From assembly GCA_001769295.1 (NCBI GenBank), contig MEOR01000058.1, forward strand, positions 240 to 34,565: DNA of 34,326 nucleotides, read 5' to 3'. Each line of letters starts with the position of its first letter. The stretch's first letter is position 1. The notes below the pieces were generated by a model. The model searched no databases. It had not been told where the DNA came from and was given only the letters and a program-made list of their open reading frames with translations. A program made the position numbers and the translations under genes. The stretch comes from Bacteroidetes bacterium GWF2_49_14 (lineage in GTDB: Bacteria; Bacteroidota; Bacteroidia; Bacteroidales; UBA12481). Below are positions 1 to 34,326 of this stretch, piece by piece.

Positions 1-23
1 TGAGCGAAAAGTTAATGTGATTT

Positions 24-1115
24 CTATTTTGGCAGACTTGCCAGATATTCGATTATGGAATCAATCGGTTCTTTGTAATCCTTGTTTTTAGTCTTTCTCA
101 AAGACTTTCTTGTCTTCATTTCTGTCTTTCTATTCGCAACTACTTGATTCTCTGGATAATTCTGTCTAAATGGTTTGTGGCTCTGTGGAAGGTTTTCCAG
201 TAGATTTCCCCTTTGGTCGACGAAAATCATTCTTAACCTATTGAAGAATAGCGTATTGTTATTGTTATAATCTTGTCTGATGAGGCCACTACCGCTCAAT
301 TTGTAGAACAGATAGAAAAGACTTTGCTTGTTGACCAGATCATTATGCAGATCTATCCAATTTATATAGAGTAAAGCATTCAGCTCACTTCCATCGAATG
401 CCCGCTTTAGATTTGGCCAATTAACATCACTCCGAATGAACCCATGGGTTATTAAGGACTCTCCAAGTAAAAGGACGAACCGATGTATATCTTGGTCATT
501 ACAGGAAAACGATTTGATCAGTTCCTTGCTTATCGTGGATACCTTACCGCTAAGCTGTAATTGAAAATCTTGACTCTGAGTAACATTGTGAATCGCTGAA
601 ATATAAAGTGTTTTAGATCCAAGGATGTTAAAAAATGGATTGCTTTCAATGTATTCTCCGGCCACTTTAAAAACAGGATGTTTCGCATTCACCTTATACT
701 TGAAACGACTTTTTATATAAAAGGATATTGCTGCAATTGCGAATTCCGTAACGCCCTTCATGTATCCAATCTGCCTGTTACGGCATAAATCTAATCTGTA
801 TCGCACTCTATCTAAGAGAAGTTCCAAATTACTTTTGGTTCCGACGAAGTCCTTGTCCAACCATACGATAGCTTGATTTAGTTTGACTTGTAGAAAAATG
901 ATCGCTTCATCCCGTAAGGAGGATTCTACTCTAGTTGTTCCCAGAAGTTGGTCTTGTTTATGCGAATAAGTATATTGACCTGTGGTTAGGTCTAAATCAT
1001 GAATGATCCGATCCGGGTATATGTCACAACTAATACACTCAACAGGTAAAAGGGCGATGTTCTCCGGAGTGGTCCATTCAAGGAAGTCTTCAAGTAAATT
1101 TTGGGCATCATCCAT
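24..1115 (-). CDS. Hypothetical protein beside a tRNA gene
   Basis: I do not recognise the family of this 363-residue protein. It has no signal peptide or obvious membrane segment. The centre (about residues 65-150) is predicted-helical with many Leu, Arg and Lys, and the last 40 residues are strongly basic (KTEMKTRKSLRKTKNKD), which could suit nucleic-acid binding; that is inference. The ATG at 1113-1115 follows AAAAGG on the minus strand and a -7 box TATGTTTG at 1153-1160. Its DNA is visibly richer in A+T than the genes to its right, and it sits next to the 3' end of a tRNA gene, a usual integration site for islands. It may therefore be a cargo gene at an island edge. I am sure it is an ORF of gene length, moderately sure it is expressed, and unsure of any function. 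Confidence 0.7.
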   Translation of the reverse strand: MDDAQNLLEDFLEWTTPENIALLPVECISCDIYPDRIIHDLDLTTGQYTYSHKQDQLLGTTRVESSLRDEAIIFLQVKLNQAIVWLDKDFVGTKSNLELLLDRVRYRLDLCRNRQIGYMKGVTEFAIAAISFYIKSRFKYKVNAKHPVFKVAGEYIESNPFFNILGSKTLYISAIHNVTQSQDFQLQLSGKVSTISKELIKSFSCNDQDIHRFVLLLGESLITHGFIRSDVNWPNLKRAFDGSELNALLYINWIDLHNDLVNKQSLFYLFYKLSGSGLIRQDYNNNNTLFFNRLRMIFVDQRGNLLENLPQSHKPFRQNYPENQVVANRKTEMKTRKSLRKTKNKDYKEPIDSIIEYLASLPK

Positions 1116-1128
1116 AGTTCCGTATGCC

Positions 1129-1150
1129 TTTTGTTACTATTTTGTTACTA
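1129..1150. repeat. Perfect tandem duplication of an 11-bp unit
   Basis: The unit TTTTGTTACTA occurs twice back to back (1129-1139 and 1140-1150). It lies between the -7 box and the start codon of the minus-strand orphan gene, so it would be in the 5' leader of that mRNA. Paired short direct repeats close to a tRNA 3' end are also what recombinase arm sites look like, but no integrase is present in the window, so that reading is only a possibility. Confidence 0.6.
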
Positions 1151-1152
1151 CT

Positions 1153-1160
1153 CAAACATA
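1153..1160 (-). promoter_or_regulatory. Candidate -7 promoter box for the orphan gene
   Basis: On the minus strand this reads TATGTTTG, an exact match to the Bacteroidota -7 consensus TAnnTTTG. It would give a leader of about 30 nt before the ATG at 1115. No clear TTTG -33 element stands at the usual distance. Confidence 0.45.
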
Positions 1161-1161
1161 A

Positions 1162-1192
1162 ACACCCTGCAAATCACATGTTTACAGGGTGT
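1162..1192 (-). terminator. Probable terminator hairpin after the tRNA gene
   Basis: ACACCCTG (1162-1169) pairs with CAGGGTGT (1185-1192), and inner AAA/TTT pairs extend the stem past one mismatch. On the minus strand it starts 6 bases after the tRNA 3' end and is followed by a T-rich TTTATGTTTG, so it fits a transcription terminator of the tRNA. The following T-tract is weak. Confidence 0.55.
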
Positions 1193-1198
1193 ATCGTG

Positions 1199-1272
1199 TA
1201 GCGAGGCCGAGAATTGAACTCGGGACCTCATGATTATGAATCATGCGCTCTAACCAACTGAGCTACCTCGCC
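1199..1272 (-). tRNA. tRNA with CAU anticodon (Met-type)
   Basis: The minus strand folds as a full cloverleaf. The acceptor arm is GGCGAGG/CCTCGCT (G-U at the terminal pair), the D arm is GCTC/GAGC with loop AGTTGGTTA, the anticodon stem is CATGA/TCATG with loop TTCATAA, and the T arm is CCGAG/CTCGG with loop TTCAATT. The discriminator base is A. The CAU anticodon means elongator Met, or Ile2 if the C34 is converted to lysidine; the D-arm and loop sequences look most like elongator tRNA-Met. The terminal CCA is not encoded (ACA follows), so it must be added by an enzyme such as the one encoded at 25388-26851. Confidence 0.95.
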
Positions 1273-1339
1273 GATTTTTGTGGACGCAAAATTAGAAAAA
1301 AATCTTATATTGCGAAATAACATCAAGCGGAGTTGCAAT

Positions 1340-1723
1340 ATGTCGGGAAAAAAGAAATTAGATATGGAGTACGTGATCAACGCTTCACCCAAAGTGATCT
1401 ATGCCCGTATCAGCACCCCCGGAGGATTGTCGGAATGGTTTGCCGATGATGTCAACCTCGAGGGAAGCATATTTACTTTCATGTGGGAAAAAACCGCTCA
1501 AAAAGCCGAACTCATATCCACCAAGGAAAACCGGTCTGCACGGTTTCACTGGCTCGATGAAACGGACCACAAAACCTATTTCGAGTTTAAAATAAATCAG
1601 GATGATCTCACCAGCGATGTTTCACTCACCATCACTGACTTCGCCGATGATGACGAGATCGAGGATGTTAAAGGACTTTGGGATAAGCAGATCAATAATT
1701 TAAAAGCCCAGCTGGGATCATAA
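1340..1723 (+). CDS. START-like (SRPBCC superfamily) domain protein
   Basis: This is a 127-residue protein of the AHSA1/START-like group that is conserved in Bacteroidota. The family has a helix-grip fold with a hydrophobic cavity; the ligand is not known. Visible markers are the opening MEYVINASPKVIYARIS, then TPGGLSEWFADDV (about residues 25-37), an FTFMWE strand, RFHWLD, and the C-terminal helix GLWDKQINNLKAQL. An upstream in-frame ATG at 1280 would add 20 residues that do not fit the family, so I chose the ATG at 1340, which follows a GGAG 8 bases upstream. The gene starts about 70 bases from the tRNA 5' end on the other strand and lies just ahead of the LptF/LptG-type gene, which has its own promoter box. 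Confidence 0.88.
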   Translation: MSGKKKLDMEYVINASPKVIYARISTPGGLSEWFADDVNLEGSIFTFMWEKTAQKAELISTKENRSARFHWLDETDHKTYFEFKINQDDLTSDVSLTITDFADDDEIEDVKGLWDKQINNLKAQLGS

Positions 1724-1738
1724 AACCCCACCCTTGCA

Positions 1739-1746
1739 TACCTTTG
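1739..1746 (+). promoter_or_regulatory. Candidate -7 promoter box for the permease operon
   Basis: TACCTTTG matches TAnnTTTG exactly and lies 37 bases before the permease ATG, giving a leader of about 30 nt. It follows the stop codon of the START-like gene by 15 bases. The -33 element is not clear. Confidence 0.5.
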
Positions 1747-1783
1747 GGCCGGAACTAACGTTTCTGTTTGTGAGAATTCCATC

Positions 1784-3274
1784 ATGAAAAGGCTGCACCG
1801 ATATCTCATCCGGTCCTATATCGGACCCCTCATTCTTACTTTCTGCCTTGCCATGATCGTGCTGATCCTTCAGTTTGTCTGGAAATGGATCGATGAGCTG
1901 GTTGGCAAGGGGCTCTCCTTTTCGGTGATCATAGAGCTTCTCACCTACGTGTCGGCAAAGCTCCTTCCACTCGCGCTCATCCTGGCCGTTCTCCTGGCTT
2001 CCATCATGACCTTCGGCAATCTGGGCGAACACTCGGAACTCAGCGCCCTGAAAGCCTCCGGAATCTCCCTCACGCGGATCATGAGGCCGCTTTTCGTACT
2101 GGCTTTGTTGCTCACAGGGGGTGCCTTCTACGTATCCAACGTAACCATTCCGGATACCAATAAAAAATTCTATTCCCTGCTACAGGATATCCGCCAGCAG
2201 CGACCGGAGTTCTATATCAAGGAAAAACAGTTTTATAACGGTATCGAAGGGATCAGCCTTAAAATTGGCAAAAGGTCAAAGAACAGCACCATGCTTTACG
2301 ACCTGATGATCTACGACCACAGGGCGCGGGCAGGTAATGTGGCTGTAACCGTTGCAGATTCCGGACAAATGTTCATCACGGAGGATGAGAAAAACCTGAT
2401 TCTCACGCTCTATCAGGGCAACTCTTACTCCGAATACCTGGATACCAACCAGCGGCTGGATAAAAACCGCAAGTTTCAGCGCGACCGGTTTGAATCCCAG
2501 CAGCTCCTTTTCCGGCTCCCGGGCGATTCGCTTAAACGGACCGAAGAGGAGATGTACAAGGACCACTACATGATGAAGGACATGAAGGGCCTGTCAGATT
2601 ATTCCCAAAAACTCAGGAAGGGTATTAAGGATAAGCGGGCCAAGGTAGCACATAACCTCCTGGCGGTTCAGTATTTCAAGCTCGAAGATAAAAGTGAGGC
2701 ACCCGCAGCTCTTACGGATGCGCAAAAAGAATTGCAGAAAACAAGGATCGATGTTGCCGATTATTACTCCAAACTGCCGGAAGATAAAAAAACGGAAGTT
2801 GCAACCTATGCCACCACTCTTGCCAAAGGAGCACAAACGATTATCAAAAACAGTAAGGAAAATATCGAGAGTGAGAAAAGATGGATCTACAGGCACCAGA
2901 TAGAATGGCACCGGAAGCTTACTCTCTCCCTTGCCTGCCTGATTTTTTTCCTGATCGGCGCCCCGCTTGGGTCGATTATCCGAAAGGGCGGCCTTGGCAC
3001 ACCCGTAGTGGTCTCCACGATTTTTTTCATTTTTTACCATATCCTTTCCCTCGCCGGCGAGAAATACGCCCGGGCCGGAATCCTCCCGGTCTGGCTGGGA
3101 ATGTGGGGTTCCTCAATATTGCTTCTCCCGCTGGGTATCTTCCTGACAATCAAATCAACCCGCGACTCCGCACTGATGGTTGGCGAGTCCTATTCGCTCA
3201 TCATCCGTAAAATCCTTAGATTTGGCCGACGTTTCGGACCTGCCAGGAATGAGAATCCTTCAGCTAACCAATAA
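1784..3274 (+). CDS. LptF/LptG-family permease (YjgP/YjgQ)
   Basis: An inner-membrane protein of 496 residues in the LptF/LptG family, whose members, with LptB, extract lipopolysaccharide from the inner membrane and push it along the Lpt bridge. The layout is the family's: N-terminal membrane segments (about residues 12-36, 50-80 and 98-122), a long periplasmic domain (about 125-370, jellyroll-like in the family), then three C-terminal segments starting near LTLSLACLIFFLIGAPLGSIIR. The opening residues, with FVWKWIDELVGKGLS, are typical of Bacteroidota homologues. A Lys-rich charged stretch (about 260-365) enlarges the periplasmic part. The end overlaps the next gene by 26 bases, and two glycosyltransferases follow, which suits an envelope-glycan operon. 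Whether this is the LptF or the LptG partner cannot be told from sequence alone. Confidence 0.93.
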   Translation: MKRLHRYLIRSYIGPLILTFCLAMIVLILQFVWKWIDELVGKGLSFSVIIELLTYVSAKLLPLALILAVLLASIMTFGNLGEHSELSALKASGISLTRIMRPLFVLALLLTGGAFYVSNVTIPDTNKKFYSLLQDIRQQRPEFYIKEKQFYNGIEGISLKIGKRSKNSTMLYDLMIYDHRARAGNVAVTVADSGQMFITEDEKNLILTLYQGNSYSEYLDTNQRLDKNRKFQRDRFESQQLLFRLPGDSLKRTEEEMYKDHYMMKDMKGLSDYSQKLRKGIKDKRAKVAHNLLAVQYFKLEDKSEAPAALTDAQKELQKTRIDVADYYSKLPEDKKTEVATYATTLAKGAQTIIKNSKENIESEKRWIYRHQIEWHRKLTLSLACLIFFLIGAPLGSIIRKGGLGTPVVVSTIFFIFYHILSLAGEKYARAGILPVWLGMWGSSILLLPLGIFLTIKSTRDSALMVGESYSLIIRKILRFGRRFGPARNENPSANQ

Positions 3275-4481
3275 AGTTCCCTACCCTCCCCGCGACGGAG
3301 GTGCCATTGCCAGCCTTTCGCTTGCAACCGGTCTGGCCAGGGCCGGGCATGAGGTGGTGGTGCTGGCGATGAATACCACCAAACACAAGGCGTCCGTAGA
3401 GACGCATAATCATGCGTCTCGAAATTATGAGACGCATGATTATGCGTCTCTACACCCGTCTCTAAAGTTGATTTCAGTGCCGGTGGATACCAGAATACGG
3501 TGGTTTCCGGCGTTGATGAATCTGCTTTTTTCGCGCCTGCCTTACAACGCCGTCAGGTTCCGCTCCAGGGAATATGCAGCCGCGCTCAGGAGATTGCTGG
3601 AAAAGGAGAAATTCGACTTCGTCCTGCTCGAAAACCTCTATACCTTCCTGTATCTCGATATTCTGGAAAGTTTCCAGGGCACCCGTATCATTATGCGGTC
3701 GCACAATATCGAGCATGAAATCTGGCTGAGGACCGCAAAGGCTACCCCGGGCCTGAAAGGAATGTACCTGAAAATCCTGGGGTCAAGGATCCGGAGGTTC
3801 GAATTAAAACAGATCAACCGCTATTCGGCGGTTGTACCGATTTCCGAACACGACGGAGCGCAGCTCACCGCGTTTGGAAACCACAAGCCCATGTTTATTT
3901 TACCTACAGGTATCGAACTGTCGTCCAAAGAATTAAAACCCCAGCCAGGGATCGGATCCTTGGTTGGGCATCTTGGAGCTCTCGACTGGCTGCCAAATCA
4001 GAACGGAATCCGGTGGTTCCTCCAGGAGGTTTGGCCGATCGTAAAGAAAAGTATCCCCAAAGCTGAGTTTCACCTGGCCGGTCGCAATTCTCCAAAAGAT
4101 TTTGCCGCAGAAATGCAAGCGATGGGTGCCTTTTTTCATGGAGAGATCGAGGATGCACAAAGTTTTACCGCCGGGTTGTCGGTCATGGTTATCCCGCTCT
4201 TCTCCGGCAGCGGTATGCGTATCAAGATGCTCGACTACCTTTCTGAGGGAAAGGCAGTGGTTTCAACCACCATCGGAGCCGAAGGCGTTTGCCTGACACC
4301 CGGCACAGAAAGCCTGGTTGCCGACCGTCCGGTTGATTTCGCAGCTGCCGTGATCACGCTCCTGCGCTCACCCGGACTCAGAAAGGAGATGGGCGAAAAA
4401 GCCATTGAGCTGGTACGGAATAACTATTCCAATGACTTATTGATCAAGAGGTTTGTTGATTTTTTAACCCGATTACCATGA
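3249..4481 (+). CDS. Glycosyltransferase family 4 with an in-frame palindromic insert
   Basis: A 410-residue GT-B fold glycosyltransferase of the GT4 type. The N-domain opens with MRILQLTNKVPYPPRDGG, the acceptor-side glycine loop. The C-domain has HLGALDWLPNQNGI (about 241-254), the strand FHLAGRN, and the donor-binding stretch VIPLFSGSGMRIKMLDYLSEGKAVVSTTIGAEG (split here as about 314-331 and 332-346). The donor and acceptor are unknown. I chose the ATG at 3249, where the family motif begins, although the frame is open further upstream; it overlaps the permease gene by 26 bases. Codons 50-69 are made from an inverted repeat of two palindromic units (3396-3453) and give a His/Thr/Ser-rich segment (VETHNHASRNYETHDYASL). 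This lies in the N-domain linker after the second strand, away from the donor site, so the enzyme may tolerate it. The stop overlaps the next start (ATGA). Confidence 0.93.
   Translation: MRILQLTNKVPYPPRDGGAIASLSLATGLARAGHEVVVLAMNTTKHKASVETHNHASRNYETHDYASLHPSLKLISVPVDTRIRWFPALMNLLFSRLPYNAVRFRSREYAAALRRLLEKEKFDFVLLENLYTFLYLDILESFQGTRIIMRSHNIEHEIWLRTAKATPGLKGMYLKILGSRIRRFELKQINRYSAVVPISEHDGAQLTAFGNHKPMFILPTGIELSSKELKPQPGIGSLVGHLGALDWLPNQNGIRWFLQEVWPIVKKSIPKAEFHLAGRNSPKDFAAEMQAMGAFFHGEIEDAQSFTAGLSVMVIPLFSGSGMRIKMLDYLSEGKAVVSTTIGAEGVCLTPGTESLVADRPVDFAAAVITLLRSPGLRKEMGEKAIELVRNNYSNDLLIKRFVDFLTRLP
3396..3453. repeat. 25-bp perfect inverted repeat of two palindromic units inside a gene
   Basis: The arm at 3396-3420 is exactly the reverse complement of 3429-3453, with an 8-base spacer GAAATTAT. 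Each arm holds GAGACGCAT and ATGCGTCTC around a 4-base centre (AATC in the left arm, GATT in the right), so each arm also folds on itself. The same unit with centre TATA lies at 10056-10083. The reading frame of the glycosyltransferase runs through all 58 bases. This is a dispersed palindromic repeat; the sequence shows no transposase or clear target duplication. Confidence 0.92.
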
Positions 4482-5647
4482 TCGCAATCCTCCTTTTCTG
4501 GCTTTGTGTTGCAGCTGTTTTCCACAGTTATATACTTTTCCCGCTTTTATTGAAACTGTTTGCCCACCTGAAGTCAGGGCAATCCGTCATTCATCCGGCC
4601 CCTGACGCGCCTCCTCAGGTCTCCATTCTGATGTCGGCATTCAACGAGGAGGAGGTTATTTCCGAAAAGGTACGGTCGGCCTTCAGCAGCAGGTATCCGG
4701 CGGAAAAATTCGAGATACTCGTGGGATCCGACGGCTCGTCCGACCGTACTCCTGAAATCCTCATGGAGCTTGAAAAAGAGTTTCCCGCCCTTAAATCCTT
4801 TGTTTTCAGCGAACGCCGGGGCAAACCAAATGTGATCAGCCTTCTGGCCGGAAAAGCTTCCGGCGAGATCCTCGTTTTCACGGATGCCAATGTGCTGTTT
4901 GATGAAGATACACTGTCACAAATGATGGCCCCGTTTGCAGATCCGCTCATGGGACTTGTGGATACCCGGATGATTAATCTGGGCATGAAGAAAGAGGGGA
5001 TCTCTTTCCAGGAGAAGGCCTATATATCACGGGAGGTAGGAATCAAGGACCTTGAAAGCCGCCTGTGGGGCACGATGATGGGCCCCTTCGGCGGTTGCTT
5101 TGCCATCCGTGCAAAACTGTTTGAACCGATTCCCAGAAATTTCCTGGTGGATGATTTCTTTCTGAACATGAAAGTGCTTGAATCGGGCTACAAAGCGGTA
5201 AATAATCCCGCGGCCTGCGTTTATGAGGATGTCTCAAACGATGCAGCTATTGAATTCAGGCGCAAGATCCGCATCGCTACCGGTAACTTTCAGAATCTGG
5301 CGCGGTTCCGGAAACTGCTTTTTTCGCGGCGGCCCGGCCTTTCATTCTGTTTCTGGAGTCACAAGGTATTGCGCTGGATCGGCCCTCTTTTTATCCTGGG
5401 TGCACTCTTTAGCCTGATATTCATTGCCTTTACCCATCCATTCTATCGTATACTACTGATAATCAATGTAGTAGTTTTACTGATCCCGGGTCTCGATTTT
5501 GCGCTGAAAAAGCTAAATTTGCATTTTCCTTTTTTCCGGTTCATTTCCCATTTTTTGGCCATGAACCTGGCATTGGCGAAAGGACTGTTACGATATCTGA
5601 AAGGGGTAAAAACGAATGTCTGGCAACCAACCAAGCGACATCAGTAA
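4478..5647 (+). CDS. Membrane glycosyltransferase family 2
   Basis: A 389-residue GT-A fold glycosyltransferase anchored in the inner membrane. There is one N-terminal membrane segment (about 2-22) and three near the C-terminus (about 299-319, 322-340 and 352-370). The cytoplasmic catalytic part has [12 protein letters not shown] (48-59), SDGSSDRT (84-91), the metal/nucleotide motif TDAN (135-138) in place of a plain DxD, an acidic VDDFFLNMK (224-232, the expected catalytic-base region) and RRKIR (261-265), where processive GT2 enzymes carry QxxRW. It is therefore similar to the BcsA/Ndv-like group but with a degenerate QxxRW. The substrate is unknown. The start codon overlaps the GT4 stop by four bases and its end overlaps ribBA by 32 bases, so translation is probably coupled. 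With the permease gene it points to envelope polysaccharide assembly. Confidence 0.92.
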
Positions 5648-6875
5648 AAGACTCGACACCATTGAAGAGGCCATCGAGGCGATCCGAAACGGTGAGATCA
5701 TCATTGTTGTGGATGATGAAGACCGTGAGAACGAGGGTGATTTCATTGCAGCGGCCCAGCTGGCAACGGCCAAAACGATCAACTTCATGGCCCGCTTCGG
5801 CCGGGGGCTGATCTGCGCCCCGCTGCCTGAGGAGCGTTGCGAGGAGCTCGACCTTCCCTTGATGGTAGGCAAGAACACCTCTTTCCATGAAACCGCCTTT
5901 ACCGTTTCTATCGACCTGCTCGGTCAGGGCTGCACCTCCGGGATCTCCGCACAGGACCGCTCCAAAACCGTTCAGGCATTGGTCGATCCCCGATCGAGGC
6001 CTGAGGATTTCGGCCGGCCGGGGCATATCTTTCCCCTGATAAGCAAGAGCAAAGGTGTACTCCGAAGGGCCGGACATACTGAAGCCGCAGTAGACCTCAC
6101 CCGCCTTGCAGGGCTTCGGCCAGGCGGGGTGCTTGTTGAGATCATGAACGAAGACGGCAGCATGGCCCGTCTGCCCGAGCTGCTGGAGATCGCGTCTGAG
6201 TTCAGGCTCCGGATCATAACCATCAAGGACCTTATAGCTTACCGACTGAGACAGGAGAGCCTGATCGATCGGGGGGTTCGGGTTAACCTTCCAACAGCCT
6301 TCGGAAACTTTGATCTGATCCCTTATGTCCAGAAGTCGAACGGACTCGAACACATTGCCCTGGTCAAAGGAAGCATCGAACCCGATGAGCCGGTCCTGGT
6401 GAGGGTTCACTCCTCCTGCATAACCGGCGATATTTTCGGATCCTACCGTTGCGATTGCGGCTCCCAGCTTCACGCCGCCATGCAGATGATTGAAAAAGAG
6501 GGCCGGGGAGCCCTGATCTATATGAACCAGGAGGGGCGCGGCATCGGATTCTTCAATAAAATGAAGGCTTATCAGCTGCAGGAGCAAGGCCAGGATACCG
6601 TTGAAGCCAACCTCAACCTCGGTTTTGAGGATGACGAAAGGGATTATGGCGTTGGCGCCCAGATACTAAGGGACCTCGGTATAAAGAAAATCAGGCTGAT
6701 CACCAATAATCCGCGCAAGCGCGCAGGGCTTGAGGGATATGGTATCAATATCGTTGAAAACGTGGCTCTGGAAATCGAGCCGAACACCCATAATGCCTTT
6801 TATTTGCAGACCAAGCGTGATAAAATGGGACATTTTCTGCATCTTCATCCCGACTTGGACACTCACCATCACTAA
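5616..6875 (+). CDS. ribBA: Bifunctional DHBP synthase / GTP cyclohydrolase II (RibBA)
   Basis: This 419-residue enzyme feeds both branches of riboflavin synthesis in the cytoplasm. The N-domain converts ribulose 5-phosphate to 3,4-dihydroxy-2-butanone 4-phosphate, and the C-domain opens GTP to the diaminopyrimidine intermediate. The N-domain (about 12-210) carries [12 protein letters not shown] (32-43), the [10 protein letters not shown] and GHTEAAVD motifs and VEIMNEDG, all key parts of the DHBP synthase site. The C-domain (about 220-410) carries [20 protein letters not shown] with the three zinc cysteines C268, C279 and C281, and [10 protein letters not shown]. Both sites look complete. 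The length is normal for fused RibBA. The start overlaps the GT2 gene by 32 bases, so this housekeeping gene appears to ride on the envelope operon. No FMN riboswitch is seen, and no other rib gene is nearby. Confidence 0.97.
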
Positions 6876-6883
6876 GTTACACC

Positions 6884-7852
6884 ATGAGCGAGAAAACCAC
6901 GCGAATCGTATTTATGGGAACACCGGAGTTTGCGGTGCCCTCCCTGGATGCACTGATCCGTGCGGGTTATCCCATTGCCGGTGTCATAACGGCACCTGAC
7001 AAGCCCGCCGGAAGGGGTTTACAAATGACCCTCCCGCCGGTTAAACGTTTTGCAGAAGACCGGGGAATCCCGGTACATCAGCCCGACAGCCTGAAAGAGG
7101 AGTATTTTATTGAGGATCTGCAGGACCTTAAAGGCGACCTCTTTGTGGTTGTTGCTTTCCGGATGCTGCCTGAGGTGGTCTGGACCATGCCGAAGCTGGG
7201 CACCATCAACCTGCATGCCTCCCTGCTGCCTGATTACCGTGGGGCCGCCCCAATCAACCGTGTGCTCATTAACGGAGAAGAGGAAACCGGGGTAACGACC
7301 TTTTTTATCGAGAAAGATATCGATACGGGAAATATTCTAAAACGGCAGTCTATAAGTCTTACACCCAATACCTTAGCCGGCGAACTCCATGACCAGCTCA
7401 TGGTGCTGGGTGCCGATCTGCTGGTTGAAACCGTGAATGAGGTGGTTAACGGCACCATCAGAGCCATTCCGCAGAGCGAACTGATCAAGCCCGGCCAGGA
7501 AATAAAAATGGCGCCCAAGATCAGTCGTGAGGACGGGCACATTAACTGGAACGATGCGGCCGGAAAGATTCATGACCAGATACGGGGCCTGTCACCCACT
7601 CCAGGGGCCTGGACACAATTTCTCACCGATACCGGATACAGCTTCGGGATGAAGATCCTGGAAACCGAGATCGATCCGAACGCACAATGGGGTTATCCCG
7701 GTGAGGTTGTTTTCGAGAAACCCAACAAACTCTGGATTCAAACGGGCAGCGGCTCACTGAGGGTTAAAAAACTTCAGCAGGCTGGGAAAAAAGGCATGGT
7801 GATTGCAGAGTTCCTTCGAGGTTTCCGCGAGCAGATCATCAGCGCCGGTTAG
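6884..7852 (+). CDS. fmt: Methionyl-tRNA formyltransferase
   Basis: This enzyme transfers a formyl group from 10-formyl-tetrahydrofolate to initiator Met-tRNA before translation starts. The 322-residue protein has the N-terminal Rossmann-like opening RIVFMGTPEFAVPSLDAL (7-24), the folate/catalytic stretch GTINLHASLLPDYRGAAPIN with N109 and H111, and D147 in DIDTGNI, which are the family's catalytic Asn-His-Asp set. The C-terminal OB-like tRNA-binding domain spans about 210-318. The ATG is 8 bases past the ribBA stop, so the two are likely co-transcribed. No def (deformylase) gene is beside it. Its last 14 bases overlap the tail of the convergent GH73 gene, leaving no room for a separate terminator. 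Confidence 0.97.
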   Translation: MSEKTTRIVFMGTPEFAVPSLDALIRAGYPIAGVITAPDKPAGRGLQMTLPPVKRFAEDRGIPVHQPDSLKEEYFIEDLQDLKGDLFVVVAFRMLPEVVWTMPKLGTINLHASLLPDYRGAAPINRVLINGEEETGVTTFFIEKDIDTGNILKRQSISLTPNTLAGELHDQLMVLGADLLVETVNEVVNGTIRAIPQSELIKPGQEIKMAPKISREDGHINWNDAAGKIHDQIRGLSPTPGAWTQFLTDTGYSFGMKILETEIDPNAQWGYPGEVVFEKPNKLWIQTGSGSLRVKKLQQAGKKGMVIAEFLRGFREQIISAG

Positions 7853-8792
7853 CTTTCATTCCCCTCAGCCAGATTTCATCTCCCGGCCTGGGCTCTTCCC
7901 CGGGCTTCATTTCATTCCTTTTATAGAGACATTTAATCCGGATACCGTACATCTGCGATATACTGTGCATGGTCTCCCCCTGGTCGACCGTATGGATAGA
8001 ATAGCCAGGCTCAGCCTGCTTGCGCTTGGGCTGCAGATACACCACCTGCCCGGGCCTGAGGTCCTGATCCTTAGGAATATCATTATACTTCCGGATCTCC
8101 CAGCGAAGCTTGTCAAATTGGCGGGTCAGGCTCTCAACATTGTCTCCCATGCGGGCGATGGTATAATCGATCCGGTTCCTGTGAAAAATTCGGGTTGCCA
8201 GGGCTCCGCCTTCCGGAAAGTTCATGGGGATCAGAATGTCATTCACGGAATTCACATGGTCAATCTGCGGCACCTCCGAATCCAGCATATGAAGCCGGTA
8301 GTTTTCAATGATCTTCAGAAGCATCGGGGCGTAATTCGGATTGGTGGCATAGCCGGCCAGCTTCAACCCATGCGCCCAGGCGGTGTAATCAGTGGGGTCA
8401 AGCTTGAACAGGCCTGCATAGCGCGGCCGGTACATCAGAAAGTGAGAATGATCCCGGAAGGATTCATCAATCGAACTATATTTCCTGAAGCAGGTGTTCT
8501 CATCATCATCCTGGTAGGTATAACGCTCTCCTGTCCACTCCATTTGACATTTGATTCCGAAATGGTTGTTGGCATTAACAGCAAGCTCGCTAGTGCCAAA
8601 CTTCGATTCAAGCAGAGCCTGCGCCATTGTTATGCTGGCGGGAATCCGGCTGTAATGCATTTCATTGATGGCCAGGTTGCTGTACTTCCTGATATAGGAC
8701 CAATAGAGGGAATCAACCTGGGCGGAAAGATGGATTGCAACCATACATAAAAAGGCCGTGAGCGTAAAAAGTCGTAAGTTGTATCGGTTCAT
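7839..8792 (-). CDS. Secreted glucosaminidase (GH73) with LysM repeats
   Basis: A predicted exported peptidoglycan hydrolase of 317 residues. A signal peptide (MNRYNLRLFTLTAFLCMVAI, cleavage after about residue 25) is followed by a GH73/FlgJ-type N-acetylglucosaminidase domain (about 28-175). This domain holds ITMAQALLESKFGTSELA, where E62 is the expected catalytic acid, and NNHFGIKC. Two LysM-like peptidoglycan-binding repeats follow: IARMGDNVESLTRQFDKL with RPGQVVYLQP, and HTVDQGETMHSISQMYGI with RPGDEIWLRG. It should cut septal or lateral-wall glycan strands. An in-frame ATG at 8813 would add seven residues; I prefer 8792 because a TATATTAG box at 8819-8826 would start the RNA near 8812, and because AGAGG precedes 8792. 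The gene is divergent from the cytidine deaminase gene. Confidence 0.9.
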   Translation of the reverse strand: MNRYNLRLFTLTAFLCMVAIHLSAQVDSLYWSYIRKYSNLAINEMHYSRIPASITMAQALLESKFGTSELAVNANNHFGIKCQMEWTGERYTYQDDDENTCFRKYSSIDESFRDHSHFLMYRPRYAGLFKLDPTDYTAWAHGLKLAGYATNPNYAPMLLKIIENYRLHMLDSEVPQIDHVNSVNDILIPMNFPEGGALATRIFHRNRIDYTIARMGDNVESLTRQFDKLRWEIRKYNDIPKDQDLRPGQVVYLQPKRKQAEPGYSIHTVDQGETMHSISQMYGIRIKCLYKRNEMKPGEEPRPGDEIWLRGMKANRR

Positions 8793-8865
8793 ATGTGATC
8801 GGCCTCTTTTCATGACGCCTAATATAGGGAATTTTAGCAGGTCATTCAGGGCCGTTGATTTTTTG

Positions 8866-8873
8866 TACTTTTG
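8866..8873 (+). promoter_or_regulatory. -7 promoter box of the cytidine deaminase gene
   Basis: TACTTTTG matches TAnnTTTG exactly. Transcription would begin near 8880, only about 9 bases before the ATG at 8889. The TTG at 8871, which would give a longer reading frame, lies inside this box, so the box helps to decide the start codon. Confidence 0.6.
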
Positions 8874-8888
8874 AGCAAAACCGAACGC

Positions 8889-9359
8889 ATGATATCCAAG
8901 GAGATAAGAATCGCCGTCACTGAATACAGCTCCCCGGAAGAGACCGGGCCCGAGACCGCTTCTTTGATCCAGCTGGCCGCCAAAGCTGCTGCACAGGCTT
9001 ATGCCCCTTACTCCGGATTTAATGTGGGCGTGGCCATTGAATTAACCGATGGCACCCGGTTTATGTCCAACAATCAGGAAAACAAAGCCTATCCATCCGG
9101 ACTCTGCGCGGAGCGAACCGGACTTTTCTTTGTGAAAGCCAACCACCCTGACTCAACCATCAGGCGCATGATTATCCTGGCTCAGCAGGATGGCATGACA
9201 ACGGAAGAGCCGGCATTTCCTTGCGGCGCCTGCCGTCAGGTTATGGTTGAAACCGAAGAACGCCAGGAGATACCTATGGAGATACTCATGGTGGGTCGGA
9301 ACCGAATTGTAAGGGTGGAATCGGCAGGGTCATTACTGCCTCTGAAATTTATCCTTTAA
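8889..9359 (+). CDS. cdd: Cytidine deaminase
   Basis: This is the zinc enzyme that deaminates cytidine and deoxycytidine to uridine forms for pyrimidine salvage. The 156-residue length fits the small tetrameric class. The zinc site is complete: C73-A-E75 in PSGLCAERTG (E75 is the proton shuttle) and C112 and C115 in PCGACRQ. The substrate-binding stretch AYAPYSGFNVGVAIE (38-52) is typical. The frame can be read from a TTG at 8871, but that codon is within the -7 promoter box, so I place the start at the ATG at 8889. The last four bases overlap the end of the convergent pseudouridine synthase gene. Confidence 0.96.
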   Translation: MISKEIRIAVTEYSSPEETGPETASLIQLAAKAAAQAYAPYSGFNVGVAIELTDGTRFMSNNQENKAYPSGLCAERTGLFFVKANHPDSTIRRMIILAQQDGMTTEEPAFPCGACRQVMVETEERQEIPMEILMVGRNRIVRVESAGSLLPLKFIL

Positions 9360-10042
9360 CTCCCTACAGGAGCCTGCTGAAGAAATTCATTCCAGATCGG
9401 ATCCACCGGCGGATCCGCAATTATGACCACTTCCGTTTTCTGTACCGGGTGAATAAACCGAATTTTCCTTGCATGCAGGTGAATGCCGCCATCCGGATTC
9501 GACCGGGCAAACCCATACTTAAGATCTCCCTTTATCGGACTCCCGATTTTTGCCAGCTGGCAGCGGATCTGATGGTGCCTGCCGGTCTGCAGGTCTATCT
9601 CGAGCAACGAAAAATTGTTGGTTACCCCGATAAGCCTGTAGAATAAGCGGGCTTCTTTGGACGATCCCTTGGGCTTAAGATAGGCAAAGCTCTTATTCTG
9701 ATTCGGATCCTTGTGAAGGTAATGAACCAGCGTGCCCTCCTCTTCTGCCGGACGGTTCTTGACAACAGCCCAGTATGTTTTCTTCACTTCATGGCCCTTG
9801 AACATCTCGTTCATCCGGGTCAGCGCCTTGCTGGTCCGGGCAAAAACAACCACTCCCGTGGCCGGCCGGTCGAGCCGGTGAACCACACCTAAAAACACAT
9901 CTCCGGGTTTCTTATATTTCTTTGCGATATAAGCCTTGATCTGGTCGCCCAGAACCTCGTCACCCGTAGCATCCGACTGCACCAGGTCAGAAACCTGCTT
10001 ATTCACCGCAATCAGGTGATTATCTTCGTATAATATCTGCAT
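9356..10042 (-). CDS. RluA-family pseudouridine synthase, short form
   Basis: An RNA-modifying enzyme that isomerises uridine to pseudouridine in rRNA or tRNA. The 228-residue protein begins directly with the catalytic domain (ILYEDNHLIAVNKQVSDLVQ) and lacks the N-terminal S4 domain of RluC/RluD. The catalytic motif is HRLDRPATGVVVFARTSKA, with the Asp as nucleophile. Downstream motifs include TGRHHQIRCQLAKIGSPIKGD and LHARKIRFIHP. A form without S4 resembles RluA/TruC-type enzymes, so the target could be tRNA or 23S rRNA; sequence alone does not decide. It ends against the cytidine deaminase gene with a 4-base overlap. Between its start and the panB stop lies the 28-bp palindrome, so read-through from panB would cross a hairpin first. 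Confidence 0.93.
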   Translation of the reverse strand: MQILYEDNHLIAVNKQVSDLVQSDATGDEVLGDQIKAYIAKKYKKPGDVFLGVVHRLDRPATGVVVFARTSKALTRMNEMFKGHEVKKTYWAVVKNRPAEEEGTLVHYLHKDPNQNKSFAYLKPKGSSKEARLFYRLIGVTNNFSLLEIDLQTGRHHQIRCQLAKIGSPIKGDLKYGFARSNPDGGIHLHARKIRFIHPVQKTEVVIIADPPVDPIWNEFLQQAPVGS

Positions 10043-10055
10043 AATATATGGGGTT

Positions 10056-10083
10056 GTAGAGACGCATTATAATGCGTCTCTAC
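10056..10083. repeat. Perfect 28-bp palindrome of the GAGACGCAT family
   Basis: Positions 10056-10069 are the exact reverse complement of 10070-10083. The core has arms GAGACGCAT and ATGCGTCTC around TATA, the same unit that occurs twice inside the glycosyltransferase gene at 3396-3453. The panB stop codon (TAG, complement of 10083-10085) shares a base with the palindrome edge. As RNA it forms a strong hairpin in the panB-to-rlu intergenic space, but no T-run follows, so it is not a classical terminator. Confidence 0.92.
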
Positions 10084-10898
10084 TAATATTGTTCTTTGTC
10101 GTTGGGAAAATCGCACTTTTTCACATCATCGATATACCGGGTAACGGCGCCCGTGATTTCATCAAACAGGTTGTGATACCTGCGCAAAAAGCGCGGTGAG
10201 AAGTCCTGCGTGATGCCCAGCATATCATGGAGCACCAGAACCTGTCCATCGCAATACTGCCCGGCTCCGATTCCGATGGTGGGAATCCTAAGGGAGGCTG
10301 AGACTCTTCCTGCAAGATCGGCAGGAATCTTTTCCAGAACGATGGCAAAACAACCCGTTTCCTCCAGTAAAGTTGCGTCATGCATCAGTTTTTCCGCTTC
10401 GGTGTCCTCGGTTGCGCGAACCACATAGGTGCCAAATTTATGAATCGATTGGGGTGTGAGCCCGAGATGCCCCATCACAGGGATCCCGGCTGTAAGTATT
10501 CTTTGAACCGATTCGACGATCTCCTGCCCGCCTTCCATCTTTACGCCCCCTGCACCGGTCTCTTTCATGATCCGGATAGCGGACTGAAGGGCTTCCTTGG
10601 AATTGCCCTGATAAGTCCCGAAAGGCATGTCAACAATAACCAGTGCACGCCGGATTCCCCTGACCACCGAAGCACCATGGTAGATCATCTGGTCAAGCGT
10701 GATTGGTAGTGTGGTTTCGTAACCGGCCATAACATTCGAAGCAGAATCCCCGACCAGAACCACGTCAATTCCTGTGTTATCCAGTATCCGCGCAATCGAG
10801 TAGTCATAAGCCGTAAGCATGGCGATCTTCCTGCCCTGGCCCTTCATTTCCTGAAGGACATGAGTCGTAACCCTTTTTATCTGCTGATGAACTGACAT
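10083..10898 (-). CDS. panB: 3-methyl-2-oxobutanoate hydroxymethyltransferase
   Basis: The first committed enzyme of pantothenate synthesis, moving a hydroxymethyl group from 5,10-methylene-tetrahydrofolate to 2-oxoisovalerate to make ketopantoate. The 271-residue TIM-barrel enzyme shows [34 protein letters not shown] (metal Asp), [28 protein letters not shown] and [14 protein letters not shown] (catalytic Glu); all key positions are present. The frame can be read from a TTG at 10907, but the ATG at 10898 gives [18 protein letters not shown], the usual start of Bacteroidota PanB. A promoter box lies at 10943-10950. The stop codon falls at the edge of the dispersed palindrome. panC and panD are not nearby. 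Confidence 0.96.
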
Positions 10899-10942
10899 AA
10901 TCCGCAACTGATGTTTGTAATGAAAACAGTACTTTTACCGCA

Positions 10943-10950
10943 CAAAGGTA
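10943..10950 (-). promoter_or_regulatory. -7 promoter box of panB
   Basis: On the minus strand this reads TACCTTTG, an exact TAnnTTTG match, with a TTGTTG about 14 bases upstream as a possible -33 region. The leader would be about 40 nt. The same 59-base gap must also hold the promoter of the divergent lipoprotein gene; a near-match TACTTTTA lies at 10930-10937 on the + strand. Confidence 0.5.
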
Positions 10951-10957
10951 TGATTAT

Positions 10958-11974
10958 TTGACAACAAGGCAGGTTATACTGGTTACGGCACTTTCCGCCC
11001 TTCTTTCCTCCTGCGGAAACGAACTGGCTATCATGGCCCCTTACAAGGACATTCCGGTCGTTTATTGTGTCCTCAATCCAAAAGAGGAGACCCAGTACCT
11101 CAGGCTTGAAAAGTCGTTTCTTGGGAAGGCAAGTGCCTATGAAATGGCCCGTCATGAGGACTCCATTTATTATCCCGATGCAACGGTAATGCTTGAGAGG
11201 TGGTCGGACGGTGAGCTTCGTCAGCAGCTGCCCATGGAGCGCATAGTAGCAACCGACCGCGACACCGGAATCTTCCTGGAGAGTCCGAATTACCTGTATA
11301 AGGTTGACAGCAAGCTCGTCGGTAACAGCGAGTACCGGTTAGCCATCACGATACCCTCAACCGGCGCTGAGATAAGCGCCCGCACCCGGGTAGTCAGCGA
11401 ATTCAGGGTCATCCGTCCGGAAACCTTTAAGAAAAACCTGGCCTTTTCTTCCTATGACAACGTCCAGACGGTTGAATGGGTGTCGGCACCCTATACCCGG
11501 ATTTATCACCTGGCCATCCGTTTTCATTATCTGGAAGTCAGTAAACAGGATACCACCCATAAAACAGCTGACTGGGATATCGCCCACTATATCACGAATT
11601 ATGGCAATGGTGGCCAGACGATCATGGCCGAGATTCTACACCGAAATTTCTACAAATGGCTGAGCAACCAGCTGGATAAGCCGGCCTCCGGAATTATCCG
11701 GCTTGCAGAGCACGAGGCTATCGATTTCATTTTTACGGTCGGGGGAGAAGAGTTGTACACCTATATGCAGATTTATGGAGAGGATTCAGGAATCCTTAAG
11801 GAGAAGCCTGTTTTCACCAATATTGTCAACGGTATCGGACTGTTCTCCTCACGGTTTCGGCAGGAGATTAACGGTAAATCCCTGACAGACCATTCCATTG
11901 ACTCGCTGGCTCACGGCATTTATACCCGTAATCTCGGGTTTGATGACAGCAAGAATGAGTATTATCACTTCTAG
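10958..11974 (+). CDS. DUF4249-like lipoprotein
   Basis: A predicted lipoprotein of 338 residues. The signal sequence ends in a lipobox with C19 (TALSALLSSCG). The following sequence, with PVVYCVLNPKEETQYLRLEKSF, beta-rich segments and YLYKVDSKLVGNSEYRLAI, resembles the DUF4249 family that is common in Bacteroidota envelopes and often lies near TonB-dependent receptors; the function is unknown. The assignment is from overall pattern, so moderate. The start codon must be TTG (10958): the only nearby ATG (10950) is in another frame and stops at once, and the next in-frame ATG lies after the lipobox. It stands alone between the panB promoter and the dnaK control region. Confidence 0.75.
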   Translation: MTTRQVILVTALSALLSSCGNELAIMAPYKDIPVVYCVLNPKEETQYLRLEKSFLGKASAYEMARHEDSIYYPDATVMLERWSDGELRQQLPMERIVATDRDTGIFLESPNYLYKVDSKLVGNSEYRLAITIPSTGAEISARTRVVSEFRVIRPETFKKNLAFSSYDNVQTVEWVSAPYTRIYHLAIRFHYLEVSKQDTTHKTADWDIAHYITNYGNGGQTIMAEILHRNFYKWLSNQLDKPASGIIRLAEHEAIDFIFTVGGEELYTYMQIYGEDSGILKEKPVFTNIVNGIGLFSSRFRQEINGKSLTDHSIDSLAHGIYTRNLGFDDSKNEYYHF

Positions 11975-11981
11975 CCAGCCC

Positions 11982-12030
11982 TGTCATCCTGTCGTTTTGT
12001 CATCCATTTCCCCTTGGCACAATGCTTGAG
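11982..12030 (+). promoter_or_regulatory. dnaK control region: three 8-bp TGTC repeats and a sigma-54-like element
   Basis: Three head-to-tail octamers TGTCATCC, TGTCGTTT and TGTCATCC fill 11982-12005. They are followed by TTGGCAC (12014-12020), five bases and TTGAG (12026-12030). TGGCAC-N5-TTG matches the sigma-54 -24/-12 layout, except that the usual C at -12 is A. No CIRCE inverted repeat is seen. Transcription from the -12 element would start near 12040, leaving about 28 nt before the dnaK ATG. That this is the heat-shock promoter is inference from position and pattern. Confidence 0.5.
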
Positions 12031-12067
12031 CATGCAGGACAACAAGTAAACAGTTTATCCCGCAGAT

Positions 12068-13978
12068 ATGAGTAAAATAATCGGAATTGACCTGGGCACC
12101 ACAAACTCCTGCGTTGCCGTAATGGAAGGCAGCGAACCCGTGGTAATCCCCAACAGCGAAGGCAAACGTACTACGCCGTCTGTTGTGGCATTTATTGAAA
12201 ATGGCGAGCGGAAAGTGGGCGATCCTGCCAAACGGCAAGCGATCACCAACCCGGAAAAAACCATCTCCTCCATCAAGCGTTTTATGGGTGAGCGGTTCAG
12301 CAGTCTGTCAAAAGAGATCGGCCGCGTACCTTTTAAAGTTCATCAGGGCGAAAATGACACCCCCAGGGTAGTCATTGGGGACCGGAAGTATTCTCCCCAG
12401 GAGATCAGCGCCATGGTGCTTCAGAAGATGAAAAAAACTGCAGAAGACTTTCTTGGCCAGGAGGTTACAGAAGCCGTCATTACGGTTCCGGCCTATTTTA
12501 ACGATTCCCAGCGCCAGGCCACGAAAGAGGCCGGAGAGATTGCCGGACTGATCGTGCGGCGAATCATCAACGAGCCTACTGCTGCTGCTCTGGCTTACGG
12601 TCTGGATAAAAAAGGCAAGGACATGACGGTTGCCGTATTTGATCTTGGGGGGGGTACATTTGATATTTCCATTCTCGATCTCGGAGACGGGGTTTTCGAG
12701 GTAAAATCCACCAATGGTGACACGCACCTGGGTGGTGACGACTTTGACCAGATGGTTATTGACTGGCTGGCAGGCGAGTTCCTGAAAGAGGAAGGACTTG
12801 ACCTCAGAAAAGATCCGATGGCCCTTCAGCGTCTGAAGGAGGCTGCAGAAAAAGCAAAAATCGAACTCTCCAGTGCCACCACTACTGAAATCAATCTTCC
12901 ATATATAATGCCGGTTAACGGGATTCCCAAACATCTGGTTAAAACCCTTACACGTGCAAAATTCGAGCAGCTGTGTGACAAGCTGATCCAGTCAACCATT
13001 GAACCATGCCGCAAGGCTATGAAAGATGCAGGGATCACTAATTCACAGATTGATGAAGTTATCCTGGTTGGAGGTTCAACCCGTATTCCGGCTATCCAGA
13101 AAGTGGTTGAAGATTTCTTCGGCAAGGCCCCGTCCAAAGGGGTTAACCCCGATGAGGTTGTTGCTGTGGGAGCTGCCATTCAGGGCGGCGTTTTGAGCGG
13201 AGATGTCAAAGACGTTCTGCTTCTTGACGTCACCCCGCTGTCACTGGGAATCGAAACCCTTGGAGGCGTTTTCACCCGGCTGATCGAATCCAATACCACC
13301 ATACCTTCGAAAAAGACTGAAACCTTCACCACCGCGGCTGACAGCCAGCCGTCCGTTGAGATTCACGTACTTCAGGGCGAACGCCCGATGGCTGCGCAAA
13401 ACCGCACCATCGGCCGGTTCCACCTCGACGGACTACCGCCTGCACCCCGAGGAATCCCGCAGATAGAGGTGACTTTTGATATTGACGCCAACGGTATTCT
13501 CCATGTATCAGCAAAAGACCGGGGAACCGGGCGCGAGCAAAAGATCAGGATTGAAGCTTCATCAGGCCTTAGCGATGATGATATCAAACGTATGAAGGAT
13601 GAGGCCAGCCGCTTCGCCGATGAAGACCGCCAGCAAAGGGAAAAGGTTGATAAGCTGAATGCAGCTGACAGCCTTATTTTCCAAACTGAAAAACAACTCA
13701 AAGACTTTGGTGAAAAATTGCCGGCCGATAAAAAGGTACTAATCGAAGATGCGTTGGCTAAATTGAAGGAAGCACACAAAAATCAGGACCTGCCTTCGAT
13801 CGAGAAAGCCAGTGCCGACCTGAACCAGGTTTTCCAGTCCGCCTCAGAAGACATGTACCGTCAGACCCAGGAACCTGGTCCGCAGCCCGGTGGTCCTCAG
13901 CAGGATCCGAATGCCGGTGCCGGTCAGAAACAGAAGGACCAGGATGTTACCGATGTGGATTTTGAAGAGGTAAAATAA
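12068..13978 (+). CDS. dnaK: Chaperone DnaK (Hsp70)
   Basis: The cytoplasmic Hsp70 that binds exposed hydrophobic segments of client proteins in an ATP-driven cycle with DnaJ and GrpE. The 636-residue length is normal. The nucleotide-binding domain (about 1-380) has [17 protein letters not shown] at its start, [18 protein letters not shown] (about 191-208) and the [19 protein letters not shown] motif; [14 protein letters not shown] opens the substrate-binding domain; a helical lid follows; the tail is Gly/Pro/Gln-rich and ends in the conserved acidic DVDFEEVK. dnaJ and grpE are not adjacent. The promoter region is the TGTC-repeat/sigma-54-like stretch just upstream. A peroxiredoxin gene begins 17 bases after the stop, suggesting a shared stress transcript. 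Confidence 0.99.
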
Positions 13979-13995
13979 TTTCAATTTAAATAAAC

Positions 13996-14628
13996 ATGGA
14001 TACATTAATTAGAAAAAAAGCACCCCATTTTAGCGCTAAAGCAGTAGTTAATGGCGGCGATATTATCGATAATTTTTCGCTGGATCAGTTCATAGGAAAG
14101 AAATCAGTGGTATTTTTCTTCTACCCCCTCGATTTCACCTTTGTCTGCCCCACCGAGATACTCGCATTCCAGGAAAAACTGGAGGAATTTAAGAAGCGGA
14201 ACGTTGAAGTTGTTGCCTGTTCCATTGACTCCGAGTTTTCACACTGGGCCTGGCTGAATACCGATAAGAAAAACGGTGGGATCAAAGGTGTTACCTTTCC
14301 CATTGTTGCCGACCTGACCAAATCCATCGCATATAACTACGGTGTTCTTGCCGGGGATTATGATTACGATGAAAACGGCCAGCTCATATTCAGCGGCACT
14401 CCGGTCGCTTTCCGGGGCCTATTCCTGATAGACAAGAAGGGAGATGTAAGGCATTGCGTGATCAATGATCTTCAGCTGGGCAGGAGTGTTACCGAAGCCC
14501 TTCGCATGGTTGATGCTCTTCACCATTTCGAGGAATATGGCGAAGTTTGCCCGGCCGACTGGCATGAAGGCGAAAAAGCCTTGATGGCCACCGCAGAGGG
14601 GGTCGCCGATTACCTGAGTAAAAAATAG
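13996..14628 (+). CDS. Typical 2-Cys peroxiredoxin (AhpC/Prx1 type)
   Basis: A cytoplasmic thiol peroxidase of 210 residues that reduces hydrogen peroxide, organic hydroperoxides or peroxynitrite. The peroxidatic cysteine is C51 in FYPLDFTFVCPTE, the resolving cysteine is C185 in YGEVCPADW near the C-terminus, and the conserved Arg lies in SGTPVAFRGLFLID. This is the Prx1/AhpC subgroup. The partner that re-reduces it is not in the neighbourhood; the thioredoxin at 24853-25218 is a possible donor, but that is inference. The gene follows dnaK by 17 A/T-rich bases without a promoter box, so co-transcription with dnaK is likely, and the strong terminator at 14677-14709 would close the unit. Confidence 0.95.
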   Translation: MDTLIRKKAPHFSAKAVVNGGDIIDNFSLDQFIGKKSVVFFFYPLDFTFVCPTEILAFQEKLEEFKKRNVEVVACSIDSEFSHWAWLNTDKKNGGIKGVTFPIVADLTKSIAYNYGVLAGDYDYDENGQLIFSGTPVAFRGLFLIDKKGDVRHCVINDLQLGRSVTEALRMVDALHHFEEYGEVCPADWHEGEKALMATAEGVADYLSKK

Positions 14629-14643
14629 ATAATTACATCAGTA

Positions 14644-14665
14644 ACCCCGGGGTTTAGCCCGGGGT
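14644..14665. repeat. First GC-rich hairpin after the peroxiredoxin gene
   Basis: ACCCCGGG (14644-14651) pairs with CCCGGGGT (14658-14665) around the loop GTTTAG. It shares the CCCCGGG word with the terminator just downstream, so the two stems could also pair with each other. No T-run follows this stem. Similar CCCCGGG hairpins are dispersed repeats in many Bacteroidota genomes; whether this is one of them cannot be told from a single window. Confidence 0.7.
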
Positions 14666-14676
14666 ATTCCCCCCTA

Positions 14677-14709
14677 AAAAAACCCCGGGCTTCCAGTCCG
14701 GGGTTTTTT
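14677..14709 (+). terminator. Strong intrinsic terminator
   Basis: A 12-bp perfect stem (AAAAAACCCCGG with CCGGGGTTTTTT) and a 9-base loop, followed directly by G. The T-run forms the outer part of the stem. It lies 48 bases after the peroxiredoxin stop. Because the A-run mirrors the T-run, it could also stop transcription from the other strand. Confidence 0.88.
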
Positions 14710-14738
14710 GTCACAGCCCCTTTTTTATTGTATTTTTG
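14707..14738 (+). promoter_or_regulatory. Promoter of the YwqK-like gene
   Basis: TTTG (14707-14710), 20 bases, then TATTTTTG (14731-14738): both Bacteroidota elements at the expected spacing. Transcription would start near 14745, about 10 bases ahead of the ATG at 14755. The -33 element is inside the T-run of the upstream terminator. Confidence 0.65.
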
Positions 14739-14754
14739 CAGTAAATCAACCCGT

Positions 14755-15549
14755 ATGATCCGGATTCTGATTGTAACCCTGCTCACCTTTTCGTCTGCCC
14801 TTCAGGCCCAGACCGACACACTCAACCGCCTTGATTCGTCCGGTCGTAAATCAGGCTATTGGATCTACTCCGGCTCAACAGGTCAAAAGCAATACGAAGG
14901 ATTTTTTCTCAATGGGCACCCTGTCGGAAAGTTCACACGCTACCATCCCGACGGAAAGGTCAGCGCACACCTGGATTACGATTCAACAGGCACCCGGGTG
15001 ATGGCCCGTTTCTTCGACAGCGAAGACATCCTGAGGGCATCAGGGCTGTATCTCAACCAGCGCAAGGAGGGGCTCTGGGAGTTTTTCACTACGATCAGGA
15101 CTCCTGTTTACCGTATTTTTTATCAAAACGGACTCATTAACGGTGATGCCTGGCGCTACGATATTGACGGGCGTCCGGTTGAAAAGACCGTTTGGAAAAA
15201 CAATGTACTGGAGGGTATCCAGATCACCTTTTACCCAGAGGGCCCGGTACAGGCAAAAATGTCTTACCGGAACGGCATTGCCGACGGATTGTTTGAGGTT
15301 CTTTTCCGGGATGGAAAGACCGAAATATCGGGCCAGTATTCGGAAGGAACCAAGTCGGGCCGCTGGACCTACTACAAACCCAACGGAACCGTGGATTATA
15401 TCCTGAACTTTCGTAAAGGGAAACTTCTTAATCCCGAAGTCCTGAGCAGGATCCAGCGGGAATCCTTTGATCGGTATGAGAAAAACCGGGGACTCCTCAG
15501 GGATCCTGCCGACTTTCTCAACAACCCCGAAGAATTGATCAAACGATAG
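14755..15549 (+). CDS. Secreted YwqK/MORN-repeat-like protein
   Basis: A 264-residue predicted exported protein. The signal peptide is MIRILIVTLLTFSSALQAQ. The mature part is a run of short repeats of about 22-24 residues with the pattern GYWxYx...YEGFFLNGHPVGKFTRYHPDGKV, KEGLWEFF, INGDAWRYDIDGRP, LEGIQITFYPEGP, ADGLFEVLFRDGK and KSGRWTYYKPNG. These are the MORN-like repeats of proteins often annotated as YwqK family antitoxin; that name is historical and nothing here suggests a toxin partner. The repeats probably form a beta-hairpin array. A TTG at 14728 would lengthen the frame, but it lies before the -7 box, so the ATG at 14755 is the start. It has its own promoter and is followed by the T9SS protease gene after 35 bases. 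Confidence 0.85.
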   Translation: MIRILIVTLLTFSSALQAQTDTLNRLDSSGRKSGYWIYSGSTGQKQYEGFFLNGHPVGKFTRYHPDGKVSAHLDYDSTGTRVMARFFDSEDILRASGLYLNQRKEGLWEFFTTIRTPVYRIFYQNGLINGDAWRYDIDGRPVEKTVWKNNVLEGIQITFYPEGPVQAKMSYRNGIADGLFEVLFRDGKTEISGQYSEGTKSGRWTYYKPNGTVDYILNFRKGKLLNPEVLSRIQRESFDRYEKNRGLLRDPADFLNNPEELIKR

Positions 15550-15552
15550 ACT

Positions 15553-15560
15553 TATCTTTA
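15553..15560 (+). promoter_or_regulatory. Possible -7 box of the subtilase gene
   Basis: TATCTTTA differs from TAnnTTTG only in the last base and would start RNA about 18 bases before the ATG at 15585. The identical octamer TATCTTTA lies upstream of the TPR gene at 19257-19264. Confidence 0.35.
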
Positions 15561-15584
15561 CCGATACACTGAATTGCGTGAGCG

Positions 15585-17258
15585 ATGAAAAGAATCCTGA
15601 TATTCCTACTTGGTCTGGGCGTATTTTCCGCTGTAACCGGACAAACAGCGCCTGATAAATACTGGATACGTTTTACCGATAAAGCCAACTCTCCCTATTC
15701 CATTGACCGTCCCGGGGAATTTCTTTCGGCAAGGGCGCTGGAAAGACGTGATCGGTATTCAATCCCGGTGAACAGTCAGGACTTGCCGGTAAACCCGGCT
15801 TACATGGATTCCATCCGCAGTGCAGGAGCCGAAATCCTCACCCGCTCCCGCTGGTTCAATGCGGTAACCATCCGAGCAACCGATACTTCCATACTTCAGA
15901 CTATCAGGAAACTGCCTTTCGTTTATCAGATTAAATCGGCTGTCTATTATAAATCAAGCCAACTGGTAAAGGATAAATTTGAAACCGACTTTCAGTTTCT
16001 TACCCCTTCGATTGACCAGACCGACACCACCTTGCTTCGTTATGGTCAGGCAACCCGTCAGATTGGGATGCTTAACGGACATATTCTTCATAACCAGGGC
16101 TTTCAGGGACAGGGAATGGTGATCGCCATTCTCGACGGCGGATTCCGAAATGTCAATATCAATCGGGCCTTCGATTCCCTGCGTCAGAGCAACCGGATCC
16201 TTGGAACATGGGATTTTGTAGGGAACAAACCGGTGGCCTACGACGAGCATTCACATGGAGCCCAGGTCCTGTCAACGATCGGTGCCAATCTGAGCGGCGA
16301 AATGGTAGGGACAGCTCCCAGGGCATCCTTTTACCTTTTGCTGACAGAAGATACGGGCTCGGAGCTGATCATCGAGGAAGACAACTGGGTTGCTGGTGCG
16401 GAGTGGGCCGACAGTGCCGGTGCGGACCTGATCAACAGTTCACTGGGATACTCAACGTTCGACAATCCCGCCCAGAACCATACCTATGCCGATATGGACG
16501 GTAATAGCACGCGAATAACCATTGCGGCGGACATGGCTGCCGCCAGGGGGATGCTTGTGGTCAGCAGTGCAGCCAATGAAGGCAGCACTGCCTGGCATTA
16601 TATCACGGCTCCGGCGGATGCGGACAGCATCCTCACGATAGGGTCCGTTGATTCCATGGGATACTACTCCCCATTCAGCTCAACCGGTCCCACTTTCGAC
16701 CGGCGGATCAAACCCAATGTTACGGCTCAGGGATCCTGGACCGCCATTGTCGGTACCGATGGGAATATCTACAGAGGAAGCGGAACCTCCTTCAGTTCCC
16801 CGGTGATGTGCGGTTTGGCAGCCTGCCTGTGGCAGATCAACCGGTCGCTTCCCCCGATGAAAATCATCGAGGCAATACAGGCAAGCGCTTCGCAGGCAAA
16901 CAGCCCGGATTCACTGATGGGGTATGGCATACCGGATTTCGGGAAAGCCCTTTTCCTGATCCAGGGAATGAATCCGATACCGCTCACAGATGAATCGCTG
17001 TTCAGAATATTTCCAAACCCTTTCGCTGATCGGCTGAGGGTTGATTTTTTCTCGCCTGAACGACAGGAGATCAGCATCCAGCTTCTTTCACTGACCGGCA
17101 GAGTGATGGCAAGCCGAAAGGCTGAAGTCGGGTATACCTCTGTCAACTCAATTGAGCTCACTGAATTTCACACCTTGCCGAATGGGATGTATATTCTCCG
17201 GATTATTACCGAAACCGGTCATCATGATAGAAAGGTGATCCGGATTTCGCAACGGTAA
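15585..17258 (+). CDS. S8 subtilisin-like protease with T9SS sorting domain
   Basis: A 557-residue exported serine protease. A signal peptide (about 1-19) is followed by a Bacteroidota-type pro-region (YWIRFTDK ... GEFLSARALERRDRYSIPV ... SRWFNAVTIRA, about 26-100) and the S8 catalytic domain (about 165-455). The triad is D184 (VIAILDGGF), H224 (DEHSHGAQVLST) and S402 (GSGTSFSSPVMCG), with N331 in SSAANEGS as the oxyanion residue. The C-terminal 85 residues (from LFRIFPNPFADRLRVDF, about 472, to the end VIRISQR) are a type A T9SS sorting domain, so it should cross the outer membrane by type IX secretion and be anchored or released there. The substrate is unknown. xseA begins two bases after the stop if the TTG is counted, or 14 bases after it to the ATG. 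Confidence 0.95.
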   Translation: MKRILIFLLGLGVFSAVTGQTAPDKYWIRFTDKANSPYSIDRPGEFLSARALERRDRYSIPVNSQDLPVNPAYMDSIRSAGAEILTRSRWFNAVTIRATDTSILQTIRKLPFVYQIKSAVYYKSSQLVKDKFETDFQFLTPSIDQTDTTLLRYGQATRQIGMLNGHILHNQGFQGQGMVIAILDGGFRNVNINRAFDSLRQSNRILGTWDFVGNKPVAYDEHSHGAQVLSTIGANLSGEMVGTAPRASFYLLLTEDTGSELIIEEDNWVAGAEWADSAGADLINSSLGYSTFDNPAQNHTYADMDGNSTRITIAADMAAARGMLVVSSAANEGSTAWHYITAPADADSILTIGSVDSMGYYSPFSSTGPTFDRRIKPNVTAQGSWTAIVGTDGNIYRGSGTSFSSPVMCGLAACLWQINRSLPPMKIIEAIQASASQANSPDSLMGYGIPDFGKALFLIQGMNPIPLTDESLFRIFPNPFADRLRVDFFSPERQEISIQLLSLTGRVMASRKAEVGYTSVNSIELTEFHTLPNGMYILRIITETGHHDRKVIRISQR

Positions 17259-17272
17259 AATTGATTCAATTA

Positions 17273-18526
17273 ATGACGGGCAAGGAAGCAATAAGCCTAT
17301 TCGAGTTAAACAACCGGATACGGGGAGTAATAGAATCCGGAATCCCTGAACCGGTCTGGATCATAGCCGAGATCAGTGACCTGACCTATAACCGGAATGG
17401 CCATTGCTACATGGAACTCATTGAAAAGGCTCCGGATGAGGACCAGATACTGGCCCGCAGCCGTGCTACCATATGGGCCACAACCCTGCGAATGTTACGT
17501 CCCTATTTTGAAACCACCACAGGTCAGGAACTGGCGCCCGGTATAAAAATCCTGATCAGGGTTTCGGTTGAATTTCACGAACTGTACTCTATAAGCCTTA
17601 CAGTCAAGGATATTGAACCCAGTTTTACACTGGGCGACCTTGCCCGGAAAAGACAGCAGATTATCCGGCGCCTGGAGGAAGCAGGTGTTTTTGACATGAA
17701 TAAGGGTACTGAACTCGCTCTGGTTCCGCAACGGATCGCTGTAATTTCGAGTCCGACTGCAGCCGGATATGGTGATTTTCAGGACCAATTGCAGAACAAT
17801 GCATCGGGGTATGTTTTCTACACCCGGCTTTTCCCGGCTGTAATGCAGGGAGAGGAGACAGCTTCATCGATCATTTCAGCCCTTGACCGGATAGCACGGT
17901 ATGCAGATTTCTTTGATGTAGTTGCGATAATCCGGGGAGGCGGCTCGAAGCTCGATCTCAGCAGCTTCGACCATTACGACCTGGGTTATTACGTCACCCA
18001 GTTCCCACTGCCTGTAATCACCGGGATAGGCCACGAACAGGATGACTCAGTTCTGGACCTGGTGGCGCACACACGATGCAAGACGCCCACCGCGGTGGCG
18101 GAATTCCTTCTTGACCATGTTGAAGAATTTAATGGCCGCGTCGATTCCCTGGCAGGCGATACGGTTGAAACGGCAAGACAATACCTTCAGGTTCAGCGCG
18201 AAAAGGTCACCCTTGCCTTACGGACGCTCAAACTTTCGTCCAGGAATTTCAGGGAACAAAACCTTTTGCGCATCTCGCAGCTTATAACCCGTTTTCAGAC
18301 CGGGAATATTGCTTTTTTTCGTTCGCAGGAGCAAAAAATCAAACTCCTGGAGCAGGTATCAGTGCTCAACGATCCAAGGCGGCTCCTGATCCGGGGTTAC
18401 ACCCTGACGATCAAGGAGGGCAGGATTGTCAAATCGGTTACCCAGTTAAAACAAGGAGACAGGGTCACCACAAAATTTTCCGACGGAGAGGTTCAGGCAG
18501 ACATTAACACGATTACAAACCTATAA
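17273..18526 (+). CDS. xseA: Exodeoxyribonuclease VII large subunit
   Basis: The catalytic subunit of exonuclease VII, which degrades single-stranded DNA to oligonucleotides from both ends. The 417-residue protein has the N-terminal OB-fold (ISLFELNNRIRGVIESGIPEPVWIIAEISDL, given as about residues 6-36, split by family positions), the central catalytic part with IAVISSPTAAGYGDFQDQL and VVAIIRGGGSKLDLSSFD, the PVITGIGHEQDDSVLDLVAH motif (His/Asp site) and ARTPTAVAEFL-like CKTPTAVAEFL, then a long coiled region and the C-terminal LLIRGYTLTIKEGRIVK. A TTG at 17261 is in frame, but the ATG at 17273 matches the normal start. The partner xseB lies at 18990, separated from it by one unrelated gene. 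Confidence 0.96.
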   Translation: MTGKEAISLFELNNRIRGVIESGIPEPVWIIAEISDLTYNRNGHCYMELIEKAPDEDQILARSRATIWATTLRMLRPYFETTTGQELAPGIKILIRVSVEFHELYSISLTVKDIEPSFTLGDLARKRQQIIRRLEEAGVFDMNKGTELALVPQRIAVISSPTAAGYGDFQDQLQNNASGYVFYTRLFPAVMQGEETASSIISALDRIARYADFFDVVAIIRGGGSKLDLSSFDHYDLGYYVTQFPLPVITGIGHEQDDSVLDLVAHTRCKTPTAVAEFLLDHVEEFNGRVDSLAGDTVETARQYLQVQREKVTLALRTLKLSSRNFREQNLLRISQLITRFQTGNIAFFRSQEQKIKLLEQVSVLNDPRRLLIRGYTLTIKEGRIVKSVTQLKQGDRVTTKFSDGEVQADINTITNL

Positions 18527-18538
18527 TTCATTCTGATT

Positions 18539-19000
18539 ATGCTAAGACCCAGGTTCTTATCCCATCAACCAGAAATGGAGGCAATTATACACGAAGCGAT
18601 GGTGTGTTATGTGGGCATGACTTCAGGCGAGGGTCCCTATGTGCTGCCCATGAATTTCGCCTATGCTGACGGATGCGTTTACCTTCATGCTGATATGCAC
18701 GGCACGAAGATTGATATACTCAGGCAGCACCCAGCGGTGTGCATTAATTTCAACACCGGCAATGAGTTGTTCCACAGGCACAAAGAAGTTGGCTGTTCCT
18801 GGGGCATGAAATTCAAAAGTGTGAACGTGCACGGCAAGGTGGTTTTTGTAGAAGAGTATGATGAAAAATACCGGGTCATGAAACTGGTCATGCAGAAATA
18901 TTCCGGAGAGGATTATGAATTCAGCGAACCCTCCATCCGAAACTTGCTTGTGATGAGGATTGAAATTGAAAAAATAACCGGCAAAGTTTATGGCTACTGA
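18539..19000 (+). CDS. Pyridoxamine 5'-phosphate oxidase-fold protein (NimA-like)
   Basis: A 153-residue protein with the FMN-binding split-barrel fold of the pyridoxamine-phosphate-oxidase superfamily. VCYVGMTSGEGPYVLPMNFAY (split near 23-43), GCVYLHADMHGTKIDILRQHP and a final RIEIEKITGKVYGY are the usual marks of the NimA-like group; some NimA proteins reduce nitroimidazoles, but most members have no proven substrate. No signal peptide is present, so it is cytoplasmic. It starts 12 bases after xseA and overlaps the start of xseB by 11 bases, so it is read as part of the exonuclease VII operon; a functional tie to DNA metabolism is not evident. Confidence 0.9.
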   Translation: MLRPRFLSHQPEMEAIIHEAMVCYVGMTSGEGPYVLPMNFAYADGCVYLHADMHGTKIDILRQHPAVCINFNTGNELFHRHKEVGCSWGMKFKSVNVHGKVVFVEEYDEKYRVMKLVMQKYSGEDYEFSEPSIRNLLVMRIEIEKITGKVYGY

Positions 19001-19205
19001 TAAAACAAACGAAACACCCGACCTTTCCTACAGGCAGGCAATCCGGGAAATTGAATCCATACTTGGGAAGATTGAAAAACAGGACCTTGATGTGGATGAA
19101 TTGGCTGAAAAGCTCAAACGGGTAAACGAGCTTATCAGGTTATGTAAAAAGAAACTTTTTACAGCCGAGAAGGAAGTTGAGAAAATCCTGAAGGAGATGG
19201 AGTGA
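18990..19205 (+). CDS. xseB: Exodeoxyribonuclease VII small subunit
   Basis: This 71-residue protein is the helical small subunit that coats and regulates XseA. It shows the family pattern LSYRQAIREIESILGKIEKQ, then DLDVDELAEKLKRVNELI (the D-x-D/E-L turn between the two helices) and RLCKKKLFTAEKEVEKIL. The N-terminal ten residues (MATDKTNETP) are a polar tail. The ATG at 18990 lies inside the end of the preceding flavin-fold gene (11-base overlap), so translation is probably coupled. Short but confidently identified by pattern and by the presence of xseA in the same operon. Confidence 0.95.
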   Translation: MATDKTNETPDLSYRQAIREIESILGKIEKQDLDVDELAEKLKRVNELIRLCKKKLFTAEKEVEKILKEME

Positions 19206-19315
19206 TAAAGATGTGAAATGAATTGGTATCAGGTTTTTCTATTTTCAAGACTTTTCTATCTTTACCGGCTGGAAAATCACTAACTGTTTAACTAACTGAT
19301 TAATAATTGAGATTC

Positions 19316-20290
19316 ATGATGAAAGTAAAGAGTTTTGTCTGTTTGGCACTGACGGCTGTATTCAGTCTCGGATTTTTAGGGAATGTTGTAGCACAGGACC
19401 TTACTGAAGTGATCACCGCTTATAATACTGCTCTCCAAACAATGAGAAGCGATCCGGCAGCATCCGTTAATTCTCTCAAATCCTGTATTGATCTATGCGG
19501 GAAAATCGGTGCTCCGGCTGATTCGATAAAGACAGCGGCCAACTCCAAATTCGCCGAAACCTATTTCAATCTGGGTACCAAACAGGCAGGTGCCAAGGAT
19601 TTTACTTCAGCCGTTGAAAATCTCAAGCTTGCAATTCAGTTTGGTGAAAAGACCAATAACGCCGAAGTTCTCAAAAGAAGCAACGGAGCCCTGGCTCAAA
19701 TCTATTATATTCAGGCTGATGCTGCAAGAACGGCGAAGGACCTGGTAAAAGCACAGGAACTGATCGGTATGTCCCTGGCAGTTGACTCTACCAGTTCACG
19801 TGCCTGGATCGTACAAGCTTTCATCTATCGCGATGGCGATCTGGCAGACAATTTTGAATTTGCCGTTGCCAAAGTTGAAGAGACCTCAAAAAATGCCAAT
19901 GAGACCAAGATGGCTAAACAGGCTGCAGCCAAGTATTTTCTGGGTGACGGATCTAAACTGGTAAACGGAAGCAAATTCCCCGAGGCTGTTGCTTTCCTTG
20001 AAAAATCAATGAAATATGACGATACCAGCAAGGATATGCTCTTTTTCCTGGCCAAAGCCTACAATGGAACGTCCCAGTTTGACAAAGGACTCGAAATTGC
20101 AAACAAAGGGATTGACCTGGAAGAAGATGTTCCTGAGAAAGAGGCAAAATTCTGGTTTGAAGCCGGTGCAGCATTTGCTGGCAAAGGTGACAAAACCAAG
20201 GCCTGCGAAGCTTACAAGAAAGCAATGTTCGGCCAGTTTGCCGAAAATGCCAAGTATGAGATCGAAGTTACCCTTAAGTGTGGTAAGTAA
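19316..20290 (+). CDS. Exported tetratricopeptide repeat protein
   Basis: A 324-residue predicted periplasmic or surface TPR protein. A signal peptide (MMKVKSFVCLALTAVFSLGF, cleaved after about residue 27, AQDL) is followed by at least four helical repeats of TPR type: AETYFNLGTKQAGAKDFTSA, NGALAQIYYIQADAARTAKD, FFLAKAYNGTSQFDKGLEIA and WFEAGAAFAGKGDKTKACEA. Such proteins act as protein-binding scaffolds; the partner is unknown. Two adjacent ATGs (19316 and 19319) are both possible starts; a TTG at 19307 is less likely. A near-consensus box TATCTTTA is at 19257-19264. The SGNH hydrolase gene starts six bases after the stop. Confidence 0.88.
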   Translation: MMKVKSFVCLALTAVFSLGFLGNVVAQDLTEVITAYNTALQTMRSDPAASVNSLKSCIDLCGKIGAPADSIKTAANSKFAETYFNLGTKQAGAKDFTSAVENLKLAIQFGEKTNNAEVLKRSNGALAQIYYIQADAARTAKDLVKAQELIGMSLAVDSTSSRAWIVQAFIYRDGDLADNFEFAVAKVEETSKNANETKMAKQAAAKYFLGDGSKLVNGSKFPEAVAFLEKSMKYDDTSKDMLFFLAKAYNGTSQFDKGLEIANKGIDLEEDVPEKEAKFWFEAGAAFAGKGDKTKACEAYKKAMFGQFAENAKYEIEVTLKCGK

Positions 20291-20296
20291 TCCATT

Positions 20297-21679
20297 TTGA
20301 ACCGGCCCATCCTTTTTCTTTTCCTGTTTGCTCTCGGAGCACTAATCCCTGTTCAATCGCAGGTGATCCGGGTTGCTTGTGTAGGTAATTCCATAACGTA
20401 TGGCGCCGGGATCGGCAACAGGGAAAAAATGTCCTATCCCGCTCAACTGCAAGCCTGGCTGGGACAGGAGTATGATGTTAGAAATTTCGGCGTTTCAGGG
20501 TCAACCCTGCTGAAGAAAGGCGACAAACCGTATTGGAAGGAGCCGGTGTTCAAAACGGTTCTGGATTTTAATCCCGATATTATCATCATCAAGCTGGGTA
20601 CCAATGATTCGAAGCCCCAGAACTGGAAGTTCGCCGGGGAATTCGAACAGGATTTCCGTGACCTGATTTCGGTTTACAAGAACCTGCCCTCGAAGCCGAG
20701 GATTCTGCTGGCCTTGCCGGTGCCTGTTTTCGTTCCTGACAAATGGGGGATCCGGGATTCGGTCGTCAGGAATGAGGTCATACCAAAAATCAAGAGCGTG
20801 GCAAAAGCCGAAAAGCTTCAGACGGTCGATCTGTATACCCCCCTTCTTCCTTACAAATATGCTTTCCCGGATGATGTTCATCCCAACCCGATCGGAGCAT
20901 CCTTTATGGTTGAGGAGATTTACCGGGCGCTTTTTTACCGTGATAAAATGCACAGTTCCGGTTACCTGAACACAGCGGTCCTGGCAGCTCCCGGTGCGGA
21001 ATGCCGGGGTGCGGCAGCCGGATGGGGAGAAGGCAAGGACTGGTACAGTCAGTTTGAGGCTATCAATGAGATAGGGAAAACATCAAAACCCGATGTTGTT
21101 CTTCTGGGCAATTCCATAACCCAGGGATGGGGCGGCGATGGCCGTACCGTCTGGTCGGTTGCTCCTGATATCTGGGAATCGCGGCTCAAACCTCTCAATG
21201 CAGCAAACTTTGGCATTTCGGGTGACCGTACCCAGCATGTCCTCTGGCGTGTCCGGAATGGAAATTTTGATGTGGTGAAACCCGATGTGGTTGTTTTGGA
21301 AATCGGAGTAAACAATTTCCCGTATCATTCTTCGGAAGAGATTGCTGAAGGAATAAAGGCCGTCGTTACAGCGCTTCTGAAAAAACTGCCGGAAACAAAA
21401 ATCCTGCTGTATGGCCCGCTGCCGACAGGTAAAGACAATTCGGATCCCAACAGGAAAAAATACAACGAAATACATAAGCTCATCCGGGATCTTTCGAACA
21501 GGAAAAACGTTATTTATCAGTCGCTCAACGAGCAGTTCATCCATCCGGACGGATCGCTGGTTGAAGGCCTGATGTCGCCCGACGCCATCCATCTCACCCA
21601 GGCAGGGTATGCAGTCTGGGCCGGTTCGATGGTTCCGGAGATTGAGAAGCATATCATAAACAAACCGATCCCGAAATGA
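20297..21679 (+). CDS. Tandem SGNH/GDSL hydrolase, two domains in one chain
   Basis: An exported protein of 460 residues made of two consecutive SGNH esterase-type domains. After a signal peptide (about 1-22), domain one (about 24-218) has VACVGNSITYGAG (Ser block), VSGSTLL, IIIKLGTNDSK (GxND block) and DDVHPNPIGA (Asp-His block), similar to sialate O-acetylesterase-like enzymes. Domain two (about 255-455) has VVLLGNSITQGWGG, GISGDRTQHVLWR, VVVLEIGVNNF and SPDAIHLTQAGY, similar to PAF-acetylhydrolase-like enzymes. Both sets of key residues look present, so both domains may be active on acylated or acetylated glycans; that is inference. The start is TTG (20297), since no in-frame ATG precedes the signal peptide. 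Its stop overlaps the next start (ATGA). Confidence 0.92.
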   Translation: MNRPILFLFLFALGALIPVQSQVIRVACVGNSITYGAGIGNREKMSYPAQLQAWLGQEYDVRNFGVSGSTLLKKGDKPYWKEPVFKTVLDFNPDIIIIKLGTNDSKPQNWKFAGEFEQDFRDLISVYKNLPSKPRILLALPVPVFVPDKWGIRDSVVRNEVIPKIKSVAKAEKLQTVDLYTPLLPYKYAFPDDVHPNPIGASFMVEEIYRALFYRDKMHSSGYLNTAVLAAPGAECRGAAAGWGEGKDWYSQFEAINEIGKTSKPDVVLLGNSITQGWGGDGRTVWSVAPDIWESRLKPLNAANFGISGDRTQHVLWRVRNGNFDVVKPDVVVLEIGVNNFPYHSSEEIAEGIKAVVTALLKKLPETKILLYGPLPTGKDNSDPNRKKYNEIHKLIRDLSNRKNVIYQSLNEQFIHPDGSLVEGLMSPDAIHLTQAGYAVWAGSMVPEIEKHIINKPIPK

Positions 21680-22239
21680 TACGCCGGCTGACCTTTATCC
21701 TTCTCGCTTTCCTCATGATGGTGCCGCTATGCGCACAGGAAGCGGAGAAGCCGGAAATCAGGCCGGTTCAGATCTACCTTGGAATCCAGCCCGGCCTTGA
21801 GGTAATCCCATTCGATGAATACAGATCTGCGTTTAATATTAATATTCTGCCCCTGACGCTTGAATATGCCATCGACCGTCATTGGGGCATCCGCGTTCAT
21901 TCCATCTGGAATATCCAGGTAAGGCCGGAATTTCCGGCAGTGATTTCCAGCATCGGCGCCGAAATCTCCGTTCCCTACTACTTCCCCCTGAAGAACAGCG
22001 AGGAGGGCCAGAGGGGATTCTATGCAGCCGCAGTCGTCATTCCGGAGTACCGGCCGCTTAACGATTATTATTCCCTGGGGCTTGCCGCAGAAGCCGGATA
22101 TGCTTTTCTATTCAGCAACAGGTTAAGTATAGTCCTGGCGGGACAGGCTGGCATGACCCTGCAAAAGGATCCGGATAATCCTTACATGCGGATCATGCCC
22201 TATTATGCCCCGAGACTCTCTTTGGGATTCTGGTTCTGA
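21676..22239 (+). CDS. Small outer-membrane beta-barrel-like protein
   Basis: I do not recognise a named family. The 187-residue product has a signal peptide (MIRRLTFILLAFLMMVPLCA, cleaved near residue 21) and then alternating hydrophobic-aromatic beta strands such as IYLGIQPGLEVIPF, WGIRVHSIWNIQV, LGLAAEAGYAFLFSNRLSIV and PRLSLGFWF. The C-terminal aromatic residue (Phe) is typical of outer-membrane barrels, so a small 8-strand barrel is my inference. It is translationally coupled to the tandem SGNH hydrolase gene by a 4-base overlap. Its stop is two bases from the stop of the convergent TonB-dependent receptor gene. Confidence 0.75.
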   Translation: MIRRLTFILLAFLMMVPLCAQEAEKPEIRPVQIYLGIQPGLEVIPFDEYRSAFNINILPLTLEYAIDRHWGIRVHSIWNIQVRPEFPAVISSIGAEISVPYYFPLKNSEEGQRGFYAAAVVIPEYRPLNDYYSLGLAAEAGYAFLFSNRLSIVLAGQAGMTLQKDPDNPYMRIMPYYAPRLSLGFWF

Positions 22240-22248
22240 GATCAGAAT
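22235..22248. repeat. Short inverted repeat holding two convergent stop codons
   Basis: TTCTGA and TCAGAA flank GA. The + strand TGA (22237-22239) ends the barrel-like gene and the minus-strand TGA (22242-22244) ends the receptor gene. The hairpin is only 6 bp and has no T-run, so it is at best a weak bidirectional end signal. Confidence 0.5.
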
Positions 22249-24608
22249 GAGGCAGTTAAGCCCGCAAAGAAGTGAATCCCCGCCTGCGGGAAGTATCCGT
22301 CCATTTTTCCCCTGTTCCCTTCGTAGATATAACTGTATACCCATGCATTGGTCTCATATTGCTCGTTAAACAGATTGTTGATCTGCAGGAACAGGGAAAG
22401 ATCATTGAACCCCTTGGGATGCAATGACCAGGAGATCATGAGGTTATTTACCCAATAAGGATCAATCATCCTTTCATCTGATGAGGTATTGTCGGTATGC
22501 TGACTGCCCACAAACCGGGAGTCAAGACTGAACCGCAGGTCAGGAAGAGCCAGCCAGGTGATCCGGCCGGCGGAAATCACAGACGGTGAGAATGCAATAT
22601 CCGTGGTACCCAGAAAGAACTCTTGCTGAACTCCGGTATCCCAATCATCCACATACTCGGTAAACTGCCTGATCTTGTTGGTACTAAGCGTGAGATTGGC
22701 CTCCACCCTAACCCTCTTCACAGGCTGCCATGTCCCGCAAAATTCGATGCCCGCCCGATAGCTGTCAGGGATGTTGATCATCACCGGTGCACCCACATCA
22801 TTAATCCTGCCGGTCAGTACCAGCTGGTCGGTATAATCCATCCAGTATAGGTTCACAGAACCCAATAAGGTACCTTTTCCCGATTCCAACCCGGCTTCAA
22901 GGTCACGGAGCTGCTCCGGCCTGACCACTTCACCAGGCAGGGCATCGGTAAAATTGCTGCGCTTCGGCTCCCTGTTGGCAATGCCATAGCTGATAAAAGC
23001 CCGTGAGCCGTTGCTGATCCTGAAGTTTAAGCCCGCCTTCGGGTTAATAAAATTGTATGGGTGACTTTGGCTGATGTCTCTCAGGTCATCGTCCTTGCCG
23101 TCGATGGAATACCGGATCAGGCGGTACTGCAGGTCGGCAAAAAGATCTATGCGGTCCGTAACGGCCATTTCAGCCTTGACAAACTGATTCAATTCCAGCT
23201 TCTTACCATTGCTGAAATAGTACTGATGATCCGGAGCGGCAGATGAGGCAAGCCTCGACCAGATGACCCGACCGAAGTGGTCGCCGGAATAATTGCTGAT
23301 TCCACCCCCGTAAGTCAGGCTCAGACGTTGTCCCTGATGCGTTACGGAATAAACGGCTCCATAAAACCGGTTGTCGAGCCATTTCCTCCTGACAAGATCG
23401 GTTTCACCTAGGGTGTCCGTTCCGACAACAACCGGCGGTATCAGGTAACCTGCCAGGCTTTCGCCCTCCCGGTACTGTTCATAGTAACCGCTTCCCCGGG
23501 TATAATGGAGGGAAACATTGAGATGCAGATCGGACCTGAGCCTGCTTGACCACTGCACCTGGGCATGTTGTTGCTTATAGTCATCCACCTCATTTTCATA
23601 GGTATAGGGATTGAAGGTCCGTTGTGTCCCCAGCAACTCCGAAGGCACTCCTCCCCAGGCCTGGTAGGTCCTTTCGTAGCCTGAGAGAAGGGTGGCTTTC
23701 ACGATATTCTTTTTTGAGAAATAGCCTCCCGATAGGCTCATGGAATTCAGGTCGGCAAACGCCCTGTCAATATAACCATCGGTATGGATCCGGGAAAACC
23801 GGGTATCCACATTCCAGTGGCTGTTAATCAGTCCGGTACCGGCGGAGACGCTTGCCCTCGAGGTATTAAAGGATCCGCCGGAAAGGCTGAGCGAAGCATT
23901 CGGGCGGCTGTTTACGGATGTAGTCTGCAGATTAATATTGGCCCCGAATGAAGCGGCTCCCTGGGTTGACGTCCCGACGCCCCGTTGGACCTGAATATTT
24001 TCCGTCGAACCCATGATGTCAGGAATATCAACCCAATATACTTCATGGGATTCACTGTCGTTGAAGGGAACCCCATTGATGGTCACATTGATACGGGAAG
24101 GATCAGTACCACGGATCCGGATGCCCGAATAACCAACGCCCAGACCGGCATCGGAAGTGACGGTTACCGAAGGGGTGGCGGCCAGCAGGTATGGGACATC
24201 CTGTATTTTCGAGGAATTCCGGATATCCTCTTTTGTGATTGCCGACCAGGCAACCGGCGCATTCTTACCGGCCCTTGTTGCTCTCACGGTTACCTCTTCT
24301 GCCAGGATTGAAGCCGGAAGAAGCTTTATCAAGAGGGTAACGGAAGCTGACAGGTTGACCGGAACTACCCGGGGTTCAAACCCCAAATAAGAAACCGTAA
24401 GGTGGTATGCACCCGGCTTAAGGCCGGTCACCAAAAATCGGCCTTCATTCCCAGAAGAAACACCGATAAGTGAATTTGAAATTAGCACATTTGCCCCGAT
24501 AAGAGGCGCTCCTGATTCATCAGTTATTGTCCCGGTTATACTTAATTGTGCTTTTGCAGCCAGGACGATGAAGCAGGAGACTGCCAAAACAGCCATCCTT
24601 TTATACAT
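22242..24608 (-). CDS. TonB-dependent receptor under TPP-riboswitch control
   Basis: An outer-membrane, TonB-energised import barrel of 788 residues. A signal peptide (about 1-20) is followed by a carboxypeptidase-regulatory-like domain (LSITGTITDESGAPLIGANV ... YHLTVSYLGFEPRVV, about 22-105), the plug (about 118-235, with GVGYSGIRIRGTDPSRINVTINGVPFND, given in parts, and VQRGVGTSTQGAASFGANI) and the barrel, ending in a terminal Phe (GLTASF). No TonB box is obvious to me. The leader RNA contains a TPP riboswitch, so the cargo is most likely thiamin, a phosphorylated form or a precursor; riboswitch-controlled receptors of this kind were described for Bacteroidota in comparative studies of thiamin genes. 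No SusD partner or other thi gene is adjacent. Confidence 0.94.
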   Translation of the reverse strand: MYKRMAVLAVSCFIVLAAKAQLSITGTITDESGAPLIGANVLISNSLIGVSSGNEGRFLVTGLKPGAYHLTVSYLGFEPRVVPVNLSASVTLLIKLLPASILAEEVTVRATRAGKNAPVAWSAITKEDIRNSSKIQDVPYLLAATPSVTVTSDAGLGVGYSGIRIRGTDPSRINVTINGVPFNDSESHEVYWVDIPDIMGSTENIQVQRGVGTSTQGAASFGANINLQTTSVNSRPNASLSLSGGSFNTSRASVSAGTGLINSHWNVDTRFSRIHTDGYIDRAFADLNSMSLSGGYFSKKNIVKATLLSGYERTYQAWGGVPSELLGTQRTFNPYTYENEVDDYKQQHAQVQWSSRLRSDLHLNVSLHYTRGSGYYEQYREGESLAGYLIPPVVVGTDTLGETDLVRRKWLDNRFYGAVYSVTHQGQRLSLTYGGGISNYSGDHFGRVIWSRLASSAAPDHQYYFSNGKKLELNQFVKAEMAVTDRIDLFADLQYRLIRYSIDGKDDDLRDISQSHPYNFINPKAGLNFRISNGSRAFISYGIANREPKRSNFTDALPGEVVRPEQLRDLEAGLESGKGTLLGSVNLYWMDYTDQLVLTGRINDVGAPVMINIPDSYRAGIEFCGTWQPVKRVRVEANLTLSTNKIRQFTEYVDDWDTGVQQEFFLGTTDIAFSPSVISAGRITWLALPDLRFSLDSRFVGSQHTDNTSSDERMIDPYWVNNLMISWSLHPKGFNDLSLFLQINNLFNEQYETNAWVYSYIYEGNRGKMDGYFPQAGIHFFAGLTASF

Positions 24609-24628
24609 CGTTTTTTACAATTAAAACC

Positions 24629-24647
24629 GGCCAAAGTCCCCGTGGCC
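24629..24647 (-). promoter_or_regulatory. Possible attenuator hairpin behind the riboswitch
   Basis: On the minus strand GGCCA pairs with TGGCC around a 9-base loop and is followed by GG and TTTT. It lies between the aptamer and the receptor ATG at 24608, where an expression platform would be. Stem and T-run are short, so a ribosome-blocking role is as likely as termination. Confidence 0.4.
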
Positions 24648-24649
24648 AT

Positions 24650-24728
24650 TCTCCCTTCGCCGGCATTATCCGGATCAGGTACTAAGGGTATGATCTCAGC
24701 CCGTTGTTTTCAGGCACCCCCTTAGAGG
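24650..24728 (-). promoter_or_regulatory. TPP (thiamin pyrophosphate) riboswitch
   Basis: Read on the minus strand, the aptamer shows the conserved THI-box words in order: GGGGGTGCC (complement of 24713-24721), GGGCTGAGA with CTGAGA at 24694-24699, ATACCCTTAGT, then ACCTGATCCGGATAATGC and CGGCG (24658-24680), and the closing GAAGGGAG. P1 can form from CTCT with GGAG at the two ends. TPP binding normally represses the downstream gene, here the TonB-dependent receptor 42 bases further on. A promoter box lies at 24735-24742, so the RNA would begin right at the aptamer. Confidence 0.96.
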
Positions 24729-24734
24729 ACGGGA

Positions 24735-24742
24735 CAAAGATA
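24735..24742 (-). promoter_or_regulatory. -7 promoter box of the riboswitch-receptor unit
   Basis: On the minus strand this reads TATCTTTG, an exact TAnnTTTG match, and places the RNA start near 24728, the first bases of the riboswitch. No clear -33 TTTG is seen. Confidence 0.6.
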
Positions 24743-24750
24743 ATAAAATT

Positions 24751-24778
24751 GACCGCTGACCGATGACCGCAGACCGAC
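24751..24778. repeat. Four tandem 7-bp GACCGnn repeats
   Basis: GACCGCT, GACCGAT, GACCGCA and GACCGAC follow each other without a gap. They occupy the place where the -33 region and upstream elements of the riboswitch promoter would be, between that promoter and the terminator of the thioredoxin gene. Confidence 0.85.
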
Positions 24779-24782
24779 GGTA

Positions 24783-24820
24783 CAAAAAAAAAGCCGACCA
24801 GGAAAAAATCCCGGCCGGCT
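24783..24820 (-). terminator. Intrinsic terminator of the thioredoxin gene
   Basis: On the minus strand a 12-bp stem (AGCCGGCCGGGA with TCCTGGTCGGCT, two G-T pairs) closes a T5 loop and is followed by nine T. It lies 33 bases after the thioredoxin stop codon and insulates the receptor unit from it. Confidence 0.9.
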
Positions 24821-24852
24821 AAACCCAAACCAAACAAACCAAAATCACAAAT

Positions 24853-25218
24853 CTAATCCAAATCAACTTTTAAAACATCAGAAAAAGCTTTTACGAAAGA
24901 ATCCTTGGGCATTGCCCCTTTAGCCATCGCCGGTTGTCCCTCTACGGGAATAAACAGGATCGACGGGATACTTTGTATCTGGAACATGCCAGCAAGTTCT
25001 CTTTCTGCTTCAGTGTCAACTTTATAGATATCAATTTTCCCTTTATACTCTGTTGCAAGTTCTTCCAGAACCGGAGCTACCATTTTGCACGGTCCGCACC
25101 AATCTGCATAAAAATCAATAACAGCAGGCCTTTCCCCTTCGAACTTCCATTCGCTGTTAGCTTCAAAATTAAAAACCTTCGACTTGAATGTTTCCTGTGT
25201 TAAATGCTCAAGTGCCAT
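24853..25218 (-). CDS. Thioredoxin
   Basis: A 121-residue cytoplasmic thioredoxin-fold disulfide reductase. The active site is C41-GP-C44 in [20 protein letters not shown], the cis-Pro lies in [11 protein letters not shown], and the buried Asp is in VIDFYADW. An N-terminal extension of about 12 residues precedes the fold compared with E. coli TrxA. No signal peptide is present. The frame can be read from a TTG at 25251; I prefer the ATG at 25218, which has AAAGGAA 6 bases upstream. A possible promoter is TTTG (complement of 25263-25266) with TAACTTAG 16 bases on. A strong terminator follows. It may reduce partners such as the peroxiredoxin at 13996, but that is inference. Confidence 0.94.
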
Positions 25219-25361
25219 GCAATTCCTTTCTGGTTTCACTAAGTTAGACAATTTCCGGATAACAAAGTTTAAATCTCCCGAAAATCCGGGTGTAAATTTA
25301 CTTATTTATTTAACTAGATATATCAATATCTGTGCCTTTCCTCTAATGAAGGAAAAAATGG

Positions 25362-25369
25362 TAATTTTG
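25362..25369 (+). promoter_or_regulatory. -7 promoter box of the CCA-adding-type gene
   Basis: TAATTTTG matches TAnnTTTG exactly and would start RNA near 25376, 12 bases before the ATG at 25388. In-frame ATGs upstream (25348, 25358) would lie before the RNA start, which supports 25388 as the true start. Confidence 0.55.
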
Positions 25370-25387
25370 TCAGTTTTAGTGAACAAA

Positions 25388-26851
25388 ATGGCAATAGAAC
25401 AAGGCGAGCACCTTAACCATCCTGTATTTAAGTCAGTTTCATCCGTAGCACAGGAATTGGGGCAACCCGCATTTGTTATCGGAGGTTATGTTCGTGACCT
25501 GATTCTGCAGCGTCAATCAAAGGATATCGATATTGTCACCCTGGGCAGCGGAATTGAACTGGCGCAAAAGGTTGCAGCTCTCCTGGGAAGCAAGAAAATT
25601 CAGATTTTCCGTACGTTCGGCACGGCGATGATCCGTTACCATGATTTTGATATTGAATTTGTAGGAGCCCGCCGGGAGTCATACTCCCCCGATTCGAGAA
25701 AGCCAGCCGTAGAAAGCGGCACGCTGGAGGATGATCAGAAGCGCAGGGACTTTACAATCAATGCGCTGGCAATCAGCCTTAACCCTGAAAACTTTGGGGA
25801 GCTGATCGATCCCTTTAACGGGATTCAGGACCTGCAGGACCGGTTGATCCGGACACCGCGGGAGCCTGACGCCACTTTCTCAGATGATCCTCTCCGGATG
25901 ATGAGGGCTATCCGTTTTGCCACTCAGCTGAAGTTCCACATTGAAGGGGAGACCTTTACCTCGATTACCCGGAACCGTGAGCGCATAAGCATAGTTTCAA
26001 CGGAGCGGATATCCGATGAACTCAACAAAATTATCCTGTCGCCGAAACCTTCGATCGGCTTCCGGCTGCTCGATGAATCGGGCCTTCTGCAACTGATTTT
26101 CCCTGAATTGCATGCGCTGAAAGGAATTGAAGAAAAGAATGGAATCAGGCACAAGGACAATTTCTATCACACGATCCGGGTGCTGGATAATATTTGTCAG
26201 AATACCGATGATCTCTGGCTCCGGTGGGCTACCCTCCTCCATGATATCGCAAAACCGGTGACCAAGCGGTTCGATCGGGAGAATGGCTGGACCTTTCACG
26301 GGCACAATCACCATGGTGCGCGGATGGTGCCGGTTATATTCCGCAGAATGAAGCTCCCGATGAATGAGAAGATGAAGTTTGTGGAAAAAATCGTCAACCT
26401 GCACATGAGGCCGATCGTATTGTCGCAGGAAATTGTGACCGATTCGGCAGTAAGGCGTCTGCTGTTTGAAGCCGGTGATGACATTGATGATCTGATGACC
26501 CTGTGCGAAGCTGATATAACTTCCGGAATCCGAGAAAAAGTCGACCGATATCTGAACAATTTTCAATTGGTCAGGCAAAAACTGATCGAGATCGAGGAGA
26601 AAGACCGGGTCCGCAACTGGCAGCCGCCGATCAGTGGCGAGGAGATCATGGAGGTTTTTGACCTGGCCCCCAGTAAACCTGTCGGTATTCTGAAAAACCG
26701 GATTAAGGATGCCATACTTGACGGGATCATCCACAACGACCGGGAAGAGGCCTGGGAACTTATGATACGGTCAGCAGCAGAAATGGGGCTATCGCCGAAG
26801 CCGGGCTTCGAAAAACCATTGACCAACATCTCTACGCAGCATGAAAACTGA
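25388..26851 (+). CDS. CCA-adding tRNA nucleotidyltransferase family protein with HD domain
   Basis: A 487-residue class II nucleotidyltransferase. The head domain has [20 protein letters not shown] (GGxxRD at 32-37 and the catalytic DID at 46-48), [25 protein letters not shown] and [16 protein letters not shown], the template region that in CCA enzymes selects CTP and ATP. An HD phosphohydrolase domain follows with RHKDNFYHT and [11 protein letters not shown] (about 260), fused as in many Bacteroidota. It should add or repair the 3' CCA of tRNAs; the tRNA gene at 1199-1272 lacks an encoded CCA. It could instead be a poly(A)-polymerase-like relative. The frame is open from 25184, but the promoter box and family start favour 25388. 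It overlaps the next gene by 11 bases. Confidence 0.93.
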
Positions 26852-27407
26852 TTTTAAACCCGGCACCATGGTTTACCCGGTGCCGGCCGTTCTGGTAAGT
26901 TGCGGCAGTCAGCCGGATGAATATAACCTGATTACCATTGCCTGGACCGGCACCGTTTGTACCCATCCGCCCATGTGCTATATCAGTGTACGGCCTGAGC
27001 GGCACTCCTACGAAATCCTGAAGAGAACCGGTGAGTTTGTCATCAACCTGACCACAATCGAAATGACCAAAAAGGTTGACTGGTGCGGAGTCAGATCAGG
27101 AAGGGATTTCAATAAATTCCAGGAAATGAAGCTGACTCCCGGACCCTCGAAAACCATTCAGGCTCCCATCGTAATGGAATCCCCGGTCAATATTGAGTGC
27201 AGGGTTACAGAGATCAAAGAGCTTGGCTGCCACCATATGTTTCTTGCCGAAGTGACCAATATCCAGGTCAATCAAAAACTGATTCATCCCGACACCGGAA
27301 AACTCAACCTGTTGGATTCAAGCCTGATCACGTATGTCCATGGAAGCTATTGCGTGGTCGGGAAAAGGATTGGGACGTTTGGGTACAGCGTGTCGAAGAA
27401 GACTTAG
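26841..27407 (+). CDS. Flavin reductase family protein (split-barrel FMN-binding)
   Basis: A 188-residue protein of the flavin-reductase-like (FMN-binding split barrel) family. Marks are the opening [13 protein letters not shown], then [24 protein letters not shown], given as about 29-52 in parts, [16 protein letters not shown], and the C-terminal [20 protein letters not shown]. It binds FMN and in some cases NAD(P)H; the natural substrate is not evident. It is cytoplasmic. The start overlaps the end of the CCA-adding-type gene by 11 bases, so the two are translationally coupled. The stop codon falls in the first units of a degenerate GA-rich repeat (27400-27460). Confidence 0.92.
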
Positions 27408-27460
27408 AGACTGTAAGACTGGAAGACCAAGAGATTGAGAGACCAAGAGACTGGGAGATC
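27400..27460. repeat. Degenerate AGACT/AGACC-type short tandem repeat
   Basis: The stretch is a chain of 7-9-base variants of GAGACTG/AAGACC/AGAGATTG. It begins in the last codons of the flavin reductase gene, whose TAG stop lies inside it. A small stem ATCCTGA/TCAGGAT (27457-27476) follows. No gene lies in 27408-27532; the repeats and that stem are all I see there. Confidence 0.6.
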
Positions 27461-27508
27461 CTGATTTACATCAGGATGACAGTTCTGGCCTAACCGGTAA
27501 CTGGCAAT

Positions 27509-27540
27509 CGGCAACTATCTTCCAACCGGCAACTATCTTC
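27509..27540. repeat. 14-bp direct repeat at the end of the EEP gene
   Basis: CGGCAACTATCTTC occurs at 27509-27522 and again at 27527-27540. The second copy contains the stop codon of the minus-strand gene (27533-27535), so the gene now ends within the repeat. Related words (CCGGTAACTGGCAAT) lie just upstream at 27494-27508. Confidence 0.75.
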
Positions 27541-28585
27541 TAAAGTGTATATCCAGAAACACCGGCAGGTGATCGGAGTACCCGCCGTGGTAATAGGGTC
27601 CCAGGTAGGTACGGAAAGGCCGGTCCCCCATGTATTCCGTGTCTTCTTCGAGTATTCTTGAGGCTGTGAACACGTGCATGTCTGCCGTTCTGGCATAAAG
27701 GCTACGGGTTGTGTCCATCAGGCTTCCGGAAATGACCATGTGATCCAGCTGGTTCCATGTCCCTTTGTATTTGTAGGTACCGCCAGGATATCCGGATTTC
27801 AGGAGTGCGGTCAGATCATAAAGTTCCCCTGACTTGGGGTCATCGAAGGCCAGTCGGGCTCTGAGAGCTGAAACTATACTCAGATCCTGGGGTTCATCAT
27901 TGAGATCCCCGGTTATGACAATATTTGCATGACTGCTACCCGCCAATATGGAATCCACGCGGGCCCGCACGGCACTGGCGACGAATGCGCGGAGCGGGCG
28001 GCTTTCCACTTCGCCGGACGACCTTGACGGCCAGTGGTTAACAAATACATGAAGCGTATCCTTACCGCCCAGAATGCCCTTCGCATAGAGGATCTCACGG
28101 GTTCTCACGGCGGTATCGAACGGAAACCAGACGGGGAAGAAGTGCTGGCTCAGTAGGTTAAAATAGTTAGCCCGATAGAGCAAGGCTACATCAATACCCC
28201 GGTAATCAGGTGATTCGCGATGCACTATGCGGTAGTCCTGGCTGGCCAGCGGGGATTTTGATAGCAGGTCATCCAGGGTCCGACGGTTCTCGATCTCACA
28301 TAGCCCCACGAGGATCGGCAGTGTATCATGACCCACATCGCCTATGATGCGCGCAATTTTGTCCAGTTTATCCTGATACCGTTCATGGGTCCATTTTTTA
28401 TTGCTGCCCGGAAGAAACTCAGCATCATTAATCAGGGGATCATCAGCGGCATCGAACAAGTTTTCCACGTTGTAAAACATCACCCGGTAATGCGGGTTCC
28501 TGTCTCTGTTAGCTGCAGGCTTCTCTTTCTCGCAAGAGCCGGCTAACAATATCGGAATCAGACATAAAAGAAGGAATACTCTCAT
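27533..28585 (-). CDS. Endonuclease/exonuclease/phosphatase-family lipoprotein
   Basis: A 350-residue predicted lipoprotein (lipobox LLAGSC, C18) with the EEP (DNase I-like) fold. The metal and catalytic motifs are present in order: VMFYNVENLFD (Asn), LVGLCEIENRRTLDDLL (Glu), YRGIDVALLYR, FVNHWPSR, VITGDLNDEP (Asp and Asn) and GGYSDHLPVFLDI (Asp-His). In the envelope it may act as a nuclease or as a phosphodiesterase on phospho-glycans or lipids; sequence does not decide. It is the last gene of a three-lipoprotein series, and its start overlaps the stop of the beta-helix gene by four bases. Its stop codon sits in a 14-bp direct repeat, so the last residues (HFRR) may have been changed by repeat insertion. 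Confidence 0.9.
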   Translation of the reverse strand: MRVFLLLCLIPILLAGSCEKEKPAANRDRNPHYRVMFYNVENLFDAADDPLINDAEFLPGSNKKWTHERYQDKLDKIARIIGDVGHDTLPILVGLCEIENRRTLDDLLSKSPLASQDYRIVHRESPDYRGIDVALLYRANYFNLLSQHFFPVWFPFDTAVRTREILYAKGILGGKDTLHVFVNHWPSRSSGEVESRPLRAFVASAVRARVDSILAGSSHANIVITGDLNDEPQDLSIVSALRARLAFDDPKSGELYDLTALLKSGYPGGTYKYKGTWNQLDHMVISGSLMDTTRSLYARTADMHVFTASRILEEDTEYMGDRPFRTYLGPYYHGGYSDHLPVFLDIHFRR

Positions 28586-30039
28586 TTCTTGATATATTCA
28601 TAAGCACCAATATCCGGTTTTCCGTCGGACAACCGGGGATTGCCCATCAAATCCCTCGGAAGGAACTGTGAAAAAGCAGGATTGGCCATATCCCTGGCAG
28701 GCGAAAGGGAATCAATCTGGTAATCCCGGGTTGATAAAGAGGTAAACCAGGGATCCAGGTTTTTAATGATACTGACCCAATGGTCAGGATTGCTTGTGTT
28801 CATGGTATCAACCTTAACCAGGCAATGGTCAAAAACATAATTGAACTGTCCCGGTACCGGCTTTTTGTCAATGGTGTTGATCAATTCAATTTCCATGCTT
28901 CGGGTTCCGGTAATGATGCAGTTTGAGAAGAGGGCATTGGTAAGGTGGTAGACGTATGCCGTACCATCATACACGAAAAAATTGTTCAGCATAACGGAAG
29001 GCTCTGTCCGGGCGCCGTAACCATAGTTATTGGACAGGGTACAGTGATAGAATTCATAAGACCCCCCTAAAGTAAGGGCTACGCACCATGACCCGCAGTT
29101 TGCCACCAGGCAGTTGGTTGCCAGAATGGTTGTGCTTTGGGCATAAATTCCGGCCACCGACATGTTCTCAATCCGGGTATCAGATAGGGTAAGTGTTGGT
29201 TTGGACGCGTTTGCCAGGGTATCGACCTGTATACCTTTCATGGCGTTTTTAATGATCGCATAACGGATCTCATTGTCTTTGCTGCCATTGAGAAAATGGA
29301 TGCCGCCGAGGATATACGTAGCCCCACTTTCGTAATCGATCCAGGCACCCCATTGGCCTGGGATGTTGTCATACATGGCTTCCAGCCGGTCACCAAGAAA
29401 GCTGACCGGTTCTTCGAGAGTACCCCGTGCCCTCAGGGTTCCTTTCACCAGCATTGAAGATCCTTTGTGAAAGTGAATCCGGGTTCCCGGGTCGATGGTC
29501 AGGGTTTGAAGTGAATCAACCAGCATGGAATTATAGACCAGGTAAGGTTTATCATTGATCCAGGATCGGGTTTTAAGGACCTCACCGTTGATCAGGTGCA
29601 CGTCCTGCCCGAAAGCCACCAGATCTACATCCTGTGTATTGCCATTGGTTTGGAAAACCACTGAATCCTGAATGACCATGGGAAGGAACTCTCCGTTGGG
29701 ATTCAGTGTGACCTCAACAAAAATGTAGATACTGTCGTTGGCCAGGATTTCCACTTTATCGAGGGAATTAGACTGTCGCCCGTTGATGTTAAGCCGGAAC
29801 GGTGTGCCCGGTGTATTTGCAAGAGAGATCCTGTCGATGATAATCGGCTGGGATTGGGGGTTATAGACCCTGAAATTCAGGGTTGTCGATCCAACCGTGG
29901 TAAAGATGGTATCAAAAAGTACGGTATCGGTTGAGAAACCAAGCTTTGCACCGGGATCAACAATTGGATTGTTTTGCTCGCAGGACCACATCCATGTCAG
30001 GATCAGGAAGCCGGCACCGATGGACAGGAGTTTTTTCAT
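28582..30039 (-). CDS. Lipoprotein with right-handed beta-helix fold
   Basis: A 485-residue lipoprotein (lipobox TWMWSC, C20). The N-terminal part (about 30-170) is beta-rich with FDTIFTTVGSTTLNFRVYNP, an Ig/abnormal-spindle-like domain of about 100 residues that is usual ahead of such helices. The rest (about 185-460) shows short repeating strands (LTIDPGTRIHFHKGSSMLVKG, in parts; NEIRYAIIKNAMKGIQVD; TRIENMSVAGIYAQST) of the parallel beta-helix. The C-terminus DGKPDIGAYEYIKK is a common ending of choice-of-anchor/beta-helix proteins. Members bind or cut polysaccharides, but no catalytic set is evident, so no enzyme is claimed. It lies between the FISUMP protein gene (59-base gap) and the EEP gene (4-base overlap). 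Confidence 0.87.
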   Translation of the reverse strand: MKKLLSIGAGFLILTWMWSCEQNNPIVDPGAKLGFSTDTVLFDTIFTTVGSTTLNFRVYNPQSQPIIIDRISLANTPGTPFRLNINGRQSNSLDKVEILANDSIYIFVEVTLNPNGEFLPMVIQDSVVFQTNGNTQDVDLVAFGQDVHLINGEVLKTRSWINDKPYLVYNSMLVDSLQTLTIDPGTRIHFHKGSSMLVKGTLRARGTLEEPVSFLGDRLEAMYDNIPGQWGAWIDYESGATYILGGIHFLNGSKDNEIRYAIIKNAMKGIQVDTLANASKPTLTLSDTRIENMSVAGIYAQSTTILATNCLVANCGSWCVALTLGGSYEFYHCTLSNNYGYGARTEPSVMLNNFFVYDGTAYVYHLTNALFSNCIITGTRSMEIELINTIDKKPVPGQFNYVFDHCLVKVDTMNTSNPDHWVSIIKNLDPWFTSLSTRDYQIDSLSPARDMANPAFSQFLPRDLMGNPRLSDGKPDIGAYEYIKK

Positions 30040-30098
30040 AGTGAATTCTATCCGGTAATGTATGAATAACGGAAAGGCGGGAAGATTATGATGCCATG

Positions 30099-32576
30099 CT
30101 AATTTTTAACACACCTTACCGAGAATCCATAGCCTGTTTCACTCCAATCGCGGCCGATCTGGGCTTTATCTTTATGGAGAGCCCTGTACATGGCTTTATC
30201 ATCATCGTTGACTGTGGTGGTCCAGAATCCAGCATGGCTGGTCAAGCCGCCAAAAGTACCACTCGAAGTGCGGTATCCACCGGGAAGTGCGTTAAAGCCT
30301 GATATATTGGTTGCTCCTGTATTTGGGTTTTGCCATCTGGCCAGTCCGGCTTCCTTCAGCATGCCTCCTTCATCGACTCCCCTGTACCATTCCAGCAGGG
30401 TGGTTGACTCGTCCATACCCAGCACTTGTTCGAGCTGGCGCCATTCCCCGTCGGAAGGCAGGTGCCAACCTGAAGGGCAGGCCTCTGAAGCAGCTGCCCA
30501 GGTATAGAGACGGCCATAAGTTGTTGCGTTGGAGGCCGTGTTGCCAAAGGCAAAACTACCTTCTGCGGTAGTATAGTTCAGGTTAGAGGCCATCCATTCC
30601 TGGTCACCCAGACCAATGGTGAAATAAGCCTGCCCGTCACGCGCATCATAGAGAACCTGGCTATTCAGGAAGGCAATAAGGACTTCATCGGAGTTCTCTG
30701 CGCACGAGCTGTTGAGTGACCATTTGAGTTTATATATCTGTCCGAGTTGACCACTAAAGAGTGTTTCCGGGTCATTTTCATCCGTAAAGCTACCACCGGA
30801 GCCATTGACAACGGTCCAAGTGCCTGACATGGCCTGGCCCGGGCTGTTTGCATGCATACGCGTGCTTATGGTTCCGTTCGTCAGGCTCTGATCCGGACCG
30901 GCGTCCGCCTGCGTATTGATTTCATTAAACACAACGGTCATTTCATCCGAGCTTGATTCGCATGCGGTTGAAATGGTCCAGCGCAGGGTATAACTGCTGC
31001 ATAAATCACCTGAGAAAGTAGCATGGGGATCCTCCGGATCAGAAAAACTTCCGGTTCCACCATCTGTAATGCTCCACAGGCCGGTTCCATTGAGCGGAAG
31101 GTTGGCATTCAACTCGGTGACGGTCGAACCGTCAACCAGTTTCTGGTCGGGCCCTGCATTTGCCTCTGATGGCAGATCAACAATGACGATGGTCATCTGA
31201 TCGGAAGATGCATCGCACTGTGTCGAAATTGTCCACCGAAGAATATAGGTCTCGCAAGGCTGGGCGGTAAACAGCGATCTGGCTTCACCGGGACTGTCAA
31301 TGACTCCGCCAGAACCGCTGACAATTTCCCACTCCCCGCTCCCCTGCTCCGGCACATTGCCTGCAAGGGTCACTGACCGTGAGGTTCCTGTCAGCCTGAT
31401 ATCGGGCCCTGCCAATGCATCCGTCGGTATATGGTCGAAAGTTATCACCACATCATCACTGCTTGAACCGCATGCTGTGGAGACAGTCCACCGGAGGATG
31501 TATGTCTGGCAAATCTGACCGCTGAACGAGGCATGAGGTAAATTGGAGTCGCTGAACTCCCCGGCAGATCCGGCAACAATAGTCCAGGTTCCGGTACCGA
31601 CAACAAGGGAATTTCCCGAAAGGGTTGTTTCAGTTCGGCCGTCGAGATAGAACTGATCGGGTCCGGCAGCGGCTTCAACAGTGAATTGTTCAAACCGGAT
31701 ATCCACGGTATCACTGGATACTGCGCAGGCCGTTGAAACCGACCATACGAGCCGGTAGTTGGTGCAGGCCTGGCCTGTAAACTCTGAAGCCGGCTGCGCC
31801 ATATCACTGAAAACTCCCTCTCCACCGGTTTCTATCTTCCACATGCCGGTTCCTTCGGAGGGAATGCTGGCACCGAGGGTAACGGTTGTAATGTTGTTGC
31901 CGACAATCTGGTCAGCACCTGCAAAAGCCGTACTTGGCAGATGCATGAAGCGAATAAGGACATCATCGGAGGACTGGCTTACCGGATTGACAACGGTCCA
32001 TCTGAGGATGTAGGCCTGGCATGGAACACCCGTCAGGGTGGCATTGGGGTCGTTTAGATCTGAAATCTGTCCTCCGGCACCTGCAACAATAGACCAGGTT
32101 CCGGTTCCGCTTGCCGGAGCCTCAGCCTGAAGGACGTAGGTTATGGATGAAGTGGAAACGGTTGCGTCGTCACCTGCGCGGGCCTGGGTTGATCCAACCA
32201 GGCGAACCGCCACCTTGATGATATAGGGTTCGTCATCATTATCTACTGCACTGATCTCAACCTGAAAAGCCCCTTCGGACATTCCGGCCGTATTCCAGTT
32301 AAACTCATACGGAGCCTCCGCATCAATAAAAGCGGCAGAGCCCGGGGCTGTGAAAACAACGGAATCAATCGAGCCATCCACATCGTACGCATTTACTTTA
32401 AAGGTAATTACCGAGCCGATATTGTAGGCCGCATCATCGGCCGGACTGGTTTTTTCAACATACGGAGGCTTGTTGGGGAGGATATATTCGCAACCGCCGA
32501 TGATCAGAATAAACAGGATTCCATAAAGAGCCCCGCCTATACACCGGGAAAATATTCTTGACCATTCAGTTTTCAT
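30099..32576 (-). CDS. Lipoprotein with six Ig/PKD-like repeats and a FISUMP domain
   Basis: A cell-surface-type lipoprotein of 825 residues (signal LIIGGC, C29). A PKD/Ig-like domain (about 35-125; PYVEKTSPADDAAYNIGSVI) is followed by six repeats of about 84-86 residues, each opening near AxAGPDQ, then GTGTWxIVxGxGGxFSD, a FSGQxC stretch, YxLRWTxSTxC and SSDxVxIxF. Repeats two to five keep both Cys of the C-Y-ST-C pair; repeat one lacks the second and repeat six the first. The C-terminal 180 residues are a FISUMP domain (VLYDARDGQAYFTIGLGDQEW ... LYTWAAASEACPSGWHLPSDGEW ... SGFNALPGGYR ... GYGFSVRCVKN). No T9SS tail is present. Binding or adhesion is inferred, not shown. A near-match box TAATTTTA (complement of 32600-32607) would give a 17-nt leader. 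Confidence 0.92.
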   Translation of the reverse strand: MKTEWSRIFSRCIGGALYGILFILIIGGCEYILPNKPPYVEKTSPADDAAYNIGSVITFKVNAYDVDGSIDSVVFTAPGSAAFIDAEAPYEFNWNTAGMSEGAFQVEISAVDNDDEPYIIKVAVRLVGSTQARAGDDATVSTSSITYVLQAEAPASGTGTWSIVAGAGGQISDLNDPNATLTGVPCQAYILRWTVVNPVSQSSDDVLIRFMHLPSTAFAGADQIVGNNITTVTLGASIPSEGTGMWKIETGGEGVFSDMAQPASEFTGQACTNYRLVWSVSTACAVSSDTVDIRFEQFTVEAAAGPDQFYLDGRTETTLSGNSLVVGTGTWTIVAGSAGEFSDSNLPHASFSGQICQTYILRWTVSTACGSSSDDVVITFDHIPTDALAGPDIRLTGTSRSVTLAGNVPEQGSGEWEIVSGSGGVIDSPGEARSLFTAQPCETYILRWTISTQCDASSDQMTIVIVDLPSEANAGPDQKLVDGSTVTELNANLPLNGTGLWSITDGGTGSFSDPEDPHATFSGDLCSSYTLRWTISTACESSSDEMTVVFNEINTQADAGPDQSLTNGTISTRMHANSPGQAMSGTWTVVNGSGGSFTDENDPETLFSGQLGQIYKLKWSLNSSCAENSDEVLIAFLNSQVLYDARDGQAYFTIGLGDQEWMASNLNYTTAEGSFAFGNTASNATTYGRLYTWAAASEACPSGWHLPSDGEWRQLEQVLGMDESTTLLEWYRGVDEGGMLKEAGLARWQNPNTGATNISGFNALPGGYRTSSGTFGGLTSHAGFWTTTVNDDDKAMYRALHKDKAQIGRDWSETGYGFSVRCVKN

Positions 32577-32648
32577 AGATGTACTATGGGATTTAAGTAT
32601 AAAATTAACGCATATTCAGGGAAAAAATGTTGTGTCATCATAAATTCC

Positions 32649-32656
32649 TAGATTTG
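32649..32656 (+). promoter_or_regulatory. -7 promoter box of the amidohydrolase gene
   Basis: TAGATTTG matches TAnnTTTG exactly, with GTTG (32629-32632) 16 bases upstream as a possible -33 element. The leader would be about 20 nt. The 105-base gap is shared with the divergent FISUMP gene. Confidence 0.55.
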
Positions 32657-32681
32657 TTAACAACTACAACCGTTCCAAAAA

Positions 32682-34325
32682 ATGAAATATCAATATCTTA
32701 TGTCGATTTTGCTTGCTTCTGGTGCAGTTCTATCCTGCAAAGGGCCTGAAACCGCTGATTTTATTGTTAAAAACTCTAAAATCTACACAGTGGACGGTAA
32801 CAGCAGGATTGCAGAGAGTTTTGCGGTGCGTGGCGGCCTGATACTTGCCGTTGGGTCGGACCAGGAAATTGATCGCAGCTACAACTCCGATCAGGTCATT
32901 GATCTGGGTGGCAAACCGGTATATCCCGGTTTTTATGATGCACATTGTCATTTTGCGGGTTATGCCGATAATCTCAGGAAGGCGGATCTGACCGATACTA
33001 AAAGTTTTGGGGAGATCTGTCAGCGTTTGGTGGAGCATCAGAAGAGTTTTCCCTCTGAATGGGTACTGGGACGGGGATGGGATCAGAATGATTGGCCGGG
33101 CAGGCAGTTTCCTGACCGGTCTGAACTGGACACCTATTTTCCCGATTTACCCGTATATCTCACCCGGGTGGATGGCCATGCGGCTGTTGTTAACACCGCT
33201 GCACTTAAACTGGCCGGGATCGATTATAAGACCAGAGTTACCGGTGGTGAGATCATATGTGTTAACGGCAAAATTACCGGCGTCCTGGTTGACAATGCCA
33301 TGGATCTCGTCAGTCGTTTCATTCCTGATATGCCCACCGGTGAGAGTACAAAGGCACTGTTGAGGGCCCAGGAAAATTGTTTTGCAGTGGGACTCACTAC
33401 TGTTGCAGACGCCGGCCTCAGTTTCTCCACGGTTCAGTTGATGGACCAGCTTCATAAGGAGGGGCAGCTCAAAATGCGGGTTTATGCAATGTTATCTCCC
33501 AGCGAAGACAATTTTGAAGGATATGTTAAGAAGGGAATCTATAAATCAGACCGGCTCAATGTCCGGTCGGTAAAACTTTTTGCCGATGGTGCGCTGGGTT
33601 CAAGGGGGGCTCTGATGCTTGAGCCCTATAGTGATGCGCCTGAAAAAACCGGGCTGCAGGTTAATGAATCAGATTTCCTACGCAACCTCTGTCAGAAATG
33701 TTACGATGCGGGCTATCAGGTAGAGACCCATTGCATCGGGGATGCCGCCAACCGGCTGATGTTGAATATTTATAAAGAAATACTCAGGGAGCCAAATGAC
33801 CGGCGCTGGCGGATTGAACACGCGCAGATCATACACTCTGATGATTTTCAGCTTTTCAGGGACTTCAGCATCATACCCTCTGTCCAGATGAGCCATGCTA
33901 CTTCGGATATGTATTGGGCGGAAGATCGTGTAGGACCGGAAAGAATCAAGGGTGCCTATGCCTATAAAAAGCTGCTCGGCCAGAACGGCTGGCTGCCAAA
34001 TGGCAGCGACTTTCCGGTTGAAAAGATCAATCCACTCTTCGGCTTTTTCGCGGGTTTTGCCCGGATGGACCAGAGCGGATTCCCGGATGGAGGATGGCAT
34101 ATTGAGAATGCCCTTACCCGGGAGGAGAGCCTGAGAGCCATGACGATATGGGCAGCCAAATCATGTTTCGAAGAAAACGAGCGTGGAAGCCTGGAACCCG
34201 GCAAGATGGCTGATTTTGTTGTCCTTGAGGAAGATATCATGACTGCCGATCCGCTCAGGGTACCTAAGATTAAGGTGCTCCAGACGTGGATCGGGGGAGA
34301 GGTTGTTTACGGCACCGTGAAATAA
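32682..34325 (+). CDS. YtcJ-like amidohydrolase lipoprotein
   Basis: A 547-residue metal-dependent hydrolase of the amidohydrolase superfamily, YtcJ-like group. A lipobox (GAVLSC, C19) anchors it in the envelope. The small composite beta-sandwich (about 25-80 and 490-545; DFIVKNSKIYTVDG, GSLEPGKMADFVVLEEDI) flanks a TIM-barrel with the metal motif DAHCHF (H88, H90), RVDGHAAVVN, KLFADGALGSRGALM (metal-bridging region), ETHCIGDAAN, RIEHAQIIH and the late Asp in NGSDFPVE. All these are in place, so it should be active on an amide, carbamate or similar bond; the substrate is unknown. The gene is complete, its TAA ending one base before the window end. It has its own promoter box and diverges from the FISUMP gene. 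Confidence 0.95.
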   Translation: MKYQYLMSILLASGAVLSCKGPETADFIVKNSKIYTVDGNSRIAESFAVRGGLILAVGSDQEIDRSYNSDQVIDLGGKPVYPGFYDAHCHFAGYADNLRKADLTDTKSFGEICQRLVEHQKSFPSEWVLGRGWDQNDWPGRQFPDRSELDTYFPDLPVYLTRVDGHAAVVNTAALKLAGIDYKTRVTGGEIICVNGKITGVLVDNAMDLVSRFIPDMPTGESTKALLRAQENCFAVGLTTVADAGLSFSTVQLMDQLHKEGQLKMRVYAMLSPSEDNFEGYVKKGIYKSDRLNVRSVKLFADGALGSRGALMLEPYSDAPEKTGLQVNESDFLRNLCQKCYDAGYQVETHCIGDAANRLMLNIYKEILREPNDRRWRIEHAQIIHSDDFQLFRDFSIIPSVQMSHATSDMYWAEDRVGPERIKGAYAYKKLLGQNGWLPNGSDFPVEKINPLFGFFAGFARMDQSGFPDGGWHIENALTREESLRAMTIWAAKSCFEENERGSLEPGKMADFVVLEEDIMTADPLRVPKIKVLQTWIGGEVVYGTVK

Positions 34326-34326
34326 A

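Follow-up and report, generated by a model that had tools for sequence, protein, structure and literature searches.

A TPP riboswitch ahead of a TonB-dependent receptor gene in a Bacteroidota genome, and a NadR-like candidate for the missing thiamin kinase

Introduction

What does a TonB-dependent receptor bring into the cell when its gene stands alone behind a TPP riboswitch, and how is that cargo turned into TPP in a lineage that apparently must take TPP from outside, yet lacks the usual enzyme for activating imported thiamin? Both questions are raised by a 34,326-nucleotide stretch of DNA from Bacteroidetes bacterium GWF2_49_14 ('the window'), located on contig MEOR01000058.1 (C58) of a 3.5 Mb assembly in 163 contigs, estimated to be 92.6% complete. 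As described in excerpts of PMC5613172, B. thetaiotaomicron has the receptor OMthi (BT2390), encoded behind a TPP riboswitch, together with pnuT-tnr3 (BT2396-2397), and receptor or transporter mutants that are also without synthesis require about ten times more thiamin. A riboswitch-receptor pair as such is ordinary for Bacteroidota and serves to assign a cargo; in the lineage of the window the pair also leads to a candidate for the missing thiamin kinase.

A TPP riboswitch precedes the receptor gene

An initial annotation made from the letters alone proposed a minus-strand TPP riboswitch with all conserved THI-box words, directly ahead of a receptor gene. The covariance search bears this out: in an Rfam search of the whole window, RF00059 matches above its curated cut-off (Table 1) over all 105 model positions (1-105, E 8e-10), the sole further Rfam match being a tRNA at 1199-1272, and the words GGGGGTGCC, GGGCTGAGATCATACCC and ACCTGATCCGGATAATGCCGGCGAAGGGA are all found in the aptamer. 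The receptor ORF starts 25 nt past the end of the match; judged by eye, most relatives share its start ATG (24608), and the window alone has another in-frame ATG, 12 nt downstream.

Table 1. Features of the riboswitch-receptor locus, in coordinates of the window
Feature	Coordinates	Strand	Basis or description
TonB-dependent receptor, OMthi/Omr1 type, 788 aa	22242..24608	minus	Pfam: CarboxypepD_reg PF13715, plug PF07715, beta-barrel PF00593
Possible hairpin GGCCA...UGGCC	24629..24647	minus	by eye and single-sequence fold; loop holds P1 3' strand
TPP riboswitch aptamer, RF00059	24634..24731	minus	61.2 bits vs cut-off 54.3
Displaced P1, 3' strand (GGGGAC), proposed	24636..24641	minus	about 10 nt beyond usual place
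Displaced P1, 5' strand (GUCCUC), proposed	24725..24730	minus	RNAalifold consensus, nine family leaders; pairs with 24636-24641
TAnnTTTG promoter box (TATCTTTG)	24735..24742	minus	read from sequence, 5' edge of aptamer

The promoter box that had been noticed at the 5' edge of the aptamer is also a recurrent feature. Of 33 riboswitch-receptor leaders, 28 (among them 9/9 from the window's family) have a TAnnTTTG box in the 40 nt preceding P2, at near-constant spacing, as compared to 0.86 expected by chance in the 33 leaders (mononucleotide shuffles). We take this box to be of the Bacteroidota -7 type; by eye, no TTTG-like -33 element is seen upstream of the window's copy.

Among the 12 genomes of the window's family, RF00059 is matched in nine (the window's genome and 8/11 relatives); the three without a match are G010 and G011, both incomplete, and G001, estimated to be about 93% complete. 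More broadly, in a draw of 295 genomes from the order, 260 contain RF00059 matches. The window's own genome (G000) has RF00059 once only in a whole-genome search, at its estimated completeness of 92.6%, in agreement with the annotation of the receptor as a single-gene thiamin regulon member.

While the aptamer resembles a TPP riboswitch in its score, its conserved words and its position in the 5' leader of a thiamin-type gene, it differs from the RF00059 model in the P1 helix. Conventional P1 is poorly paired in the window, with three of five pairs non-standard, and J2/4 carries an A-to-U change relative to most relatives; folded as a single sequence, the leader has no unusual stability (z -1.1). 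These two departures would fit a decayed aptamer whose receptor is no longer under TPP control, a reading that we regard as highly improbable: the score is above cut-off, the promoter box is kept, and the leader is conserved in nine genomes with an alternative P1, displaced by about 10 nt, that is itself conserved in the family.

The displaced P1, a better fit than the conventional helix, comprises 6 bp, all six of which form in 8/9 family leaders, the 3' strand being GAGGAC in two relatives (family form GRGGAC). The proposal comes from the consensus fold only and we claim no covariation for it: the RNAalifold consensus contains no compensatory change and little covariation, and single-sequence duplex tests are not strong (shuffle p 0.04 to 0.28 across the nine family leaders). 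The GGCCA/UGGCC hairpin, which is absent from the RNAalifold consensus fold and has barely any covariation, is tentatively put forward as the competitor of displaced P1 in the expression platform, ahead of the start codon. An intrinsic terminator was considered as the expression platform and rejected: a U-run follows GGCC in the window and is not kept in most relatives. With 25 nt separating the aptamer from the start codon, and relatives sharing no terminator U-run, control is most likely exerted at translation initiation, where displaced P1 and the hairpin might act as alternative structures.

P1 takes yet another form in two leaders of a different receptor lineage (L058 and L101), in which it has a bulged 3' strand (UACUUC-UCUAA with UUAGA-bulge-GAAGUA), suggesting that P1 geometry varies among these TPP riboswitches.

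The receptor is of the OMthi/Omr1 type

The order riboswitch, then homologous receptor, is found in all nine RF00059-bearing family genomes, with receptor identities of 50-60% in the eight besides the window's own. Outside the family, a homologous receptor lies downstream in 20 of 40 further TPP loci fetched, and wherever the window receptor is the best query it is 38-60% identical to receptors behind TPP riboswitches. Four of these loci (L059, L067, L082 and L085) have the order TPP riboswitch, receptor, then PnuT and TPK, and in L073 receptor, PnuT and TPK all lie within one locus. Solved structures yielded one short match to a SusC homologue and nothing further for the receptor.

The window's riboswitch-receptor pair thus belongs to the control type already known for OMthi/Omr1, as set out in excerpts of PMC5613172, sharing with it a TonB-dependent receptor behind a TPP riboswitch and homologues in receptor-PnuT-TPK operons (BT2390 being known here by its description). 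It differs from OMthi with pnuT-tnr3 in that the window receptor is a single gene, the family has no TPK over cut-off, and the gene for PnuC is located apart from it, with no TPP riboswitch. The thiamin-type cargo that had been assigned through TPP control is supported by the covariance score, by the layout in 8/11 relatives and by homology to receptors accompanied by pnuT and TPK. The accompanying view that the protein sequence itself would be uninformative on cargo does not hold, as the receptor's known OMthi-type homologues likewise indicate thiamin.

Taken with the leader features, the TPP riboswitch very probably governs a one-gene transcript that encodes an OMthi/Omr1-type thiamin receptor; ligand binding, the sign and level of regulation, and the cargo are what we infer. 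Transcription would start from the TAnnTTTG promoter just 5' of the aptamer. At high intracellular TPP the aptamer would fold and receptor synthesis would fall; at low TPP the receptor would be made and would deliver thiamin or a phosphate ester to the periplasm. According to the excerpted PMC5613172, thiamin left the riboswitch-linked OMthi and pnuT transcripts of B. thetaiotaomicron unchanged, which would fit translational control without proving regulation.

In three genomes of one genus (L058, L100 and L101), a gene for an SBP_bac_5-like lipoprotein (by Pfam on L058) lies 18 nt after the riboswitched receptor, and its product is possibly part of thiamin uptake there.

The window's family appears to depend on external thiamin

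As the initial annotation stated, no thiamin gene lies nearby: a Pfam scan of 28 window ORFs turned up none. Genes like ribBA (riboflavin; 5616-6875) and panB (pantothenate; 10083-10907) are present in the window, and thiamin synthesis genes were not found there. The order of genes at 20297-27407 recurs across family genomes: GDSL hydrolase, a 187-190-aa protein of no recognised type, receptor, thioredoxin, CCA-adding enzyme-like protein and flavin reductase. Pfam has no match for the roughly 190-aa protein, whose gene converges with that of the receptor.

We surveyed 37 genomes: the 12 of the family and 25 others picked for a TPP-receptor locus in the same genome or family, and so not a random draw. 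ThiC is found in 0/12 family genomes, TPK in 0/12 by both PF04263 and TIGR01378, and ThiE in 0/12 over cut-off, G009 having a single weak match; the window's genome is among the 12. External thiamin is therefore apparently needed. Among the 25 non-family genomes, TPK is present in 10 (TIGR01378) and ThiE is over cut-off in four (G034, G242, G228 and G184). ThiL is matched in 37/37 genomes tested, 35 of them over cut-off. The family seems, then, to be unable to make thiamin and to be without TPK, yet it retains ThiL, which needs TMP.

PnuC is paired with an AAA_28 protein in genomes without TPK

The search elsewhere in the genome for an inner-membrane transporter, as the initial annotation had suggested, gave a candidate: the sole PnuC match (PF04973) of the window's genome, on contig C87, where its gene overlaps that of a 189-aa AAA_28 protein similar to the NadR kinase. 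No TPP riboswitch is present there, and thiamin specificity is putative. PnuC is matched in 10/12 family genomes and 24/25 others, and it lies beside AAA_28 in 22 of the 27 TPK-less genomes as compared to 0/10 genomes with TPK, AAA_28 having been counted across the 37 genomes only where it is beside pnuC. The exclusion is significant both by genome (Fisher p 9e-6) and by family (p 0.002, excluding f8, the one mixed family).

This pattern, and the presence of ThiL in all 37 genomes, extend the preferred explanation of the receptor to the inner membrane: a PnuC-type transporter would take thiamin across it, the AAA_28 protein would act as a kinase making TMP in place of TPK, and ThiL would make TPP. 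We hold this extension with moderate confidence. Tempering it, the 0/10 count speaks for AAA_28 beside pnuC, and five of the 27 TPK-less genomes are without the pairing: PnuC is not matched in G002, G010 and G161, the gene of G003 is at a contig end, and G067 has PnuC without AAA_28.

The rival reading is that PnuC-AAA_28 carries out ordinary nicotinamide riboside salvage and that thiamin enters by another inner-membrane route, perhaps as directly imported TPP or TMP, so that no thiamin kinase is needed. It has the relationships of the AAA_28 protein on its side. Among characterised proteins, the closest to it are nicotinamide riboside kinases, which also counts against a thiamin kinase; AAA_28 is the sole domain matched in the C87 protein, and its NCBIfam matches are to NadR, in the kinase part only. 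The nearest fold is likewise the kinase part of NadR (Z 21.7, rmsd 2.0, 175 aligned), a likeness that counts for both readings. VIA-align placed NadR first, followed by thymidylate kinases and deoxynucleoside kinases; the matches listed include no solved thiamin kinase, which carries no weight either way. The protein shares the AAA_28 fold and P-loop with the ribosylnicotinamide kinase domain of NadR (8x7f, 6gyf, 1lw7; Z 19-22), and differs from NadR in standing alone at about 175-190 aa, with no adenylyltransferase domain, and in being encoded beside pnuC in TPK-less genomes. Clusters of pnuC with nadR are described for other bacteria in excerpts of PMC7221760, and G002, a genome estimated to be complete, has the riboswitch and no PnuC match. 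In the open-access papers searched, among them excerpts of PMC5613172, PMC12442306, PMC7221760, PMC8552899 and PMC2258182, we found no description of a thiamin kinase resembling NadR, which is not to claim that none is published.

Nicotinamide riboside salvage leaves the exclusion with TPK unexplained, and the transporter itself argues against it: PnuC of the window's genome is closer to a TPK-linked PnuT (37% identity, 141 bits) than to the solved nicotinamide riboside transporter (42.7 bits, phmmer). The PnuC tree (34 rows, fragments shorter than 150 aa left out) points the same way in family f8, where PnuC of G018 (AAA_28 partner present, TPK absent) clusters with its counterpart in G232, which has TPK elsewhere and no adjoining AAA_28 (support 98/96). 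The NCBIfam PnuC-type model matches TPK-linked and AAA_28-linked proteins alike. One PnuC position, in a late conserved WxxxxD/N stretch, does follow the partner, being Asp in 21/22 AAA_28-linked proteins and Asn in 10/12 from TPK genomes, a difference that could mean another substrate. On the AAA_28 side, alignment A1 holds sequences from 12 of the 22 AAA_28-linked genomes (the ORFs of G018 and G037 were mis-extracted). On balance we consider nicotinamide riboside salvage rather unlikely and lean towards the thiamin kinase: the widespread stand-alone NadR-like AAA_28 protein beside PnuC may well replace TPK in many Bacteroidota, completing a receptor-transporter-kinase-ThiL salvage route in lineages without thiamin synthesis or TPK. 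If so, proteins that NCBIfam models tie only to NadR and PnuC are thiamin-salvage genes, and predictions of vitamin auxotrophy across Bacteroidota change.

TPP riboswitches occur near pnuC-AAA_28 in named records

The gene neighbourhoods of AAA_28 relatives in named records bear on the same choice. Of 578 relatives found in a scan with the AAA_28 alignment, the best 80 were kept; alignment A3 comprises 32 of the 61 sequences extracted from their loci. Within these best 80 of 578, PnuC is present anywhere in the locus, not only adjacent, in 66, a homologous receptor in 14 and TPK in none. RF00059 is over cut-off in 13 of the 80 loci (15 matches), a count that excludes L173, found by pattern and below cut-off; the same Rfam scans returned a single cobalamin riboswitch.

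The absence of TPK and the co-occurrence with TPP riboswitches and receptors favour the thiamin kinase, and riboswitches near pnuC-AAA_28 are left unexplained by nicotinamide riboside salvage. The signal is limited by the 67/80 loci that have no TPP riboswitch over cut-off, and by the origin of the 13 positive ones among these best 80 of 578: nine are from Pontibacter or Adhaeribacter, the others being from Marivirga, a Cyclobacteriaceae MAG, a Cytophagales MAG and Mongoliitalea. The Pontibacter-type loci are related to each other and count little as independent cases.

In Marivirga arenosa (L165), a TPP riboswitch at 4304-4399 immediately precedes pnuC-AAA_28, an order that speaks for the thiamin kinase. 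Three TPP riboswitches are found in this locus, ahead of, in order, pnuC-AAA_28, an NMT1/THI5-like gene and the receptor. Genes for such NMT1/THI5-like binding proteins adjoin receptor and AAA_28 genes both here (5548-6569) and in L182 (8147-9091); as the L165 gene has a TPP riboswitch of its own, its product probably takes part in the uptake of a precursor or of thiamin.
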